From Nitrosarchaeum koreense MY1 (GTDB lineage: Archaea > Thermoproteota > Nitrososphaeria > Nitrososphaerales > Nitrosopumilaceae): 64,000 bases of DNA. The notes under the pieces are model-generated. The model searched no databases and was not told where the DNA came from. It saw only the letters and a program-made list of their open reading frames with translations. Of this stretch, positions 1 to 64,000 are shown in pieces; the stretch's first letter is position 1; each line of letters starts with the position of its first letter. Both the position numbers and the translations under genes were made by a program. The DNA is taken from contig NZ_AFPU01000001.1 of the NCBI RefSeq assembly GCF_000220175.1, positions 434,001-498,000 on the forward strand, in the 5' to 3' direction.

Positions 1-295
1 CAATTGGAATCTTTAACTGTTTTAATTCATTATGTATTATTTTTATTATGTCTGAATTGTATACCATTCCAATTTTTATTCCGTCTATTTTAAAATCTGA
101 AATCAATAATTCAAGTTGATTTTTTAATATTTTTTTTGACACCGGTTGAATCATTCCAAAATCAGATGTATTTTGTCCTGTTACTGCGGTAATGACAGTC
201 AACCCATACTCATTTAACATATCGAATGTTTTAACATCGCTTTGTATGCCAGCTCCAGATGATGGATCAGAACCACCTATTGAAAGTAAATTCAT
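1..295 (-). CDS. thiD: Hydroxymethylpyrimidine/phosphomethylpyrimidine kinase (ThiD), partial
   Basis: Only the first 98 or so codons are present; the gene runs off the left edge. The N-terminus reads MNLLSIGGSDPSSGAGIQSD, the hallmark start of ThiD kinases (GGSDxSxGAGIQAD, which binds the pyrimidine and phosphate), followed by the TVITAVTGQN strand-turn typical of the ribokinase-like fold. ThiD phosphorylates HMP and HMP-P in thiamine synthesis. The HMP-P-producing enzyme ThiC is encoded about 740 bp away on the other strand, so the two steps are linked by locus but not by operon. Whether a C-terminal ThiN/ThiE domain is fused cannot be seen here. Confidence 0.9.
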   Translation of the reverse strand, partial: MNLLSIGGSDPSSGAGIQSDVKTFDMLNEYGLTVITAVTGQNTSDFGMIQPVSKKILKNQLELLISDFKIDGIKIGMVYNSDIIKIIHNELKQLKIPI

Positions 296-439
296 TTAGT
301 ATTATCTAATTTGATTACACTAATCTGTTTTTCCATTTGATTTTTATTTTTTATATTTTTATGGGCTTGTATTTTTTGTTTAATTTTTTTCTATTATGAT
401 AGAGCATTTATAGATCTAATACAATTCTTAATTGTTAAT

Positions 440-634
440 TTGACTGAAAAAATTCCTTTGGTTGATGATACTCCGTCTGAATTGAGATGTACTGTATGTT
501 TGTTACCGATGCAATATCAAAAGAAAATTAACAATGTCTTTCTTTGGCAATGTTTTAAATGTGGCAAAAAATATTTTGTTTCAAACTCTGTTGTTGAGTA
601 TAGTATATCTGAAACTTGGAGTTCTGCTAAATGA
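440..634 (+). CDS. Small zinc-ribbon protein, 64 aa
   Basis: A TTG-initiated ORF of 64 residues with two CxxC knuckles (CTVC near residue 17 and CFKC near residue 38) about 20 residues apart, the layout of a zinc ribbon. No catalytic motif is visible. It is one of many tiny zinc-binding proteins in the window. It sits alone between thiD and thiC, divergent from thiD. A nucleic-acid or protein-binding role is inference only. The start is uncertain because no ATG is available. Confidence 0.55.
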   Translation: MTEKIPLVDDTPSELRCTVCLLPMQYQKKINNVFLWQCFKCGKKYFVSNSVVEYSISETWSSAK

Positions 635-816
635 AAATTGCTATTTGTAGAATTATCATGTAAATGAAAAACCATATGATATTTTTTATTTGAAATTAAT
701 CTGTCAAATGGGATGAATGGTTTTACTCTGATGATATCGTGCCTAGTTCCTGTATTTTATCATAATTTTACATTTAACTATGCGATTTGATATTTTTAGA
801 TGATATTGCTAATTCA

Positions 817-912
817 TTATGATGTTTGATTAGCGCATTCAAATGAACAAAACTCATCTTTAAAACTTTGAAATTCTTTCCCACAATGTACACATTCTTT
901 TGCCATTCTCAT
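817..912 (-). CDS. Microprotein with a Cys-rich zinc-finger pattern, 31 aa
   Basis: A short ORF that encodes 31 residues beginning MRMAKECVHCGKEFQSF and continuing with CSFEC. The CxxC plus CxxxC spacing resembles the treble-clef/MYM-like microproteins common in archaea. A second in-frame ATG two codons later (MAKEC) is an equally good start. It lies alone in the thiD-thiC gap. It is supported only by the cysteine pattern and an intact frame; function unknown. Confidence 0.45.
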   Translation of the reverse strand: MRMAKECVHCGKEFQSFKDEFCSFECANQTS

Positions 913-1037
913 ACTATCTATTATCGGTTTAAGCATATAAGATCGATCAATTTTACGTTTATAGTGACAGTGTTATCGAATATTTTTATCGCTTGACACT
1001 CATGATTGTTTAAATCAGGCAAAAACGTAGATTATGC

Positions 1038-2357
1038 ATGGGTACTCAAATGACTGCAGCCAGAAGGGGTATTGCTACAGACGAAATGAAAACTGTGGCA
1101 AAAGATGAGGATGTCACATTAGAATGGCTTATCCCTAAAATTGCAAATGGTTCTATTATAATTCCTAGTAATAATGTCAGACCTCAAAAAATTCACAATG
1201 TTGGAATTGGAAAAGGTCTAAAAACTAAAGTGAATGTAAACATTGGAACTTCTACATTGAATGTCAACCTTGAAGAAGAGATTGAAAAAGCCAAGGTTGC
1301 TGTAAAATATCATGCAGACACATTGATGGATTTAAGCGATGGCGGTGATGTCAAAAAAATACGACGGACATTATTAGAAGTTACACCTATCACATTTGGA
1401 ACAGTACCAATCTATGAGGCATACAACTATGGTATTGAAGTTCATAAAAATCCTTTAAATTTAACTGAAGATGATTTTTTAAACGCATTTGAAAATAACG
1501 CAAAAGATGGTGTTGATTATACTACTATCCACTGTGGAATCACAAAAGATATTGCAAAAAAAATTCTAAAAGTCAAAAGATATGGTGGTGTGGTGAGCAA
1601 AGGTGGAACAATCACTGCTGCTTGGATGTTGCGACATGATAAAGAAAATCCGTATCTGACTCATTATGATTACCTCATTGAAATTGCTAAAAAATACGAT
1701 GTTACATTTAGCTTAGGTGATGCATTACGACCTGGCTCTATTCTTGATTCTCATGATGAACTTCAGGTTCAAGAGATGATACACATGTCTCAACTAACAA
1801 AACGTGCTCATGAACAAGATGTTCAAGTGATGGTTGAAGGACCAGGACATGTTCCATTAAATGAAGTTGCTACCAATGTCCGGTTAGCCAAATCTTTGAT
1901 AGGTGACGTTCCTTACTATGTATTAGGTCCTTTGGTAACGGATGTTGCTTCAGGGCATGATCATATTGCAAGTGCTATTGGTGCTGCAGTTTCTGCAAGT
2001 GAAGGTGTTGATCTATTGTGTTATCTTACTCCTTCTGAACATCTTGCATTGCCTAATGCTGACGAAGTAAAGGCCGGTCTAATTGCATATAGAATTGCAG
2101 CACATGCAGCTGATTTGGTGAAACTTCGAGATAAGGCAATAAAATGGGATATGGCAATGACTGAAGCTCGTCGAACATTGGATTGGGAAAAACAAATTGC
2201 GTTATCTATTGATCCTGAAGAGGCAGCTAAGATTCATGGTAGAACTGGACAACGTCCAGGAAACAATGTTCCTTGTACAATGTGTGGTGGAGCATGTGTC
2301 TATGTTATGCTACCTCAACAAAGAAAATATGATAAAGAAAAATTACAACAGATTTAG
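1038..2357 (+). CDS. thiC: Phosphomethylpyrimidine synthase ThiC
   Basis: 439 residues of radical-SAM ThiC, which rearranges aminoimidazole ribotide to HMP-P, the pyrimidine half of thiamine. Family signatures include the VKYHADTLMDLSDGGD region, DYTTIHCGI, SLGDALRPGS, VEGPGHVP, YVLGPLVTDVASGHDHI and the LTPSEHLALP block. The C-terminal cluster-binding cysteines are C413, C416 and C420, i.e. CX2CX3C, one residue tighter than the CX2CX4C of the bacterial enzyme. It has the compact length expected without the long N-terminal domain of bacterial ThiC. No recognisable TPP riboswitch was found upstream. Its last 15 bases overlap the convergent NUDIX gene. Confidence 0.96.
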   Translation: MGTQMTAARRGIATDEMKTVAKDEDVTLEWLIPKIANGSIIIPSNNVRPQKIHNVGIGKGLKTKVNVNIGTSTLNVNLEEEIEKAKVAVKYHADTLMDLSDGGDVKKIRRTLLEVTPITFGTVPIYEAYNYGIEVHKNPLNLTEDDFLNAFENNAKDGVDYTTIHCGITKDIAKKILKVKRYGGVVSKGGTITAAWMLRHDKENPYLTHYDYLIEIAKKYDVTFSLGDALRPGSILDSHDELQVQEMIHMSQLTKRAHEQDVQVMVEGPGHVPLNEVATNVRLAKSLIGDVPYYVLGPLVTDVASGHDHIASAIGAAVSASEGVDLLCYLTPSEHLALPNADEVKAGLIAYRIAAHAADLVKLRDKAIKWDMAMTEARRTLDWEKQIALSIDPEEAAKIHGRTGQRPGNNVPCTMCGGACVYVMLPQQRKYDKEKLQQI

Positions 2358-2747
2358 TAATACTTTTTCAAGACTGGGAACTGAATTATACTTTTTTAAT
2401 TCATCCATTGTTATCCACAAATATTCTGAATTTTCCCAATTTAGTTTTATTTCTGGATTTTTTGCTTCAAATAAAAATGGAAATATTTCCCACTCATGAT
2501 TTTCATATTGCGGTGAATTTACTCTAAGTTTTTTTGCAGATTTTATTAATTTTATTTTGTCTTCTGCAATCCCAGTTTCTTCAAAAATCTCTATTTTTGC
2601 TCGTGTTAAAGGAGTTTCATTTTTTTCAATGATACCGCTAATTCCTGCCCACAATCCTTTCATAGTTTTTACTTTATCGCTTCTTTTTAGAATGAGTATT
2701 TTTTGCTCATCTTTAATAAAAGATGTAACAATTTTGGTTACACGCAT
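2343..2747 (-). CDS. NUDIX hydrolase (MutT-like)
   Basis: A 134-residue single-domain NUDIX protein. The Nudix box begins at G38 (GIIEKNE) and ends with EIFEETGI around residues 53-60, so the glutamates that bind the metal are present, but the Arg of the canonical REUXEE is Ile. Such enzymes cleave nucleoside diphosphates linked to another group; the substrate cannot be read from sequence. It follows tyrA by 5 bp at the tail of the aromatic amino-acid run, so it is probably co-transcribed, perhaps only by position. Its 3' end overlaps thiC. Confidence 0.85.
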   Translation of the reverse strand: MRVTKIVTSFIKDEQKILILKRSDKVKTMKGLWAGISGIIEKNETPLTRAKIEIFEETGIAEDKIKLIKSAKKLRVNSPQYENHEWEIFPFLFEAKNPEIKLNWENSEYLWITMDELKKYNSVPSLEKVLLNLL

Positions 2748-2752
2748 TTTTC

Positions 2753-3607
2753 TTATTTTTCAACTGCGTGTACCATTTTTGTCAATTTTTTATAAGAATC
2801 CTCCAAGTTTGTATTTGCAGAGAGTTTCTCTTGACAATTTTTAATGTAATCTATTACTTCTTCCGTCTTTGATTCTTGCACTGCTGTCAGTAGTCTGCCT
2901 ATATCTTTCCAAAGTTCTTCTGCAACTCTTCTAATTTCAGGATTTGCGATAATCGTTTCAATTAATTCTGGAGATTCTGTCATTATACTTTCAGCAAGTA
3001 TTTTTTGAACTCTGAATGTAGTTCCTGACATTTTTTCAGTTAATGACATCTTTTCATCTTTTGAAATGATATTTGCAAATACAAGATTCATCAAATGTGT
3101 TAATCCTAAAATAACTGCAATTTTTTTATCATGCTCAACTGCATCAATTGTTACAAAATTTGCACCATCAAAAAGTTCTTTTACAACTGTCAATTCTTTT
3201 TTTGCATCTTTTATTGGAACTGAAATTATGTTTTGTCCTTTGATTGATTTTGCTCCAGGACCAAACATGGGATGAATGCATATGGGATTAATTTTTGCAG
3301 GCATTTTTGATAATGACGCTACTACTTTGGATTTTTCTGATGATATTTCAATTAGATATGTTCCTCTTTTCATCTCTTTTGCAATTAATCTGATTATTTC
3401 TGGTGTTCTTCTTGTTGGAGTGCACAACACAACATAATCTGCTTTTAAAATACCTCCTACCAGAGAATCTGATTGGATTATTCCTTTTCCTTGTATTTTG
3501 TTTTCACTATCATAACCAGTAACTTCAAAGTCATTTGCTAGAAAATATTTTGCAAACCATTGCCCCATTTGACCTCCAACTCCAATTATTGTAATTTTCT
3601 TCTTCAT
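2753..3607 (-). CDS. tyrA: Prephenate/arogenate dehydrogenase TyrA
   Basis: 284 residues. The N-terminus has a Rossmann nucleotide-binding motif (GVGGQMGQWFAKYF, about residues 9-22), then DYVVLCTPT and the IHPMFGPGA motif typical of TyrA-type prephenate dehydrogenases, with a helical C-terminal dimerisation domain. It oxidatively decarboxylates prephenate (or arogenate) towards tyrosine. Its start overlaps the end of the upstream chorismate mutase-aminotransferase gene by 4 bp, which implies translational coupling. Because that partner supplies both a mutase and an aminotransferase, arogenate is a possible substrate; this is inference. Confidence 0.9.
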   Translation of the reverse strand: MKKKITIIGVGGQMGQWFAKYFLANDFEVTGYDSENKIQGKGIIQSDSLVGGILKADYVVLCTPTRRTPEIIRLIAKEMKRGTYLIEISSEKSKVVASLSKMPAKINPICIHPMFGPGAKSIKGQNIISVPIKDAKKELTVVKELFDGANFVTIDAVEHDKKIAVILGLTHLMNLVFANIISKDEKMSLTEKMSGTTFRVQKILAESIMTESPELIETIIANPEIRRVAEELWKDIGRLLTAVQESKTEEVIDYIKNCQEKLSANTNLEDSYKKLTKMVHAVEK

Positions 3608-4974
3608 TGCTTATCTCTCAACATATTACCAAGTATATTCATTCCCTCCATTAGTATTTTTTCGTCTTGACATGCCGATAATCTAATGAAATTCTTGAAT
3701 TCTCCAAAACCCTCTCCAGGTGCAACAGCTAATCCTTTTTCTAAAAGATTGTTTGCAAATTGTACTCCGCTAAAACCCTCTTGATTGATGCGAGCAAATA
3801 GATACATTGCTCCATCTGGAGCAACAAAGTCTAAATTCATCTCTTTTGCCTTTTCAACCAATACATTTAGTCTGGTTTGTACTGTATTAGTATTATCTGA
3901 TATGTCTGCTTCCAAGGCTCTCATGGCAATATATTGAATAGGTTCAGACACATTTGTAAGGCAAAGAGCCTCTAGTTTTGATAATTTTTCTATAATTTCT
4001 GGTCTTGAAATAGCATATCCTATCCTAAATCCTGTCATTGCATGTGATTTTGAAAATGATTGAGTAATGATACTTTTATCGTAATTATAACAAAGTATGC
4101 TTTTCCATTTTTTGTATGCATATTGAGAGTAAATTTCATCACTTAAAATGTATAAATTATTTTTAATTGCTAACCTTACAATTTCATCTTGTAGTTTTTC
4201 GGGAAGAATTTTTCCCGTTGGATTGTTTGGATAATTTAGTATGATCATTTTTGTGTTATTGTTGATAACTTTTTGAATTTGTTCAATTGTTGGTTCCCAC
4301 TTTCCTTCCAAAGTAGTGGTTATTGTTCTTACTTTAATTCCAGAATTTAATGCACACTCTTTATATGCTGGCCATGATGGTTCAATTACAATTAATTCGT
4401 CTCCTGGATTTAATAAAGTGCTAATTGCGGTATAAATTGAAAAGCGAGCACCTGGACTAACCATTATGTTATCTTGTGAAACATCAACTCCGAATTTCTC
4501 AGATGAATATTTAGCGAGTGCTTCTCTAAATGAAGGCAATCCTTTTGCATTTCCATATTTTAAAAATCCTTTGTCAAAAACTTCTTCCAGAGCTTTTTTA
4601 ACAATTTGAGGAGGGGAAAAATCTGGTTCACCTACTTCCATATGGATGATTTTTTTCCCGTCACGTTCCATTGCTTTAGCTTTATGAAAAATTGATAGAT
4701 GTGTTTGTTTATTATCTGACTGTACCTTAATTGATTCATTAAGTAAAAAGTTTAAAAATTTTGTTGCAATTGATTCATCAAATTTTAATTCGTTACATAA
4801 TGTGATTATTTTTGAGCGAAGATTATCTTCACGAGTTTCATCTGTTACTCCTTTTCCTATGTTTTTTTTAATTTCTCCAATTTCTTTAGAAATATCTGTT
4901 CGCATTTTTAGCATCTTGATCATTTCTATGGTGATCTCGTCGATTCTATTTCGAAGTTGGTTGATATCTGACAT
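3604..4974 (-). CDS. Chorismate mutase (AroQ-type) fused to a class I/II aminotransferase
   Basis: About 456 residues from the chosen ATG at 4974, which leaves a 4-bp gap from aroC; an upstream in-frame ATG at 5016 would overlap aroC by 38 bp. Residues 1-90 form an all-helical AroQ-like chorismate mutase domain (LRNRIDEITIEMIKML...RTDISKEIGEIK). The rest is a fold-type I PLP aminotransferase with GEPDF, NYPNNPTGK, LSDEIY, the PLP-lysine motif SFSKSHAMTGFRIGY and a C-terminal FIRLS. It would convert chorismate to prephenate and transaminate prephenate or an aromatic 2-oxo acid. The next gene is tyrA, so three consecutive steps are encoded side by side. Confidence 0.88.
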   Translation of the reverse strand: MSDINQLRNRIDEITIEMIKMLKMRTDISKEIGEIKKNIGKGVTDETREDNLRSKIITLCNELKFDESIATKFLNFLLNESIKVQSDNKQTHLSIFHKAKAMERDGKKIIHMEVGEPDFSPPQIVKKALEEVFDKGFLKYGNAKGLPSFREALAKYSSEKFGVDVSQDNIMVSPGARFSIYTAISTLLNPGDELIVIEPSWPAYKECALNSGIKVRTITTTLEGKWEPTIEQIQKVINNNTKMIILNYPNNPTGKILPEKLQDEIVRLAIKNNLYILSDEIYSQYAYKKWKSILCYNYDKSIITQSFSKSHAMTGFRIGYAISRPEIIEKLSKLEALCLTNVSEPIQYIAMRALEADISDNTNTVQTRLNVLVEKAKEMNLDFVAPDGAMYLFARINQEGFSGVQFANNLLEKGLAVAPGEGFGEFKNFIRLSACQDEKILMEGMNILGNMLRDKQ

Positions 4975-4978
4975 ATCT

Positions 4979-6076
4979 TTACAATACAGGCTTGATTGCT
5001 CCAGATAAAAGAGCATGATCTGCCAAAGTTAGAGCAACTAACGAATCTACTACTGGTGGGGCTCTAGGAACTACACATGGATCGTGCCTTCCTTTTACTT
5101 GCAGTATGGTGTCTTTTTTGGTTTTAATGTCCACAGTACTTTGTTTTTGTGCTATTGATGATGCAGGTTTGAATGCAATTCTAATTGTTATTGGCATACC
5201 ATTTGATATCCCGCCTAAAATTCCTCCTGAATTGTTTGTTTTTGTAATTATTTTCCCTTTTTTTATTGTGTACAAGTCATTATTTTCTGAACCTGATAAT
5301 TCTGAGCCTTTAAACCCTGAACCAAATTCTACTCCTTTAACGGATGGGATTGAAAATATTGCTTTACTTAAATCTGATTCTAATGACCCGAAGATAGGTT
5401 CTCCAATTCCAACTGGTACATTTGTTGTGATTGATTCTATTATCCCTCCAAGAGAATCTCCTTTTTTTCTTGCATCTAATATTGATTCTCTCATTTTTTT
5501 TGCAGTTTTTTCTTCAGGACATCTTACTTCGTTTTTATAAATTGAGTTAATCATTTTTTCATTAAATTTATTTTCCATTTTTATTTTTCCAATCTGTGCT
5601 GTAAATGAATTTGTTTCAACACCTAGTGTGACTTTTAATAATTTTCTTGCAATTGCTCCTCCCATTACATGAGTTGCAGTTAATCTTCCAGAAAATCTAC
5701 CTCCTCCTCTATAATCATTAAAATGATTATATTTTACCATGGCTGGATAATCTGAATGCCCAGGTCTGAGTTTTGTTTTCAAATTTTCATAGTCTTTTGA
5801 TTTCTGATCACTATTCCAAACTATCATTGTAATCGGTGCACCTGTAGTATGTCCTCTAAAAATTCCAGAAATAATTTCTACAATATCTCCTTCTTTTCGC
5901 TGTGTAGAAATCAATGACTGCCCAGGTTTTCTAAGATCTAACATTTGTTGAATTTCTTTTTCATCAATTTCTAATCCTGCAGGGCATCCGTCTAAAACAG
6001 CTCCTATGGATTTTCCATGACTTTCACCAAAACTGGTTAAAACAAGACGCTGACCAATTGAACTTCCAGGCAACAT
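4979..6076 (-). CDS. aroC: Chorismate synthase AroC
   Basis: 365 residues with the chorismate synthase signatures GESHGKSIGAVLDGCPAGL near the N-terminus, RPGHSDYPAMVKY, DYRGGGRFSGR and the C-terminal GRHDPCVVPRAPPVV. It uses reduced FMN to eliminate phosphate from EPSP and form chorismate. It follows aroA in the same direction but is separated from it by 323 bp that hold a structured RNA candidate on the opposite strand. It is followed with a 4-bp gap by the chorismate mutase fusion, so it probably heads its own sub-operon. Confidence 0.96.
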   Translation of the reverse strand: MLPGSSIGQRLVLTSFGESHGKSIGAVLDGCPAGLEIDEKEIQQMLDLRKPGQSLISTQRKEGDIVEIISGIFRGHTTGAPITMIVWNSDQKSKDYENLKTKLRPGHSDYPAMVKYNHFNDYRGGGRFSGRLTATHVMGGAIARKLLKVTLGVETNSFTAQIGKIKMENKFNEKMINSIYKNEVRCPEEKTAKKMRESILDARKKGDSLGGIIESITTNVPVGIGEPIFGSLESDLSKAIFSIPSVKGVEFGSGFKGSELSGSENNDLYTIKKGKIITKTNNSGGILGGISNGMPITIRIAFKPASSIAQKQSTVDIKTKKDTILQVKGRHDPCVVPRAPPVVDSLVALTLADHALLSGAIKPVL

Positions 6077-6283
6077 ATTGTGATAGTAAATTGATGCTTA
6101 TAATTCCTCATTATGAAAAAACACAAAAAATTTTCTCAAATTTGACGAATTTTGTATCAATTTACATGTGTTTAATAATTACATATTTTCTTTAAAATAA
6201 TTATAATTATTACAATTAATATTTAAATATCAAAATAACGTACAATATATGTGCAAAAACGTGTAAAATCTAACAAATGATTT

Positions 6284-6367
6284 GCGCGGCTCTGCGAAAA
6301 ATGCATGTTATCTTCGTAAAAACGAAGTGGGTGAGGAGAATGCTTTTCACTCTATACAGGGTCGCGC
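6284..6367 (+). ncRNA. Structured RNA candidate with closing stem and two hairpins
   Basis: This GC-rich island stands out in very AT-rich DNA. A 7-bp closing helix joins GCGCGGC (6284-6290) to GTCGCGC (6361-6367), with one G-U pair. Inside are a perfect 6-bp hairpin CTTCGT-AAAA-ACGAAG (6312-6327) and an 8-bp hairpin GTGAGGAG-AATG-CTTTTCAC (6331-6350), which needs two G-U pairs if read as plus-strand RNA. An AT-rich TATA-like stretch lies at 6221-6229, and T-runs follow at 6368-6381 and 6389 on, as for archaeal termination. It does not match tRNA, 5S, SRP, RNase P or C/D-box patterns I know. Plus strand is favoured; minus, as an aroC leader, is possible. Confidence 0.5.
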
Positions 6368-6399
6368 CTTTTACCTCTTTTTGATAATTTTTTAAAATT

Positions 6400-7668
6400 T
6401 TACTCTAGTGTGATTTTTGCCCCTAATTTGTTCATCTCACTGACAAAATTAGGATATGATACTGATACTGATTCATAATCTGTTACGATACAATTACTAA
6501 CATACATTCCAGCAATACAAAATGCCATGAATAATCTATGATCATTTTCGGAATTTAATAACGCCCCTCTTAATTCATTTGACGACTCTAAAATTAAACC
6601 GTCTTCTTTCTCTTGTACTTTAATTCCTATTTTAACTAGTTCTCTAGATAGTATGGAGATTCTATCTGTTTCTTTTAATCTTGCATGTTTTACATTTATA
6701 ATTTCAATTGGATTTGTTGTTTTTACTGCTAGAATTGCTAATGGGGGAAGCAAGTCTGGTGAATTGTTTAAATCGAATCTTCCCCCGCTAAGTTTATCTG
6801 GTGTTTTAATTGTGATATGTTCTTCTGCTATGGTTACTTTTACTCCCATTTGTTCTAAAATATCGATAAACACTTCATCTCCTTGAGGTAGGTTTCCAAT
6901 TTTACCATGGATTACAACATTTTCTCCATTTAATACTGCAGCTGAAAGTAGTAATGCTAAACTTGAAAAATCAATTGGTACAGTAAATGCAGATGATTTG
7001 TATAATTGGGGTGAAATATTGTATTTTTTATATGGAATTAATGTTTGTACTGTAACCCCAAAGTTTCTCATTGTTGCAATGGTTGCATCAAGATATGGTT
7101 TTGAAACTAAATTCCCATCGATGTTTAAGTTAATTCCTTTTTCAGTTAACGGTGCACAAATTAGTAGTGCTGATACAAATTGACTCGAAAAATTTCCAGG
7201 AATTGAAATATCTCCACCTAAAATTCTTCCCGTAATTTTGATTGGTGGCATTCCATTTGTTGAAGTACATTTTGCTCCTATACTTTTTAATGCATCAAGT
7301 AGTGGTTGCATTGGTCTTTTTTGAAGACTAGTATCTCCTGTCAATGTAATTTCATTAGCGAATAATCCTGCAATTCCCGATGCAATCCTTATGGTCGTTC
7401 CTGAGTTTTTAGCATCGATTTCAGGTACATTTATGTCAAATTTTATTGGTTTTCTGACAATTATTGACGAATCTAACTCTTCAATTTCCGCTCCAAATTT
7501 CTTACATGTGTCTATTGTTGCAACTGTATCGTCTGAAAACAACACATTGTCAATTTTGCTATCGTTGCCTGCAAGTGCTGCAAGAAAGATTGCTCTGTGT
7601 GAATAACTTTTATTTGCAGGACATGTGATGTGGCCTGTTATTTTTGATTTTTCTACTTTACAATTCAT
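6400..7668 (-). CDS. aroA: 3-phosphoshikimate 1-carboxyvinyltransferase (EPSP synthase)
   Basis: 422 residues. EPSP synthase signatures are present: CPANKSYSHRAIFLAALA near the N-terminus (shikimate-3-phosphate/PEP site), AKNSGTTIR (the NSGTT loop), GDxSLQKRPM, GNFSSQFVSALL, and the late LKETDRI and DHRLFMAF motifs. It transfers enolpyruvate from PEP to shikimate-3-phosphate. Its first codons overlap the end of the shikimate kinase gene by 11 bp, as expected for co-translated consecutive steps. Confidence 0.96.
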   Translation of the reverse strand: MNCKVEKSKITGHITCPANKSYSHRAIFLAALAGNDSKIDNVLFSDDTVATIDTCKKFGAEIEELDSSIIVRKPIKFDINVPEIDAKNSGTTIRIASGIAGLFANEITLTGDTSLQKRPMQPLLDALKSIGAKCTSTNGMPPIKITGRILGGDISIPGNFSSQFVSALLICAPLTEKGINLNIDGNLVSKPYLDATIATMRNFGVTVQTLIPYKKYNISPQLYKSSAFTVPIDFSSLALLLSAAVLNGENVVIHGKIGNLPQGDEVFIDILEQMGVKVTIAEEHITIKTPDKLSGGRFDLNNSPDLLPPLAILAVKTTNPIEIINVKHARLKETDRISILSRELVKIGIKVQEKEDGLILESSNELRGALLNSENDHRLFMAFCIAGMYVSNCIVTDYESVSVSYPNFVSEMNKLGAKITLE

Positions 7669-8512
7669 GTACTTCGGCCTTTTTGTTATTGATTTTGGAT
7701 ACTATTACATTTCCTTCTAATACTGAAAATACTTTTTTTATGTTTGATTCATTTTCCTTTTTTGTCACAGCTGCAATTGCAGGACCGTTCCCTGAAACTG
7801 ATGCTCCTAGCGCTCCTTTCTCCAATAAATTAATAATTATTTTCGGATCTGAATTTAATATTGCAGCTGTTGCTAATCCATTGATGTTCATTGCATTCCA
7901 ATACTCTGCTTTTTTTGCTAACTCCCATGCGCCATTAAATACATCTGAAAGAATTTTTAGATTTTTTAAATTTCCTCGTTTTCTATTTTTAGGAATAAAT
8001 ATCACTGCAATTAAATTTACAGGTGCTTTTTCTGAATGAATTCTATTTTTTTTAAGATTGTCAGTTACATTGAATCCTCCATAATAACATGAACATGCAT
8101 CATCATATGCTCCAGTTATGCTTACTTTAGATTCTAATGATGCATCAACTCCTGCAAGTAAAATTTGTTTATCTGTTAATTTTGGTTTGAATATTTTTGC
8201 ACATGCAAGAGCGATTGCTGATGAAATTGCACTTGAACTTTTTAATCCATATCCTGTAGGTATTTCTGAATTTAGTGTAACGTCAATCCTGTTTTCTTCA
8301 ATCTCTTTTTTTGAAAGTATTTTTTCTATAGTTTTATTTATTAATCTTGAACTTAGGCTCTTGTTTTCTGACTGAATGAAAATTCCTTTGCCTGGACTGG
8401 TCTCAATTATTGCATCTACTTTCAATTCAATGCCTAATGTTGCGCCCTTGTGGGTAGCAATTGCATTTACAAGTGATACTGCACCGTGTACTGTAGCCAT
8501 AGCTTTTGCCAT
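7658..8512 (-). CDS. aroK: Shikimate kinase, archaeal GHMP type
   Basis: 284 residues of the GHMP kinase superfamily, not the P-loop AroK of bacteria. The ATP-binding motif PTGYGLKSSSAISSAIALA lies in the first half, with KGATLGIELKVDA upstream and the C-terminal GASVSGNGPAIAAV motif (the third GHMP motif). In archaea this family phosphorylates shikimate, and the setting between aroE and aroA makes that assignment strong. It overlaps aroE by one base (stop/start) and aroA by 11 bases. Confidence 0.92.
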   Translation of the reverse strand: MAKAMATVHGAVSLVNAIATHKGATLGIELKVDAIIETSPGKGIFIQSENKSLSSRLINKTIEKILSKKEIEENRIDVTLNSEIPTGYGLKSSSAISSAIALACAKIFKPKLTDKQILLAGVDASLESKVSITGAYDDACSCYYGGFNVTDNLKKNRIHSEKAPVNLIAVIFIPKNRKRGNLKNLKILSDVFNGAWELAKKAEYWNAMNINGLATAAILNSDPKIIINLLEKGALGASVSGNGPAIAAVTKKENESNIKKVFSVLEGNVIVSKINNKKAEVHEL

Positions 8513-9333
8513 TATACTCCTCCTAACAATGCTTTTTTCATGGCATTATAAGGTGCTTCTACACCATGCCATATTTGAAACGCTCTAGATGCTTGACCTA
8601 ATAGCATTTCATAGCCATAAATTACAATGGCACCTTTTTCTTTTGCTTTTTTTATAAAATCTGTATTTATTGGAGAATATACTATATCATACACAATTGT
8701 TTTTGAGTTAATTCCATCAAGTGAAATAATACTTGGTTCGTTTTTCAATCCTACTGATGTAGCATTTACGATCACATCATAATTTTTTGTCGTCTCTCCT
8801 ATCTCGTCTATTCTAATTGGATTTGCTTTTAATCCAATTTTATTTGCAAACTCTGAGATCTTATTTGCATTTTCTAAAGTTCTGTTTGCTATGGTGATAC
8901 TTTTTGCATGTTCTTTTGCAAATCCTACTACAATAGCTCTTGCAGCACCACCTGCTCCTAATAGTAAAACTTTCAAATTTCTTATGTTCAAATTTCTTTT
9001 TTTAAATGGTTCTAAAAATCCGTCCATATCTGTATTGTATCCTTTTAAAATTCCATTATCGTTTGTAACTGTATTCACTGCACCTATAATGCTACAAGAT
9101 TCGTCTAATTTATCCAGGTATTTCATCATTTCAACTTTATGTGGAATTGTAACATTAAATCCAGATATCTTAATTTTTTTAAGTGATTCTATTCCTTCTT
9201 CTAATTCGTCTTTTGCTATTTTGTATGCGATATATGAGCAATCCAAATTCAATTCTCTAAATGCTGCACTATGAATATTTGGTGATAATGAATGATCAAT
9301 AGGATCTCCAATAACTGCAAATGTTTTTGACAT
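8512..9333 (-). CDS. aroE: Shikimate dehydrogenase AroE
   Basis: 273 residues. The N-terminal substrate domain has GDPIDHSLSPNIHSAAF and GFNVTIPHKVEM (catalytic Lys); NTVTNDNGILKGYNTDMDGF supplies the shikimate-binding Asp. The NADP domain has LLLGAGGAARAI and ANRTLENA. It reduces 3-dehydroshikimate to shikimate. The 115-bp gap to aroD is the largest in the upstream half of the run and contains a TATA-like TTTATAAA on the minus strand about 60-70 bp before the ATG, so an internal promoter is possible. Confidence 0.96.
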   Translation of the reverse strand: MSKTFAVIGDPIDHSLSPNIHSAAFRELNLDCSYIAYKIAKDELEEGIESLKKIKISGFNVTIPHKVEMMKYLDKLDESCSIIGAVNTVTNDNGILKGYNTDMDGFLEPFKKRNLNIRNLKVLLLGAGGAARAIVVGFAKEHAKSITIANRTLENANKISEFANKIGLKANPIRIDEIGETTKNYDVIVNATSVGLKNEPSIISLDGINSKTIVYDIVYSPINTDFIKKAKEKGAIVIYGYEMLLGQASRAFQIWHGVEAPYNAMKKALLGGV

Positions 9334-9448
9334 CTTATTTTCTAGATTACTATGATTGATTTAAACTCTCGACATGTATGAAATATCTTTTTTATTATTT
9401 TTTATAAACTCTAAAATTATATTCTTTATTTGGCTAGGCTCTTAATAT

Positions 9449-10123
9449 TTAATTCATCTTTAGGTTGATGATTTTTTTCACCTCATTAACACTGAATTGT
9501 CCAGGTGCTATTGGCTTTCCAAGTGATACGTAGGTGTATGGGCTTCCTAGGTATAGGCACAAAATTCTTGATAATCTTCCATTATCTCCCATCGCAAACG
9601 CTATCAGACTGTTTTTCTTATTTTGGCCATAGAGTTGAAGAGTTATAGTTGAATCTTTAACTGATTTGGCTGTAGTGACAATTTTTACATTATTTGAAAA
9701 TTTACCCATTTGGTTCATTTTGTTTTTTAACTCAGAAAATTTTGGAGTTTTTTTAAAGTCATGCCATGAAATAAGTAGTCTGGTCTTTGTTGATTTGAGA
9801 TATTTTACCAATTCTTTATTTTTTTTAATTGTATTAAATTCAACATCTAGTAAAAATGGATTATACTCTGAAATTAATTTTAATATTGCAACTCTTTCTT
9901 TTTCACTTCCTTCAAATTTTCCTCCTTCTGATTTTGGTCTAAGTGTGCATACTACTTTTTTTAAATCATCTTTGATATTTTCTAATGTCTGTGGTATATC
10001 ATCTGTTTTTAAAAAATCAAATCTTACTTCTGCATAGTCTGATTTTTTTAGTGCTTGTTTTAGATTGTTTTTGATCTTATTTGAAGAATTTTCTGCAATT
10101 GATACACACGTTTTGTATTTCAT
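9449..10123 (-). CDS. aroD: 3-dehydroquinate dehydratase, type I (AroD)
   Basis: 224 residues with the class I (Schiff-base) dehydroquinase layout: YAEVRFDFL near the N-terminus, CTLRPKSEGG, LLDVEF, ISWHDF carrying the catalytic His, VKIVTTAKS carrying the Schiff-base Lys, and FAMGDNGRLSR then GQFSVNEV at the end. It dehydrates 3-dehydroquinate to 3-dehydroshikimate. It starts 2 bp after aroB' ends, so the two are tightly coupled. Confidence 0.93.
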   Translation of the reverse strand: MKYKTCVSIAENSSNKIKNNLKQALKKSDYAEVRFDFLKTDDIPQTLENIKDDLKKVVCTLRPKSEGGKFEGSEKERVAILKLISEYNPFLLDVEFNTIKKNKELVKYLKSTKTRLLISWHDFKKTPKFSELKNKMNQMGKFSNNVKIVTTAKSVKDSTITLQLYGQNKKNSLIAFAMGDNGRLSRILCLYLGSPYTYVSLGKPIAPGQFSVNEVKKIINLKMN

Positions 10124-10125
10124 TT

Positions 10126-11187
10126 TTATTTTTCTAAAATATATTCATCTGATACTTCCATTCCAAAATGTCTACCTGTTGCAGATTTTGCATGAACCAT
10201 TACTGAATCTCCTTTCTTGAGATGAGTCACTGATACAAGTTGACCGTTTGGTTTTACAAAGCGAATTGTTTCAGCGTCTTGTGCAATTATCCCTCCAATT
10301 TCTCCTCCTACAGATGCTTTAATCATCAACATTGGGCGTCTTTCTATTTTTGACCTTCCCACAGTAGCTCTTCTTGCTTTACCTTTAGAATTTATTATTA
10401 ATACTTCAGAACCTGTTTCTACTTCTGAAAGGTAGTTTGTAGTTCCATCAGGAGATAATGTATAGCAATGAACTGCTCCAGCGTTTACTCTAAATGGTCT
10501 TGGTGATGTAAATGATGAACCTACTGATTCATTATGAACTAAAAATAGAAAATTTGATCTACTTCCAATAAGCATTCCTTCTCCCTTGTGTAACATTGAT
10601 GCTGTATCGACACAAACTCTCTCACCGTCTCCTACTTCTTTAATCTCGATAATTTTTGCAGATTTCAAATCAAAGCTTCTAGTTCCTAAATACACCATAG
10701 CTTCTCTTACTTCACTAATTGAACCTGTATTGAAAATAACTCCGTCTACTCCAACTTCAAGTATTGAAAACATCTTTCTTACTTCCTCTGGTGTATTTGC
10801 CATAGCAAAAATTTTTGTATTAATTTTGTGAAGTTTTGCAATTATGTTTTCAAGTGGAATAATTTTCCAATCTTTTACTTCAACTATTACAAAATCCAGT
10901 CCTTTTTTTGCAACTGTTAAAATATTTTCAATGTCCTTGTTGGATAAAACCTCAAATTTCCTACCTATTTTTTTCCCCTTTGGTTTTGCCGAACCTTCTT
11001 TTTCAATTACTATATAATTTGCAGCAGATGATGGATACACCGTATCTAGTTTTGTCTTTTTAGAATTTAGTTTTTTTGGATCAAGATATACTGTCTTGAT
11101 TCCTTCTTCTTCTAACTGTGGAAGAAATTTTGTTAATTGCGCTTGAGATACTTTGGGCGAAATTATTAATTCTCTAGTTTTGCTCAA
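10126..11187 (-). CDS. aroB': 3-dehydroquinate synthase II (archaeal AroB')
   Basis: 353 residues of the archaeal DHQ synthase II family, recognisable by [30 protein letters not shown]-type [49 protein letters not shown] and [13 protein letters not shown]. It performs the NAD-dependent deamination and cyclisation of ADH to 3-dehydroquinate and is unrelated to bacterial AroB. It overlaps the preceding ADH synthase gene by 14 bp, so the two archaeal-specific first steps are coupled. Confidence 0.95.
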
Positions 11188-11962
11188 GTTTTTTCATTGC
11201 TTCCTTTGCGGATTCTTTTCTGAAAATTATTGATGCTAATGCTTCTACTATCTTTTCTGGATTTTTATGTGCAAAAATATTTCTACCATATGTTACACCT
11301 TTAGCTCCAGCAGTCATTGCATCTTCTGTCATCTGTAAAATATCTAAATCTGTTTTAGTTTTTGGTCCTCCTGCAATAACAATAGGAACTGGAGTACTCT
11401 TTACAATTTTTGCAAATGAATCTACATCACCTGTGTATAATGTTTTAACAATATCTGCTCCGCACTCTGCTCCTATTCTTGCAACATGTCCTACAATTTC
11501 TGGGTCATGTGGATCTTTGATATTTTCGCCTCTTGGGTACATCATTGCTAATAATGGCATATCCCATTTGTGACACTGGTCAGCAGTCATTCCAAGCTGT
11601 TCTAACATCTCAGGTTCTTCTTTACCGCCGATGTTGATGTGAAGTGATACTCCATCTGCTCCTAGTCTTACAGCTTCTTCTACAGTCCCCGTTAGCATTT
11701 TACGATTAGGAGACATTGACAAAGAAGTACTGCTTGAAAAATGAACTAGTACGCCAATCTTTGTTGGTTTTGGTAATGTTTTGAGAATTCCTTTGTTAAT
11801 TATGATGCTTGTAAGTCCATGTGTTTCACATCTGTAAATCATCGATGCCGGGTCTGCTAATCCTTCAATAGGACCATTTGAAATTCCATGATCCATTGGA
11901 ATGCATAACATTTTTCCTTTTCTAAGAATTCGATTTAGTCGAATCTCGTGACCCGATACCAT
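11174..11962 (-). CDS. aroA': 2-amino-3,7-dideoxy-D-threo-hept-6-ulosonate synthase (AroA')
   Basis: 262 residues of the DhnA/class I aldolase family. Key features are [14 protein letters not shown] (catalytic-site Asp), [33 protein letters not shown] (Schiff-base Lys) and [11 protein letters not shown] binding phosphate. It makes ADH, the entry compound of the archaeal shikimate route, from a methylglyoxal-derived sugar and aspartate semialdehyde. It is the first gene of the aro run, with a TATA-like box about 30 nt before its ATG. Confidence 0.94.
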
Positions 11963-11987
11963 GGCTGAATCTGTTTTTAGTGCCCTA

Positions 11988-12000
11988 CTTAAAAATAACG
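11988..12000 (-). promoter_or_regulatory. TATA-like box of the aro run
   Basis: On the minus strand the sequence GTTATTTTTAAGT lies about 26-38 nt before the ATG of aroA' at 11962, the correct place for an archaeal TATA box driving a leaderless or near-leaderless mRNA. It shares the 150-bp divergent region with the mqnC-like gene, whose own TATA-like AATAAATA is at about 12076-12083. Assigned by position and composition only. Confidence 0.4.
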
Positions 12001-12112
12001 TGAATCTTTAACTCAAAATTATCTTATTTATGCATGAATATGTCTGATGTGTTGTTTTTTATCATCCTCTCAAGGAATAAATAGAAATCATAGATGTTGT
12101 TGAACAAGTTAA

Positions 12113-13231
12113 TTGAGTCAAACTACTGAACAAATTAATCGAAGTGACATTGGAGATATTCTTGAAAATTCTCTAAATGGTCATAGACCAGGTCCTGAAG
12201 ATTGTCTTAGATTATTAGAGTCTGATGATGTGCATCTAATGGGTCTAGTTTCTGGTCATTTGACAAGAAAGCAATTTGGAAAGAAGGTCTCTTTTGTAAA
12301 TAATATTATTTTGAATTATACTAATGTCTGTATTACTGATTGTAAATTCTGTGCATTTTATCGCTCTCCTGGTTCTGATGATGCTTACACTTTATCTCTG
12401 GATCAAATTGAATCTCGGGTCAAGACTGCATGGGACATGTTTAAGATTAGACAAGTCTTGATTCAAGGTGGACACAATCCAAATCTGAAAATTGAATACT
12501 ACGAAAATGCCTTTAAAATGATTAGACAAAAATTTCCAGAAGTCGGTGTACATGGACTTTCTGCATCTGAAATTGATATGATATCTAGAATTGAAAAATC
12601 ATCCACAAAAGAAGTTTTATCTAGATTAAAAGAATCTGGATTACAATCAATTCCTGGTGCAGGAGCTGAAATTCTTGTAGACTCTGTTAAAGATGTGATT
12701 AGTCCAAAAAAAATATCCAGTACAGATTGGATTAGGATAATGGACGAAGCTCACTCTCTTGATATTCCCGCATCAGCAACTATGATGTATGGCCATGTAG
12801 AAAATAACGATGATATTGTAGATCACTTTTTTAAAATTGTAAAATTACAAGAAAAGACTAGTGGATTTATGGCATTTATTCCTTGGAATTTTGAGCCAAA
12901 TAATACTTTGATGCAAGAAGAAAAATTAGTGGAGTATGGAACCGGTGGTACCCAATTGCTAAAAATGATAGCGATATCTAGACTTGTTTTTAATGGATTA
13001 ATCCCACACATTCAGTCTTCATGGCTTACAAATGGAGTTGGAATGGCTCAACTCGCTCTTCAATATGGTGCAAATGATTTTGGTGGTACATTAATTGGTG
13101 AAGAGGTTGTTTCTTGTACCGGCTCACGTTCTACTGAACTAACTGGAAAATTGATTGTAGATGCAATTCATCAAATTGGTTATCAGGCAGAAGAGAGAGA
13201 TAATTTCTACAATTCTATTGCTTTACTATAA
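12113..13231 (+). CDS. mqnC: Cyclic dehypoxanthinyl futalosine synthase (MqnC-like radical SAM)
   Basis: 372 residues, TTG start. The radical SAM cluster is CITDCKFC (C73, C77, C80; CX3CX2C) followed by AFYR. Diagnostic later motifs are QGGHNPNLKIEYYE, IPGAGAEILVD, TMMYGH, FIPWNFEPNNT and GANDFGGTLIGEEVVSCTG, which fit MqnC better than CofH or MqnE. MqnC closes the dehypoxanthine futalosine ring in the futalosine menaquinone pathway. A UbiD-type decarboxylase, which acts later in the same pathway, is convergent and overlaps by 6 bp. CofH is a paralogue elsewhere in the window (29817-31088). Confidence 0.85.
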   Translation: MSQTTEQINRSDIGDILENSLNGHRPGPEDCLRLLESDDVHLMGLVSGHLTRKQFGKKVSFVNNIILNYTNVCITDCKFCAFYRSPGSDDAYTLSLDQIESRVKTAWDMFKIRQVLIQGGHNPNLKIEYYENAFKMIRQKFPEVGVHGLSASEIDMISRIEKSSTKEVLSRLKESGLQSIPGAGAEILVDSVKDVISPKKISSTDWIRIMDEAHSLDIPASATMMYGHVENNDDIVDHFFKIVKLQEKTSGFMAFIPWNFEPNNTLMQEEKLVEYGTGGTQLLKMIAISRLVFNGLIPHIQSSWLTNGVGMAQLALQYGANDFGGTLIGEEVVSCTGSRSTELTGKLIVDAIHQIGYQAEERDNFYNSIALL

Positions 13232-14668
13232 TCCATAACTAGACCATTTAGAATCTACTAGGTTTTTTGTTTCGTTATCTACCTTGACTAACTGTTGAAT
13301 TTCTCTTTGGTACCCTTCTTCTCTAATTTTTTGAGTGGCATCAATTCCTAACTTTGAACCCAAATTTACCATTGGGGATGCAGGATCAAGCGTATCTGTA
13401 GGTGTGTTGTTGATAATTGTTGTATCGCGTGCAGCATCAGCTCTTGTGGTAATTGCCCAAATTACATCATTGATATCATGAACATTGATGTCTTCATCTA
13501 CTACAACGAACATCTTTGTTAGTGCTAACTGTCCCATTCCCCATAACCCCATCATTACTTTCTTTGCTTGTCCTGGATATCTTTTCTTAATTGATATTAT
13601 CGCAAAACCTTGGAACCATCCAGATGCTGGCATACTGAAATCAACAACTTCTGGATGAAACATTCGTATTAATGGCAAAAATGACTGCTCGATAACTTTG
13701 CCAATATATGCGTCTTCAAGGATAGGTTTGCCTACTACTGTTGTGACATAAATGGGATTTTTCCTTCTCATAATTCCAGTTAGTGTGAAAGTTGGGTATG
13801 GTTCAATCGGAGTGTAATATCCTGTATGATCTCCGAATGGTCCTTCGTCTCTGATGTCATGTGGGTCAACATATCCCTCCAAAACAATTTCTGCATTTGC
13901 AGGAACTTCCAAATCAATGGTTTTACATTTTACAGTTTTGATTCCTTTTTTTCTTGTAATTCCCGCAAACAAATACTTGTCAAGTCCTTCTGGAACTGGG
14001 GCAATTGATGAAAACACAGTTGCAGGTTCACATCCAATAATTACAGCTGCAGATATTTTCTCTCCGCGCTCTTTTGAAATCTCTCCGTGCTGTGCACCGC
14101 GTTTATGTTTTTGCCAGTGCATCATTGCATGCGTGCTATCTATAATTTGCATTCTATATACTCCAAGATTTCTAACTCCCGTTTCTGGATGTTTTGTTGC
14201 AACTAATCCTAATGTAATAAAACGTCCTGCGTCATTTGGCCATGATTTTAAAATTGGTAATTTATCAAAAGATGCATCATTTGAAGTAATCTCAGTTACT
14301 GGTCCACTGCTTTCTAGTTTAGGAAAAGATTCTGCCATTTTTGAAAGTTCAGGAAGTTTTTTTATCTTGTTTAGAAATCCCGACGGCATATCCATCTTTG
14401 TCATGTCTACAATTCTTTGTCCTATCTCTGTAAAGTCTGTCATCTCTAGTCCAATTTCCAATCTTTTCATTGAACCAAACGCATTGCCCAATACTGGCAT
14501 GTCGTAATTTTTTACATTTTCAAAAAGTACAGCTGGACCATTTGAATACATCTCTCTTCTCAAAATTTCTGCAATTTCTAAATTTGAATCCACTTCTGTT
14601 TTTACTCTTTTTAATTCCCCCTTTTTTTCTAACTCTGTTACAAATTCATGGATGTCCTCAATTGCCAT
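13226..14668 (-). CDS. UbiD-family decarboxylase, probably of menaquinone synthesis
   Basis: 480 residues of the UbiD/prenylated-FMN decarboxylase family: NLGVYRMQ, MMHWQKHKRGAQH, the ExxP region VIIGCEPATVF, EGPFGDHTGYYTP and the late VVDEDINVHD motif with its acidic catalytic residues. UbiD enzymes remove an aromatic ring carboxylate. The convergent mqnC-like neighbour suggests that the substrate is a naphthoate intermediate of menaquinone (MqnL-like role), which is inference from context. Full length for the family. A UbiX flavin prenyltransferase, which it would need, is not in the window. Confidence 0.85.
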   Translation of the reverse strand: MAIEDIHEFVTELEKKGELKRVKTEVDSNLEIAEILRREMYSNGPAVLFENVKNYDMPVLGNAFGSMKRLEIGLEMTDFTEIGQRIVDMTKMDMPSGFLNKIKKLPELSKMAESFPKLESSGPVTEITSNDASFDKLPILKSWPNDAGRFITLGLVATKHPETGVRNLGVYRMQIIDSTHAMMHWQKHKRGAQHGEISKERGEKISAAVIIGCEPATVFSSIAPVPEGLDKYLFAGITRKKGIKTVKCKTIDLEVPANAEIVLEGYVDPHDIRDEGPFGDHTGYYTPIEPYPTFTLTGIMRRKNPIYVTTVVGKPILEDAYIGKVIEQSFLPLIRMFHPEVVDFSMPASGWFQGFAIISIKKRYPGQAKKVMMGLWGMGQLALTKMFVVVDEDINVHDINDVIWAITTRADAARDTTIINNTPTDTLDPASPMVNLGSKLGIDATQKIREEGYQREIQQLVKVDNETKNLVDSKWSSYGL

Positions 14669-14745
14669 AATTTTACTAAAATTGAATCCAGTATAAGCTT
14701 AACTAGATTTACGCATGCTTGATATTTTAAAAATAATTCTAACGC

Positions 14746-15012
14746 ATGGCATTTAATTCCTACCACTGGGAAATTATCTCATTGGTTGATGACAAATGTG
14801 TAGTTTGTAAAGGAACTGGTACTATTGAGTTATTGGGTTCTCAATGTCCATTTTGTAATGGAACCGGTGAATCAAACAAATTAGCCAAATCTTATCTTGA
14901 CTCACATATCTGTCAATGCGTTTTTCTTGATAGAAAACGATGTCCATTATGTGGAAAGAGATGTCATCATGATACACCAAACAAACCAAAAATTTTACTT
15001 AGTTCTGAATAG
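14746..15012 (+). CDS. Small DnaJ-type zinc-finger protein, 88 aa
   Basis: Contains two CxxCxGxG-like units (CVVCKGTGT, then CPFCNGTGE) like the central domain of DnaJ, without J-domain or substrate-binding domains. A second Cys/His-rich segment (CQCVFLDRKRCPLCGKRCHH) follows. Two zinc ions could be bound. It reads away from the UbiD gene (74-bp gap) and convergent with the next hypothetical gene. Function unknown; redox or protein-binding activity would be speculation. Confidence 0.7.
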   Translation: MAFNSYHWEIISLVDDKCVVCKGTGTIELLGSQCPFCNGTGESNKLAKSYLDSHICQCVFLDRKRCPLCGKRCHHDTPNKPKILLSSE

Positions 15013-15017
15013 AAATT

Positions 15018-15392
15018 TTACATTGGTGGAAGTTCGTTTTTTCTATCATGTCCACCAGAACCAAATTTACAATAGAAACATAATTCTGATTCCATGTATT
15101 TTAACTGCTCTACTTGAATTGCTCCCAATTTTAATGCAATTTTTGTTAAAATTCTATATTTTAATGGCATAGCTGGAATTACTTCTTGAGTATACACTCT
15201 ATAATGATCAGGACAGAATTTTAGAGTTATTTTTGATGGTTCCTTGCCTTTCTGATTTACCTGCCTTGTAAAATTGATCTGTTCTCTAATGTATTCATGT
15301 TTTGGACAAGGACAATTTTTTCCTCCAGGGTGTTTGTATGCAGGAGTATTTTTCCAATCAAATCCCGGATACTCTTTTTCAAAATCATCCAT
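15018..15392 (-). CDS. Hypothetical protein with Cys pairs, 124 aa
   Basis: I do not recognise this family. Visible features are CPCPKH near residue 27, CPDHY near residue 59, a mixed hydrophobic helix, and CFYCKFGSGGHDRKNELPP at the C-terminus, suggesting one or two metal or cluster sites. It is acidic at the N-terminus (MDDFEKEYPGFDW). It ends 5 bp from the convergent DnaJ-type zinc-finger gene. Start chosen at the only upstream ATG. Confidence 0.6.
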   Translation of the reverse strand: MDDFEKEYPGFDWKNTPAYKHPGGKNCPCPKHEYIREQINFTRQVNQKGKEPSKITLKFCPDHYRVYTQEVIPAMPLKYRILTKIALKLGAIQVEQLKYMESELCFYCKFGSGGHDRKNELPPM

Positions 15393-15454
15393 AGTTACAG
15401 TTGGGTGTATTATGCATATAAAACTTGATCAAATTTTACTTTGATACTTGACCC

Positions 15455-15468
15455 AAATGTAAATAAAC
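15455..15468 (+). promoter_or_regulatory. Promoter element of first tandem paralogue
   Basis: AAATGTAAATAAAC lies exactly 22 nt before the ATG at 15491. The identical 14-mer occurs at the identical distance before the second paralogue (16316-16329), although most of the surrounding non-coding DNA differs. The centre is about 28 nt from the ATG, which fits a TATA box for a leaderless mRNA. Confidence 0.55.
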
Positions 15469-15490
15469 CCCGAAAATTCATCCAAACTAA

Positions 15491-16126
15491 ATGTCGGCTG
15501 CTAAAAAGCAAACAAAACAAGATCTTGAAAACAAGATTGCCGAATTAGAAGCTAAATTAGATAAATTGGCAACACAGCTTGAAGCCAAACCAGCACCAAA
15601 ACCTGCTGAGGTAAAACCTGCTGAGGTTGCAAAACCAGCACCAAAACCAGCTGAGGTTGCAAAGCCTGCTGAGGTTACAAAACCAAAAAGCGTATTGCCA
15701 AAAGGTTCTGAGCCAAAACCAGCAGATGTGCCAAAACCATCTGAGACAAAAGCATCACCGCCAGCTACTGTACAAGCAGCTTTAGAGAATGCTTATCAAA
15801 ATGCCAAAATGACAGATTTCCATTGGTATAGGGCACATGTAACAGGTTATTCTCCAGCTCCAAACAGATACTTTGTAAGAAGAACTGCTCCTGTAGGTAA
15901 AGTTCCATCAGGAAATTGGAATGATCAAAAAGCTAAAGTTCCTGGATATACACAACCATCAAACCAATACTTTGCAACAAGACCTAGACTTGCATATCAT
16001 CCAGCAGATAAAATGTTTGGAGGTTTCAGTGGTGTAACAATGACAGTTGATGGAGTAGTTGCACAAGCTCAAACACAGCAAGCACCTCCAAAACCAAGTA
16101 AAGGCACATTGCCAAAAGGATTCTAA
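15491..16126 (+). CDS. Coiled-coil, Pro/Ala/Lys-rich protein, copy 1 (211 aa)
   Basis: N-terminal heptad coiled coil (about residues 8-33, ENKIAELEAKLDKLATQLE), then a PAEVAKPAPK-type low-complexity linker, then a Trp/Tyr-rich conserved domain (about residues 95-185, containing DFHWYRAHVTGY and PSNQYFATRP), ending in GTLPKGF. I do not recognise the domain. No signal peptide or membrane segment. It is nearly identical over about 596 bp to copy 2 downstream, which carries an extra 90-residue tail. Abundant or structural use is possible but unproven. Confidence 0.8.
   Translation: MSAAKKQTKQDLENKIAELEAKLDKLATQLEAKPAPKPAEVKPAEVAKPAPKPAEVAKPAEVTKPKSVLPKGSEPKPADVPKPSETKASPPATVQAALENAYQNAKMTDFHWYRAHVTGYSPAPNRYFVRRTAPVGKVPSGNWNDQKAKVPGYTQPSNQYFATRPRLAYHPADKMFGGFSGVTMTVDGVVAQAQTQQAPPKPSKGTLPKGF
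15501..16096 (+). repeat. Direct repeat, copy 1, of a recent tandem gene duplication
   Basis: About 596 bp repeated at 16359-16954 with an offset of 858 bp. By eye I find only one substitution (AGC to GGC, Ser to Gly, in the LPKG-preceding segment near 15690). Flanking coding ends differ (MSAAK versus MATK; tail lengths differ), so the match stops inside both genes. This points to very recent duplication or ongoing gene conversion. Confidence 0.85.
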
Positions 16127-16315
16127 TTCAATCATTCTTTTATTTTCTATTTTTGATAAAATCCATATCCTCCTGACCGCATATGTTGTTTTAATTGATG
16201 TTTAATTTCAAAATTCATTTGTTTTTATTTTATAGTTCATTTTATATTTATGAAATTTTTACATATTATGATTTATTTTTTCCAATTAATTTTAACTAAA
16301 TATTCAGTCTGATCA

Positions 16316-16329
16316 AAATGTAAATAAAC
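16316..16329 (+). promoter_or_regulatory. Promoter element of second tandem paralogue
   Basis: A second exact copy of AAATGTAAATAAAC, again 22 nt before the start codon (ATG at 16352). Since the rest of the 225-bp spacer shows no clear similarity to the region upstream of copy 1, the matched element is likely the shared promoter core. Confidence 0.55.
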
Positions 16330-16351
16330 AATGTAATATTTACTGAAAGGA

Positions 16352-17254
16352 ATGGCAACTAAAAAGCAAACAAAACAAGATCTTGAAAACAAGATTGCCG
16401 AATTAGAAGCTAAATTAGATAAATTGGCAACACAGCTTGAAGCCAAACCAGCACCAAAACCTGCTGAGGTAAAACCTGCTGAGGTTGCAAAACCAGCACC
16501 AAAACCAGCTGAGGTTGCAAAGCCTGCTGAGGTTACAAAACCAAAAGGCGTATTGCCAAAAGGTTCTGAGCCAAAACCAGCAGATGTGCCAAAACCATCT
16601 GAGACAAAAGCATCACCGCCAGCTACTGTACAAGCAGCTTTAGAGAATGCTTATCAAAATGCCAAAATGACAGATTTCCATTGGTATAGGGCACATGTAA
16701 CAGGTTATTCTCCAGCTCCAAACAGATACTTTGTAAGAAGAACTGCTCCTGTAGGTAAAGTTCCATCAGGAAATTGGAATGATCAAAAAGCTAAAGTTCC
16801 TGGATATACACAACCATCAAACCAATACTTTGCAACAAGACCTAGACTTGCATATCATCCAGCAGATAAAATGTTTGGAGGTTTCAGTGGTGTAACAATG
16901 ACAGTTGATGGAGTAGTTGCACAAGCTCAAACACAGCAAGCACCTCCAAAACCAGCTGAGGCTGCAAAGCCAAAAGGTACACTGCCTAAAGGAGTAGAAC
17001 AATCTCAAACTTCATCTACATCTGAAAGTTCTGGAAAGTCAAGAAAAGAACAATTAGAAGAATATGAAAAAGAGTATCTTCAAAGAATGGAACAACAAAG
17101 AATTGAAGATGAGAAAAGATACCAAGAAGCTGTTGCTGAAGAAGTAAAAACTAGAACAAATACAACACATGGTGCTTTACCAAAAGGATTTGAAGCAAAA
17201 CCATCTCCTGAACCACCAAAAACTTCTAGAGGCACATTGCCAAAAGGATTCTAA
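16352..17254 (+). CDS. Coiled-coil, Pro/Ala/Lys-rich protein, copy 2 (300 aa)
   Basis: The same architecture as copy 1 (coiled coil, PAEV-rich linker, Trp/Tyr-rich domain) plus a tail of about 90 residues. The tail has a charged helical segment rich in Glu, Arg and Lys (about residues 225-268, SRKEQLEEYEKEYLQRM) and more copies of the short motif G[TVA]LPKG[FVS]. Across the protein that motif occurs near residues 68, 208, 277 and at the very C-terminus. The extra tail, absent in copy 1, may be the ancestral form or a later fusion. Family unknown to me. Confidence 0.8.
   Translation: MATKKQTKQDLENKIAELEAKLDKLATQLEAKPAPKPAEVKPAEVAKPAPKPAEVAKPAEVTKPKGVLPKGSEPKPADVPKPSETKASPPATVQAALENAYQNAKMTDFHWYRAHVTGYSPAPNRYFVRRTAPVGKVPSGNWNDQKAKVPGYTQPSNQYFATRPRLAYHPADKMFGGFSGVTMTVDGVVAQAQTQQAPPKPAEAAKPKGTLPKGVEQSQTSSTSESSGKSRKEQLEEYEKEYLQRMEQQRIEDEKRYQEAVAEEVKTRTNTTHGALPKGFEAKPSPEPPKTSRGTLPKGF
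16359..16954 (+). repeat. Direct repeat, copy 2, of the tandem gene duplication
   Basis: Partner of 15501-16096. Identity ends where copy 1 reads AAACCAAGT and copy 2 reads AAACCAGCT. Confidence 0.85.
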
Positions 17255-17274
17255 TTTTTATTCTCTTTTTATTT

Positions 17275-17739
17275 TTAATTTAATTTTAAAAAATCATCTA
17301 ATACTTCCTTTGAATGTCCGGCTGGTTTTACCTTGGGATATACCTTGAAAATTTTTCCTTTCTCATCAACTAAAAATGTACTTCTTGCTACTCCCATGTA
17401 CTCTCTTCCCATAAATTGCTTTTTACCCCATACTCCAAATTGTTTTGAAATTGTTTTATCGACATCTGCAAGAAGCGGATATTTTATTCCCATCTTATCG
17501 CAAAATTTCTTGTGTGAATTAACATCATCTGGGCTAATTCCTATGATTTCGATTCCTGCTTTTTGAAATTTTTTATAATCTTTGGAAAACTCATCAGCCT
17601 CTGTTGTGCATCCTGGCGTAAAGTCTTTAGGATAAAAATAGATTACATGCTTTTTGCCCTTAAAGTCACTTGATTTGACACTGTTTCCATTTGCATCTTT
17701 TACTTCAAATTTTGGAACTAATTCTCCTTCTTCTAACAT
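17275..17739 (-). CDS. bcp: Peroxiredoxin of the Bcp/PrxQ type
   Basis: 154 residues, thioredoxin fold. The peroxidatic Cys is C44 in the motif YPKDFTPGCTTEADEF. The resolving Cys found five residues later in many Bcp proteins is Asp here; instead C80 in SHKKFC, on the next helix, could resolve, as in some PrxQ members. It reduces hydrogen peroxide and alkyl peroxides using thioredoxin-type donors. It is a single gene convergent with the tandem paralogue; the divergent neighbour is an aquaporin that could admit peroxide, a link by position only. Confidence 0.93.
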   Translation of the reverse strand: MLEEGELVPKFEVKDANGNSVKSSDFKGKKHVIYFYPKDFTPGCTTEADEFSKDYKKFQKAGIEIIGISPDDVNSHKKFCDKMGIKYPLLADVDKTISKQFGVWGKKQFMGREYMGVARSTFLVDEKGKIFKVYPKVKPAGHSKEVLDDFLKLN

Positions 17740-17837
17740 ATTATGTTTGAAGATATTTTGACCATTAATTACTTTTTGACTTTGATAATTATCCCACTTC
17801 GAATGTTTTATATGGAAATTAGAATGGCTTTAGCTTA

Positions 17838-18542
17838 ATGGTTAACCCAAGAGCATATCTTGCAGAAGCAATTGCAACATATGGTTTAGTATTTTTTGGT
17901 CCGCTTTCTGTAATTATTGCAGTAGCCTCTTTTGGAGAAACTCTGACAACCCAATCTGTATTGTTTATTTCACTTGGCCATGGTGGTGCAATCGCTCTTA
18001 TGGTTTATGCATTTGGACATGTATCTGGCGCTCACATCAATCCAGCAGTTACAATTCCTATGATGATTACTAAAAAAATTGGAATTAAAGATGGTATTGG
18101 ATATATTATCTCCCAAATAATTGGTGCAGTTGCAGCAGCTGCAACTCTTAAAGCAATTTTGCCAGAACTTGGTGCAAAAGTTAACTTTGGTACGCAAGGC
18201 GGTCCAAGCGAACTTATCAATAACAGTATTAGTTCTGGATTTGCAATAGAAGCAATTTTGACTTTCTTCTTAGTACTGGTAATTTTCATGACAGCCGTTC
18301 ATAAAAAAGCATCACCTGGATGGCATGGATTTTCAATTGGTGGAATGGTATTTTTGATTCACCTCGTTGCAGTTCCATTAACTGGTGCGTCTGTAAATCC
18401 TGCAAGAACATTTGGTCCTGCATTGATTTCCGGAGCTTGGGAGTTTCAATGGTTGTATTGGGCAGCACCAATTCTAGGTGGCATAATTGCAGGTTTGATC
18501 ATGAATTATATCTATGTCAACAAGGCCGAAAAAGAAGCATAA
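17838..18542 (+). CDS. Aquaporin (MIP family, AqpZ/AqpM-like)
   Basis: 234 residues with six predicted membrane segments and two NPA boxes: HINPAVTIP (NPA 68-70) and SVNPARTFGPA (NPA 187-189, with pore Arg 190). His 175 in IHLVAVPLTG corresponds to the selectivity-filter His of water-selective aquaporins. It would conduct water and possibly small neutral solutes such as peroxide. A TATA-like TTTTATAT at about 17806-17813 is 25-30 nt before the ATG, which implies a leaderless mRNA. Confidence 0.93.
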   Translation: MVNPRAYLAEAIATYGLVFFGPLSVIIAVASFGETLTTQSVLFISLGHGGAIALMVYAFGHVSGAHINPAVTIPMMITKKIGIKDGIGYIISQIIGAVAAAATLKAILPELGAKVNFGTQGGPSELINNSISSGFAIEAILTFFLVLVIFMTAVHKKASPGWHGFSIGGMVFLIHLVAVPLTGASVNPARTFGPALISGAWEFQWLYWAAPILGGIIAGLIMNYIYVNKAEKEA

Positions 18543-18592
18543 TTTTTTTCAAATACCAAACGTTTTTAAAAATTTGATAGCACGATTCTGTT

Positions 18593-18667
18593 GGACTCGT
18601 TGCATAGCTTGGATAGTGCGAACGCTTGCGGAGCGTTAGGTCGTCGGTTCGAATCCGACCGAGCCCG
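18593..18667 (+). tRNA. tRNA-Arg (anticodon GCG)
   Basis: A full cloverleaf can be drawn. Acceptor GGACTCG pairs with CGAGCCC; D arm is GCAT...GTGC; anticodon stem AACGC/GCGTT encloses loop TTGCGGA, with anticodon GCG; variable loop AGGTC; T arm is GTCGG-TTCGAAT-CCGAC; the discriminator is G. No intron and no encoded CCA. Position 3-70 of the acceptor stem is an A-C mismatch. Confidence 0.93.
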
Positions 18668-18707
18668 CTTTACTTGAATTTTTAGATTCTAATTTGAAAT
18701 GAAATTT

Positions 18708-19133
18708 TTAGAATGTTTTTGTCTTTCTTAAAAAAATAGTTACTGATATCATATAACATGCAGTAGATATAATTTCTGATACTAGTGATGCAATAAATGG
18801 CTCTATATTCATTTCAAGAAAATAATACAAAGAAGGCCATCGTATTGCAAGATAAATAATTTCACCCACTCCGAATGATGAAATCATACTTAGAATCTCT
18901 TTTTTAATTAAACTTGAACTCATTTGCTTGTATCTGACTCTATTATCCCAATAAAACAAAATTGAGAAAATTCCAAAATATGCTATGTATCCTGTTATTA
19001 TTGTAATTGTAGTTGTGAGGTGATTCTCATGTCCTGTTAATGATTGAGCAACAACTGCTGAAAGTGAGGCTGAAATGATAAAACAAATTATAAAATTCTT
19101 ATTAATTTGCAGTAATTGCTGGTTGACCTTCAT
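18708..19133 (-). CDS. Membrane protein with about four helices, 141 aa
   Basis: Hydrophobic stretches at about residues 12-30, 43-62, 82-100 and 112-135 suggest a small four-helix membrane protein; loops contain RYKQM and IKKEI. No family motif that I recognise. It stands alone, divergent from tag with a 53-bp gap. Confidence 0.6.
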   Translation of the reverse strand: MKVNQQLLQINKNFIICFIISASLSAVVAQSLTGHENHLTTTITIITGYIAYFGIFSILFYWDNRVRYKQMSSSLIKKEILSMISSFGVGEIIYLAIRWPSLYYFLEMNIEPFIASLVSEIISTACYMISVTIFLRKTKTF

Positions 19134-19186
19134 GTTCTGTTTTTTATCTAGTAACTATTATTTTATGTTAAACACACTCTCATTCT

Positions 19187-19747
19187 ATGAAAACTAGATG
19201 TCAATGGGCAAAGGATGATCTTAACATTGAGTATCATGATAATGAATGGGGAAAACCACAACATGATGATCGTAAATTATTTGAATTTTTAATTTTAGAA
19301 GGAGCTCAGGCTGGCTTAACTTGGACTACTATTCTTAAACGACGAGATGGGTATAGAAAAGCATTCTCTGACTTTGATCCAGTTAAAGTATCTAAATATA
19401 CTGAAAAGCATATCAAAAATTTACTAAATAATCCTGAAATAATTCGTAATAAATTAAAAATCAATTCAGCAATCAATAACGCAAAACTCTTTATAAAAAT
19501 TCAAAAGGAGTATGGCTCATTTGATAAATTCATTTGGAGCTTTGTTGATCATACTACAATAATAAACAATTTCAAATGTCTTTCAGATATACCTGCATCT
19601 ACTGATATTTCCAAAAAAATGAGTGATGAATTAAAAAAATATGGTTTTAATTTTGTTGGTCCTACGATCTGTTATGCTTTCATGCAAGCTGTAGGTATGG
19701 TAAACGATCATACGTGTGATTGTTTTAGATTTCAAAAATACACATAA
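19187..19747 (+). CDS. tag: DNA-3-methyladenine glycosylase I (Tag)
   Basis: 186 residues, the normal length. Signatures: the N-terminal RCQWA, EYHDNEWG, FEFLILEGAQAGLTWTTILKRR and the C-terminal MVNDHTCDCFR. The family's structural zinc site uses Cys 4/5, His 17, His 175 and Cys 179, and all have counterparts here. It excises 3-methyladenine from alkylated DNA. The gene converges on the next small ORF with a 3-bp gap. Confidence 0.95.
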   Translation: MKTRCQWAKDDLNIEYHDNEWGKPQHDDRKLFEFLILEGAQAGLTWTTILKRRDGYRKAFSDFDPVKVSKYTEKHIKNLLNNPEIIRNKLKINSAINNAKLFIKIQKEYGSFDKFIWSFVDHTTIINNFKCLSDIPASTDISKKMSDELKKYGFNFVGPTICYAFMQAVGMVNDHTCDCFRFQKYT

Positions 19748-19750
19748 TTT

Positions 19751-20059
19751 CTATTTTGATGCTTCAAGTTTTTTGATGGTATCGCTATAGAGATTCATTG
19801 GAACTATTTTGACTGTACTCATTGATGAAATTCCGACATCAATGCATAATTTTTCTATATCATGTGCATGAACCGCATCAATAACTATGATCCACTCGTG
19901 TTCTAACACGGACATGTAAAATTCTACGATTTTATTTATGTTGTATTTCTTTATTTCCTTATCCATATTGGATTTGAGCTTTAAGAAAATTTTCTTACTT
20001 TTTTCATTGTTTAGTGGGCATAATTCTGGGCCATGTGTTGCAAATACACCAAAAAGCAT
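19751..20059 (-). CDS. Hypothetical small protein, 102 aa, possibly dimeric alpha/beta-barrel fold
   Basis: Begins MLFGVFATHGPELCP and alternates short strands and helices (EWIIVIDAVHAHDIEKLC, STVKIVPM), in the style of small ferredoxin-like dimeric alpha/beta-barrel proteins such as DUF3303. The family assignment is a guess from pattern. No catalytic motif is seen. It converges on tag. Confidence 0.5.
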   Translation of the reverse strand: MLFGVFATHGPELCPLNNEKSKKIFLKLKSNMDKEIKKYNINKIVEFYMSVLEHEWIIVIDAVHAHDIEKLCIDVGISSMSTVKIVPMNLYSDTIKKLEASK

Positions 20060-20215
20060 AAAGAAATTATTATTATCTGATATTTAACTTTAATTTTTTT
20101 TACGTCTTTGTATTTTTTAATTGTAATGTATTCTGTTTTTTGATAACTTATTCATATGTCTGAATGTATTTTTTAGTAAGTTTTTTTAATACTAGAACAT
20201 TTCATAAAATAGAAT

Positions 20216-20734
20216 ATGAAAATTTCAAAAAATATGCAAAATGGATTAAACAATCAAATCTCCTTGGAAGCAAATGCTTCTAACATCTATTTGTCAATGG
20301 CTTCTTGGTGTGAAGTGATTGGATATGAGGGTGGTGCTAGTTTCTTTTATGCTCAATCTGATGAAGAAAGAGCTCATATGTTAAAAATTGTTCATTACTT
20401 AAATAATCTGGGAATTCCTGCAACAATTCCTGCAACAAAATTACCTTCATCTGATTTTAAATCATTAGAATCTATTTTAAAAACGGCTTTAAAAAATGAA
20501 CAAGCAGTTACTTCTGCAATTCATAAACTAGTTGAAATTGCACAAAAAGATAAAGACCATTCAACTTATGCCTTTCTAGAATGGTTTGTTAATGAACAAG
20601 TTCAAGAAGAAACAAAATTTGAGACTTTGATTCAAAAATTTGAATTAATTGGAAGAGATAAGATTGCCATTAATGAAATAGATAAAATTTTGGCATCATC
20701 TGTTGCTTCTGCAAACTCTACAGGATCCGTCTAG
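20216..20734 (+). CDS. ftn: Ferritin
   Basis: 172 residues of non-haem ferritin. Ferroxidase-type ligands are visible: E18 in SLEANASNIYLSM, E51 and H54 in DEERAHM, E95 in KNEQAVTSAIH, and the E-x-x-E pair in NEQVQEETKFE. Twenty-four subunits normally form an iron-storing cage that consumes Fe(II) with oxygen or peroxide. The gene is monocistronic. The peroxiredoxin is about 2.5 kb away. Confidence 0.94.
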   Translation: MKISKNMQNGLNNQISLEANASNIYLSMASWCEVIGYEGGASFFYAQSDEERAHMLKIVHYLNNLGIPATIPATKLPSSDFKSLESILKTALKNEQAVTSAIHKLVEIAQKDKDHSTYAFLEWFVNEQVQEETKFETLIQKFELIGRDKIAINEIDKILASSVASANSTGSV

Positions 20735-20755
20735 TTTAATCTAAAATTCATAATT

Positions 20756-20866
20756 TTAAATGATATATTTTTCACATTTACAACCTTTTACAAGACATCT
20801 GCCATTTCCTTCAAAATGAATGGCATTGTCATGATAGCATCCAATTTTCATGTTGTTGCATTTCAT
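20756..20866 (-). CDS. Cys-rich microprotein, 36 aa
   Basis: Encodes 36 residues starting MKCNNMKIGCYHD and ending KGCKCEKYII, with five cysteines and two histidines in a pattern suited to one metal site (C-x6-C-x-H ... C-x4-C-x-C). It lies in the 388-bp gap after ferritin, converging on it. Too short for standard gene calls. The composition argues for a real metal-binding peptide, but there is no other evidence. Confidence 0.5.
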   Translation of the reverse strand: MKCNNMKIGCYHDNAIHFEGNGRCLVKGCKCEKYII

Positions 20867-20943
20867 TACAATTCCTGTTTATTATGATTCTTTAATCTTG
20901 TTTATCAGACAATTATAATTATACACTAAACCTATTGTCTAAC

Positions 20944-21093
20944 ATGGCAAATCTCAAAAGCATAGGTCGTTTTTTTATTTTTATTGTAGGTGGACTTGTT
21001 GCTATTATTGTTGGCTCGTTTATGATTCGTGGAACTATGCATATGTGGGATAACCCTGATTCAGATAAAAAATCTGATAAAAATAATGACTAA
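20944..21093 (+). CDS. Single-pass membrane microprotein, 49 aa
   Basis: Starts MANLKSIGRFFIFIVGGLV, has one clear membrane helix (about residues 9-28), then a polar tail rich in Asp and Lys (DNPDSDKKSDKNND). The TATA-like ATAATTATACA lies about 25-30 nt upstream. No known family. It may assist a membrane complex, but this cannot be shown. Confidence 0.55.
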   Translation: MANLKSIGRFFIFIVGGLVAIIVGSFMIRGTMHMWDNPDSDKKSDKNND

Positions 21094-21122
21094 AAAACAA
21101 GTATGATGAACTAATTTTAGAA

Positions 21123-21422
21123 ATGATGCCTGATTCTTCAATTAGAAAATCTCTTGAAGATTATGTAAAATTACGAATTAGAGATGTTCCATCTGAAATT
21201 CATCAAACTTTTCCAAATGTTAAACAAATTTGGAAATGTGAAAACCAAGTTGATTTTCTTTATGGCTATTATGTCGGAAAGATCGAAGAAGGAACATTGC
21301 ATTATTTACTTAAAGCAACTCGATCATCAGCAGGTGGATTTGTTGATGCTTTTGAAATTAGAGGTATTCTTGAAACATGTAGGACAGAACTGAGAAATTC
21401 TATTGAGAAAGCCCTCTCTTAG
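21123..21422 (+). CDS. Hypothetical protein, 99 aa
   Basis: A soluble protein of 99 residues; either of two adjacent ATGs may be the start. A mixed alpha/beta pattern is seen, with VDFLYGYYVGKIEEGTLHYLLKATRSSAGG in the middle and a C-terminal helix with a Cys. I do not recognise the family. It lies 30 bp after the membrane microprotein and could be co-transcribed. Confidence 0.6.
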   Translation: MMPDSSIRKSLEDYVKLRIRDVPSEIHQTFPNVKQIWKCENQVDFLYGYYVGKIEEGTLHYLLKATRSSAGGFVDAFEIRGILETCRTELRNSIEKALS

Positions 21423-21457
21423 TGAAGTAGAAATACTACACTGTTCTAAATACTGAC

Positions 21458-21631
21458 ATGGTTGGACCTCAAGATGGTGGATTTGGTTTTGATCAATCAA
21501 AAAAATACACTAGTGTTGAAAATATAGAACAGGTATGCGTTCAATGTCAAGCCGGCCAACACAAAAAATGTTTGGTAAAATCAAAACAACAAGAAAATTG
21601 TGAATGCGAACATTGCCTAATTTATGGATAA
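21458..21631 (+). CDS. Cys-rich small protein, 57 aa
   Basis: Encodes 57 residues: MVGPQDGGFGFDQSKKY at the start, then CVQCQAGQHKKCL and CECEHCLIYG. The six cysteines and one His in the second half suggest two metal knuckles. Intact ORF with ATG 35 bp after the previous gene. Function unknown. Confidence 0.5.
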   Translation: MVGPQDGGFGFDQSKKYTSVENIEQVCVQCQAGQHKKCLVKSKQQENCECEHCLIYG

Positions 21632-21751
21632 TATTTTTTTCAAAATTAATTTAATTATTTATTTTAATCTCTTATTGTTGTAAAATTCATCATTGTGATT
21701 TTTTAATAATTGCGTAGATTCAATAATATGTTGTTTCTTAATTTAATGATA

Positions 21752-21850
21752 ATGTCTAAAATTAAACAAATTATTGCATGGATTGCAATTCTTGGTGGTG
21801 GTATTGGCTTCTTCTTCTTCTCATTATATGCTGTAGACTTTATGCGCTAA
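21752..21850 (+). CDS. Single-pass membrane microprotein, 32 aa
   Basis: MSKIKQIIAWIAILGGGIGF followed by a Phe-rich stretch and YAVDFMR. Almost the whole peptide is one membrane helix. Two upstream in-frame ATGs exist (the earliest at 21728), but the MSKIKQ start gives a sensible positive N-terminus. Candidate small subunit or regulator of a membrane complex; no family known. Confidence 0.45.
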   Translation: MSKIKQIIAWIAILGGGIGFFFFSLYAVDFMR

Positions 21851-21865
21851 ATTTGGAAATTGTAT

Positions 21866-22660
21866 CTATTCTTTAGATTCTTTCTTTTCTTTTAGTTTTT
21901 CAAGTTCCTCTCTAGTTTGAGCATGTTCTCTGCGTTCTTTGTCTAGTAGAACGTGAAGCGTTTCTAGCTCTTTTTCTGCCTTACTTAGTTTTGATTTTAA
22001 CCCTCCCACTACTGCGCTAGCAGCTTCGATTATTCCTTTAGTTGCTTTTTTATCAGTAATTTCTCCTTCGATGAATTCTTTTTCTTTAGAAGTGAAAATT
22101 CCTGTTTCCCCATCAATATTTTCCTGTATGTTTTTTACATCATGTTTTGCATTATAGAGTCTAGAAGTAATTTCTTCTAGCTCTTTTTGTGCTTGAATCT
22201 GCTGTGCACGTATTTCTCGTAATTCTGATTGACCTTCTGTGATTTTCTCTTTAATACCATCATACTCTTTTGTGATCTTTTCAAGTTCTTGATTCTTTTT
22301 TGTAATATTGATCTCTGCTCTATCTATTTCCTCGATAATTTTTTTATTTTTATTGAATTTTTCTTCCGAGTCATTTATTTTTGTTTTAATATTTTTATAT
22401 TCCAAGTATATTGTATCGAGTTCTAATTTTTTTTGATTTGATTCTCGTTTTATCTCCATTAATTTGCTAGTTGCTTCATCGTATTCTTCTTTTACGCTTT
22501 GCAGCTTTTTTGTAATGTTGTCAATTTCTTCTTGTTTTGTTCTAAATTCAATTTGCAGTCCTTCTACTTCTGTTTCAAGTGATTCCTTTAAAACTCTCTC
22601 TTCATTTTTTTCATATGTCTTTTCTTCTACTTGCTCCTTTTTCTTTCCAAAAAGACCCAT
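21866..22660 (-). CDS. Long coiled-coil protein, 264 aa
   Basis: Begins MGLFGKKKEQVEEK (a basic amphipathic tip) and continues as an almost uninterrupted coiled coil from about residue 20 to 180 and again from about 215 to 264, broken by a Gly/Ala-rich segment (GIIEAASAVVGGLKSK). No nucleotide-binding or enzymatic motif. It lies downstream of a small membrane protein and the lysS gene on the same strand. A structural, cell-division or membrane-scaffold role is plausible but unproven. Confidence 0.7.
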   Translation of the reverse strand: MGLFGKKKEQVEEKTYEKNEERVLKESLETEVEGLQIEFRTKQEEIDNITKKLQSVKEEYDEATSKLMEIKRESNQKKLELDTIYLEYKNIKTKINDSEEKFNKNKKIIEEIDRAEINITKKNQELEKITKEYDGIKEKITEGQSELREIRAQQIQAQKELEEITSRLYNAKHDVKNIQENIDGETGIFTSKEKEFIEGEITDKKATKGIIEAASAVVGGLKSKLSKAEKELETLHVLLDKERREHAQTREELEKLKEKKESKE

Positions 22661-22697
22661 GTTAATCTACAAAAATCTCCAAAAGATGAACGTTTCT

Positions 22698-22895
22698 TTA
22701 GTTTTTTGCTCTTGTGCGAATAAACTTGAGGTAAAATCCAATTCCGCCAATAACTATGCCCCCAATCAATGCTAGCATCCCTAATTCTGGATTATCGGGA
22801 TTTATGTTGGGTGCTAAAAATAATAGTAATGCCCCAAATATGATTAGAGCAAAACTGCTACCCCCTCTTGATTTATTGTGCTCACTGTGTACCAT
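22698..22895 (-). CDS. Small membrane protein with two helices, 65 aa
   Basis: A polar N-terminus (MVHSEHNKSRGG), then two hydrophobic helices at about residues 14-29 and 39-57 joined by NINPDNPEL, and a basic end (IRTRAKN). It begins 1 bp after the lysS stop codon, so it is probably translated from the lysS mRNA. No known family. Confidence 0.6.
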   Translation of the reverse strand: MVHSEHNKSRGGSSFALIIFGALLLFLAPNINPDNPELGMLALIGGIVIGGIGFYLKFIRTRAKN

Positions 22896-22896
22896 T

Positions 22897-24483
22897 TTAG
22901 ATATATTCTGAAACTGTTTTTGCTACTTTCTTTCTTCCAATATCTGTTATTAGTGGTCCAATTTTAGGTCCTCTTGATGTGCCGAGTATTATTTGATATA
23001 AAATTCTAAAGAAGTCTTTTGGTTCAACCCCGTTTGACTTTGCAATTTGATATATTGTATTTTGAATATCTTCTGGTTCATCTTCTGCATTGAGTGCATC
23101 TACTAGTAGTTTCAAAACTTTTTTTGCTGATTCATCCATGTCAACTTGTACTTTTTCTTGTTGATCAAACTCATCTGCAAAATTTCCAGCTAACTCAATT
23201 AATTTTTCTATTTGTGGATCAGGGTTTTTGATTACACCGTAATCTAATAGTTTTTTCATTACCCTTTCAGTTCTATTTTCTTTGAACATTTTTGCTAATT
23301 CAACTAATAATCTATAATTGACATGTATGCTTGGTTGTTTTGGAGGATTTAGTAAATTTACATATTCATAGAGTCCTTTTGATTTTATTAATTTGGCCTC
23401 ATTGTCAACCTTGATTTTTCCAAAAAATATGTCCTCTAATTCGTTATACTCATTCATCAACGATGGTATGTCTTCAAATCCTAATTCTCTTGCACCTGTA
23501 ATTCTTTTGTAAAGTAGTAGCAAAATTGATTTTGGACTTCCAAACTCCATCCATTTTTGTCCTGTAACCACATTTCCTAATGATTTTGAAATCTTTTTCC
23601 CCCCCTTATCCAAAAACATTTCATATTTTACATGATGAGGAGGTGGAAAATTCAAAATCTCATCTGAGACCCAGTCATTTACTTTTACTGAATCCATGAT
23701 GTCTTTTCCATACGCTTCAAATCTAATATCAAATGCTGCCCATCTCGCTGCAAATTCTACTTTCCATGCTAATTTGCCAAGATCTTTTGTAATGTCTGCT
23801 TCGCCATCGTGTCCACAACCTTTGATCATTTTTGAGCTAATCTCTGTATCATGACACTTGTATCTTACTTTCTTCTCATTTTCTAGATACTCAAATGCTT
23901 CTGCTGTGTAAAGTCGGTCACAATTTGAACATACTGGAAAGTATGGTAGGAATTTCTGATATTTTTCTTGCCCTACTAATTCTGAAATCTTATCCCCTAT
24001 CTTTGCGCTGTTTTGTAAAATTGTATGGATTTGATCTTTTAGCAATCCATTTTTGTAGGTGTCTTTTGCTCTTCTAAATTCATATTTAATTCCCATTTTA
24101 TCTAGTCCATCTAAAAGAATACTACTCATGTGCATTCCATATGACTCATGACAACCGTAAGGGTCTGGAATCAACGAAACAGGTTTAGCAATGTGTTTTT
24201 CTAAATCATCAGGAAATCCTTCTGGAATTTTTCTCAGTCCGTCTAAATCATCTGAATATGCAATTAATTCTGATTTGAATCCATAATTTTCTAATGCAAG
24301 TTTTACTCCATATGCCCTAACTGCATCTCCTAAACTTCCTATATGTGGAACTCCTGAAGCACCAAGTCCGCTTTCAACTCTTAATAGTTCTAAACTTCTA
24401 CCTAGAGTTTTTTCTCGCTCTAGTAACTCATGCGCTAATTTATCTATCCAAGTTCCCTTGCCGAAAATCTCTTGTTCTGACAT
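22897..24483 (-). CDS. lysS: Lysyl-tRNA synthetase, class I
   Basis: 528 residues of the archaeal class I LysRS, unrelated to the class II enzyme of most bacteria. The ATP-site signatures are HIGSLGD (HIGH equivalent, about residue 47) and KKISKSLGN (KMSKS equivalent, about residue 295). A Cys-rich insertion (CSNCDRLYTAEAF ... CHDTE ... CGHD) matches the zinc site of this family. The start overlaps nothing; it lies 2 bp after elp3. Confidence 0.95.
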   Translation of the reverse strand: MSEQEIFGKGTWIDKLAHELLEREKTLGRSLELLRVESGLGASGVPHIGSLGDAVRAYGVKLALENYGFKSELIAYSDDLDGLRKIPEGFPDDLEKHIAKPVSLIPDPYGCHESYGMHMSSILLDGLDKMGIKYEFRRAKDTYKNGLLKDQIHTILQNSAKIGDKISELVGQEKYQKFLPYFPVCSNCDRLYTAEAFEYLENEKKVRYKCHDTEISSKMIKGCGHDGEADITKDLGKLAWKVEFAARWAAFDIRFEAYGKDIMDSVKVNDWVSDEILNFPPPHHVKYEMFLDKGGKKISKSLGNVVTGQKWMEFGSPKSILLLLYKRITGARELGFEDIPSLMNEYNELEDIFFGKIKVDNEAKLIKSKGLYEYVNLLNPPKQPSIHVNYRLLVELAKMFKENRTERVMKKLLDYGVIKNPDPQIEKLIELAGNFADEFDQQEKVQVDMDESAKKVLKLLVDALNAEDEPEDIQNTIYQIAKSNGVEPKDFFRILYQIILGTSRGPKIGPLITDIGRKKVAKTVSEYI

Positions 24484-24485
24484 GT

Positions 24486-26090
24486 CTATTCTTTATTCAA
24501 CGATTTTGTCATGTATGGCCCATATAACGAATACCCTATTTTTTGATAATATTCTCTTGTTCCTACAGCACTAATTACTAGTAGTTTTGTAGCATCAAAT
24601 TCTTCTTTGGAAATTTTTTCAGCCTCTTTCATTAAATTTTTCCCCAATCCTGAATGCTGAATCTCATTTTCTAATTTTTCTCCAAGCTTCAATGATTTAC
24701 CATACACATGTAATTCGCGTACAATACAAGAATTATCTCCAATTTCTTTTCTATGTGCAAGATTGCTTGGTTTTCTTAACCTCAAAAACCCATAAATTGA
24801 TTCATTTGAATCTTCATATGACAAAAATACTTCTTTTCCACCTGATGAATCATAATTAATTCTGTTCAATTTTATATCTTGTTCGTTAGTTTTTTTGTTT
24901 GATAGTCCTGCCTCCCTACATCTAATGCATTTACATGAAATACCTTGTTTGCTTAGATTTTGTTGTACTATTTGTCTGAGATTTCCTGATTTTGGACCTG
25001 CTATGATTTCATTTGGTGATATCTCTCTTTGAACTCTCATTATTCTGACCCATTTTGGAACATTTTTCTTTACTTCAGTTAGAACTTTGATCATATCTTG
25101 ATCAGAGTATGGTGAGTATCTTCCTTGTTTGTATTCCTCATAGAGTGGTGTGTTCTCAATTACCAGTGATGGGTAAATTTTCAACATGTCTGGTCTAAGT
25201 TCTGGGTCTTCAAACAATTTTTTAAAATCTGCAATATCTCCTTCTGGTGTCATTGTAGGAAGTCCAGGCATCATATGTGCTACGATTTTATATCCTGCAT
25301 CTTTAGAAATTTGAAATGATTCTATGACATCATTGTAATTATGTCCTCTATTGACAATTTGGTATACTCTGTTTTGTAATGATTGTACTCCTATCTCTAT
25401 TCTAGTAATTCCGTAATCTAACATCGCATCAACATGTTTCTGCTTGCAATAGTCTGGTTTTGTCTCAATTGTAAATCCTACGTTTCTTATTTTTGCATGT
25501 TCGTTGTTTAATTTAGCTTCCTCCAAATTTTTTGAATCAATTCCATTTAACGCATCATAGCAAGATTTGATAAAATTCTCTTGATAGTCTTTTGGCATGA
25601 ACAAAAATGTTCCTCCTACAATTACTATTTCCATTTTAGATGGATCATGTCCAAAAGCAATTAATTTTTCAATTTTTGATATTATCTGTAGTTTAGGATC
25701 ATATTCATTTTGTATTGCGTTAAGTGTTGATGGTTCTTTCCCAGTGTAGCTATTTGGCGAATTGAATTCTATTCCGCCTGGACAGTATGTACATCTTCCA
25801 TGAGGACATGCATAAGGTTTTGGCATCAATGCAATCACTGATACTCCAGATGCTGTCTTGATTGGTTTTTTTAACAAAACTTTTTGTAATTTGAAAAAAT
25901 CATTATCTTTTACAGTTGAAAGAATTTCATGATTTCTTGGAATTCTTTCTAGTGCATATTTTGCACATATTTTTTTAATTTCTGCCTTTACTTGTTTTTT
26001 AGTTGGCTCTTTAATTGTCAAAAGATTCTGGGTTATTTCAGTGCATGCAGTTGAAAATAATACATCTAGTTTATTCATATTTGAAATCAT
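24486..26090 (-). CDS. elp3: tRNA uridine(34) 5-carboxymethyl synthase Elp3
   Basis: 534 residues. Radical SAM domain with CPHGRCTYC (C95, C100, C103) and PGGIEFNSPNSYTGKEPS, then a C-terminal GNAT acetyltransferase domain (about residues 400-530) with the acetyl-CoA motif HSGLGKNLMKEAE. Elp3 alone makes the cm5U-type wobble modification in archaea. A second ATG four codons downstream is an alternative start. Two base pairs precede lysS, so two translation genes are coupled. Confidence 0.94.
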   Translation of the reverse strand: MISNMNKLDVLFSTACTEITQNLLTIKEPTKKQVKAEIKKICAKYALERIPRNHEILSTVKDNDFFKLQKVLLKKPIKTASGVSVIALMPKPYACPHGRCTYCPGGIEFNSPNSYTGKEPSTLNAIQNEYDPKLQIISKIEKLIAFGHDPSKMEIVIVGGTFLFMPKDYQENFIKSCYDALNGIDSKNLEEAKLNNEHAKIRNVGFTIETKPDYCKQKHVDAMLDYGITRIEIGVQSLQNRVYQIVNRGHNYNDVIESFQISKDAGYKIVAHMMPGLPTMTPEGDIADFKKLFEDPELRPDMLKIYPSLVIENTPLYEEYKQGRYSPYSDQDMIKVLTEVKKNVPKWVRIMRVQREISPNEIIAGPKSGNLRQIVQQNLSKQGISCKCIRCREAGLSNKKTNEQDIKLNRINYDSSGGKEVFLSYEDSNESIYGFLRLRKPSNLAHRKEIGDNSCIVRELHVYGKSLKLGEKLENEIQHSGLGKNLMKEAEKISKEEFDATKLLVISAVGTREYYQKIGYSLYGPYMTKSLNKE

Positions 26091-26174
26091 ATCTCATTGA
26101 ACATAAATTCGTTAAATAATCTTGGGACGTTAGATGCCTAATTTTGCCTGAAAATTCATTCTTACTCTATCTAT

Positions 26175-27419
26175 TCATAGCAGATTATTTGCTTGTGGCT
26201 CTGTCCCTTCTTGTTTCTGTTCTTTTTTATATTCTATCTTTAACCATATTGGCGTTATGATTGTTGTAACTGCTACCATGATCACAATGGTGGAATACAC
26301 ACTTGATGTTAAAATTCCTGATGCTACTCCTACTCCTGCCACAATCAAACCTACTTCCCCTCTTGATATCATGCCTATCCCTACTTTCATTCCCTTGGAT
26401 TTGCTTTTCAAAAACATCATTGCTGGAAGTCCACATCCCAATAATTTTGTCACAATTGCTATTACAATGATTATCCCACTAAGATACAATATCTCTGCAT
26501 TTACCTGTCTAAAATCTACTTGTGCACCAATTATTGCAAAGAATAACGGTGCAAAGATCAATCCTATTTGATGTGCATAGTTTTCGACTTTTTCAAATAC
26601 CTTTGTAGTTGATAATGCCATGCCTACTGCAAATGCCCCTACGATCGGTGACAGTCCAATAGATCCTGCAAGTGCTGCTGCTCCAAAAAACGATGCTGTT
26701 GCAATTCCTTCTACACTTCCTTTTGCTTTCCATAATCTTGGTGTGATGATTTTTGGCATTACCCAAACAGATGCTATGAGCATTGCTGCAAAGAATCCTA
26801 ACACTTGAAGAATTTTTATTGTTACATCTGAAATATCTATACTGTCTACTCCTCCAGGACCGTTTGCAATTGATATTACCACTGACAGTACTGCTATAGC
26901 TAAAATGTCGTCAACTACTGCTGCTCCAATAATTAGACGTGCTTCTGTTGATTTGAGTTTTCCAAATTCACTTAATACTTGAACTGAAATTGCGATACTT
27001 GTTGCTGTAAGTGCTGTAGCAATAAGCATTGATTGCAACGCATCAAAACCAAACATCTGAAAAACTATCAGTCCTACTGCAAATGGAACTATCACTCCCA
27101 ATGTTCCAACTGTAAACGATGCTTTTCCACCTTTTAGGAATTCCTTTGGAGTCATCTCAAGTCCCGCCATAAACAAAATTACTATTGCCCCAATCTCTCC
27201 AAGAATTTTTATCTCATTGTTAATGTTAACTAGTGATACTCCGCCAGACCCAACAATGTATGCTCCAAGTGCAAATGGGCCGATTACCATGCCTGCTATT
27301 AATTCCCCTAACACAATTGGAAGTTTAAGCCTAAGAAATAACTCTGCCATTAATTTTGCGGCAAATAGTAGAATTCCTACCCCAATGATCGTTTCAATAA
27401 AATTTGCTTCTGCTGCCAT
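26175..27419 (-). CDS. Cation:proton antiporter, CPA2 family
   Basis: 414 residues with about 12-13 membrane segments. The start LPIVLGELIAGMVIGPFALG and the ion-binding VVDDILAIAVLSVV (Asp-Asp pair, about residues 168-169) are typical of CPA2 Na+/H+ antiporters (NapA/KefB-like). No C-terminal RCK/TrkA-N domain is present, so regulation by NAD or glutathione is unlikely. It would help pH and sodium homeostasis. Single gene between elp3 and purM. Confidence 0.88.
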   Translation of the reverse strand: MAAEANFIETIIGVGILLFAAKLMAELFLRLKLPIVLGELIAGMVIGPFALGAYIVGSGGVSLVNINNEIKILGEIGAIVILFMAGLEMTPKEFLKGGKASFTVGTLGVIVPFAVGLIVFQMFGFDALQSMLIATALTATSIAISVQVLSEFGKLKSTEARLIIGAAVVDDILAIAVLSVVISIANGPGGVDSIDISDVTIKILQVLGFFAAMLIASVWVMPKIITPRLWKAKGSVEGIATASFFGAAALAGSIGLSPIVGAFAVGMALSTTKVFEKVENYAHQIGLIFAPLFFAIIGAQVDFRQVNAEILYLSGIIIVIAIVTKLLGCGLPAMMFLKSKSKGMKVGIGMISRGEVGLIVAGVGVASGILTSSVYSTIVIMVAVTTIITPIWLKIEYKKEQKQEGTEPQANNLL

Positions 27420-27489
27420 TCTCTATCTTTGTTGATTTATTGCTAATATAAGGCGATATTTGGTTGAAAATTATTTCATATTTGTCTAA

Positions 27490-28512
27490 TTATGTGATTT
27501 TTGATGAATTTACAAAAACTCCTTTTTTGGATACTATCTGCCCTATTTCTTGAGTTGTAATTTTATACTTTTTGAAAATTGATCTTATTCTTGATACTTG
27601 ATCTTTTGGAGATATGATGCAAAATCCTATTCCCATGTTAAATGTCTTATACATCTCTTCTTGTTTTACTCCTTGCTCTTCAATTAATTCCATTATTGGA
27701 GGTATTTTTGGTAAACTATCTATATCGTATCCTATTTTTTTAAGTCTCATTAGTTTTGTAAATGCTCCACCCGTGATGTGGGCTAATCCGTTAATCTTGC
27801 ATTTTTGAATAATTTCTAAAACTGGTTTTACATAAATTTCTGTTGGCGTCAATAATGCGTCCCCTATGACTCCTACTCCTTTCACTTTGTCTTTTACAGA
27901 ATATTTTGATAACAGAGCTTTTCTTGCAAGTGAGTATCCGTTTGAGTGAATACCACTACTATTTGCCCCAATAATTACATCTCCTGGTTTTATTTTGTTA
28001 CCCAACACAATATCTTTTTTTGAAACAAGACCTACTACCATTCCTGCTAAATCAAATGAGAATTCTTTTCCTGTAAGAACATCCGGCATTATTGCTGTCT
28101 CTCCTCCTACAATTGGCAATGCTGACTTCTTTGCCCCATTAACTAATCCTTCTACAATTTTTTTAAAGATTATTTGATCATTTTTGTTTGAAGCAATATA
28201 GTCTACAAATGAAACTGGAGTTGCACCGATACATATTATGTCATTTACATTCATTGCAACACAATCAATTCCTATAGTGTTGTATTTTTTCATCATATTT
28301 GCAATTACTACCTTTGTCCCTACGCCGTCTGTATGTGTAGCTAGTAATTGTCCTCCTGGAATCTCTATAATTCCTGCATAATGTCCAAAACCATGTGTTA
28401 TCTTTGCCATTTTTTGGAGTTTATGTGTGGATTCAATCAGTCTGCCTATTGCTGCCTGACTTTGTTTAATTTTGGTAATGTCCACGCCTGCATCTTTGTA
28501 GGTTAAACCCAT
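27490..28512 (-). CDS. purM: Phosphoribosylformylglycinamidine cyclo-ligase PurM
   Basis: 340 residues, normal length. Motifs: GLTYKDAGVDITK at the start, GFGHYAGII, LLATHTDGVGTKV (ATP/Mg site), GIDCVAMNVNDIICIGA, VGGETAIMPDV and GIHSNGYSLARK. It closes the imidazole ring to AIR in purine synthesis; AIR is also the ThiC substrate in this window. It stands alone. Confidence 0.96.
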   Translation of the reverse strand: MGLTYKDAGVDITKIKQSQAAIGRLIESTHKLQKMAKITHGFGHYAGIIEIPGGQLLATHTDGVGTKVVIANMMKKYNTIGIDCVAMNVNDIICIGATPVSFVDYIASNKNDQIIFKKIVEGLVNGAKKSALPIVGGETAIMPDVLTGKEFSFDLAGMVVGLVSKKDIVLGNKIKPGDVIIGANSSGIHSNGYSLARKALLSKYSVKDKVKGVGVIGDALLTPTEIYVKPVLEIIQKCKINGLAHITGGAFTKLMRLKKIGYDIDSLPKIPPIMELIEEQGVKQEEMYKTFNMGIGFCIISPKDQVSRIRSIFKKYKITTQEIGQIVSKKGVFVNSSKIT

Positions 28513-28561
28513 AGTTTCATGCGTATTTGCTGTGAATAAAAGAATTTGCCTGCCCTATGGC

Positions 28562-29287
28562 TTACATATACATTCCAGAAAACTCTTCTCTGTGCTTGAC
28601 ATATTTTTGAGATAATTCGTTAAATTCAGAATGAATCCTCTCTTTTTCTTTCTCCAAACTACTAGTGTCTATTTTCATATCGTAGAATCTGTTTAATGCT
28701 TCTATCAATGTAGATGCCGCTATAGGATCCGGTGATGTTTTATTTGCTTTTGCAAGTAATGCCACTCCTTGAATTTTTCTTACAATACATTCGTTTAAAA
28801 TTCCTCCTGGAATTCCAGTAATGAATCCTTGTGGGATCATGCTGATATTTTTATCTGCCATCATTCTTACCAAATCTTCTTTTGCTGCACAATATGCTTT
28901 ATCATCATGTTCTTCACTTGGAATTCCATCTAAAATTACAATTTCTTTTGATCCTTTTTTTTCTGACCAATCTAAAATAGCTGAAACCAATGAATACAAT
29001 CCCTCCATTCTTAATGTTATTTCACAAATTATTGCACATATTGTTCCATCTTTATTTGCATAAAATCTAAAAGGATGACGCAGTCTTCCTTTCATAAAAA
29101 CAGTTGATGGTGGAAGATGTTTTGATCTCATCAATCCAATTTCTTCCATCTTTAATTCTTCGATGATGTGGCTGATTGAAAGTGATCCTACCAGACCTGC
29201 TCCAACAAATCCTGCAAATATTATCGGACTGTTTAGTTCTACTTTTTTTATTTCAAATACTTCTGCTTCTGGAAATCCGTCTGCCAC
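28562..29287 (-). CDS. PAC2-family protein (proteasome assembly chaperone-like)
   Basis: 241 residues. PAC2 signatures: FAGFVGAGLVGSLSISHIIEEL near the N-terminus, SVLVSAILDWSEKKG-like helix, ILDGIP and the FITGIPGGILNECI loop; the C-terminus is a short coiled coil (about residues 210-235). In archaea PAC2/PbaB-like proteins associate with the proteasome or its regulatory ATPases. It is 21 bp downstream of the wHTH gene and probably shares its promoter. Confidence 0.85.
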   Translation of the reverse strand: MADGFPEAEVFEIKKVELNSPIIFAGFVGAGLVGSLSISHIIEELKMEEIGLMRSKHLPPSTVFMKGRLRHPFRFYANKDGTICAIICEITLRMEGLYSLVSAILDWSEKKGSKEIVILDGIPSEEHDDKAYCAAKEDLVRMMADKNISMIPQGFITGIPGGILNECIVRKIQGVALLAKANKTSPDPIAASTLIEALNRFYDMKIDTSSLEKEKERIHSEFNELSQKYVKHREEFSGMYM

Positions 29288-29308
29288 TCTCTACGTCAAT
29301 TATTCTGT

Positions 29309-29656
29309 CTAATTACTTTTATGAATAAACAGATTCAACATGGTTCTTCCTTTGTCTGTTATGGTATAGATCATGTTTGCTCCTACTGCTTCTTTTTGCA
29401 CAAAGTTGTAATCTATACAAAGATGCAGATAATTCAGAAATGATTTTTTCATTCTTATCTTAGATTTTGAATATAGATCTGAAAACGTCATTGGGTTTCC
29501 TCTAAGTTGGTATAATAATTTTAGAAGAGATAACGTGCTGTAATCTCTTGTTCTTGCTTTTACTGCATCTAGTATCTGGACGTCTCTTTTTATAATAAAA
29601 TCTTCGAATTGGTCTGCTACTTCTACAGGTATGTATGTTAGTCTTGCTCGCATCAT
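29309..29656 (-). CDS. Winged-helix DNA-binding protein, 115 aa
   Basis: A single winged-helix domain: SLLKLLYQLRGNPMTFSDLYSKSKIRMKKSFLNYLHLCIDYNFV (HTH and recognition helix) followed by a wing (YTITDKGRTMLNLF), preceded by a 30-residue helix. It resembles MarR/PadR-like archaeal regulators. A 17-bp palindrome covers its own start codon, so autorepression is likely. The first of two adjacent ATGs is at 29656. The PAC2 gene follows. Confidence 0.75.
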   Translation of the reverse strand: MMRARLTYIPVEVADQFEDFIIKRDVQILDAVKARTRDYSTLSLLKLLYQLRGNPMTFSDLYSKSKIRMKKSFLNYLHLCIDYNFVQKEAVGANMIYTITDKGRTMLNLFIHKSN

Positions 29657-29672
29657 ACCGTATGGTACGGTA
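29656..29672 (-). promoter_or_regulatory. Palindromic operator over the wHTH start codon
   Basis: TACCGTA-TGG-TACGGTA is a perfect 7-bp inverted repeat with a 3-bp spacer. It begins on the first base of the start codon. A TATA-like TTATTAATG (29680-29688 on plus) lies about 28 nt upstream of the ATG, so the palindrome spans the expected transcription start, the classic place for a repressor. The natural candidate is the encoded wHTH protein. Confidence 0.6.
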
Positions 29673-29816
29673 CATTACCTTATTAATGTTCATCTCAAGC
29701 TTTGTTGCTCTATCTAGATGGTTTTTTACACCATTTTCATGCCTATTGATCTAACGATGCTCCTAAAATGTCAAAGATCAAATAATTTCAATATAACTGT
29801 AATTTTATTGAAACAA

Positions 29817-31088
29817 CTATGGTTTATTGCTTCTTGGATTCTTGTATCTGAATTTGTTAATTTTGATCAGTTCTGCATATGATCCAAATTTAGTCGAGTC
29901 TGAAATTTTATCAAGCTCATCATCTGATTCATCATTACCATCAAATCTCTTCAATATTTTATAATTGGTACTTCTTTCAGCAGGTACTCTTCCAATCTCT
30001 TTGACAAGTCGTCTGATCTCTTTTGGTTTTATCAATTGTCCGTGATTAGAACCAGCTGAAGTTGAAATACTTTCATTGATTAATGTTCCCCCAAAATCAT
30101 TTGCCCCCCACATTAACAATAACTGTGACATTTTTTGTCCTTCCTTTACCCAAGACATTTGAATATTGTCAATCTGATTATTCAATAAAATTCTTGCAAT
30201 GGCATGAGTAAGTAACACATCTTTTCCACTACCTCCTTCTCTTATCTCTTCATGAAGTTGATGTTTGTACATCGGAGCTTCACTGTGAATAAAATTAAGT
30301 GGAACAAATTCTGTGAATCCTTTTGTCTCTTTTTGAATTTCTCTGATTTTTACAATATGGTTTACTCTGTCTTCTGGAGTTTCAATATGACCAAACATCA
30401 TAGTTGATGTAGTGTTAATTCCAAGATTATGTGCAGTTTTAATTACATCTATCCAATCTTTCACACTTATCCTTCCTGGAGAAATTTTATCTCTTAGTTT
30501 CTGATCTAAAATTTCAGCTGCAGTTCCTGGAAGTGTATTTACTCCTGCTTCCTTGAGTCTTTTTAGATATTCTCTAATTGTAGTCTTTGATCTTGATGCT
30601 CCATAAAGTACTTCTTCAGGTGAAAATCCATGTATGTGAATATCTGGAATTTCTTTTTTAATTTCTTTACAAATATTTTCATATAGTTCTCCCTCCATGT
30701 CTGGTGGAAGGCCTGCTTGAATACATACCTCGGTAGCCCCTAATTGATGTGCTTCTTTTGCGCGTCTTACAATCTCCTCAGTTGGGAGAAAATATCCTTC
30801 TTCTTCTCTAAAGTCTCTACTAAATGCACAAAAACCGCATTGCTTAATGCATACGTTAGTGAAATTGATGTTTCTATTTACAACATAGGTGACTGTATCT
30901 CCTGCTCTTCTACTTCTAATTTCATCTGCTACCAATCCTACTAAATGAAAATCAATACCTGATGTATTGTACAGCCTTAATCCTTCTTCTGCTGATACCT
31001 CTTTGTCAGATAATGCTTTGTTTAAAATTTCAGAAATAGATGAATCTGATTTTTTAAGTAGGGAATCTATATTCGCATTCATTTCCAA
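29817..31088 (-). CDS. cofH: FO synthase subunit 2 (CofH)
   Basis: 423 residues of radical SAM FO synthase. The cluster motif is CIKQCGFCAFSR (C80, C84, C87). CofH traits are TEVCIQAGLPPDM, IHGFSPEEV, TLPGTAAEIL, TMMFGHIETPEDR, FTEFVPLNFIH and MWGANDFGGTLINESIS. With CofG it joins tyrosine and a ribityl-uracil into FO, the deazaflavin of F420. It overlaps cofG by 10 bp. The C-terminus is about 35 residues longer than the core, with an acidic segment. Confidence 0.93.
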   Translation of the reverse strand: MEMNANIDSLLKKSDSSISEILNKALSDKEVSAEEGLRLYNTSGIDFHLVGLVADEIRSRRAGDTVTYVVNRNINFTNVCIKQCGFCAFSRDFREEEGYFLPTEEIVRRAKEAHQLGATEVCIQAGLPPDMEGELYENICKEIKKEIPDIHIHGFSPEEVLYGASRSKTTIREYLKRLKEAGVNTLPGTAAEILDQKLRDKISPGRISVKDWIDVIKTAHNLGINTTSTMMFGHIETPEDRVNHIVKIREIQKETKGFTEFVPLNFIHSEAPMYKHQLHEEIREGGSGKDVLLTHAIARILLNNQIDNIQMSWVKEGQKMSQLLLMWGANDFGGTLINESISTSAGSNHGQLIKPKEIRRLVKEIGRVPAERSTNYKILKRFDGNDESDDELDKISDSTKFGSYAELIKINKFRYKNPRSNKP

Positions 31089-32248
31089 TAGTCCTTCCTT
31101 ACCAATCCTTCCTCATCTTCAATATCTTTCATCTTACCTCTTAACTCTTTGCCAATAAATGAAAAAAATTCTGGATAAATTGGAAATCTACATTTTAAAT
31201 CAAACCCTGCATTCTTTGAATCTTGTTCTACTTTTTTAATCTCTGGCCATGAAAATTCTGGATTTACATAATCTGGTGTAAGTGGTGAAATTCCCCCCCA
31301 ATCATTAATTCCTAAAGATAGAAAACTCTGATATGAATTTGGAGATAAATTTGGTGGAATCTGTATGTTCGTTTTTGGCATGATTATTCTTGTTAGTGCG
31401 ACAATTATTTTGAAATAGTTTTCATTTGTTGGAGGAAAATTTTTCATCTTAGTGTCTTGCTTTGGCTGAAAGTTTTGAATAATTACCTCTTGAATATTTC
31501 CATATTTTTCTTGTAGTTTTTTTATTGCAATAATAGAATCTATTACCTCAATTGGTGTTTCTCCAATGCCTACAAGAATCCCTGTGGTCATTGGAATCTT
31601 TAATCTACCCGTATTTTTTAATACTTCAAGTCTTGCTTGTGGTCTTTTACTGGCAGCTAGATAATGAGGCATATCTTTTTTTGTCAATCTTTCACTAACG
31701 TTTTCAAGCATTATGCCCATTGACACATTGGTTTTCTGTAATTCCTTTAGCTCATCATGGTTCAAATTCCCAGCATTGGTATGTGGGAACAATCCCTCTT
31801 CTATTGCTAATTCTGATGCATGAATCAAATATTCTGCAGTTGATCTGAATCCATTTTCTTTTAGCCACTCTTTGGCTTCTTGATATTTTTGTTCTGGTCT
31901 TTCACCTGTCACAAATAATGCTTCTACACATCGATATTTTTTTGCAAGACCCAATAACTGTTTTATTTCTTGTTTTGACATTAATGATATTTTATTTTCA
32001 TTAGGTTCTGCCTTGTAAGTACAGTATGAGCATGTGTCTTTGCATAAATTTACAATATTAAAAAATGCTTTTTTTGAAAATGTTACTGAATCATTTTTAA
32101 ATCTCTGTCTTAGTTTTTGTGCCGTTGAGAATAATTCTTTAGAATTTATTTTTGAATTTTGATATATCTCCACTATGTCTTCTCTGGAAATTATTTTATC
32201 TTCTAAAACACTGTTTAAACTCTCAGAGTTTAATACAAGCTCATTCAA
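31079..32248 (-). CDS. cofG: FO synthase subunit 1 (CofG)
   Basis: 389 residues. Radical SAM motif CKDTCSYCTYK (C69, C73, C76), with the CofG-typical EALFVTGERPEQ, TNAGNLNHDEL, MTTGILVGIGETP, VIIQNFQPK and INDWGGISPLTPDYVNPE. It acts first in FO assembly with CofH. The 10-bp overlap shows co-translation. Together they indicate that this organism makes F420. Confidence 0.94.
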   Translation of the reverse strand: MNELVLNSESLNSVLEDKIISREDIVEIYQNSKINSKELFSTAQKLRQRFKNDSVTFSKKAFFNIVNLCKDTCSYCTYKAEPNENKISLMSKQEIKQLLGLAKKYRCVEALFVTGERPEQKYQEAKEWLKENGFRSTAEYLIHASELAIEEGLFPHTNAGNLNHDELKELQKTNVSMGIMLENVSERLTKKDMPHYLAASKRPQARLEVLKNTGRLKIPMTTGILVGIGETPIEVIDSIIAIKKLQEKYGNIQEVIIQNFQPKQDTKMKNFPPTNENYFKIIVALTRIIMPKTNIQIPPNLSPNSYQSFLSLGINDWGGISPLTPDYVNPEFSWPEIKKVEQDSKNAGFDLKCRFPIYPEFFSFIGKELRGKMKDIEDEEGLVRKDYWK

Positions 32249-32290
32249 TAGTTGGTGTTTTTGTCTAGAGGTATTTATGCTTGTATTGCG

Positions 32291-33433
32291 TTAATTTCCA
32301 TTTGGTCGTTCATCTAGAGTAATTATGATATTAGTTGTTCTACCGTCTCTTAGAACCTCTAAAACCATTTCATCTCCTACAGATTTTGCTCTCTGCAAAT
32401 GAATTAAAATATCATCTATTTTTCTTACTTGATTTCCATCAACTGATAAAATAATGTCTCCTCCGATTAAATACTTTATTCCATCGACTTCTACAGTTTC
32501 ATTTGAACCGTGTATTCCAGCTTTTGCAGCTGGACTATCATCCACAACTGTAATTACTAGAAAACCTACCGCATCATTTAGATTCAAAACTTTAGCAAGA
32601 TCTGGATCAATATCTCTACCTGCTATTCCAATCCATGGGTGTATGTATTTTCCATCTACGATTATCTTTGGAACAATTTTAGCTAAAGTTTGTGATGGCA
32701 CTGCAAATCCTACTCCTGTAAATTCGCCCGTAGTTGATTGTATTGCAGTGTTTATCCCAACAATCTCTCCTCTCATATTCAATAGTGGTCCTCCTGAATT
32801 TCCTGGATTAATGGCAGCATCTGTCTGAATCACATCTGGAATGGAGTATCCTGCACCTGAAGGTAAGAGTCTGCCCAATTGACTAATAATCCCTGAAGTC
32901 ATAGAACCTGATAACCCAAACGGATTTCCTATTGCTGCTATTGGTTCTCCAACTTTGAGATTTGCTGAATCTCCTAGTGGCAATGGCTGCAATAATGATA
33001 AATCTGCATTGACCTTGATTACTCCTATGTCTGTATATTGATCAGAGCCCACAATCTCTGCATTATATGATCTGCCATCCAAAAATGTAACTACTACTTT
33101 TTTTACATTCTTAACAACATGAGCATTTGTAATTATATGACCTTGTTTGTCAAAAACAAAACCAGAACCTACTCCACTAGTTCCGTTTGACTGCTCCGCT
33201 CTTTGAACGTTAATTCTAACTACTCCTGGTTCTGATTTTTCAAATATTTCAATTAATGAAAGTTTTTTTGAGTAATCCGTCAATATTGCTCCTGTTGCAC
33301 TTGGAATCGATTTGTTATCTGAAATGACATCTGCTTTTACTGCAGTTGGAGGTACTGCTAAAATTACTGCAAAAATTATTGCAACAATTGCTGCTCCACT
33401 TATGGCTCCAACAATTACTCCAGATTTATCCAT
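32291..33433 (-). CDS. HtrA/DegP-type serine protease with PDZ domain
   Basis: 380 residues. One N-terminal membrane anchor (about residues 6-27), a trypsin-like domain with catalytic triad H105 (TNAHVV), D135 (YTDIGVIK) and S213 (GNSGGP), and one PDZ domain (about residues 270-365, ending LEVLRDGRTTNIII). It would degrade or refold damaged proteins at the outer face of the membrane. It is not overlapped by neighbours (42 bp to cofG). Confidence 0.94.
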   Translation of the reverse strand: MDKSGVIVGAISGAAIVAIIFAVILAVPPTAVKADVISDNKSIPSATGAILTDYSKKLSLIEIFEKSEPGVVRINVQRAEQSNGTSGVGSGFVFDKQGHIITNAHVVKNVKKVVVTFLDGRSYNAEIVGSDQYTDIGVIKVNADLSLLQPLPLGDSANLKVGEPIAAIGNPFGLSGSMTSGIISQLGRLLPSGAGYSIPDVIQTDAAINPGNSGGPLLNMRGEIVGINTAIQSTTGEFTGVGFAVPSQTLAKIVPKIIVDGKYIHPWIGIAGRDIDPDLAKVLNLNDAVGFLVITVVDDSPAAKAGIHGSNETVEVDGIKYLIGGDIILSVDGNQVRKIDDILIHLQRAKSVGDEMVLEVLRDGRTTNIIITLDERPNGN

Positions 33434-33470
33434 GCAAAATCGGTACCCTATTTTCTATCTAAAAGCATTG

Positions 33471-34676
33471 CTATACACTAATTGAGTTTTGAACATGATC
33501 TTTCATGTAATATTTTCGCCCTCTCCATGATACAGCACTATTCTTAGCTTGAAGTAATCCACTCAAAAAACCTAATACGACTACTAGACTTCCTATTGGG
33601 GCAAACAAAGCATCAATTAATTTTAACTGCAATAATTTTTTGACTTCGATTATTGCTCCAACGTAAATCATTACTGTGGAAATAATTGATGCCACAAATA
33701 ATAATGAAAATGATGTCGTTTGAAATGCTCCAAAGATTGAATATGCTAAAATTGGAAATGGCATAAATAATAAAAACAATACTGCAAAAAAACATCCAAT
33801 TGCAATTTTTTTACTTTGTAAATATAGTGGAACCATTAATCTTTTCAATGCATTCCAAAGTGTACTTCGGTCTCTGGCCCAAACTGCATCAATTAGGTGG
33901 TCTCCTCTAACGATTTTCATTTTATATCCTGATTCTTTTACTTTTTTTCCAAGGGCACCATCTTCAATAATTTCATGTTTAACACTCTCATGCATTCCAA
34001 CTGATTCGTATGTTTTTCTTTTAATTATGAAAAAACTGCCAAAAAAATACGCTGTTTTCTTTGAAGGGTCATTAACTCTTAGCGCTGAAAATCTAGTGTG
34101 GAGAAAGACCGAAATCATCGGCAGTGTGATTTTTGTCCAAAAATCAATTGCGCGCATTTTTGGAATTGCTGATAATGCATCTAAATCAAAAGAAAGTAAA
34201 TGAGATACTGCAAGTGAGATTATATTTTGTGAATGCTTTGTATCTGCATCAGAAAATAATAAAATCTCACCAGTTGCTTTTTTGTATCCTTCCATGCAGG
34301 CCCAATTTTTCCCCATCCATCCATCTGGTTTTGTTTGTGCACTTACTGGAATTATTTTTGAGTTTTTCTTTGCATATTCAGAAATAATTTTACTAGTTGA
34401 ATCATTTGATGAATCATCTATTACAATTATTTCATAATTTGAATAGTTTTGCTCAATTAGTGAGTCAAGACATCTTCCAATGAATTCTTCTTCATTTCTT
34501 GCAGGAAGAATTATTGAAACTTTAGGGTTGTCGTGCTCTTTTTTTTCAAAGTCTTCAAGCTTTGGTGTAAATCTGGCAGAGTCAACCATCGATTTTATTA
34601 GAATTATCCATGCTGCTGAAATTCCAATTAAAATTGCGATTAATGAATAATTTAAAACATCTAAAACTAATTCCAT
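33471..34676 (-). CDS. Membrane glycosyltransferase, family 2
   Basis: 401 residues. One N-terminal membrane helix, then a GT-A domain with VSIILPARNEEEFIGRCLDSL, EIIVIDDSSNDST, the metal-binding DADTKH, and an acid-rich IIEDGALGKKVKESG; the WARDRSTLWNALKR segment resembles the Q/RxxRW-type loop. Three or four membrane helices form the C-terminus. It probably glycosylates a lipid or carotenoid-like acceptor, but the acceptor is unknown. Followed after 37 bp by htrA and preceded by a 3-bp gap to an SRPBCC gene. Confidence 0.85.
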   Translation of the reverse strand: MELVLDVLNYSLIAILIGISAAWIILIKSMVDSARFTPKLEDFEKKEHDNPKVSIILPARNEEEFIGRCLDSLIEQNYSNYEIIVIDDSSNDSTSKIISEYAKKNSKIIPVSAQTKPDGWMGKNWACMEGYKKATGEILLFSDADTKHSQNIISLAVSHLLSFDLDALSAIPKMRAIDFWTKITLPMISVFLHTRFSALRVNDPSKKTAYFFGSFFIIKRKTYESVGMHESVKHEIIEDGALGKKVKESGYKMKIVRGDHLIDAVWARDRSTLWNALKRLMVPLYLQSKKIAIGCFFAVLFLLFMPFPILAYSIFGAFQTTSFSLLFVASIISTVMIYVGAIIEVKKLLQLKLIDALFAPIGSLVVVLGFLSGLLQAKNSAVSWRGRKYYMKDHVQNSISV

Positions 34677-34679
34677 GAA

Positions 34680-35096
34680 TTATCTCTCTATCTCTTCTTT
34701 GATCTTCTGTAATGCTTGTTCAGTTCCACTTTGAATGTGTTTTTTTATCATTCCGGTGAACATCCCCATCATTCCAGAAAGTTTGATATCCCATTTTACA
34801 TCTAGGATTGTTTTTTTATCTTTTGCAGTTAATGTGATTATCTTACTTCCTACTATGACTCCTTTTGTGAATAATGCTTCGATCTTTTCTTTTGGGTATA
34901 GTTTTACTTCCTGCATGCATTTTTGATCTCTAAACGCTATTGTAATCTCTCTGTTTACCATATTGTCGTTTTTTGATATGTTTCTAATCTCTTTTGTTCC
35001 CTTCCAAAATTTTGGTTCGTTATCTATGTCTGAGACTATGTTCCAAACATTATCAATTTGGGCATCAATTTCTACTGAAACCTGAATTTCTGCCAT
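34680..35096 (-). CDS. SRPBCC-superfamily ligand-binding protein
   Basis: About 138 residues from the ATG that gives MAEIQVSVEIDAQIDNVWNI; earlier ATGs at 35108 and 35105 are also possible. The start-strand, VWNIVSDIDNEPKFW motif and long C-terminal amphipathic helix (GTEQALQKIKEEIER) fit the polyketide-cyclase/START-like helix-grip fold. Such proteins bind hydrophobic ligands. The 3-bp gap to the glycosyltransferase suggests a joint role in lipid metabolism; this is inference. Confidence 0.75.
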   Translation of the reverse strand: MAEIQVSVEIDAQIDNVWNIVSDIDNEPKFWKGTKEIRNISKNDNMVNREITIAFRDQKCMQEVKLYPKEKIEALFTKGVIVGSKIITLTAKDKKTILDVKWDIKLSGMMGMFTGMIKKHIQSGTEQALQKIKEEIER

Positions 35097-35240
35097 GCCT
35101 TTCATCATTTCGCATTAAATATATTAGATTCCAATAACATAAGAAACTGACTGTGATGGGCAACATGCCTAAAATCCAGAACAGTAACTCCAGTTCTAAC
35201 GGCAATTGCCAAACTTCCGTCACAGTCAATTACACTAAAC

Positions 35241-35456
35241 ATGAAACCATCACGATATATGCCAAAAATTGGAACCTTTGACGGAGCGGGGTTTTGGAAA
35301 AACGCCTATGCTCATCAACGTGGTAAGTTACTAAAAATGGTAAATGTGCCTGATGATCAAATAATTGCTTTAGTGAATAAAAAATATGTTGAATTGCCAG
35401 CTGCACTGAAATATGAAATTGAAACAAGTGGCATTGATAAAAAAACTCTGTTGTGA
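35241..35456 (+). CDS. Hypothetical protein, 71 aa
   Basis: The sequence PKIGTFDGAGFWKNAYAHQRGKLLKM and KKYVELPAALKYEIE gives a small soluble, basic, mostly helical protein. A later ATG (35259, MPKIGTF) is an alternative start. The same frame is open without a start codon back to 35157. No family recognised. Confidence 0.55.
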   Translation: MKPSRYMPKIGTFDGAGFWKNAYAHQRGKLLKMVNVPDDQIIALVNKKYVELPAALKYEIETSGIDKKTLL

Positions 35457-35497
35457 AATTTCGAAATTGATTTTAATGAGATAATTTAGGAATTCTT

Positions 35498-35824
35498 ATG
35501 TCTCATGTGTCTTATGATGATTTTGCAAAATTAGACATTCGTGTCGCAAAAATTATTTCAACCGAACCAATTACAGGCAAAACTAGAATTATCAAAGGAA
35601 TTATTGATCTTGGAAATGAAACAAGAAATGTGATAATTGGTGGAGCACAATATTACAAACCTGAGGATATTATTGGCAAAGTAGTAATTGTTATTGCAAA
35701 CTTGGAACCTAAAACTATGGCTGGAGTTGAATCAAATGCAATGCTTTTGGCTGCTGATGTTGATGATAAACCATTTTGGCTAACCGTTAATGAGGACGTC
35801 CCTTTAGGAAGTCCTATAAAATAA
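35498..35824 (+). CDS. tRNA-binding domain protein (MetRS C-terminal/CsaA-like)
   Basis: 108 residues forming one EMAP-II/Arc1p-type OB fold: LDIRVAKIISTEPITGKTRIIKGIIDLG, NVIIGGAQYYKPEDIIGKVVIVIANLEPKTMAGVESNAMLLAA. In archaea such free-standing domains act as the C-terminal part or beta subunit of methionyl-tRNA synthetase, or as CsaA-like RNA chaperones. It is the second gene of a possible two-gene unit, 41 bp after the preceding ORF. Confidence 0.9.
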   Translation: MSHVSYDDFAKLDIRVAKIISTEPITGKTRIIKGIIDLGNETRNVIIGGAQYYKPEDIIGKVVIVIANLEPKTMAGVESNAMLLAADVDDKPFWLTVNEDVPLGSPIK

Positions 35825-35849
35825 TTAAGAAAATAAATTCAATCTACGT

Positions 35850-36410
35850 TTAATCGTAGATCATTAGATTTTTTTCTTCTAGTAATGCATGTAAGTTGTT
35901 AACTGATCTATAGACATCCGGTTCTTTTTTAGCGCCTGTACAGACAAGTTTTCCAGAAGAAAATAGCAAAATTACCGTTTTTGGGTCTAACATTCTATGA
36001 ATTAATCCTGGAAACTGTTCTGGTTCATACATACTTCTTGGCAATGTTCTTGCAGCTTGTTCTAGATGAATTTTGCCCCCTAAGTTAATCGATGCTACAA
36101 TATTTTGAATTTCTACAGTAGCATCTTTTTTTACTTTTATCCCTCCTTTTCGAAGTTTTTGAACTACAGTTTTTACTGCCTTTCTTGCCATTTCTTCTGA
36201 TTTTGAACCTGTACATACCATCTTTCCTGATGTGAAAATCAAAGTTGCAGTTTTTGGACTCTTTAGTCTAAAGACTAGCCCAGGAAATTGATCTGGATGA
36301 TATTCTACATCTGGGAATGTGCGTGTTATTTCATTCAAGTCCATTTTCTGATCAACTGAAGCCGATGCTACAACATTTTCCACGCTTACAATTGGCTTTG
36401 TTTGTGGCAT
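35850..36410 (-). CDS. tbp: TATA-box-binding protein TBP
   Basis: 186 residues formed by two direct saddle repeats. Repeat 1 has VENVVASASVDQKMDL ... FPGLVFRLKSPKTATLIFTSGKMVCTGSKS; repeat 2 has IQNIVASINLGGKIHLEQAARTLPRSMYEPEQFPGLIHRMLDPKTVILLFSSGKLVCTGAK. The DNA-inserting Phe residues and typical FxSGKxVCTG motifs are present in both. It nucleates transcription with TFB. Divergent from the DUF1512 gene. Confidence 0.97.
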   Translation of the reverse strand: MPQTKPIVSVENVVASASVDQKMDLNEITRTFPDVEYHPDQFPGLVFRLKSPKTATLIFTSGKMVCTGSKSEEMARKAVKTVVQKLRKGGIKVKKDATVEIQNIVASINLGGKIHLEQAARTLPRSMYEPEQFPGLIHRMLDPKTVILLFSSGKLVCTGAKKEPDVYRSVNNLHALLEEKNLMIYD

Positions 36411-36560
36411 ATTCAGGTTGATTCTATCCTAACTATAATAAAAGCACTCGCCATTTTTTTACCTTCAAGTAGACTATTTTTATAATTTCTATGAATTATT
36501 GAGATTTCCCTTCTTGAGCATACGAATCATTTAATTTAGAATCTCAAATTTCTGTGTCTA

Positions 36561-37682
36561 TTGGATTTTACAGACATTGATTTCGATCAACTCTTTGGAT
36601 CAGGTGGGGATACTAATCCAATAATGATGTTGATCTGGATTATTCCTATTTTCATCTTTGTATTATATGGTCAAAGAATTCAATTGGCGGTAACTTCTGG
36701 CGAAATAAAAAAAGGAATAAAAAAACTTGAAGATTACAAAACAAAATCACGAACTGAATTAATTAGTTATATTAAAAAAAATATGAATCCTGCAGAAGAT
36801 CCTACCAAAAAGATTGACCGTTTTTTGGATTATTTTACAATAATGCCAGTTGATATGGATCCTAATGGAATAGTTGGTAAAGTACGACATATTATTAGAG
36901 CAAGAGAGGATTATACTCGTGAGCATGTAAAATCCTTATCTCCACAAACAAGTGAATTGGAATTAACTAAAATTCAAACATTGCTTGAAATTGCTACTAC
37001 TCTACAAATGATTCACAAAGTAATTAATCACATGTTCTTAACTGCCAAAAAACAAAACAATTATCCGTTAATTTTACCACTTCAGATGATTTTGCCTTTC
37101 ATACTAGAAGAAGCAGAAGCAATGCACAAAGCTATCCCTGCTTTTAAAATGGGTCAGCCAATAGGTGATGGCATAGGCCCTATGGTTGTAGGTAAAATGA
37201 TGTTAGAGTCTAAAAAAGAATCTGTTGCTTTTCAAACTGTTTTAGGTGAAACTCAACATGATCAACGAAAATTATTACTACTAAAAGCTGAAGGTCCTGG
37301 TTCAACAGTGGGAAGACCTGGAGATGCAATGGAGATAATACTCTCTAAAAATAAACCCGATATTATCATCATGGTTGATGCTGCATTAAAAATGGAGGGC
37401 GAAGATTCTGCAACAATTGCACAAGGATTTGGTGCCGCAATTGGTGGTATTGGAACTGAAAGATTTCAAATTGAAGACATTGCAACAAAAAATAACATAC
37501 CAATCTTTGCAATTGTCATAAAACAATCAGTCAAAGAAGCAATCACTTTAATGACTAAAGATATTGCTGACAAAGCTGACGATGTTCGCTCCCAGATATC
37601 TGAGATGATTCACGATAACACAAGACCTGGCCAAACTGTTTTGTTAATTGGAGTTGGAAATACTATGGGGATCCCACAATGA
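36561..37682 (+). CDS. DUF1512-family membrane-anchored protein
   Basis: 373 residues, TTG start. One N-terminal membrane helix (IMMLIWIIPIFIFVLYG), then a long helical region (residues 45-170) and a C-terminal alpha/beta domain with LLLKAEGPGSTVGRPGDAMEIIL, IIIMVDAALKMEGEDSATIAQGFGAAIGGIGTE and LLIGVGNTMGIPQ. It resembles the archaeal DUF1512 family of unknown function. Its last codons overlap the next zinc-ribbon gene by 4 bp (ATGA), so the two are translationally coupled. Confidence 0.8.
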   Translation: MDFTDIDFDQLFGSGGDTNPIMMLIWIIPIFIFVLYGQRIQLAVTSGEIKKGIKKLEDYKTKSRTELISYIKKNMNPAEDPTKKIDRFLDYFTIMPVDMDPNGIVGKVRHIIRAREDYTREHVKSLSPQTSELELTKIQTLLEIATTLQMIHKVINHMFLTAKKQNNYPLILPLQMILPFILEEAEAMHKAIPAFKMGQPIGDGIGPMVVGKMMLESKKESVAFQTVLGETQHDQRKLLLLKAEGPGSTVGRPGDAMEIILSKNKPDIIIMVDAALKMEGEDSATIAQGFGAAIGGIGTERFQIEDIATKNNIPIFAIVIKQSVKEAITLMTKDIADKADDVRSQISEMIHDNTRPGQTVLLIGVGNTMGIPQ

Positions 37683-37861
37683 TATTCTCAAAAGAAAAAA
37701 CCATTGTTGAATATACTGTAGAAAAATGCCAAAAATGTAACTTGGAAAAAAAAAGAAAATATCGTGAAGGTGATTTTCTCTTTACTGAATCTTCAAAATG
37801 TGATTCATGTGATGGAATTACTGTAATTGAAAAAATCTTTGGCGAAACTATGGAAAAATAA
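37679..37861 (+). CDS. Small zinc-ribbon protein, 60 aa
   Basis: Two CxxC pairs (CQKC about residue 18, CDSC about residue 42) in a 60-residue protein with a basic middle (KKRKYREGDF). It is coupled to the DUF1512 gene by an ATGA overlap, so it probably acts with that membrane protein. Function unknown. Confidence 0.7.
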   Translation: MIFSKEKTIVEYTVEKCQKCNLEKKRKYREGDFLFTESSKCDSCDGITVIEKIFGETMEK

Positions 37862-37878
37862 TTTGAAATCTTATTTCT

Positions 37879-38619
37879 TCATTTAAATCCTGACGCAAAT
37901 CTCAACCCTAACATTGCAGCTTGAGCCATAGTATGTGTGTTTGAAGAATTATCCTTCGTATGTTCTCCCGAAATAAGATCCATTAGTTCTTTTAGATTTT
38001 TAGTTTGAAAGTAAACTATGGCAGGACCTGTAATTTCCGTAACTAATCCTTCTCCACTAAACAGAGTACTTTTGATTCCTCCAAATTTAGTTACTACATA
38101 ATGAGAATTGTTGCTAAGTGCGACTAAATGATAATTATCCAGAGTCATTGTTTCACCTGATTCTAATTCTTTTTTAATAATTCCGCCATATGCGTTAACA
38201 AAAACAGAACCTTTTCCAGTAGCTTTTAACATGAATAATTCGGTTCCAAAAATTCCTTTTGAAAACCCCTGCCATTTGGTATCTAGATCAACAGAACTTG
38301 TTGATGCAACATACGTACCGGATTGTATGATGAATCCTTGTTCTGCTGTGATGGGAATTTCAATGATATCGCCCACTGGGGGTCCTGATAGACCCAATTT
38401 GCAACTGTCTCCCATGGCATTAAAATCGTTAATGAAAAATGATTCTTGTCCTAAAATTGATACTTTTAGATTTTTTAGAAATCCTTCTCTTGTGTGAGTC
38501 TTTATGTCGAAATTTCCTATTTTAAAAACAAATGACCCTCCATCTGCCCTAATCGACTCTCCTTTGTTCATGTCGATTTCCAACATGCTCATAGGATCTT
38601 TTGTAATCTGAAATTTCAT
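37879..38619 (-). CDS. AIM24-family protein
   Basis: 246 residues of the AIM24/TIGR00266 family: MLEIDMNKGESIRADGGSFVF, LSGPPVGDIIEIP, GFIIQSGTYVASTSSVDLDTKWQG, MLKATGKGSVFVNAYGGI and VTKFGGIKSTLFSGEGLV. The fold is a double beta-roll (TRAP-like). In archaea and bacteria its role is not defined; a mitochondrial relative is an inner-membrane organiser. Single gene, convergent with the zinc-ribbon gene. Confidence 0.85.
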   Translation of the reverse strand: MKFQITKDPMSMLEIDMNKGESIRADGGSFVFKIGNFDIKTHTREGFLKNLKVSILGQESFFINDFNAMGDSCKLGLSGPPVGDIIEIPITAEQGFIIQSGTYVASTSSVDLDTKWQGFSKGIFGTELFMLKATGKGSVFVNAYGGIIKKELESGETMTLDNYHLVALSNNSHYVVTKFGGIKSTLFSGEGLVTEITGPAIVYFQTKNLKELMDLISGEHTKDNSSNTHTMAQAAMLGLRFASGFK

Positions 38620-38723
38620 ATCGGAAGTTGATTATTTTTATACATTATAACCTATATGTTATTTGCAATTATGGATTGAATTTCCTTCCTAAACATGTCT
38701 TGGAATATGGAAAATTTTTTGTT

Positions 38724-39620
38724 CTATTGAGAAATAGTAGTTATTGTAACTCCGTTATCATTTGGAATAAAGGTGTGCTCTGCTTGGGCTACTTTTTTCT
38801 CATTTATCTCAATTAAAACTGGATATGCTTGGACTGCCTTTTTGTTAACAAGTAGTTCTAATAGATCTCGGGCTTTCTTTTCTTCCCATTCTTTTGTAAT
38901 CCATCTTAGCGCAAAAGGTAACATGTTAAATTTCTCCCATATGTAATCAAGCAATTTATCGGCTTCGTCATTTTTTGTTTTTTTTCTAGAGTTTAATGCA
39001 AAAATATTTTTTGTTTTTCCATTCCTTACAAAACCACCCCCATCTTCCGTAGTGACAAATGGCTCACACGCATAAGCTGTATCCCCTGCAAGTGTAAATC
39101 CGCCAACTGACCAGATGTTTGGAATAGATCTCCCTGCATGAATTGTATATTGTCCTAAAGAATGCCCGCTAAGATTTGCAATTGGTTTGAATCCAGTTTG
39201 TTTAATTGTTTTTTCTATAGTTCTACCGATATCACTTGCCTTGACTCCAACTTTTATCATAGACATTGCATTGCTTAGTGCTTCTTCCGCTGCTTGAATT
39301 AATCCTGTGTATTGTGGATCTTGACATACTGTAACTGCAGTATCTGCAATGTATCCATTAATTTGAGCACCAAGATCAATTTTTAACAAATCTGATTCTG
39401 AAATAGTTGTCGGATCATTTGGTTCTGCCGTGTAATGAGCAGCAATTTCATTAATACTTGTATTTACAGGAAATGCACATTTTGCTCCTCGTTTTTTAAT
39501 TTGACTTTCTATTTCTTCACAAATTTCATAAACTGTTTTTCCAACCCAGTTTTTCTCTCTTGCCATTTCTCTTACTTCTGCAGCTATTTTTCCAGCTTTG
39601 ATATAATCTTCAGATTGCAA
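38724..39620 (-). CDS. map: Methionine aminopeptidase, type 2
   Basis: 298 residues. Pita-bread fold with substrate His 62 (IAAHYTAEP), metal ligands D82 (IDLGAQINGY) and D93 (ADTAVT), the metal His in SGHSLGQYTIH, and the type-2 helical insertion with acidic ligands near the C-terminus (QAEHTFIP). It removes initiator methionine. It is the last core gene before the accessory region; the next gene is a divergent integrase 102 bp away. Confidence 0.95.
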   Translation of the reverse strand: MQSEDYIKAGKIAAEVREMAREKNWVGKTVYEICEEIESQIKKRGAKCAFPVNTSINEIAAHYTAEPNDPTTISESDLLKIDLGAQINGYIADTAVTVCQDPQYTGLIQAAEEALSNAMSMIKVGVKASDIGRTIEKTIKQTGFKPIANLSGHSLGQYTIHAGRSIPNIWSVGGFTLAGDTAYACEPFVTTEDGGGFVRNGKTKNIFALNSRKKTKNDEADKLLDYIWEKFNMLPFALRWITKEWEEKKARDLLELLVNKKAVQAYPVLIEINEKKVAQAEHTFIPNDNGVTITTISQ

Positions 39621-39722
39621 TGTTTTTCTGTTCTTTTGACTGCCTTTAAAATGATTATCTGTTAGTCACTAACAATTTTAAACTAAACCGTTTCTTATTA
39701 CTATCATTTACAGACAATTTAC

Positions 39723-40901
39723 ATGTCATATATTGCAGATAACACCACAAGAGCCGAATTTCTAGCCGAAAGGAAGATTCGTAGTAGACAAGTTGCCCAA
39801 GTAGCCCTAAACCAGTTTGATATTTTCTGTAAATTTCAATATGAAAAGGACGGCGACACTCTAATCAAAGACATCAAGGATTCTGGAATTGCTGATAAAG
39901 CCTATACTGTAATGAATCAATTTTGTATGTGGTTAGGCGAGGATCATCCTGAAATCCAAGTAATAATGGGTAAATCCTCAAGACCAATGAGAAAAAGACA
40001 ACCTATGACGACCCGCGGTTATCTGGTAGTTATCAAGGCATATTTTGAAGAATTTGGAGGAATAGAAATCAATGACAGACGTTTTAAAAAAAGAGTTAGA
40101 CAACAAAAAAGAATAAACCATGACCCCGAACCTTTCACTCATGAAGAGATTAGACTATTATGCGATACAGCCAGTCCTGAAAAAAAATTACTTTACATGG
40201 TTCTAAAAGATACCGCGATGCGCGTTGGGGAGGCACTTCATCTATACAAAGAAGACATTGATCTTACAACCAATCCGATTTCGATTAATATTAGAGCCGA
40301 GACAACAAAAACAAGTACTGCAAGAACAGTTCACATCACACCTGAAACTGTACCGATGTTAATTAATAAAATCAATAACACACAAGATGGCAAAAAAATC
40401 TTTGCAACAAACAAAGACCATCTAAAAGCCGTAAGCAATGAAACATTGATGATGACTTTTTACCGTAAAAAAATCGGTGGCACATTTCTTGAAAAATATT
40501 CTCATAATGGACGTCATAAAAAGAATATCCACTCACTTCGGGCTTTCGCTATTACTCAAATTGCCGATGTACATGGTGAGGAATTTGCACATGGGTATGC
40601 TGGACATACAAAATATCTTGGGCAATATATCCGAAGAAATGAAAAAATACCTGAAATGATTAAACGATGTGCGCCAAAATTGATGATTTACGAATCGATA
40701 GTAGTAGTTGATCAAGATGAGCGGGTAAAGAAACTAGAAGAAGAACAACAAAAATCACGATTAGATATGATGGCACTCACAAACATAATGTCTCAATTAG
40801 CAGATATCAAGGCTGATAGTGTTAGAAAGGATTTAGAAATAAAACAGCTACAAAATATGCTTGAGAATAAAGAATCGTCCTCAATACCCTCAATATCTTA
40901 A
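39723..40901 (+). CDS. Tyrosine recombinase (integrase)
   Basis: 392 residues. An N-terminal SAM-like core-binding domain (residues 10-125) precedes the catalytic domain with the full set of active-site residues: R167 (DTAMRVGEAL), K196 (AETTKTSTART), H270 and R273 (NIHSLRAF), H295 (GYAGHTKYLGQY) and nucleophile Y302. A C-terminal coiled coil (about residues 335-385) follows, an addition seen in some archaeal integrases. The gene is intact. It most likely integrated the region to its right. Confidence 0.93.
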   Translation: MSYIADNTTRAEFLAERKIRSRQVAQVALNQFDIFCKFQYEKDGDTLIKDIKDSGIADKAYTVMNQFCMWLGEDHPEIQVIMGKSSRPMRKRQPMTTRGYLVVIKAYFEEFGGIEINDRRFKKRVRQQKRINHDPEPFTHEEIRLLCDTASPEKKLLYMVLKDTAMRVGEALHLYKEDIDLTTNPISINIRAETTKTSTARTVHITPETVPMLINKINNTQDGKKIFATNKDHLKAVSNETLMMTFYRKKIGGTFLEKYSHNGRHKKNIHSLRAFAITQIADVHGEEFAHGYAGHTKYLGQYIRRNEKIPEMIKRCAPKLMIYESIVVVDQDERVKKLEEEQQKSRLDMMALTNIMSQLADIKADSVRKDLEIKQLQNMLENKESSSIPSIS

Positions 40902-40956
40902 ATCTCAAAAAGAACCAAAAATATGCTTTTTAATTACTTATGACTAATTACAAGTG

Positions 40957-41115
40957 ATGGAAGAGAATAAGCATAAACTCTTTGCAGAAATTGATAGAGA
41001 TACCTTTCTAAAACTTGTAAATTATCTAAAACCAAATGAACTCAAAGCAGATTGGCTCAAATCACTTGTTGAACATGCTTGTGTTTGTGAGAAGTGGCGG
41101 GCGGAACAGGCATGA
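40957..41115 (+). CDS. Hypothetical protein, 52 aa
   Basis: ATG-initiated ORF (MEENKHKLFAEIDRDTFLKL ... CVCEKWRAEQA) ending in TGA that overlaps the next start codon in an ATGA arrangement. Acidic/basic, helical, with two Cys near the C-terminus. It is an element-borne gene just after the integrase; GTG three bases upstream is an alternative start. Role unknown, possibly an accessory of the HTH protein next to it. Confidence 0.55.
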   Translation: MEENKHKLFAEIDRDTFLKLVNYLKPNELKADWLKSLVEHACVCEKWRAEQA

Positions 41116-41447
41116 GTTCATTAAATCAAATACTAGTAAAATATCTAAAAACAAATCATACACAATATGCAACATTAGACGATGTACCACGATTTAGAGA
41201 ATATTTCCTCAATTACTTGCAAGTGATTTGGAAGACGCCAGAAGAAAACCTAGAAATCAGATACAAAAACACATGTAAGTCACTTAGTGAAGGCAAAGCG
41301 ATGAGGGATATTCGACTTGGGGCAGTGTATGGATTAATTTTCCATTGTAACGTAAAACAATACCAAATAGCGCATCTGGTTGGTGTTAGTGTAAGAACAA
41401 TTAGACGTGATATGAATTATCTTCATAAACAAATCTATGAAAAATAA
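41112..41447 (+). CDS. Helix-turn-helix protein of the element, 111 aa
   Basis: The ATG at 41112 is chosen because it overlaps the preceding stop (ATGA); a GTG at 41094 would give six more residues. The C-terminus has a clear HTH, KQYQIAHLVGVSVRTIRRDMNYLHKQI, resembling sigma-70 region 4-type or Trp-repressor-type helices. The N-terminal part is helical. It probably regulates integration, excision or replication of the element. A long inverted repeat starts at its stop codon. Confidence 0.65.
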   Translation: MSSLNQILVKYLKTNHTQYATLDDVPRFREYFLNYLQVIWKTPEENLEIRYKNTCKSLSEGKAMRDIRLGAVYGLIFHCNVKQYQIAHLVGVSVRTIRRDMNYLHKQIYEK

Positions 41448-41495
41448 AAGCGGACAAAATTCCCATTATTTTGTGTCTACATAATGTCCGCTTTT
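41446..41495. repeat. Long inverted repeat after the HTH gene
   Basis: AAAAGCGGACA (41446-41456) and TGTCCGCTTTT (41485-41495) are perfect 11-bp inverted repeats with a 28-nt spacer, followed by GAAA and a T-run. It could be a terminator-like stem, a regulator site or part of an element origin/attachment region. No known match. Confidence 0.6.
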
Positions 41496-41619
41496 GAAAT
41501 TTTTTTTCCGAGTACAAGTGGATAAAAACTAAAAAGATATGAAAAAACATCCAGCTATTACTTTAACTAGGTAAATTGAACTAAAAAATGCATAATACTT
41601 GGCATGACATAATCATCTT

Positions 41620-41757
41620 ATGGTAGTTTTTCGTTCAGATATCAAATCCTGCGTTGATTGTGGTTGTATTTATGCAAAGACAAGTAACAGGACTGAAAAG
41701 AATTGTCCTGTTTGTAAGTCTAACAGAGGTGACGCCATAGAAGGTATCCATTTCTAG
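41620..41757 (+). CDS. Zinc-ribbon microprotein, 45 aa
   Basis: Encodes MVVFRSDIKSCVDCGCIYAK followed by TSNRTEKNCPVCKSNRGDAI and EGIHF. CxxC...CxxC with 15 residues between is a rubredoxin-like/zinc-ribbon knuckle pair. It ends 2 bp before the next zinc-ribbon gene, so the two probably form one unit. Confidence 0.6.
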   Translation: MVVFRSDIKSCVDCGCIYAKTSNRTEKNCPVCKSNRGDAIEGIHF

Positions 41758-41759
41758 AA

Positions 41760-41942
41760 ATGAAAAGACAGTGTCCTAATTGTAAAAGTATCAATCATGC
41801 AAAGATTCTTTGGGGATTGCCAGCAGATATGAGAGAAATTGAAGAGAGATTAGATAGAAAAGAGATTGTTTTGGGCGGATGTATTGTAACTAATCATGAT
41901 CCTAAATGGGAATGTAATGATTGTTATCATAGATGGAGATAA
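41760..41942 (+). CDS. Zinc-ribbon protein, 60 aa
   Basis: MKRQCPNCKSINHAKILWGL ... HDPKWECNDCYHRWR: two CxxC knuckles about 40 residues apart with a helical insert containing several acidic residues. Similar small proteins occur in bacteria as well as archaea. Role unknown. It is followed by a CDF transporter after 41 bp. Confidence 0.7.
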   Translation: MKRQCPNCKSINHAKILWGLPADMREIEERLDRKEIVLGGCIVTNHDPKWECNDCYHRWR

Positions 41943-41983
41943 AAATAGTTTTGAAATATTATAAATCTTGAGAGAGAAAATTA

Positions 41984-42601
41984 ATGCCAGACGATGATGA
42001 TTTACCAAAAGATCTTTCCCATATAACACCTGCATATCGTAGGGCATTATGGTTAGTTGTTTTACTCAATGTAGGATATGGCATTGCAGATATGGTTGGT
42101 GGATTTTTAGCAGATTCTCAAGCACTCAAAGCTGATGCACTTGATTTTCTAGGTGATGGTTCAATCACATTCTTAGGATTGCTTGCAATAGGTTGGGGGT
42201 TGAAATTGCGTGCTCGCTCAGCTCTTCTACAAGGAATTTTTCTTGGTGTAATGGGAATAGCAGTACTTGGTTATACAATATATCGCACACAAATTCTGCA
42301 TGTTCCTGAAGCTGGATTGATGGGGATCTTTGGCTTTGGTGCACTTTTGATAAATGTAATTGCAGTTATCATATTACTTCCACATAGGAAAGGTGATGCT
42401 AACGTACGTGCAGTATGGCTCTTTAGTCGTAACGATGCGTTAGGTAATATTTTGGTGATAATTGGTGCAGGTTTTGTATTTTTGACAGGAACATCATACC
42501 CCGATCTCATAGTAGCTGGCATAATAGCAAGTCTCTTTCTTCATTCATCTTTCTCAATAATTAAAGACGCGAGAAATGACATGAAAGAATCTGTGAAGTG
42601 A
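41984..42601 (+). CDS. Cation diffusion facilitator-type transporter, short form
   Basis: 205 residues with six membrane helices. Helix 2 has the acidic pair DALDFLGD, equivalent to the metal-binding DxxxD of CDF proteins; the helix 5 position reads SRNDALGN, where most zinc-specific CDFs have HxxxD, so the first ligand is Asn. There is no C-terminal cytoplasmic metal domain. It resembles CzcD/CDF-like carriers in element cargo. Substrate may differ from zinc because of the Asn; this is inference. A TATA-like box (ATTATAAAT) is about 30 nt upstream. Confidence 0.82.
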   Translation: MPDDDDLPKDLSHITPAYRRALWLVVLLNVGYGIADMVGGFLADSQALKADALDFLGDGSITFLGLLAIGWGLKLRARSALLQGIFLGVMGIAVLGYTIYRTQILHVPEAGLMGIFGFGALLINVIAVIILLPHRKGDANVRAVWLFSRNDALGNILVIIGAGFVFLTGTSYPDLIVAGIIASLFLHSSFSIIKDARNDMKESVK

Positions 42602-42657
42602 GAATCAACAATGAATATCGTCAGATTTCATATATTTGAGATTGTATCAGGTTTTTT

Positions 42658-43131
42658 ATGACAAGCCAGTACGTAATCATTGGGATTATTGTTGGTGTGT
42701 TAGTAGTAGGAATTGGAATTGGTTATGGTATTTCTCAAAATACCTCGACTTTCAACTATATGCACATGACGCCACAGCAAATGCAACAAATGATGAATGA
42801 TCCTGCCATGATGAACCAATGGCATCAAACTATGATGAATAATCCAAATGCCATGAATCAATGGATGGGTACTATGATGAATGACCCACAATCTATGACC
42901 CAGATGCACAACATGATGATGGGAAATAATCAACATATGAAATCAATGATGCAACCAATGATGAATAACATGATGAATGATCCTGCAATGAGAGATCAGA
43001 TGATGGGCATGATGATACAGAATCAAGGAATGATGAACCACATGATGAGTAATCAACAAATGATGAACATGATGGGAATGAATAACTCAATGATGATGGG
43101 AAATATGATGGGCAATAATATGATGCCCTGA
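42658..43131 (+). CDS. Met-rich membrane-anchored protein
   Basis: 157 residues: one N-terminal helix (IIGIIVGVLVVGIGIGYGI), then an extracytoplasmic tail that consists mostly of Met, Asn, Gln, with some His. Roughly 45 Met residues, in repeats like MMNDPAMMNQW and QMMGMM. Met/His-rich segments of this type bind Cu(I) or Ag(I) in secreted proteins. It follows the CDF gene by 56 bp with its own TATA-like CATATATTTG. A copper-buffering role is inference. Confidence 0.75.
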   Translation: MTSQYVIIGIIVGVLVVGIGIGYGISQNTSTFNYMHMTPQQMQQMMNDPAMMNQWHQTMMNNPNAMNQWMGTMMNDPQSMTQMHNMMMGNNQHMKSMMQPMMNNMMNDPAMRDQMMGMMIQNQGMMNHMMSNQQMMNMMGMNNSMMMGNMMGNNMMP

Positions 43132-43200
43132 TCTTATTTTTTAATAGAGTTCTGAATTAAAGTAATCTTATTTGTTATTTCCATGTATCTTTTTGTTATG

Positions 43201-43431
43201 TTAGTTGTTTTTTCTTTCTTGAAAGTCTTTTCGACATCTGTTTGATCTAGGCGTTATGCGTAAAACACAATTACAGCAAGGACATCTTATTTTCGGATAA
43301 AGTATGAAAATAGAACATTTTGAGCAGTGTTTCTGACCTATTTCATATCTAATTTTTCCCTTGAAATCTTTGGCTTTGAATCGCTCACAGATTCCTTTGC
43401 ACATATTCATTTTTAGATTATTCCACCACAC
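43201..43431 (-). CDS. CKGIC-type zinc-ribbon protein, paralogue A
   Basis: About 76 residues from GTG at 43431, or 69 from the ATG at 43410 (MNMCKGICERF), which aligns with the start of paralogue B. Conserved pattern: CKGIC, RYEIGQKHCSKCSIFI, RCPCCNCVLR. Two to three CxxC/CxxxC knuckles would bind zinc. The GTG start is supported by promoter geometry, since the 19-bp box and TATA element are then at the same distance as in the sister promoters. Two paralogues lie at 48428 and 58985. Confidence 0.75.
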   Translation of the reverse strand: MWWNNLKMNMCKGICERFKAKDFKGKIRYEIGQKHCSKCSIFILYPKIRCPCCNCVLRITPRSNRCRKDFQERKNN

Positions 43432-43448
43432 ATAACAAAAAATTCTAA

Positions 43449-43486
43449 ACTTTAATAATCAATAGATTGTTTGGTAGTTCTACTAG
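43449..43486 (-). promoter_or_regulatory. Box 1 and TATA box, zinc-ribbon A promoter
   Basis: The minus strand carries CTAGTAGAACTACCAAACA (43486-43468) followed after about 9 nt by GATTATTAAAG (TATA-like, 43449-43459). Box end to GTG start is 36 nt. It is one of five copies; bases invariant across all are GTAGAACT[AG][CT]CAAACA. Confidence 0.65.
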
Positions 43487-43521
43487 TTTTCTAAAATATC
43501 TATTTTGTAAATGTTGTTTGT

Positions 43522-45252
43522 TTATACATTATATTGAAAATTTTTAATATATTTTATTGATATCGTTAGTATTGAAATTATTATCATAAACATAATTGAA
43601 ATTCCTAGTGGAAATTCTGGTGTAACATTAATTGGAATTTCAACATATTCATCAGTTCCAGCAATATTTTCAATTCTTATGGTAAGATCTCCTGTTTCTT
43701 TTTCCACAAATACAAAGTTTTCAAATGTGCCACCTGCATTTGCGATTCCAGATTTGCGATATATTTCAGAACCATCTTTGAGTAACACAAAATCATACGT
43801 TGCGCCTCTTACTGGCAGTTTGGAGTCTTTTTCATAAAAGGTCATAACAAATTCTGATTCTCCAAGACCTAATGTGTTTGGAAACCATGTAAGATCAACT
43901 AAATATTTTCCATCCAAAGTATTTGATTTACTTTCCAATGTAATTGGAAATTTTGTAATTTCTTGAGGCTTCACAACTAACAAAAAATTAACATCTGAAA
44001 GAGAATTTCCCCCAATGTCTGATATATCTAATTTAACGGTTCCAATGTGTTCAGGAAGAAATTTGAATTGAAATTTATCTAAAGTTTCAGAATTTACAGA
44101 ACCAAAAATGCGTTCGTGATAGATAGAAGTGCCGTTTGATGACATGTCTACCTCATATTCTATGTTCTTGGTAGATTTGTCTGTAAACAGTTCTTTTGTT
44201 TCTAAAAAGAAGGTTATATCCTCCCCAGCTCTGATTATTTCTGGTTTCCAAGATAGATACGCCTGATATCTAATGTCAGGAGTGGTTGCTACCAAAGGTA
44301 AAACAACATCATTGCTTAAGCCCAACTCAAAATACATGTCTGAATCTGATTTTTGTTTTGCTTGTTCTTTGATTTGTTTTAGATCTTCTTGATTCATCAC
44401 AACGTGAACTGTTCTACCGTCTGATGAATAATCATCTATAGTTACAGCATCATCTTTTATCATAATATTATTTATTTTAACATCATATTTTGTATGGAGA
44501 AATTCCGAAAACCCCTCTGGAATTCTAACTTCCTGATGTACTACACTTATCTGTTCAAGATCTTGATTCCAATCAAAAGGCATTGAAAATGAAATTTTGT
44601 TTGAATTAAACTCAAAGTTTTCAATTTTATCAAAATATGAAATTATATTTACTATATGAGATGCTTGTTCAGAATCAACTACTGTATACGTATTGTGTTC
44701 AGCAAGACTGATTGCCCCTATCAATTCTAGTCTCTTGTCAAGAAAATTAAAATCCGAATCGGCAGTTAAGATTTCTATTTTGTATTCATATAACCCACCT
44801 GAATTAAAAACCGAACCTGTCATTGTTACTGGCTCTGTTGCAGTCCTCATCCATGATTCAAGAGCAGGTGATAAATCTCCCTTAATTTTTATTTCATCTG
44901 AACCGTCATTAATTACTTTAATGGTTAGATTGCCCAAGTCATCATGAAACATTCTTCTGAAAATTCTTTCACCATCTTTTTTTAATTCAAACATAAGGGT
45001 AACATGTTCTACTACTCCTTGACTTTTTGATTCATTTAGATTAATTGTGATGTATCTTTCCAAATCATTGAGATCAAATGTAGATGGGGAAATGTTAATT
45101 GACAAAGTCACATCACGTCCATCAAGTGTTACTGGAGGATGAGTCTCGCCTCCTAATCCATGTCCAGAAACATTTTGAGATGGTATACTAGATATTACAA
45201 CCAATATCATAATCAACCCAAAATAGGCATGTTTCATTACTAATTTAGGCAT
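43522..45252 (-). CDS. Secreted multi-Ig-domain membrane-anchored protein
   Basis: About 576 residues from the ATG at 45252 (MPKLVMKHAYFGLIMILVV), which begins 5 bp after the upstream stop; an earlier start would overlap. Signal peptide followed by His-rich HGLGGETHPP, several beta-rich Ig-like domains, and a C-terminal membrane helix (FPLGISIMFMIIISILTISI). Its last Ig-like domain (VDLTWFPNTLG ... YDFVLLKDGSEIYRKSG) resembles the C-terminal domain of the cupredoxin protein at 45936-46964. It is the third gene of that operon and should face outward. Confidence 0.7.
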   Translation of the reverse strand: MPKLVMKHAYFGLIMILVVISSIPSQNVSGHGLGGETHPPVTLDGRDVTLSINISPSTFDLNDLERYITINLNESKSQGVVEHVTLMFELKKDGERIFRRMFHDDLGNLTIKVINDGSDEIKIKGDLSPALESWMRTATEPVTMTGSVFNSGGLYEYKIEILTADSDFNFLDKRLELIGAISLAEHNTYTVVDSEQASHIVNIISYFDKIENFEFNSNKISFSMPFDWNQDLEQISVVHQEVRIPEGFSEFLHTKYDVKINNIMIKDDAVTIDDYSSDGRTVHVVMNQEDLKQIKEQAKQKSDSDMYFELGLSNDVVLPLVATTPDIRYQAYLSWKPEIIRAGEDITFFLETKELFTDKSTKNIEYEVDMSSNGTSIYHERIFGSVNSETLDKFQFKFLPEHIGTVKLDISDIGGNSLSDVNFLLVVKPQEITKFPITLESKSNTLDGKYLVDLTWFPNTLGLGESEFVMTFYEKDSKLPVRGATYDFVLLKDGSEIYRKSGIANAGGTFENFVFVEKETGDLTIRIENIAGTDEYVEIPINVTPEFPLGISIMFMIIISILTISIKYIKNFQYNV

Positions 45253-45256
45253 ACAA

Positions 45257-45934
45257 TCATCCCAGTATTTTAAAAGAATCAAGTATTGAGCGATATTCTG
45301 ATTTTATTTCTGTCTTCATCTCTGATGGAGACAGACCAGTGTATTGAAGCATGTATAGTCGATTATTTTCTAAATACAAAAGCTGTTCGCCATATTCATC
45401 TATATTTTCAGAGTGAGCATGTGCTCCAAAAATAGCCCAATCATTAGATTGAGATACTTGCCTGATTTGAATATCCACATCGGCGATATTTTTCATAGTT
45501 TCAATTTGTGTATCGACATAATTTGCCAGTTCAAAAGATGATTTTTGTGAAACATCAAAAACAGCAATCATGAAATGCTTTTCGTTATTTTGCTCCAAAT
45601 AGATCCCATCAAGGAAACCTTTAGTTTTTAGAATCTCCATACTTTCATCATTCATGTTATCAGACATTGGTATTACTTTCCAAGTATCATTTGGTTTTAA
45701 AATTTGAAATCCCAATTCATAGTCTTGATAAATATCATTTGAGATCGAATAGCTTTGAACCTTATTAGAAAATGAAATTTTACCAAATCCAGATTCTATA
45801 AATGCGGTATCTAAAGGAGTACTCTCATGTGTCTGAAAATATATCAAATCATGAATTACTAAACTCATTACACTAATGACGATTGTAATGATGATACTCC
45901 ATCGTACAATTTTTAGTTCTTGTGTACTATCCAT
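45257..45934 (-). CDS. Membrane-anchored PsbP/Mog1-like extracytoplasmic protein
   Basis: 225 residues. One N-terminal anchor (IVRWSIIITIVISVMSLVIH) and an alpha/beta domain with YQDYELGFQILKPNDTWKV, ANYVDTQIETMKNIADVDIQI and a C-terminal SEMKTEIKSEYRSILDSFKI, the pattern of thaumarchaeal PsbP-like proteins. It starts 1 bp after the cupredoxin gene and is followed by the Ig protein, so it is the middle gene of a three-gene operon. The fold name is a guess from pattern. Confidence 0.6.
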   Translation of the reverse strand: MDSTQELKIVRWSIIITIVISVMSLVIHDLIYFQTHESTPLDTAFIESGFGKISFSNKVQSYSISNDIYQDYELGFQILKPNDTWKVIPMSDNMNDESMEILKTKGFLDGIYLEQNNEKHFMIAVFDVSQKSSFELANYVDTQIETMKNIADVDIQIRQVSQSNDWAIFGAHAHSENIDEYGEQLLYLENNRLYMLQYTGLSPSEMKTEIKSEYRSILDSFKILG

Positions 45935-45935
45935 G

Positions 45936-46964
45936 TTAAATCGGTGTGGAACTAGATGTGTTCTGGGATGAATTCTTTTTTGATTTTTTCATCCAAAATA
46001 ATGCGATAATAAAAAGCACACCTGGAACTAAAATGATTATCGGATACAATCCATAATAGAGTTCCAAGCGCTGTGCAGGTTTGATTTGCATTTGCTCATG
46101 ATTCATTTTTTCTTGGTTCTCATGGACAATAGTGGAGAATTCAGTAGTTCTTGCAGCTTTTGAAGTAGTGACATCAATGGTTTTATCACTAATCGTGCCT
46201 GCGGTACCTTCTATTCCCTCAAATCGTATTATAACCGAGCCAGTATTGTCAAATACAAAATTTCGATAGTCCCCGCCAATCTGTGTAAGTCCAGTATCGC
46301 GATAGATCTCTTTGCCATTTTGAATTAAAACAAAGTCATACTGCATTTTGGCAAGATTTGCATTTGTTGCACGACTATAAAATTGATAGATGAATTGTAC
46401 TTTTTCATGTGTTTTGATAACATTTGGTTCCCACGTAAGATCTACCTCAATAATATTGTCAGGGGTGAATTTGATAACTGGAAATGACTCTATCTTATTT
46501 TCAAATGCATCATGAGGATAATCTAATACAGATTCTTTAATTGTTATAACGCCATCCATCCACGGATGAATTGTACAATAATAAGAAAAAGTACCTGACT
46601 CTTCAAATTTGTATGACCAAGATTCACCTGGCATGAATCTATCACTGTCAAACAAACCATCAGAAATTCCAAAATCATTGTTCATCCAACCAAATCTTCC
46701 AGAACCTTGTCCGCTTGTAACAGTATGACCTTCCTTATCGTTATTTATCCAAGTAATTGTATCTCCAACTGTAGCAGATACAACTGGGGGATCATACCAC
46801 ACCTCAGCAGGCGTATTTAATTCGGGACTATATGCTCCAAATGGAATGTTAATTGTGATCTCTTCAGCGTAAGAATCAGAAATGGAATTTGCATCAAAAA
46901 TAATAAACACAAAAACACTCAATATCACAAATCCAAAAAATCTCAAACGTGTAATAGATGTCAA
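45936..46964 (-). CDS. Cupredoxin (plastocyanin-like) with C-terminal beta domain
   Basis: 342 residues, TTG start. Signal peptide (residues 1-33), blue-copper domain (about 36-145) with ligands H80 (EGHTVTSG), C130, H133 and M136 (YYCTIHPWMDG), then an Ig-like domain (about 165-265, DLTWEPNVIKTHEKVQF ... YDFVLIQNGKEIYRDTG) and a C-terminal membrane helix (IIILVPGVLFIIALFWM). It should be a type 1 copper electron carrier or copper sensor outside the membrane. It is the first gene of a three-gene operon under Box 2. Confidence 0.9.
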   Translation of the reverse strand: MTSITRLRFFGFVILSVFVFIIFDANSISDSYAEEITINIPFGAYSPELNTPAEVWYDPPVVSATVGDTITWINNDKEGHTVTSGQGSGRFGWMNNDFGISDGLFDSDRFMPGESWSYKFEESGTFSYYCTIHPWMDGVITIKESVLDYPHDAFENKIESFPVIKFTPDNIIEVDLTWEPNVIKTHEKVQFIYQFYSRATNANLAKMQYDFVLIQNGKEIYRDTGLTQIGGDYRNFVFDNTGSVIIRFEGIEGTAGTISDKTIDVTTSKAARTTEFSTIVHENQEKMNHEQMQIKPAQRLELYYGLYPIIILVPGVLFIIALFWMKKSKKNSSQNTSSSTPI

Positions 46965-46985
46965 TATGATAAAACTCTAAGATGA

Positions 46986-47023
46986 CTTTAATAATGATAC
47001 AGTTTGTTTGGCAGTTCTACTAG
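46986..47023 (-). promoter_or_regulatory. Box 2 and TATA box, cupredoxin operon promoter
   Basis: The minus strand carries CTAGTAGAACTGCCAAACA (47023-47005), then about 9 nt, then CATTATTAAAG (46986-46995), then about 26 nt from the TATA centre to the TTG start at 46964. Box end to start is 40 nt. Confidence 0.65.
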
Positions 47024-47080
47024 TATGTTATATTTTATAAAAAACAACATTTGGAACGTCATTTCATGTTGAATATCTAA

Positions 47081-47365
47081 CTAACCTGTAGGATTCATCA
47101 GTAGTGCGCGTTCTTTAATTTTTGCATCGTATGTAGCAACTATCGTTTCTCCAGATTGTGCATCACATGAACCAATGTTTATTGCAAAGTTATCCATGGT
47201 TTCAACGATACATCCATTTTCAGTATTTGCAATTACTTTAACTCTTTCAGTAATCTCGTCAGGGGACACATACCATGTAAGATAAACAAGCAGACCAGAT
47301 CCTATAGATATTATCAGAATAAACACTTGAATTGTAGTTTTATTATTTTGTATAAAATCAGACAT
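47081..47365 (-). CDS. Small membrane-anchored protein, 94 aa
   Basis: Start chosen at the ATG at 47365 (MSDFIQNN), because the TATA-like box ACATATAATT is 29 nt upstream and would be only 20 nt from the alternative at 47374. One helix (TIQVFILIISIGSGLLVYLTWYV), then an extracytoplasmic beta-rich domain with two Cys (NGCIVETMDNFAINIGSCDAQSG) that could form a disulfide. Single-gene unit under Box 3. No known family. Confidence 0.6.
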   Translation of the reverse strand: MSDFIQNNKTTIQVFILIISIGSGLLVYLTWYVSPDEITERVKVIANTENGCIVETMDNFAINIGSCDAQSGETIVATYDAKIKERALLMNPTG

Positions 47366-47389
47366 TGTTTGCAATCTGCTAGATCACTA

Positions 47390-47424
47390 AATTATATGTC
47401 TCTGTTGTTTGATAGTTCTACCAT
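47390..47424 (-). promoter_or_regulatory. Box 3 and TATA box, small membrane protein promoter
   Basis: The minus strand carries ATGGTAGAACTATCAAACA (47424-47406), then TATA-like ATATAATT (about 47390-47398). Box end to the ATG at 47365 is 40 nt. Confidence 0.65.
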
Positions 47425-47441
47425 TAATTGGAATTAAAAAA

Positions 47442-47948
47442 TCAATAATAAGAGAAAGTATCTGCAAATCTATCTTTTAGTACATCAACATTAGATGGTT
47501 TTATTGTTTCAATTACTTGTAAAGTTTTTTCGTAATCTTCTAATTCATATTTTAAAGGAAATCCATAAATTTTTCTTATCAATTTTTCTCCAAGCAACAT
47601 TTTCATAGTAACTGAAGTTGTACTAGGACTTTTTTCAACTGCATCACGTATTTGACTAAAGGTTGCAATTTTAACATCTAAAAGAAAAAGCAGAATTTTT
47701 TGACATGTTTCTTTTCTAAAAAAAATTAGAAGATTATCATTATCAGTATTCACAATAGAAGAAAATATCCAAATCTTACGTTTTCCATGCTTTATCCTAA
47801 TGTGTCCTTCATTTTCCAATCTTTTCAAATGATGACTAAGAACTCCGTTAGCATAACCTGTATGTTTTTGAATATCGATAAACCCCACGCCTGGATTTGA
47901 TTCCACTATTTGCAGAATAGTTTTTCTTTTGAGTGATTTTATCATCAT
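47442..47948 (-). CDS. Tandem winged-helix regulator, 168 aa
   Basis: Two winged-helix units: residues 8-65 (KTILQIVESNPGVGFIDIQKHTGYANGVLSHHLKRLENEGHIRIKHGKRKIWIF) and about 78-135 (CQKILLFLLDVKIATFSQIRDAVEKSPSTTSVTMKMLLGEKLIRKI). The first is ArsR/MarR-like. No cysteine metal site is obvious. It sits in the middle of the genes that carry the 19-bp boxes and is the best candidate for the factor that binds them. Its start abuts the stop of the 4-helix membrane protein gene, so the two are co-transcribed. Confidence 0.78.
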   Translation of the reverse strand: MMIKSLKRKTILQIVESNPGVGFIDIQKHTGYANGVLSHHLKRLENEGHIRIKHGKRKIWIFSSIVNTDNDNLLIFFRKETCQKILLFLLDVKIATFSQIRDAVEKSPSTTSVTMKMLLGEKLIRKIYGFPLKYELEDYEKTLQVIETIKPSNVDVLKDRFADTFSYY

Positions 47949-47949
47949 A

Positions 47950-48333
47950 TCAATCTCTCTTAAAAATCCCTATAGAAAAAAAGGTCAACATCATAAGTAT
48001 CAGCAAATGGGTAATTACAGAGTCAATACTTGAATAAGATGCCCAAAACAAAAATATGATATTTAGTGCAGATAATGTTTCAGCTATTGTTATAGTTGCA
48101 AATGCAAAAAACACTAACAACAATCTTTTTGTTTTGTATTCTAGATATGTCATCACTCCTATAACAGAAAGAAAAGAACCAAGGGAGATGCTGGCTAGGT
48201 GAATCCCTGTATGAACTCCATGACCATGAAGAAAATGAGGCAAAAAGACAGGTATGCTAATTGCCATAAGCACACCAGTAATTAAAATAAGAATATGGAA
48301 TTTTTGTTTATTATTAAGGGCAGTTTTTTGCAC
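47950..48333 (-). CDS. Membrane protein with four helices, 127 aa
   Basis: Four hydrophobic segments: about residues 11-30, 42-62, 68-92 and 98-123, with a His-rich first loop (PHFLHGHGVHTGIH). It is the first gene of a two-gene unit with the winged-helix regulator, so it may sense the signal for that regulator. Box 4 is 33 nt upstream, oriented towards the divergent zinc-ribbon gene. No known family. Confidence 0.65.
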   Translation of the reverse strand: MQKTALNNKQKFHILILITGVLMAISIPVFLPHFLHGHGVHTGIHLASISLGSFLSVIGVMTYLEYKTKRLLLVFFAFATITIAETLSALNIIFLFWASYSSIDSVITHLLILMMLTFFSIGIFKRD

Positions 48334-48366
48334 AATATTTGATAATTTTTCATCTACTAAAAATGA

Positions 48367-48404
48367 TTGGTAGAACTATCAAACAAGATTAGCATTAATT
48401 AATG
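48367..48404 (+). promoter_or_regulatory. Box 4 and TATA box, divergent promoter
   Basis: TTGGTAGAACTATCAAACA at 48367-48385, then ATTAATTAA (about 48394-48403), then about 28 nt to the ATG of zinc-ribbon B at 48428. Box end to start is 42 nt. The box lies between that gene and the divergent membrane-protein/regulator unit and could serve both. Confidence 0.65.
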
Positions 48405-48427
48405 GATAATGAGATGAATTACTCAAC

Positions 48428-48640
48428 ATGAATTTATGTAAAGGAATATGCTCACATTTTAAATCCAGACACATGAATGGAAATTCTAGATATGGAAATG
48501 GACAAAAAAGATGTACTCATTGCTCGATTTTTATAATTTCACAAGATTTACGATGTCCATGTTGTCAGACAAAGCTTCGTTTAAGATCTAGATCAAATAA
48601 TCAAAAAAATCAAGATATAGAATGTTTAGCTAGATATTAA
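48428..48640 (+). CDS. CKGIC-type zinc-ribbon protein, paralogue B
   Basis: 70 residues: MNLCKGICSHFKSR, RYGNGQKRCTHCSIFIISQDLRCPCCQTKLRLRSRSN. Same cysteine spacing as paralogues A and C: CKGIC, CxxC, CxxC. Basic C-terminus suggests nucleic-acid binding. Leaderless promoter with Box 4. Function unknown. Confidence 0.75.
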   Translation: MNLCKGICSHFKSRHMNGNSRYGNGQKRCTHCSIFIISQDLRCPCCQTKLRLRSRSNNQKNQDIECLARY

Positions 48641-48660
48641 CAGATTCTTGATAACTAAAA

Positions 48661-48697
48661 TTGGTAGAACTATCAAACATAATTAGAAGTTATAACT
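48661..48697 (+). promoter_or_regulatory. Box 5 and TATA box, beta-propeller promoter
   Basis: TTGGTAGAACTATCAAACA at 48661-48679 is identical to Box 4. A TATA-like AGTTATAACT follows at about 48688-48697, and the GTG start is at 48718, 38 nt from the end of the box. Confidence 0.65.
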
Positions 48698-48717
48698 AGG
48701 CAATAATAGTTTGATTT

Positions 48718-50259
48718 GTGAAAAAGTATCTATATTTTGTAGCAGGAACAGTTTTTTTGATTGCTACCCTATTTGTCATTATTGCTTTTAATGAATTACC
48801 TGAAGAGGCTATTTCACAGACAACAGAAACAGATGTGATGCCAGAATTAACTGGAACTCCTGCGGACAATTACAGTCCTAATGAAAGGTTGCAACATTGC
48901 GGAAGTTCAGATGCAAAAACAAATCAATATATCAAAGAGTTTGAAATTCCCACGCCTTGTTCTCAGCCTCTTTCTATAATTTCTGATGCTGAAGGCAAAA
49001 TTTGGTTTACTCAGACAAATACGGGCAAAGTTGCAAAGTTTGATCCTGAATCAAAACTATTTACAGAATATTACAATGATCAATGGTCATTAAATAGTGC
49101 ATCAATGATGTGGGGGATAGCATATACAGAAGATAATGAAATTTGGTTTACTGATGAAAAAAACGAATCATTGTGGAAATTTTCAATCTCTGAAGAAAAA
49201 TATTCAAAGTTCCAAATTCCCGCAAAAACAAAAAAATCATTTCCACAGAAAATTGGACTGTATAATGACAATTTTGTGATTAATGATTTTACAGGAAGCC
49301 AAATTGTTATCTTAAATCATGAAAAATTAGATGAAGGTAAATTTACTAACGCTACTATTTCAATTCCAGAGGGATTCTTTACAAGTCAAGCAGTTATTGA
49401 TGATAAAGGAAACATTTGGTTTGTAATGTGGAAATATCAAAAAGAGGTAATTCTTGTTAAAACAAATTCCATTACACAAGAAGTGGAACAACATACTCTT
49501 CCAGATTCAATTCAAGCGCCAAATGGCGTTTCTGTTGGATCATTAGGGAATATTTGGATTGCAGATACTGCAGGAAGTTCGTTTTACAAATTCAGTCCAG
49601 ACACTAAAAAAGTGTTAGAGTATACCACTTCAAAGCCGTCCATTTCGACATATGGAAATGCTTCAGGATTGATTAAAACTCCAATTACTCGCCCATATTG
49701 GAATGCATTTGATTCAGAAGGCAACTTGTGGTTTAATCAGCAGACAGGAAATAGATTGGCAGTGTTTAATCCAAATTCTGAATCATTAATTGAATATGAC
49801 ATCCCATCAAAGAATCCCACTTGGTCAGATTGTGGGGATTTAACTGACTGTGGGATATCCCAAAGTTTTGGATTTACCTTTAAAGATAAACAAGTATGGT
49901 TTACAGAATGGGTAGAAAACAATATCGGAGTCTTAGATACCTCAGTGAAAATTCCAATCTCACTTGAAACAGAAAAAGGGGAGATTGTCATCAAACAAGG
50001 AGAACAACAAGAAATTTTGGTGACTGTAACACCTCAAACAAGCCAAAGTATGAACGTAGTTTTATTTGGAAACTCAAATTCTGAACTGATTAAAATTAAT
50101 ACAAAATTAGAACCGACACACATTTCAGAACAAGCAATGCAAATACCTGTAACTATTTTTGTTGACGAAAATGCCCACCAAGGAATCTACAAGATTTTAC
50201 TAGGAACCCAAATTCCAGATGTATCAGTATCCACTTATGTTACAATCAAAGTTATCTGA
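48718..50259 (+). CDS. Secreted Vgb/SMP-30-like beta-propeller protein
   Basis: 513 residues, GTG start. N-terminal signal/anchor (YLYFVAGTVFLIATLFVIIAF), then repeated blades of the streptogramin-lyase/NHL type (GKIWFTQTNTGKVAKFDPE, NEIWFTDEKNESLWKF, GNIWFVMWK, GNIWIADTAGSSFYKF, GNLWFNQQTGNRLAVF, QVWFTEWVENNIGVLD) and a C-terminal Ig-like domain (about residues 415-510). Catalysis is not implied; the fold often serves as a sensing or binding scaffold. Expression from Box 5 places it in the same regulon as the cupredoxin operon. Confidence 0.82.
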   Translation: MKKYLYFVAGTVFLIATLFVIIAFNELPEEAISQTTETDVMPELTGTPADNYSPNERLQHCGSSDAKTNQYIKEFEIPTPCSQPLSIISDAEGKIWFTQTNTGKVAKFDPESKLFTEYYNDQWSLNSASMMWGIAYTEDNEIWFTDEKNESLWKFSISEEKYSKFQIPAKTKKSFPQKIGLYNDNFVINDFTGSQIVILNHEKLDEGKFTNATISIPEGFFTSQAVIDDKGNIWFVMWKYQKEVILVKTNSITQEVEQHTLPDSIQAPNGVSVGSLGNIWIADTAGSSFYKFSPDTKKVLEYTTSKPSISTYGNASGLIKTPITRPYWNAFDSEGNLWFNQQTGNRLAVFNPNSESLIEYDIPSKNPTWSDCGDLTDCGISQSFGFTFKDKQVWFTEWVENNIGVLDTSVKIPISLETEKGEIVIKQGEQQEILVTVTPQTSQSMNVVLFGNSNSELIKINTKLEPTHISEQAMQIPVTIFVDENAHQGIYKILLGTQIPDVSVSTYVTIKVI

Positions 50260-50364
50260 TTTTTATATGAAATTAAGGATGCTAATTGACTGATTCAAAT
50301 TTAGAAAAACAACTCAGCGTTGATTTTGTCAGCATGATTTCATTATTAATATTTGAGTTTGTCA

Positions 50365-50895
50365 ATGGTATTAAAAATGAATAAACAAAACACAGTAGGC
50401 ATTATTGCAATTTTAATTATAATTGGGACAGTGGGGTATTCACTTCTAAATGTATATGCTTTAGACCAACTGGAACTTGGTGGAAGGGATAATCTTTTTA
50501 GATTTTTTTCATTTAATACAATAGATGGAAAAATCAACGTATGCAATAATTCTTTTTTTCCAGCAAATTTTAATGAATTAGATATAGCAATATATTTTGA
50601 GGAAAAACTTTTAGGAACATACATAATTAATTCTGCAAGTATTAGCCCGTACTCAGTACTTGAATCAAATGGAAAATATGTCTCAGATTCAATGGAATAT
50701 TCTCAAACCCTATTCATGCATTTTGATCACCTATTTAGCGAAAGTGATACTACGATTAGGATTGATCCAAGAAAAATGAATGTGGTAACACATTTTCAAA
50801 CAACAATCATTGGAATTCCATATTCAGTATCAGAGAAATATACTGCATTCGATTTTTGGAACATGTTAAATGATGGAGAAAATACAACATGTTAG
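50365..50895 (+). CDS. Membrane-anchored extracytoplasmic protein, about 176 aa
   Basis: Start taken at ATG 50365 (MVLKMNKQNTVGIIAIL); ATG 50377 and an upstream TTG at 50353 are alternatives. N-terminal anchor (about 20 residues) followed by a beta-rich domain (KINVCNNSFFPANFNELDIAIYFEEKLLGTYIINSASISPYS), similar in style to LEA-14-like thaumarchaeal secreted proteins. C-terminal Cys. It is not preceded by the 19-bp box. It converges on a microprotein gene with a 4-bp overlap. Confidence 0.6.
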   Translation: MVLKMNKQNTVGIIAILIIIGTVGYSLLNVYALDQLELGGRDNLFRFFSFNTIDGKINVCNNSFFPANFNELDIAIYFEEKLLGTYIINSASISPYSVLESNGKYVSDSMEYSQTLFMHFDHLFSESDTTIRIDPRKMNVVTHFQTTIIGIPYSVSEKYTAFDFWNMLNDGENTTC

Positions 50896-51044
50896 TCACA
50901 ATTACAACCATTGTCTTTTTTAGGATTGCATATTTCACAATCTAGTAAGCATGTATCCTCAGGACAATACCCACAAAATTGTTTTTTCTTTGATGGCAAC
51001 CCTATTTTCTCTAAATTAGTTATAGCATAGAAACTTTCATCCAT
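50892..51044 (-). CDS. Cys-rich small protein, 50 aa
   Basis: Encodes [20 protein letters not shown] followed by [20 protein letters not shown] and DNGCNCD: eight cysteines in the last 27 residues, enough for two metal or disulfide centres. ATG start, converges on the preceding gene, divergent from the YnfA pair. Too regular to be chance coding. Confidence 0.6.
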
Positions 51045-51056
51045 TTCTGTAGTAAA

Positions 51057-51422
51057 ATGAGTAATAATTCAAGGAATATTTTCACTTCAATTCTATTATT
51101 TTTCCTAGCTGGTCTCTGTGAAATTGGCGGGGGGTATCTAGTATGGCTTTGGTTACGTGAAGATTTTAGCTGGATGTTAGGTGCAGTGGGCGGTTTTGTA
51201 TTATTTCTGTATGGAATTGTTCCAACATTTCAGAAAACTCATTTTCATAGAGTCTATGCAGCTTATGGCGGAGTCTTTATTGTAATGTCCGTATTCTGGG
51301 GATGGTTAATCGATGGCATAAAACCTGACAACTATGACATCATTGGAACTATTATTGCAGTTATCGGGGTCTTGATAATTTTCTACTATCCAAGAAAAGG
51401 AGAAAAAGTTTGGTCGAAGTAA
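51057..51422 (+). CDS. YnfA/UPF0060-family membrane protein, copy 1
   Basis: 121 residues, four helices. Family motifs: [56 protein letters not shown] and [26 protein letters not shown]0060 proteins are small-multidrug-resistance-like. It overlaps copy 2 by 13 bp. Tandem SMR-type genes often form heterodimers of opposite topology; possible here. Confidence 0.85.
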
Positions 51423-51742
51423 TCTTCTCTACTTTGGGATTGTTTTTGTTTGCATCGTTATTGGAAATTGGTGGGGGTTACCTGATATGGAAAGTATTGC
51501 GAGATCATAAGGGAAAGATATTTGGTTTGGTTGGAGCGTTGATTTTGTTTTCATATGGAATTATTATGACATTGCAACCTGCAAATTTTGGTAAAGTCTA
51601 TGCAACGTATGGAGGGATTTTTGTCGTATCATCAATAGTTTGGGGCTATTGGATTGACAAGAAAAAGCCAGACAGATTTGAGATAATAGGTTCGATTATT
51701 GTTCTTGTAGGAGTTGCTGTTATGTTTTATTTTCCCAGATAG
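51410..51742 (+). CDS. YnfA/UPF0060-family membrane protein, copy 2
   Basis: 110 residues, TTG start. The same four-helix layout as copy 1: [66 protein letters not shown], ending in MFYFPR. Translationally coupled to copy 1. Charged residues at helix ends differ between the two copies, as expected for an inverted pair. The 164-bp gap after it holds two short TTTACA/TGTAAA inverted repeats (51758-51776 and 51841-51854). Confidence 0.85.
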
Positions 51743-51906
51743 ACGTCTACCACACCATTTTACATTCACTGTAAAAGAGTAGTAATTGATTCAATTTCTA
51801 ATTAATCTGGTTTTGAATCTAGGGTATAAAAAACAAGTACTTTACATGTGTAAAATAAAATCGAAATATTTTCATTAATGATAATAACCAGTGATATTCA
51901 TATTGT

Positions 51907-53091
51907 ATGTTGCATGCATATGGGGATTCTAATGGGAGTATAGAGGATTATTTCAGAGATTCTTGGAAAAGAGTTAAGAGTGATATTGATTCAACTGAAG
52001 ACTCGGTTATTCTAAATACCGACACTGATGAACTTGTAAATTTTTACTATGAAAAATATGCTCTACCTATCATTGAAATTGATACTTCACGACAAAATAA
52101 ACTTGAAAAAAATGGTACTAGCGCTTCAAGACAACAATCTGTGACATTTGGTATCCCTATCATCCTAAAACAAGATTTGAATATTGTAATTTCTAGAACT
52201 GCCAATCCACATTTGATGTTTACACACTTTGAATTAGATAATGACGGTTATCTATCATCACAACTTGAACTATATGGTGGTCAGGTAGGAAAGTCTCATA
52301 TCGAACAAGCACAAACAACTTTGAATACTGTAATTCAACAAAAAAATAGTACTGTCAATTCTCAGAACCCTAATTTTAAAAAAACCATTGAAAATTATCT
52401 TAAACCGTTAAAAGAAAAAATAAGATCAGAAAATGCACATCTTGAACAAATTGCAAGTGAATCCTCTGTAGAGTTAATAAAAAATGATGTTGCACCAACT
52501 CCTGTAAATCTAAAAGTAAAACAAAAAATTCAGATAGTAAAGCCTGAACCTAAACAAAAAACGGATCCAATACTACAAAGAAAATCTGTCGAATCTGTTT
52601 TAGAATTAATCGGCAATCAAGGTAGGCAATTTGAGACTACTCCAAAAGTTTTTTCAGGATTAGGCGAAGAAGCACTTCGTGATATTATTCTATCTATGCT
52701 CAATGCTGTGTTTGATGGTAGTGCAACTGGCGAAACCTTTGTAAAAAATGGGAAGACAGACATACATCTACAAATGAATATTGATGGAGGAATTCTAACC
52801 GCAGAATGTAAATTTTGGGGAGGAGAAAAACTCTACGATGAAACGATAGACCAACATTTTGGTTATCTTAAATGGAGACAAAACTATGCAATACAGATTA
52901 CTTTTTCTAAAAACCAAGGTTTCTCTGAAGTAATTGGAAAAGCGATAGAATCAGCTAAATCCCATCCCACATATGTTGATAATTCATTTCGTCAAATCAA
53001 TAGGACTTATTTTGTAACCACTAATACGTTTCCAGAAGATTCTGGTAAACGTGTAGAAATTCACCATTTATTATTCAATCTTTATTGCTAA
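51907..53091 (+). CDS. PD-(D/E)XK nuclease-type protein, 394 aa
   Basis: The N-terminal half is unlabelled and alpha/beta (IILKQDLNIVISRTANPHLMF). The C-terminal domain (about residues 240-380) has the restriction-type nuclease pattern: helix FSGLGEEALRDIILSMLNAVF, D in GKTDIHLQ, and E-x-K in LTAECKFWGG, then a helix/strand with TKW-like GYLKWRQNYAIQITFSKN. Typical of defence nucleases. It is the first of three similarly oriented genes (AbiV-like, then an Mrr-type protein). A linker at about 180-230 is Lys/Pro rich. Confidence 0.75.
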   Translation: MLHAYGDSNGSIEDYFRDSWKRVKSDIDSTEDSVILNTDTDELVNFYYEKYALPIIEIDTSRQNKLEKNGTSASRQQSVTFGIPIILKQDLNIVISRTANPHLMFTHFELDNDGYLSSQLELYGGQVGKSHIEQAQTTLNTVIQQKNSTVNSQNPNFKKTIENYLKPLKEKIRSENAHLEQIASESSVELIKNDVAPTPVNLKVKQKIQIVKPEPKQKTDPILQRKSVESVLELIGNQGRQFETTPKVFSGLGEEALRDIILSMLNAVFDGSATGETFVKNGKTDIHLQMNIDGGILTAECKFWGGEKLYDETIDQHFGYLKWRQNYAIQITFSKNQGFSEVIGKAIESAKSHPTYVDNSFRQINRTYFVTTNTFPEDSGKRVEIHHLLFNLYC

Positions 53092-53117
53092 TTATGAAAA
53101 ATGGAGAAATGTAATGT

Positions 53118-53822
53118 ATGATGAATAATACAGATACTATCAAATTAATTCAGGATTGTATTGAAAATTCTGAATCAAAGTTAGACTCTGCACAAATTTT
53201 AAGTGATAAAGGAAAATTTGGGGATGCTATTTCTTGGATTATTATTGCATATGAAGAAGCAGGGAAAGCCGATTTTTTAACTAACAAATTTACCAACAAA
53301 GAACCAATTTTAGAGACTGATTGGAATTCACTAACTAAAGGTGGTTCACATACAAAAAAACTAATCATGTATTATGAAAACAGAAAAAAAACTTTTGAAT
53401 CAATGTCTGATCCTGATTTTTTAACTCTTCAAAATCATTATAAAAAAATACTTCCTGTGACTCATTCACGTTACCAAATTATGGAGGAATTGGAAAAGAC
53501 AATCAATTTTTTCAAAAAATTGAATGTTTTAAAGAAAAAAATCACATATGTCGATAATCAGCCACAAAATAAACAATTTACAGAAAATGAGTTAACTGCA
53601 ATTTTTTTACTACTTAATTTTGAAACCCGAAAATCTATTTCTTTGACAAAATTTGGATTGGAATCTATCTCTTTTATTCCAACTGGAAATGATTCTAAAG
53701 ATCTGAAACGAATTGATAAATTTGATTCATTTAAAAAAATGTTGGAACTGAAAAAAGAATCTATTCTGCCTCAAAATGTTAAACAATTTGCCTTAGCTAA
53801 ATCCCTCTTACAAAACTTGTAA
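53118..53822 (+). CDS. AbiV-like abortive-infection protein
   Basis: 234 residues, all-helical. The characteristic N-terminal segment SAQILSDKGKFGDAISWIIIAYEEAGKADFL matches the AbiV family's helix-plus-EExGK signature, followed by a His in GGSHTKKLI. AbiV proteins inhibit phage translation in lactococci, and homologues recur in archaeal and bacterial defence islands. It follows the nuclease gene by 26 bp, so they probably act together. Confidence 0.7.
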   Translation: MMNNTDTIKLIQDCIENSESKLDSAQILSDKGKFGDAISWIIIAYEEAGKADFLTNKFTNKEPILETDWNSLTKGGSHTKKLIMYYENRKKTFESMSDPDFLTLQNHYKKILPVTHSRYQIMEELEKTINFFKKLNVLKKKITYVDNQPQNKQFTENELTAIFLLLNFETRKSISLTKFGLESISFIPTGNDSKDLKRIDKFDSFKKMLELKKESILPQNVKQFALAKSLLQNL

Positions 53823-53887
53823 GAAATACTGTAAACATAAATTGAAAATGCATAAATCCTTAAGTTAATACAATATTTAGAAATATA

Positions 53888-55303
53888 TTGAAATTCTGTC
53901 CTGAATGTGGAAAGGATCTAAAAGGAAGTACCAAATTCTGTCCTGAATGTGGATATAACATACAATCCATTATTTCAAATGACATTCAATCTGGAACAGA
54001 AATTAAATCTAATTCAATAAATGGGGATGATGAATCTACATCAGAAATTTGGCAAGAATCAATACAAAAAACAACAAGAGAACTTGGGGATAATCTTGAG
54101 GAATCTGTTGAAAGAATATTCAAAGATAGAGGATATGAAACTTCTTTAAGGCAACGTCTAAGAGGCAAGAGCGGTCAATTAAACGAAATAGATGTCTTAG
54201 CTAAAAGAAATAAAATTACAGTTGCCATCGAATGTAAAAATTATGATGAAAGCAGAAAAATAGGCATTGCTGAAATTCGGAATTTTGTAGCCAAACTTGA
54301 AGATCTTGATATTAATCGAGGATTTTTTATCACATCGTCAGACTTTTCATCAGATGCAGTGGGATGGGCACAAAACAATCCAAATGAAAAACAACTTGAA
54401 TTATGGGATGGCTCAACTTTCATGGAACAATTCAAAGCAACTGTTTTGGGTCGTACAAATAGTAAAATTGTAAGAATAGAAAATGGTATAGAACCAAAAG
54501 GAAACATAGATGATTTCACAAATCTTACACTTCATAATGCTGATAGAGTGACACTTCGTAGATGTGATCTAATCTTTCATCCATTTCATATAGTCACCTT
54601 TAATCTAAATGAAGAATTTAAAACTCCAGACAAACAAATCCACACATCCCATAACTCTGGCAGTTATTTTGTAGATGGTTTATCGGGGGAAATAATTTAT
54701 CATCAGGATGATCATGGTTATGTTTTTGAAACATCCGATGATGAAGAAAAACAATTTGTAAAAGAAATTGAAAACTATAATCCTGTAGGAAAATTAGAAT
54801 TAACCCAAAAAACAGGCTCACAAATCATTAAAGTTGAACCAAGCATTGCCTCAAATGATGCACAGTTCAGAGTAAGAATTCATGCTAGTAAAGACAATCA
54901 ATCTAGAGTTCCATACGAGGTTAGAGTTTCAAAAGATACATACGAATCAAGGGACTTTTTACATAAACCTGATCCCAATAAAATTACCACAAAATCAAGA
55001 CTTGTTTTAGTACCTAAAGTGGATATTGAATTTGAATCAAAAGAATATTCCTATTCTCGTATAGTATTTCCCGCATCAGAAATTTGGGTCAAAGATGAGA
55101 TAGCAAAATGTAAGCACCTTATCGGTTCAAAACATACTTTTGCAGTATGTGAAATTTGTGGAATAGCCAAATGTGAAAAAGACATTATGGTTGATGATAA
55201 TGATACCTGTTTTTGCAAAAAACATGCACCTCAAGATCTTAAAGATAAAAATAAACGAAGTATAATCCCAGATAAATTGAAAAAATTTAGTTTTAGAAAA
55301 TAA
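53888..55303 (+). CDS. Zinc-ribbon plus Mrr-type restriction endonuclease domain, 471 aa
   Basis: TTG start. Residues 1-26 are a double CPECG zinc ribbon. Residues about 65-180 form an Mrr-like PD-(D/E)XK domain: DNLEESVERIFKDRGYE, EIDVLAKRNK (Asp), VAIECKN (E-x-K), and GFFITSSDFSSDAVGWA. The middle is beta-rich. The C-terminus (about 425-455) has a Cys/His-rich finger (CKHLIGSKHTFAVCEIC ... CEKD ... CFCKKH). Restriction or effector activity on invading DNA is likely by homology to Mrr. It follows AbiV by 65 bp. Confidence 0.78.
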   Translation: MKFCPECGKDLKGSTKFCPECGYNIQSIISNDIQSGTEIKSNSINGDDESTSEIWQESIQKTTRELGDNLEESVERIFKDRGYETSLRQRLRGKSGQLNEIDVLAKRNKITVAIECKNYDESRKIGIAEIRNFVAKLEDLDINRGFFITSSDFSSDAVGWAQNNPNEKQLELWDGSTFMEQFKATVLGRTNSKIVRIENGIEPKGNIDDFTNLTLHNADRVTLRRCDLIFHPFHIVTFNLNEEFKTPDKQIHTSHNSGSYFVDGLSGEIIYHQDDHGYVFETSDDEEKQFVKEIENYNPVGKLELTQKTGSQIIKVEPSIASNDAQFRVRIHASKDNQSRVPYEVRVSKDTYESRDFLHKPDPNKITTKSRLVLVPKVDIEFESKEYSYSRIVFPASEIWVKDEIAKCKHLIGSKHTFAVCEICGIAKCEKDIMVDDNDTCFCKKHAPQDLKDKNKRSIIPDKLKKFSFRK

Positions 55304-55425
55304 AGATGCGAAAAAATTTATGGAACTTTTGTGATCTTAAAATTAATTACAAATTAGAATTACAGTTCATAGTGTTATCTAGATTTTTTTATAACTAAAC
55401 ATTTTGCTAACTGTTGCATACAAAA

Positions 55426-56904
55426 TTATGATAAAATACGTTCCAAATTGTTTCTATAATATGTATTTTCTTCTTCAAAATCGTCTATTTCTTTAATCCA
55501 GTTACCATACCATGGCATGATGTCTTTATCTGTTTTAAGAAAATCAGCCCATTTCTTTAGATCTTCTTTTTTTTGATATATTTGAGATAATAAAATAGAA
55601 TAAAATCTAAAAGAAAGACTATCTGATTTAGTTTGTTCATATTCTATCAGTCTCTGCTTTATCATCTCCTCAGGATGAAATTTCTCTATAGACCCGAACC
55701 CCAACATTCCATTTAATTTGTTTAGCTCAGTAATTACTAATTGAATTTCTTTGTCTATCTTATGAAGGAGATCACCCGATGTATTGTCCATTAATGAGCA
55801 TATTGTATTGAGATTCATTAATTGTTGATCTTTGTCTCCTCCTTTCATGTGCCTACTTCCTCTAAGGGATGCTCCTTTTTCATATCGAACTTCAAAATGA
55901 ACTTCAGAGCCAACTTCATATTCATGTCTAATTTTACTACTGGAAACCTCTTCTAAATTTCTATGACTATCTAGAATTTCTTGTATGCCAGAATCTGTTT
56001 GAAATGGTAATTGTCTTTGATTTGTATCTATTGCATCAATTAGTGTATTGAATAATTCTCTATTGGGAAAAAATCTTGTCAACCATACCCATTTTCTAAA
56101 AATCAGGGGAAGTATCTCTTTTCTATTTTCTATGAGGATTTTTATTTTTTGCATTTGAGTATCATGCTTTAATTGATTAAAAATAACAAATATCAAATAT
56201 TGAATTCCTAATATTGTAATGTCATATTTTCCATTATCCAGTTTTTTTATGAGGAAATATGGGTACAATAATTTTTGGGGAATATTAGTGATATGTCTAG
56301 ATAGTTTTACAGATAACTCTTCTACAGATAACGAACCATACAGTGCAATGGTTTCAACAATTAATTTTTCAGATGGTAGAAATTTTGTCTTTGTTATTAA
56401 TTGAACGTCTGGAATTTTTTGATACATGTGGGATAGTGCATGTTTTCGTTTAACTCCTAAAACATTATTTTCATATTTATTAATAATCTCTTCAATCGTA
56501 AAATCTTTTAAAATACAGCGTCTTTCATCAACATATTGCTTTTTAGAATTTACCTGCTCATCCGAGTAGTAATTCCCCTCGGAATCGAATATTCTAAATA
56601 GCATTTTCCAAAAATCGTTTAACGGTATTTTTATCTCATCCACTACTACTGATATCCCTTTTTCTGTCAGTCTGTAGAATTTTTGCGGTTGACCACGTTT
56701 GTAATTTGGCTCATCTCCCTTAGTTCTCTTGATTAATTTTTTGTTCTCTAGTTGGTTTACTGCATTATCAATCACTGGATGGTGCTTTTCTAACGTGATC
56801 TCTAGTGATTTTTTAGATTGTTTTCCTTCCGTGGCTATTTTATGTAATATTTGAATCTGGACTTTATCTCTTTGTTTATATAATAAAGTACTATATTGTT
56901 CCAT
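55426..56904 (-). CDS. Large winged-helix protein, 492 aa
   Basis: N-terminal winged helix (residues 13-80: VQIQILHKIATEGKQSKKSLEITLEKHHPVIDNAVNQLENKKLIKRTKG ... KFYRLTEKG). A second possible HTH/wing lies at about 180-240 (SEKLIVETIALYGSLSVEELSVKLSRHI ... YDITILG). The C-terminal half is helical and unfamiliar, with an acidic end. Likely a regulator of the element or its defence genes. Divergent from the replication cassette. Confidence 0.65.
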   Translation of the reverse strand: MEQYSTLLYKQRDKVQIQILHKIATEGKQSKKSLEITLEKHHPVIDNAVNQLENKKLIKRTKGDEPNYKRGQPQKFYRLTEKGISVVVDEIKIPLNDFWKMLFRIFDSEGNYYSDEQVNSKKQYVDERRCILKDFTIEEIINKYENNVLGVKRKHALSHMYQKIPDVQLITKTKFLPSEKLIVETIALYGSLSVEELSVKLSRHITNIPQKLLYPYFLIKKLDNGKYDITILGIQYLIFVIFNQLKHDTQMQKIKILIENRKEILPLIFRKWVWLTRFFPNRELFNTLIDAIDTNQRQLPFQTDSGIQEILDSHRNLEEVSSSKIRHEYEVGSEVHFEVRYEKGASLRGSRHMKGGDKDQQLMNLNTICSLMDNTSGDLLHKIDKEIQLVITELNKLNGMLGFGSIEKFHPEEMIKQRLIEYEQTKSDSLSFRFYSILLSQIYQKKEDLKKWADFLKTDKDIMPWYGNWIKEIDDFEEENTYYRNNLERILS

Positions 56905-56954
56905 TATACTACTAGATCTATACTATATTATCTAGCTTCCTATAAAATTCCTTC

Positions 56955-57194
56955 ATGATTGTGAATTTCAAACCAACACAAATTGGAAAAATGACCCAAA
57001 CATCATCAGACCACAAGAAAGCTGATGTAAAAACAAACATTGCCCTTAGGAAAGGCACCGAAAAAAATAACGTATTAAGAAACGAAATTAGAATGAAAAA
57101 GGAAATAGACGCTACTTGCAATAGCCCTATTTCACGCCTTAAACTGCTGTTCTTGGCTATTCCTCTAATGATCTATCTTCTATTTATTCATTAA
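56955..57194 (+). CDS. Small basic protein with C-terminal membrane helix, 79 aa
   Basis: Basic N-terminal part (DHKKADVKTNIALRKGTEKN) and a C-terminal helix (LKLLFLAIPLMIYLLFI). An ATG at 56991 (MTQTSSDHKK) is a plausible alternative start. It is the first gene of the replication cassette, 2 bp before the next ORF. Could anchor the ATPase complex to the membrane, but this is speculation. Confidence 0.5.
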   Translation: MIVNFKPTQIGKMTQTSSDHKKADVKTNIALRKGTEKNNVLRNEIRMKKEIDATCNSPISRLKLLFLAIPLMIYLLFIH

Positions 57195-57196
57195 TC

Positions 57197-57331
57197 ATGA
57201 ATATAGAAATAATCAAGCAAAGATTAGCCACACTTATTGACTCTAAATCACAAAATGAGAAAAAAATCAATGAACTTAGCGAACAGGCTGAAATTCTAAA
57301 AAAACGACTTCAAATTGACAACTCAAAGTAA
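57197..57331 (+). CDS. Short coiled-coil protein, 44 aa
   Basis: MNIEIIKQRLATLIDSKSQN followed by a Glu/Lys heptad helix ending LKKRLQIDNSK. The stop TAA overlaps the ATG of the ATPase gene by one base (TAATG), and the start is 2 bp after the previous stop. This coupling argues that it is real. Candidate accessory of the ATPase. Confidence 0.6.
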   Translation: MNIEIIKQRLATLIDSKSQNEKKINELSEQAEILKKRLQIDNSK

Positions 57332-59001
57332 TGTGGTGTTTTAACTGTAAAATAGATCAGAAATTAGATCAACTGATCCTTTGCAAAGAACTTGGACACG
57401 ATATTGATTCAGAGGGACTTTTCACAATAACTAACTATGATGTAAATAAAATGAAAGAAACCACTGAAGAATCAAAACCAAAAAATCCTGTCACAATATT
57501 AGCAAAGTTTGCAACACCATTAATGACAAAAATCATAGTATCGCAATCTGACAATACCCGAGTCTTTGTGGTTGTAAAAATGAATAATCATTTTGAAACT
57601 ATTGAATTGGACAAGAAAAATCCCAAGGCATATGACTGGTTAAGGGTTACAGCATTTGATACGCTAAAGCAAATGTATTCAGAAGAAACATGTGGCAATG
57701 CAATAGGATTTCTTAGAGCAAAAGCTTTGATGAAAGAAGAATCAAAAAGAGATGAAATTCACCTTCGTGTTGCATATGTGAATGGTGAAATATACTATGA
57801 TTTGGGACGTCCCGATTGGAAAATCATCAAGATTACCCGTGATGAGATAACATTGATAGATTATTCAAAAGATACTCCGATGTTCATACGTACACCAAAG
57901 ATTGCTCAGCAAGTTGAACCAAACTTTAGACCTGAAGGAAATCCGTTAGATGAATATGTCAAGATATGTCGGATGTCCAATCCTGAACTGTATAAAGTTC
58001 ATCTGATATCGATGTTCCTTGCTGGCATGCCAATGCCTGCTATGGGCATGCGTGGTCATGCAGGGGCTTCAAAGAGCACTACATCGTCTCTGACTAAGAG
58101 AATAATTGATCCATCAGGAATAAAGAACGAAGACAATTTGAAATCCTTTCCACATGGAGAGGATAACTTTGTCACTTCTTTGTATAGTTCTTATTTTTCT
58201 GGATTTGAAAACATCTCTTACATAGACGTAGAAACCAGTAACATGATTTGTCGTGCAATTACTGGTGGTTCATTTGAGAAAAGAGCACAATACACGAATG
58301 GTGATGTATATGCAATTAGTCTCATGAGGAAGATTCTCATTAATGGTGTTGACTTTACAATTAGTCAATCAGACTTGGCAGACAGAACTATCATCTATGA
58401 ACTTGAAAGAATATTGGAAGATCATAGAAAAACTGACAAGTTTATTGAAGACGCATTCCAAAGACTCTTGCCTGATTTACTTGGACAAATTTTTCTAACA
58501 CTACAAAAAGTATTGGGAACAATAAATGAAGTGGAAAAACAAAACAGAATACTTCCAAGAATGGCAAGTTTTGGAATATACGGTGAGGCAATCTATCAAG
58601 CGCTAGGACACAAACAAGGCAAATTCTTGGAACTCTATAACGATAGCATAAAGAAAAACTTGGAGAATCTATACGATAGTAATCCGATCATTCCATGTTT
58701 AGAATATGTTTTAGGAGATGAAAACGAACGAACAATACAAGCAGAAAATCTCTATAAACAGATTACAGGGTTTGCAACAAGTGAAGGATATACTACAAGT
58801 AAATTACCTAAAGCTCCCAATGGACTCCATAATTGGTTTATGAGATCAAAGACACTGCTTGATGACAATAACATCAAGGTAACAAAGGAAATCAACAAAC
58901 AAAGCAAAGCAGTATCTGGGTTCACACCAAACGCAACAATCTACAACATCAAACGCATTGTCTCTACACAAACAGCACTCGATAATGAGTTGGGTTTGTA
59001 A
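57331..59001 (+). CDS. Plasmid/phage-type primase-helicase-like ATPase
   Basis: 556 residues. N-terminal CxxC (CFNC, residues 3-6). Central primase-associated segment (residues about 145-190: RVAYVNGEIYYDLGRPDWKIIKI). P-loop at residues 242-250, GHAGASKST, where the usual Gly before Lys is Ser. Downstream motifs YIDVETSNMICRAITGGSFEKRAQYTNGD, MRKILINGVDFTISQSDLADRTIIYEL match the ATPase family of phage and integrative-element primase/helicases (NG and DLADR motifs). It is likely the replication helicase of the element. It overlaps the zinc-ribbon C gene by 17 bp. Confidence 0.82.
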   Translation: MWCFNCKIDQKLDQLILCKELGHDIDSEGLFTITNYDVNKMKETTEESKPKNPVTILAKFATPLMTKIIVSQSDNTRVFVVVKMNNHFETIELDKKNPKAYDWLRVTAFDTLKQMYSEETCGNAIGFLRAKALMKEESKRDEIHLRVAYVNGEIYYDLGRPDWKIIKITRDEITLIDYSKDTPMFIRTPKIAQQVEPNFRPEGNPLDEYVKICRMSNPELYKVHLISMFLAGMPMPAMGMRGHAGASKSTTSSLTKRIIDPSGIKNEDNLKSFPHGEDNFVTSLYSSYFSGFENISYIDVETSNMICRAITGGSFEKRAQYTNGDVYAISLMRKILINGVDFTISQSDLADRTIIYELERILEDHRKTDKFIEDAFQRLLPDLLGQIFLTLQKVLGTINEVEKQNRILPRMASFGIYGEAIYQALGHKQGKFLELYNDSIKKNLENLYDSNPIIPCLEYVLGDENERTIQAENLYKQITGFATSEGYTTSKLPKAPNGLHNWFMRSKTLLDDNNIKVTKEINKQSKAVSGFTPNATIYNIKRIVSTQTALDNELGL

Positions 59002-59188
59002 AGGCATTTGTGATATGGGTTGTTACAAAGAATCCCAATACAGAAAAGGCTATGCAAGTGGTCAGAGATTCTGTAGTACCTGCGAGAGGTATTTTGTAAC
59101 TGATTCATTCAGGTGCATATGTTGCAATCAAGTTCTAAGGCAAAGTAAACGACATCATAAGACATGGAATACATGTATTGTTTCTTAA
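58985..59188 (+). CDS. CKGIC-type zinc-ribbon protein, paralogue C
   Basis: 67 residues from ATG 58985 (MSWVCKGICDMG), inside the 3' end of the ATPase gene; a longer form from 58958 is possible. Cys pattern as in paralogues A and B: CKGIC, GYASGQRFCSTCERYFV, FRCICCNQVLR. Basic/His end. Coupling to the ATPase suggests replication or DNA-binding use, but function is unknown. No 19-bp box. Confidence 0.72.
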   Translation: MSWVCKGICDMGCYKESQYRKGYASGQRFCSTCERYFVTDSFRCICCNQVLRQSKRHHKTWNTCIVS

Positions 59189-59398
59189 TACATCCCTCCT
59201 TTTTTTTATTTTTCTACCCAATAGAATCAAATTTAAGGAAATAATAGATTCCTCAATTCATTTTAGCCACAATTTAACATATTGAGGATATTGAATGTAC
59301 TTTCTTTTCTAAATGTCCAAAATGACACTAACTTAACTATAAAATTTGGTCAACTAAATATCTGTCAAGCTTAAATTGGGCGACTTTGGGGATTCACT

Positions 59399-59472
59399 GG
59401 GATCGTGGTCTAGCTTGGTATGATTCTGCGTTTGGGACGCAGAGGTCGTGTGTTCAAATCACGCCGATCCCA
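59399..59472 (+). tRNA. tRNA-Pro (anticodon UGG)
   Basis: Cloverleaf: acceptor GGGATCG/CGATCCC; anticodon stem CTGCG/CGCAG with loop TTTGGGA (anticodon TGG); variable AGGTC; T arm GTGTG-TTCAAAT-CACGC; discriminator A. The D loop is TAGCTTGGTA. No intron. It lies at the right side of the accessory island, whose 5' side abuts it. Confidence 0.93.
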
Positions 59473-59516
59473 TCATTAATCATTATCTTATTATCAATTA
59501 ACATTCTAAATTTATC

Positions 59517-59585
59517 GCCGAGCAATGAGGAAGAGTTAGAGTAATGAATTGATATGAAGTAAAATTAATCGCTCTGAGCTCCGGC
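59517..59585 (+). ncRNA. Candidate C/D-box small RNA
   Basis: A terminal stem GCCGAGC/GCTCCGGC encloses box C-like ATGAGGA (59525-59531) and box D CTGA (59574-59577). Internal C'/D'-like elements are weaker (TTGA then ATATGAAG near 59550-59558). The size, about 69 nt, fits archaeal methylation guides. The guide before box D reads AAAATTAATCGCT. Position beside tRNA-Pro is common for such RNAs. Confidence 0.4.
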
Positions 59586-59619
59586 ATGTTTTTATCAATT
59601 ATGATTTGTTTTAATTTTA

Positions 59620-59865
59620 TTGAATTTTGAAAAACGTGACATAATTCTGATAGTGGGACTTGTATTTTTCATGCTTGGCTTATCTCCATTTGTAGGAATA
59701 GCGGTTGCTATGATAATTGTCATTGTCATGTATTTTGGAATCAAATTCTATGTGGCTAACAGGAAAAAAGCATTAGAGAAAGATGCAGGTGAGGGTATTT
59801 GTGCTGAGTGTGGTTCATCAATATTTGATAAAAAATGCCCTAATTGTGACTCTGTAGGAGAATAA
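59620..59865 (+). CDS. Membrane zinc-ribbon protein, 81 aa
   Basis: TTG start. Two hydrophobic helices (about residues 8-22 and 25-45: DIILIVGLVFFMLGLSPFVG, AVAMIIVIVMYFGIKFYV), then a cytoplasmic zinc ribbon (CAECGSSIFDKKCPNC). Small zinc-ribbon membrane proteins of this style are common in archaea, function unknown. Confidence 0.7.
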   Translation: MNFEKRDIILIVGLVFFMLGLSPFVGIAVAMIIVIVMYFGIKFYVANRKKALEKDAGEGICAECGSSIFDKKCPNCDSVGE

Positions 59866-59988
59866 CTTCTACGTATTACTTAAAACGATAAAAATCCCAT
59901 ATTTTGTAATGATTTTAAGATATATGACTTTCACAACAAGCTCAACTTTTGCTCAATTCAATTCTAAAATGAGGCTATTAAGCACCCT

Positions 59989-62900
59989 ATGTTGGACAAC
60001 ATGAAAAATATTCTAGTTTTATTTTCCATTTTGCTACTCGGTAGTTTGGTTGGTACAGCAAGTGCTCAATCTACTAATCATGTCGTAATAAATGAAATTG
60101 ATATTAATCCGCCCGGAGATGATTCTAAATCCGTTTTAGAATGGATTGAACTTTATAATCCGACAAGTTCTAAAATAGATATCAGTGGTTGGCAAATTGC
60201 TTCGACTACTGCATTGAAAAAAACAATGACAATTTCATCTGGTACTTTTATTGAACCAAGCAAGTATCTGACATTTTCATATCAAAGTTTGTGGTTTGCT
60301 GATTCTAATGAATTAGTAGAACTAAGAGACAAGAATGGAGTTGTTATAGATAAAACTCCATTATTGTCTGATCCTAAAAATGATTTAACTTCTTGGCAAC
60401 GAATCTATGATGGATATGACTTGGATAATTCTAGCGATTGGAAGTTTACAATTCCTACAGCTGGCTCATCCAATGGAAAGGTAACTACTACTGAAACAAA
60501 AACAGACGTCACAGTAACTGTATCTACTAATAAGGAATCGTATCTGTTTGGTGAAACTGCATCCATTACCGGCAAAATCTCAAAACAAGTATTCATCACT
60601 GCCCCATATTTCCATGCTGATGAAATATCTGTAAAGATTACTGGACCCAAATATGATAAAACAATTTCACTTTATCCTGATCTTAATTTGAATTATAAGA
60701 CTTCGTTGAATCTTCAACAAGTTCTTGGTATAAGCAAAGGAGTTTACTTGGTTTCAGTTACATATGGTGGAGCAACTTCGCAAACAAGCTTTACGGTAGG
60801 GGATGAAATTGTTCCAGATATTATTGTAAAAAACAACACTCTTAGTATTGCTACTGATAAATCACAATATCTCCCTGGAGATACTCTGTCTTTAACAGGA
60901 ATTACTACCGAGGCAATTCCATTTGAAGGCTTGAAATTTAACATCAAGGATCCTAGTGGCAAAATAATTTCATCAGGAAGCTTGTATCCTACCAATGGGA
61001 AATTTTCAACAAATGTGTATATCACTCCTGTGAATCCAGCATTTGGTACCTATCAGATCACTGCCGAATATTATGATAAATCATCCATTGCATTTTTTGA
61101 AGTAGTAAAAGACATCAAAGAGGCAAAAGCAATTTCGATATGGACCGACAAAGATGCATATGCTTTAGGAGAAACTGTTACAATTACTGGTCGACTAAAC
61201 ACCGTGTGGGTTCAATTTATGAATCTGGAAATATTACAAACCAAAAATGCAGCACTTGCTACCACTGCTCTTGGTGGTGGTAATTCTGGGTTTAAAATAT
61301 TAGATACTTTGAAAGTATCTGGTGATGGAACTTTCTCATATTCTTTTAAAATTCCAGATAGTGATGTTCGATTAGGAGATTACAAAATCTCTATATCTCA
61401 AAGTCTTGGCTCTGCATCAAAGACAATTCACGCTGTAGCAAATCCTGATGACTTTATTGTAAGTAGTAATCCTATCTCAATTTCCACAGACAAACTGATC
61501 TATAATTTAGGTGAAACCATGACAATTACTGGTTATATTAAAAATCCTGTTACCAGTTCGACTTATCAAACCGCCTCAGTAGCAATTTCAATATCTCATG
61601 AGGATGGACGTCCTTTGGAAATTGTTGCACAAATGCCGCATACTAAAACTAGATTGAATAATGGATTGGTCGTTGCATATGAATTAACTGCCACTCCAGA
61701 TCCTTCTGGAAGATTTTCAGTTCAAACGAAAATTTTACAAAATGCATTTGCTGATGGAAATTATAAAATAAAAGCTGAATATCGTGGACTGACAACTTCT
61801 ACTTCTGTTGGAATAGTTGATCCTTTGAAATTAGAAAATGGCGCATTAATTTCTCTAAATAAACAAGTTTACGGTCTAGGTGAAACTGTTGTTTTGACTG
61901 GAATTCTTCCTCCTACAGGCGATAATTCTGTAAAAATTTCTCTTACAAAACCTGATGGGAGTATAGTTAATTCTGGTGCTACTGTAGATAACCAACAATT
62001 TTCTTGGTCTTGGGTCACTCCAATATCTGAAAAACCTCTTACCATAAAGACAGATGATCGTTCTGTCACCACATCTAATTATGGAATTTATAAAATTAGA
62101 GCATCCATAGCATCTGCTGGCACTGATGTTTTTTTCAAAGTTTCTTCTGATCCTGCCAATGATTCTTTAACTTTGGTTCCTCTGTATGTTACAACTGAAA
62201 AATCTCTTTACAAAGCAGGAGAGAAATTAAAAGTAATTGGAAATATAATTAAACGAGATCAAGGTTCTGAAGGGTTAGTAGTTCCAGACAGAGTAACAAT
62301 ACGTGTACTTGATAACAAGACTCCTTTCAAACAAATCAGTGAGGCATCTGTTTATCCTGATCAAGGAGGAAACTTTCAAAGCTCATTTGAATTACCTGTA
62401 ACCGTTTTCAGTGAAGGTGAGTATAAAATTAAAGCATTGTATTCTGGACAGCAATCTGAATCTATTTTTACAATTGCAAATGACTTTTCTTTCGGCTCAA
62501 CTGATAAATTATCGCTTTTATTAGCTACTGACAAGTCTGATTATTATCCTGGAGATACTGTGACTATCTCTGGTAAACCAAACAAGCTAATTTATCTTGA
62601 AAAATTTGATGTTAGTGTGATTCAGAAAAAAGAGGGTGAGATAACATGTGGTACATTTTATTGTGGCAAACATGTGGGTCCAGTAACTACAATTCGACCA
62701 AGTTCATCTGGATCATTTTCACACCAAATTACAATTTCTGACACTCCATCAAGTATTGGTTCATATGAAATTACAGTAGATGCTGGCTTTGAGACAAAAT
62801 CTTTAATGTTTAATGTGATAGAGAAACCAGTCATTGTTGAACCTGTGAAAGTTCCATCAACTTTAATTGATAAGGTAAACCGAATCTCCGAGGATAAAAT

Positions 62901-63288
62901 ATCTATAATTACAAATGAAAAAACCATTGATGATGCCCAGGCATTTCCACGTGTGTTATCTGGCTCATTACTTTCTTCAAAAACTGATCAATCTGATGTG
63001 AATCTGAGAATTACTTCTGAGTCTGGAATTTGCATTATAGGTCAAGAAGTAGATTGTCTTGTACAGGATTCTACTAGAAAACCTGGACAAATCTATGATG
63101 TAGTGTCTGTAGATGGAGTTGAATTAAACGTCAGATATAGTGGTCCCGATGTATATCTTGAGAAATTTGATATTCTTCCTGTATCTTCAGATGTATTTTT
63201 ACCAAACGCAAATTGGAATGTAGATGTAGTTAAAGAAGATCAAACATCGAGATTTTACTATAAGATTAACTACAAAATGGTAGAGTAA
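59989..63288 (+). CDS. Giant secreted surface protein: lamin-tail plus Ig-like repeats
   Basis: 1099 residues. Signal peptide (MKNILVLFSILLLGSLVGTASAQ from ATG 60001, or 4 residues longer). Residues about 30-150 are a lamin-tail (LTD) domain (VVINEIDINPPG, EWIELYNPTSSKIDISGWQI). At least seven Ig-like/MG2-like repeats follow, each with the signature T-[DEN]-K-x3-Y-x2-G-[ED]-x3-[IVL]-x-G (examples STNKESYLFGETASITGKI, ATDKSDYYPGDTVTISGK). Two Cys at about 885-889 could pair. No C-terminal membrane helix or sortase signal. Likely cell-envelope adhesin or matrix component. Confidence 0.85.
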   Translation: MLDNMKNILVLFSILLLGSLVGTASAQSTNHVVINEIDINPPGDDSKSVLEWIELYNPTSSKIDISGWQIASTTALKKTMTISSGTFIEPSKYLTFSYQSLWFADSNELVELRDKNGVVIDKTPLLSDPKNDLTSWQRIYDGYDLDNSSDWKFTIPTAGSSNGKVTTTETKTDVTVTVSTNKESYLFGETASITGKISKQVFITAPYFHADEISVKITGPKYDKTISLYPDLNLNYKTSLNLQQVLGISKGVYLVSVTYGGATSQTSFTVGDEIVPDIIVKNNTLSIATDKSQYLPGDTLSLTGITTEAIPFEGLKFNIKDPSGKIISSGSLYPTNGKFSTNVYITPVNPAFGTYQITAEYYDKSSIAFFEVVKDIKEAKAISIWTDKDAYALGETVTITGRLNTVWVQFMNLEILQTKNAALATTALGGGNSGFKILDTLKVSGDGTFSYSFKIPDSDVRLGDYKISISQSLGSASKTIHAVANPDDFIVSSNPISISTDKLIYNLGETMTITGYIKNPVTSSTYQTASVAISISHEDGRPLEIVAQMPHTKTRLNNGLVVAYELTATPDPSGRFSVQTKILQNAFADGNYKIKAEYRGLTTSTSVGIVDPLKLENGALISLNKQVYGLGETVVLTGILPPTGDNSVKISLTKPDGSIVNSGATVDNQQFSWSWVTPISEKPLTIKTDDRSVTTSNYGIYKIRASIASAGTDVFFKVSSDPANDSLTLVPLYVTTEKSLYKAGEKLKVIGNIIKRDQGSEGLVVPDRVTIRVLDNKTPFKQISEASVYPDQGGNFQSSFELPVTVFSEGEYKIKALYSGQQSESIFTIANDFSFGSTDKLSLLLATDKSDYYPGDTVTISGKPNKLIYLEKFDVSVIQKKEGEITCGTFYCGKHVGPVTTIRPSSSGSFSHQITISDTPSSIGSYEITVDAGFETKSLMFNVIEKPVIVEPVKVPSTLIDKVNRISEDKISIITNEKTIDDAQAFPRVLSGSLLSSKTDQSDVNLRITSESGICIIGQEVDCLVQDSTRKPGQIYDVVSVDGVELNVRYSGPDVYLEKFDILPVSSDVFLPNANWNVDVVKEDQTSRFYYKINYKMVE

Positions 63289-63323
63289 GTTCAAAATACT
63301 ATTCATTTCATATTTGAACATAG

Positions 63324-63818
63324 ATGAATCTCCAAGTTTTGATGTTTTATCAGGATGATCCAAAAAAATGTACAGCTGCAAAAATGGTCAAGTTTGGAAT
63401 TGCAAAAAGCATCAAAAAAATTGGAAATAAAGGACTGGTTTTGGATCCTTTTTCTGAAAAAACTCTTTTACCTAAAGACAAATCTTTGATAAATTCAATA
63501 GTTGGAATTGACTGTTCATGGACTCTAGCTGACCAAGCATTTTCAAAAAAATTTAATGGAATTACAAGAAAACTTCCACCGTTACTAGCTGGTAATCCTG
63601 TTAATTACGCAAAGCTCAACAAGCTTACTACTGCAGAAGCGTTATCTGCATCATTGTTTATTTTAGGTTTTAAAGATAATGCCCTTGCAATACTTGATAA
63701 ATTCAAATGGGGACACACATTTTATGATTTAAATCAAAATCTCCTAAATGAATATTCTAAATTGGAATCTGAAGATCAAATTGATATTATTTTAAAAGAA
63801 TACGGATTATCTGAATAA
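63324..63818 (+). CDS. tsr3: 16S/18S rRNA aminocarboxypropyltransferase Tsr3
   Basis: 164 residues of the SPOUT-like Tsr3 family: DPKKCTAAKMVKFG, GLVLDPFSEKTLLPKDK, GIDCSWTLADQAFSKKF, RKLPPLLAGNPVNYAKLNKLTTAEALSASLFILGF. It transfers the aminocarboxypropyl group from SAM to a conserved small-subunit rRNA pseudouridine. Single gene. Confidence 0.92.
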   Translation: MNLQVLMFYQDDPKKCTAAKMVKFGIAKSIKKIGNKGLVLDPFSEKTLLPKDKSLINSIVGIDCSWTLADQAFSKKFNGITRKLPPLLAGNPVNYAKLNKLTTAEALSASLFILGFKDNALAILDKFKWGHTFYDLNQNLLNEYSKLESEDQIDIILKEYGLSE

Positions 63819-63819
63819 T

Positions 63820-64000
63820 TCATTTCCTTTTTTTCTTAATGTAAATCATAGTGATGATGCCAATTATTATGGGAACAAGTAGCCATGCAAATTCAGATGA
63901 ATTATTTTGATCATACTCTATGTTATCTTGATTAAGATCAGGTAACTCTCCGTTGTTTTCTACCATTAAGAAACTAGTTGAATAGTAATCTGGCTTTAAA
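63820..64000 (-). CDS. C-terminus of a membrane-anchored extracytoplasmic protein, partial
   Basis: The last 59 codons are visible: polar, Asn/Asp-rich region (MVENNGELPDLNQDNIEYDQ) then a membrane helix (FAWLLVPIIIGIITMIYI) and a KKKRK cytoplasmic end. This is a C-terminal membrane anchor like the other surface proteins here. The gene extends beyond the right edge; identity unknown. It converges on tsr3. Confidence 0.6.
   Translation of the reverse strand, partial: LKPDYYSTSFLMVENNGELPDLNQDNIEYDQNNSSEFAWLLVPIIIGIITMIYIKKKRK

Follow-up and report, generated by a model that had tools for sequence, protein, structure and literature searches.

The window analyzed here is a stretch of 64,000 nucleotides from Nitrosarchaeum koreense MY1, in which a 323-base gap separates aroC from aroA. 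Within this AT-rich gap, 84 bases of the plus strand (6284–6367) form the conserved body of what we call the aro RNA (family A). The features of the locus are the following.

4979–6076, minus strand: aroC
6223–6229, plus strand: TATA box TTAAATA, 28 bases upstream of the start codon at 6251
6251–6280, plus strand: micro-ORF of 9 codons, GTG CAA AAA CGT GTA AAA TCT AAC AAA TGA, probably leaderless
6266–6283, plus strand: P0 hairpin (6266–6270 with 6279–6283), from the fold of 6252–6376, overlapping the end of the micro-ORF
6284–6294, plus strand: 5' strand of the closing stem P1, 11 bp, from fold and covariation
6295–6311, plus strand: J1/2, a conserved A-rich single strand of 17 nt, CGAAAAATGCATGTTAT, from alignments of relatives
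6312–6327, plus strand: P2 hairpin, 6 bp (6312–6317 with 6322–6327), AAAA loop, from fold and covariation
6329–6352, plus strand: P3 hairpin, 10 bp (6329–6338 with 6343–6352), AATG loop, from fold and covariation
6353–6356, plus strand: J3/1, 4 nt, TATA, invariant in alignments of relatives
6357–6367, plus strand: 3' strand of P1, from fold and covariation
6368–6400, plus strand: T-rich tract 3' of P1, CTTTTACCTCTTTTTGATAATTTTTTAAAATTT, a likely transcription terminator by its sequence, with a T-rich tract in relatives too
6400–7668, minus strand: aroA, convergent with the aro RNA

The plus strand of 6284–6367 adopts a single dominant fold with a minimum free energy of -35.2 kcal/mol (z -5.71), which none of 200 shuffled sequences equaled. 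The minus strand of the same segment gives a much weaker fold (-21.8, z -2.86), as expected because the plus strand contains G-U pairs. The body is predicted to be a three-way junction in which P1 encloses P2 and P3. The original prediction had described three helices with AAAA and AATG loops in an AT-rich gap followed by T-runs, and all of these lie where it placed them; its 6-bp middle hairpin is correct, but the closing stem has 11 bp rather than 7 and the third hairpin 10 bp rather than 8. The P3 loop of relatives reads AATG or AAAG. Compensatory versions of P0 were read by eye in two loci, L036 and L012. The window sequence would permit a pseudoknot between the P3 loop and J1/2 (GCAT with ATGC); it was rejected, as relatives have ACAT and the pairing is not kept.

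The aro RNA is a single-copy gene in its own genome, and DNA searches with it gave matches in 13 of the 18 genus genomes and in 101 of the 250 family genomes; the family A collection comprises 71 loci. With the structure fixed beforehand, double changes were seen across 48 relatives in 12 of the 27 base pairs, and every measure exceeded all 500 shuffles. Among 58 distinct relatives including the diverged Nitrosotalea, in an alignment that was fitted to the structure and hence leans toward it, double changes occur in 17 of the 27 pairs, with 156 double-change cells observed against 48.5 ± 4.7 in shuffles; counts across relatives, here and below, do not represent independent events. Pairing reaches 96.5% in register and 34–58% in slid controls (34–44% for a slide of one column). 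P1 is paired in 98.9–99.1% of cells with double changes in 6 of 11 pairs, P2 in 88.8% with double changes in all 6 pairs, and P3 in 98.3% with double changes in 5 of 10. The 19 Nitrosotalea sequences alone, whose aro-type copies are about 70% identical, recover the three helices in an independent MAFFT alignment, with double changes in 9 pairs. Lack of covariation or conservation was what the original prediction had named as evidence against itself, and the reverse was found; its reading as a structured small RNA is upheld by the fold, the covariation and the lack of an Rfam match. The locus is almost certainly a gene for a small structured RNA.

A search of the 64-kb window with Rfam 15 at curated cut-offs returned two tRNAs elsewhere and nothing at the aro RNA, and at E ≤ 10 positions 6080–6410 gave only chance matches outside the RNA. 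Six loci of the second family described below were likewise without an Rfam match. The original prediction had been unable to assign a known class, which is borne out for Rfam at both curated and relaxed thresholds. ARAGORN places no tRNA or tmRNA gene at the aro RNA. An archaeal H/ACA guide RNA was rejected because the only ACA on the 3' side (6356–6358) runs into the P1 strand, where its C changes to T together with its P1 partner (pair 11–76, GC in 42 and AU in 4). On inspection of 6251–6367, boxes C (RUGAUGA) and D (CUGA) of a box C/D sRNA are absent, and no K-turn or hammerhead core was seen in the aro RNA. No viral contig matched the family A motif; the single viral match to the motif of the second family lies in a GC-rich, tailed-phage-like contig that has nothing of the rest of the RNA and was set aside as chance.

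The TTAAATA box shows 0–1 changes per base in 89 relatives, and its distance is fixed. In the first 800 kb of the genome, TTAAATA upstream of ATG starts forms a sharp peak at -27 to -30. As the box lies 28 bases before 6251, the transcript is expected to begin at 6251, not at 6284, and would thus be leaderless. The TATA-like element of the original prediction is real, but it is expected to drive a start at 6251, which would extend the RNA by about 33 nt upstream of the 5' end that had been proposed. Going beyond that prediction, the transcript very probably starts with the leaderless 9-codon frame. Between the box and the start (6230–6250), the 89 relatives share two invariant A's and a nearly invariant TA(T/C)A element, possibly an initiator or factor site.

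The stop codon of the micro-ORF ends at 6280, 3 nt before P1. A stop lies 3–4 nt before P1 in 88 of 89 distinct relatives (TAA in 46, TGA in 40, TAG in 2), and the start codon of these 88 is ATG in 81, GTG in 4 and another triplet in 3. The one relative that has no stop there, L068 (G111), carries an RNA that is otherwise mostly intact, with P1 partly mismatched. No internal stop occurs in the micro-ORF frame of the 88, whereas the other two frames are interrupted by stops in 57 and 61 of them. In L062, L063 and L152, which represent two lineages, the first start has been lost and an ATG stands exactly one codon later. Codons 2, 4, 8 and 9 are highly variable in family A, amino acid changes included. 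The intervening codons being free to change, the peptide is not conserved, and what is kept is an open frame in a fixed position; the case for translation is accordingly carried wholly by frame, start and stop. The start codon is moderately accessible, with a mean unpaired probability of 0.62 in family A and 0.81 in the second family. From these frame statistics, the micro-ORF is likely to be translated.

The frame could also be a by-product of a purely structural non-coding RNA, for instance an RNP component, with the start and stop triplets left by the promoter, the start site and P0. Most of the conservation is indeed held by stems and loops, the peptide is not conserved, and P0, whose pairing constrains part of the micro-ORF bases, accounts for the purines at two positions of the stop codon. 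P0 can thus explain part of the stop-codon conservation, but neither the missing internal stops nor the shift of the start codon. Against a non-coding RNA stand the zero in-frame stops in 120 copies of the two families, where the other frames are full of them, the start displaced by exactly one codon in the three loci named above, and a frame length in the second family that varies by 3 nt. We consider this explanation rather improbable, though one of the two strongest competitors.

Most carriers (Nitrosarchaeum, Nitrosopumilus and two further genera) have the aro RNA between aroC and aroA, an arrangement that would allow a cis element of these genes (a leader, attenuator or bidirectional terminator). 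The RNA is, however, on the strand opposite to both genes. In Nitrosotalea it occupies another locus, after genes that by sequence reading are RNase Z-like and Sir2-like, with the next gene convergent, and at L051 its orientation relative to the neighbor genes is reversed. In several species an inserted gene parts the RNA from aroC, and the second family sits in unrelated gaps. These changes of locus refute the cis reading, to which we assign next to no probability. A leader, riboswitch or attenuator was also rejected as a class, aroA being convergent and no co-directional downstream gene conserved; no consistent downstream gene was found in relatives among the copies of either family that were examined. 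The genes inserted next to aroC are one of about 350 codons in L005 and L012 and a histidine-kinase-like gene in L007 and L027, and the region beside the aro RNA promoter in these four loci is an apparent insertion hot spot. On the evidence of gene order, the aro RNA gene is autonomous from its neighbors.

Carriers of family A are Nitrosarchaeum, part of Nitrosopumilus, Nitrosotalea and two further genera. Records with the exact 3' motif come from Nitrosarchaeum, Nitrosopumilus, Nitrosotalea, Nitrosomaritimum and other Nitrosopumilaceae MAGs. A near-identical Nitrosopumilus-type RNA (L143) was found on a KSB1-binned contig, JAJDAE010000327.1, which is probably mis-binned. Several Nitrosopumilus species and one Nitrosarchaeum lack family A or retain only decayed copies, absence per genome having been judged with filters able to miss diverged copies; family A is therefore dispensable there. 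In one Nitrosarchaeum species (G013) the aroC–aroA gap holds a deletion relic, L292, which consists only of the 3' P1 strand and the T-rich tail. A decayed aro-type RNA of Nitrosopumilus, L167 (G164:C4:9669–9746, minus strand, 29 bits), has a broken P1, has lost the TATA box, and its micro-ORF is stopped at codon 6.

A second family, family B, was traced from a 14-bit hit in G013, found while genomes without the aro RNA were being searched. Its members follow the same plan: a TATA box at about -28, a frame of 8–10 codons, a stop 3–4 nt before P1, two inner hairpins and a T-run. The structure consists of P1, an extra inner stem (GCAGAAC with GTTCTGC), an A-rich single strand, P2 and P3, and the helix homologous to P0 covaries in a small sample of 14 sequences. 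Family B DNA matches 177 of 250 genomes of the taxonomic family at E ≤ 0.1, a count in which many of the weakest matches may be chance. Genomes carry 1–5 copies, usually 2–3 strong ones in Nitrosarchaeum and Nitrosopumilus. Two copies lie on the plus strand of the same genome outside the window, at G000:C1:966303–966400 with the micro-ORF MMSKSLSAE* and at G000:C1:1560803–1560902 with MPKDIIPID*. The original prediction concerned one RNA between two genes; by these comparisons it is an RNA gene that has no tie to aroA or aroC and belongs to a larger set, with 1–5 further copies per genome.

The frame is present in 32 of 32 family B copies read, with 8–10 codons, a stop 3–4 nt before P1, and ATG as the start except for GTG or TTG in three copies. 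Internal stops number 0 of 32 in frame, versus 24 and 20 in the other frames. The main frame measures 27 or 30 nt, so insertions have kept the frame. All 32 micro-peptides carry S or P beside the start and terminate in D or E, with a variable middle. A conserved open frame within a small RNA, as in dual-function sRNAs, is thus found in both families. Retention of the frame in both families, together with the S or P and D or E residues of family B, would suit the view that the peptide of 8–10 residues is the product that matters and that the RNA body merely stabilizes its mRNA. This view fits poorly with the variation of family A codons 2, 4, 8 and 9 at the amino acid level and with an RNA body that is far better conserved, and we regard it as quite unlikely.

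A covariance model built from family B only found the aro RNA as its best match at 11 of 12 loci, with E values of 1e-4 to 5e-3 in 46 kb. The matches are full length (positions 1–98) and on the correct strand except in L014, where the opposite strand scored higher. A sequence profile of family B matched the aro RNA more weakly (E 3e-4 and 0.14). Families A and B are very likely one superfamily; their homology is argued from modest scores and the shared plan, and the alternative is that they may have converged. The same model matched 177 of 400 genomes and 16 of 66 genera of the order, and 150 of 350 genomes and 16 of 78 genera of the class, all of the matches listed in both searches being Nitrosopumilaceae. 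With lax filters it matched 33 of 34 genomes chosen as diverged, from 15 genera, the exception being G023. By these matches, family B is present in most genera of the Nitrosopumilaceae. It is possibly because family B remains that family A is dispensable in some lineages.

The plan was also sought by a scan that uses no RNA sequence and asks for a TATA box, a start 26–31 nt further on, 7–11 codons, a gap of 1–6 nt before the stem, a GC-rich 9-bp stem closing 65–125 nt later and a T-rich tail. Over the 1.6-Mb genome and half a Nitrosopumilus genome, the scan returned solely the aro RNA, in both, and one family B copy; the remaining family B copies, whose P1 is bulged, fall outside its design. 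Reversed sequences gave zero matches. The thresholds were set after the RNAs had been seen, and the scan therefore shows how rare the plan is and is not an independent discovery.

Taken together, the data are best explained by a free-standing small RNA that acts in trans and folds in a manner coupled to leaderless translation, a reading to which we give a probability of roughly 0.5. Comparison of relatives argues for its promoter and spacing, the covarying structure, the start-to-stop frame, the 3–4 nt between stop and P1, the autonomy of the gene and the second family; the coupling of ribosome and P1 is a model argued from geometry. The RNA's own TATA promoter would give a transcript of about 120–150 nt, a leaderless mini-mRNA whose 5' end coincides with or adjoins the start codon of the 9-codon frame, with a stop 3 nt before P1 and then a T-run. 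A 70S ribosome would initiate on the 5' AUG or GTG, melt the P0 hairpin and terminate against P1. Ribosomes cover about 10 nt past the stop codon, and the terminating ribosome would therefore have to open or abut P1, which would couple folding of the body to leaderless translation. That such coupling is the function of the RNA is a tentative proposal, which we hold to be somewhat less probable than not. Still more speculative is a new class of translation-gated RNA, which would recruit a ribosome to its leaderless frame of 8–10 codons and in which termination 3–4 nt from a stem would switch the fold of the body and so read out leaderless translation, with paralogues tuning the response.

The body would act in trans, and its most probable role is that of a binding platform for the ribosome or a protein: conserved and largely helical, with loops that do not vary, it points to such a partner rather than to a short seed. 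The seed alternative is an antisense sRNA in which the conserved single strand of J1/2 pairs with mRNAs. J1/2 is unpaired, four genera share an almost unchanged 3' half, ACATGTTAT, and the complement of this half contains an ATG. However, when J1/2 was compared with the start regions of 662 orthologue pairs from this genome and half a Nitrosopumilus genome, it scored no better than shuffled seeds, and its sequence differs in Nitrosotalea. We hold an antisense role to be improbable, to about the same degree as the structural non-coding RNA discussed above.

Few cells in sea and soil are as abundant as those of ammonia-oxidizing archaea, and we found no description of a lineage-wide regulatory RNA in this group. 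The present analysis yields two sequence-related families, a definition of the RNA at gene level, search models, and the precise coordinates of start and stop. Archaea commonly use leaderless translation, and to our knowledge few of its regulators have been described. With its leaderless micro-ORF and fixed geometry, a structured RNA of this type offers a direct and testable way into the process. Annotation pipelines do not call frames of 9 codons, and here it is frame statistics, and these only, that bring the frame to light.

Several known systems resemble the aro RNA in part. HgcC, HgcE, HgcF, HgcG and SscA of Rfam are RNAs of GC-rich islands in AT-rich archaeal genomes, and the aro RNA was likewise found as a GC-rich structured patch in an AT-rich genome, although no Rfam family matches it. 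Like bacterial attenuator leader peptides, it has a short frame directly before a strong hairpin followed by T's; unlike them, it has no downstream gene on the same strand, the next gene being convergent here and in most copies examined. Tan1 (Thalassoarchaea ncRNA 1) is an abundant, uncharacterized marine archaeal ncRNA of 229 nt whose reported occurrence is confined to group II Euryarchaeota (PMC5069720), and by that description it is set apart from the aro RNA by lineage. Neither the aro RNA nor family B was found described in the literature searched, nor does a thaumarchaeal RNA of this kind appear in the accessible part of the Red Sea TSS paper. Small archaeal RNAs with a short frame or ribosome association are known from Methanosarcina mazei and, as ribosome-associated sRNAs, from Haloferax volcanii (PMC12482152, PMC11456600). 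As far as the available portions of these reports describe them, such sRNAs with small ORFs are the closest functional class, likened by description and from distant archaea. Both RNA families thus appear undescribed, within a broader kind, the small RNA with a small ORF, that is already known. Compared with the M. mazei and H. volcanii sRNAs, again as described in those portions, the RNAs reported here differ in having 8–10 codons that are predicted from promoter spacing to be leaderless, in a frame that ends at a fixed 3–4 nt before a conserved three-way junction, and in a plan common to two families across one taxonomic family.
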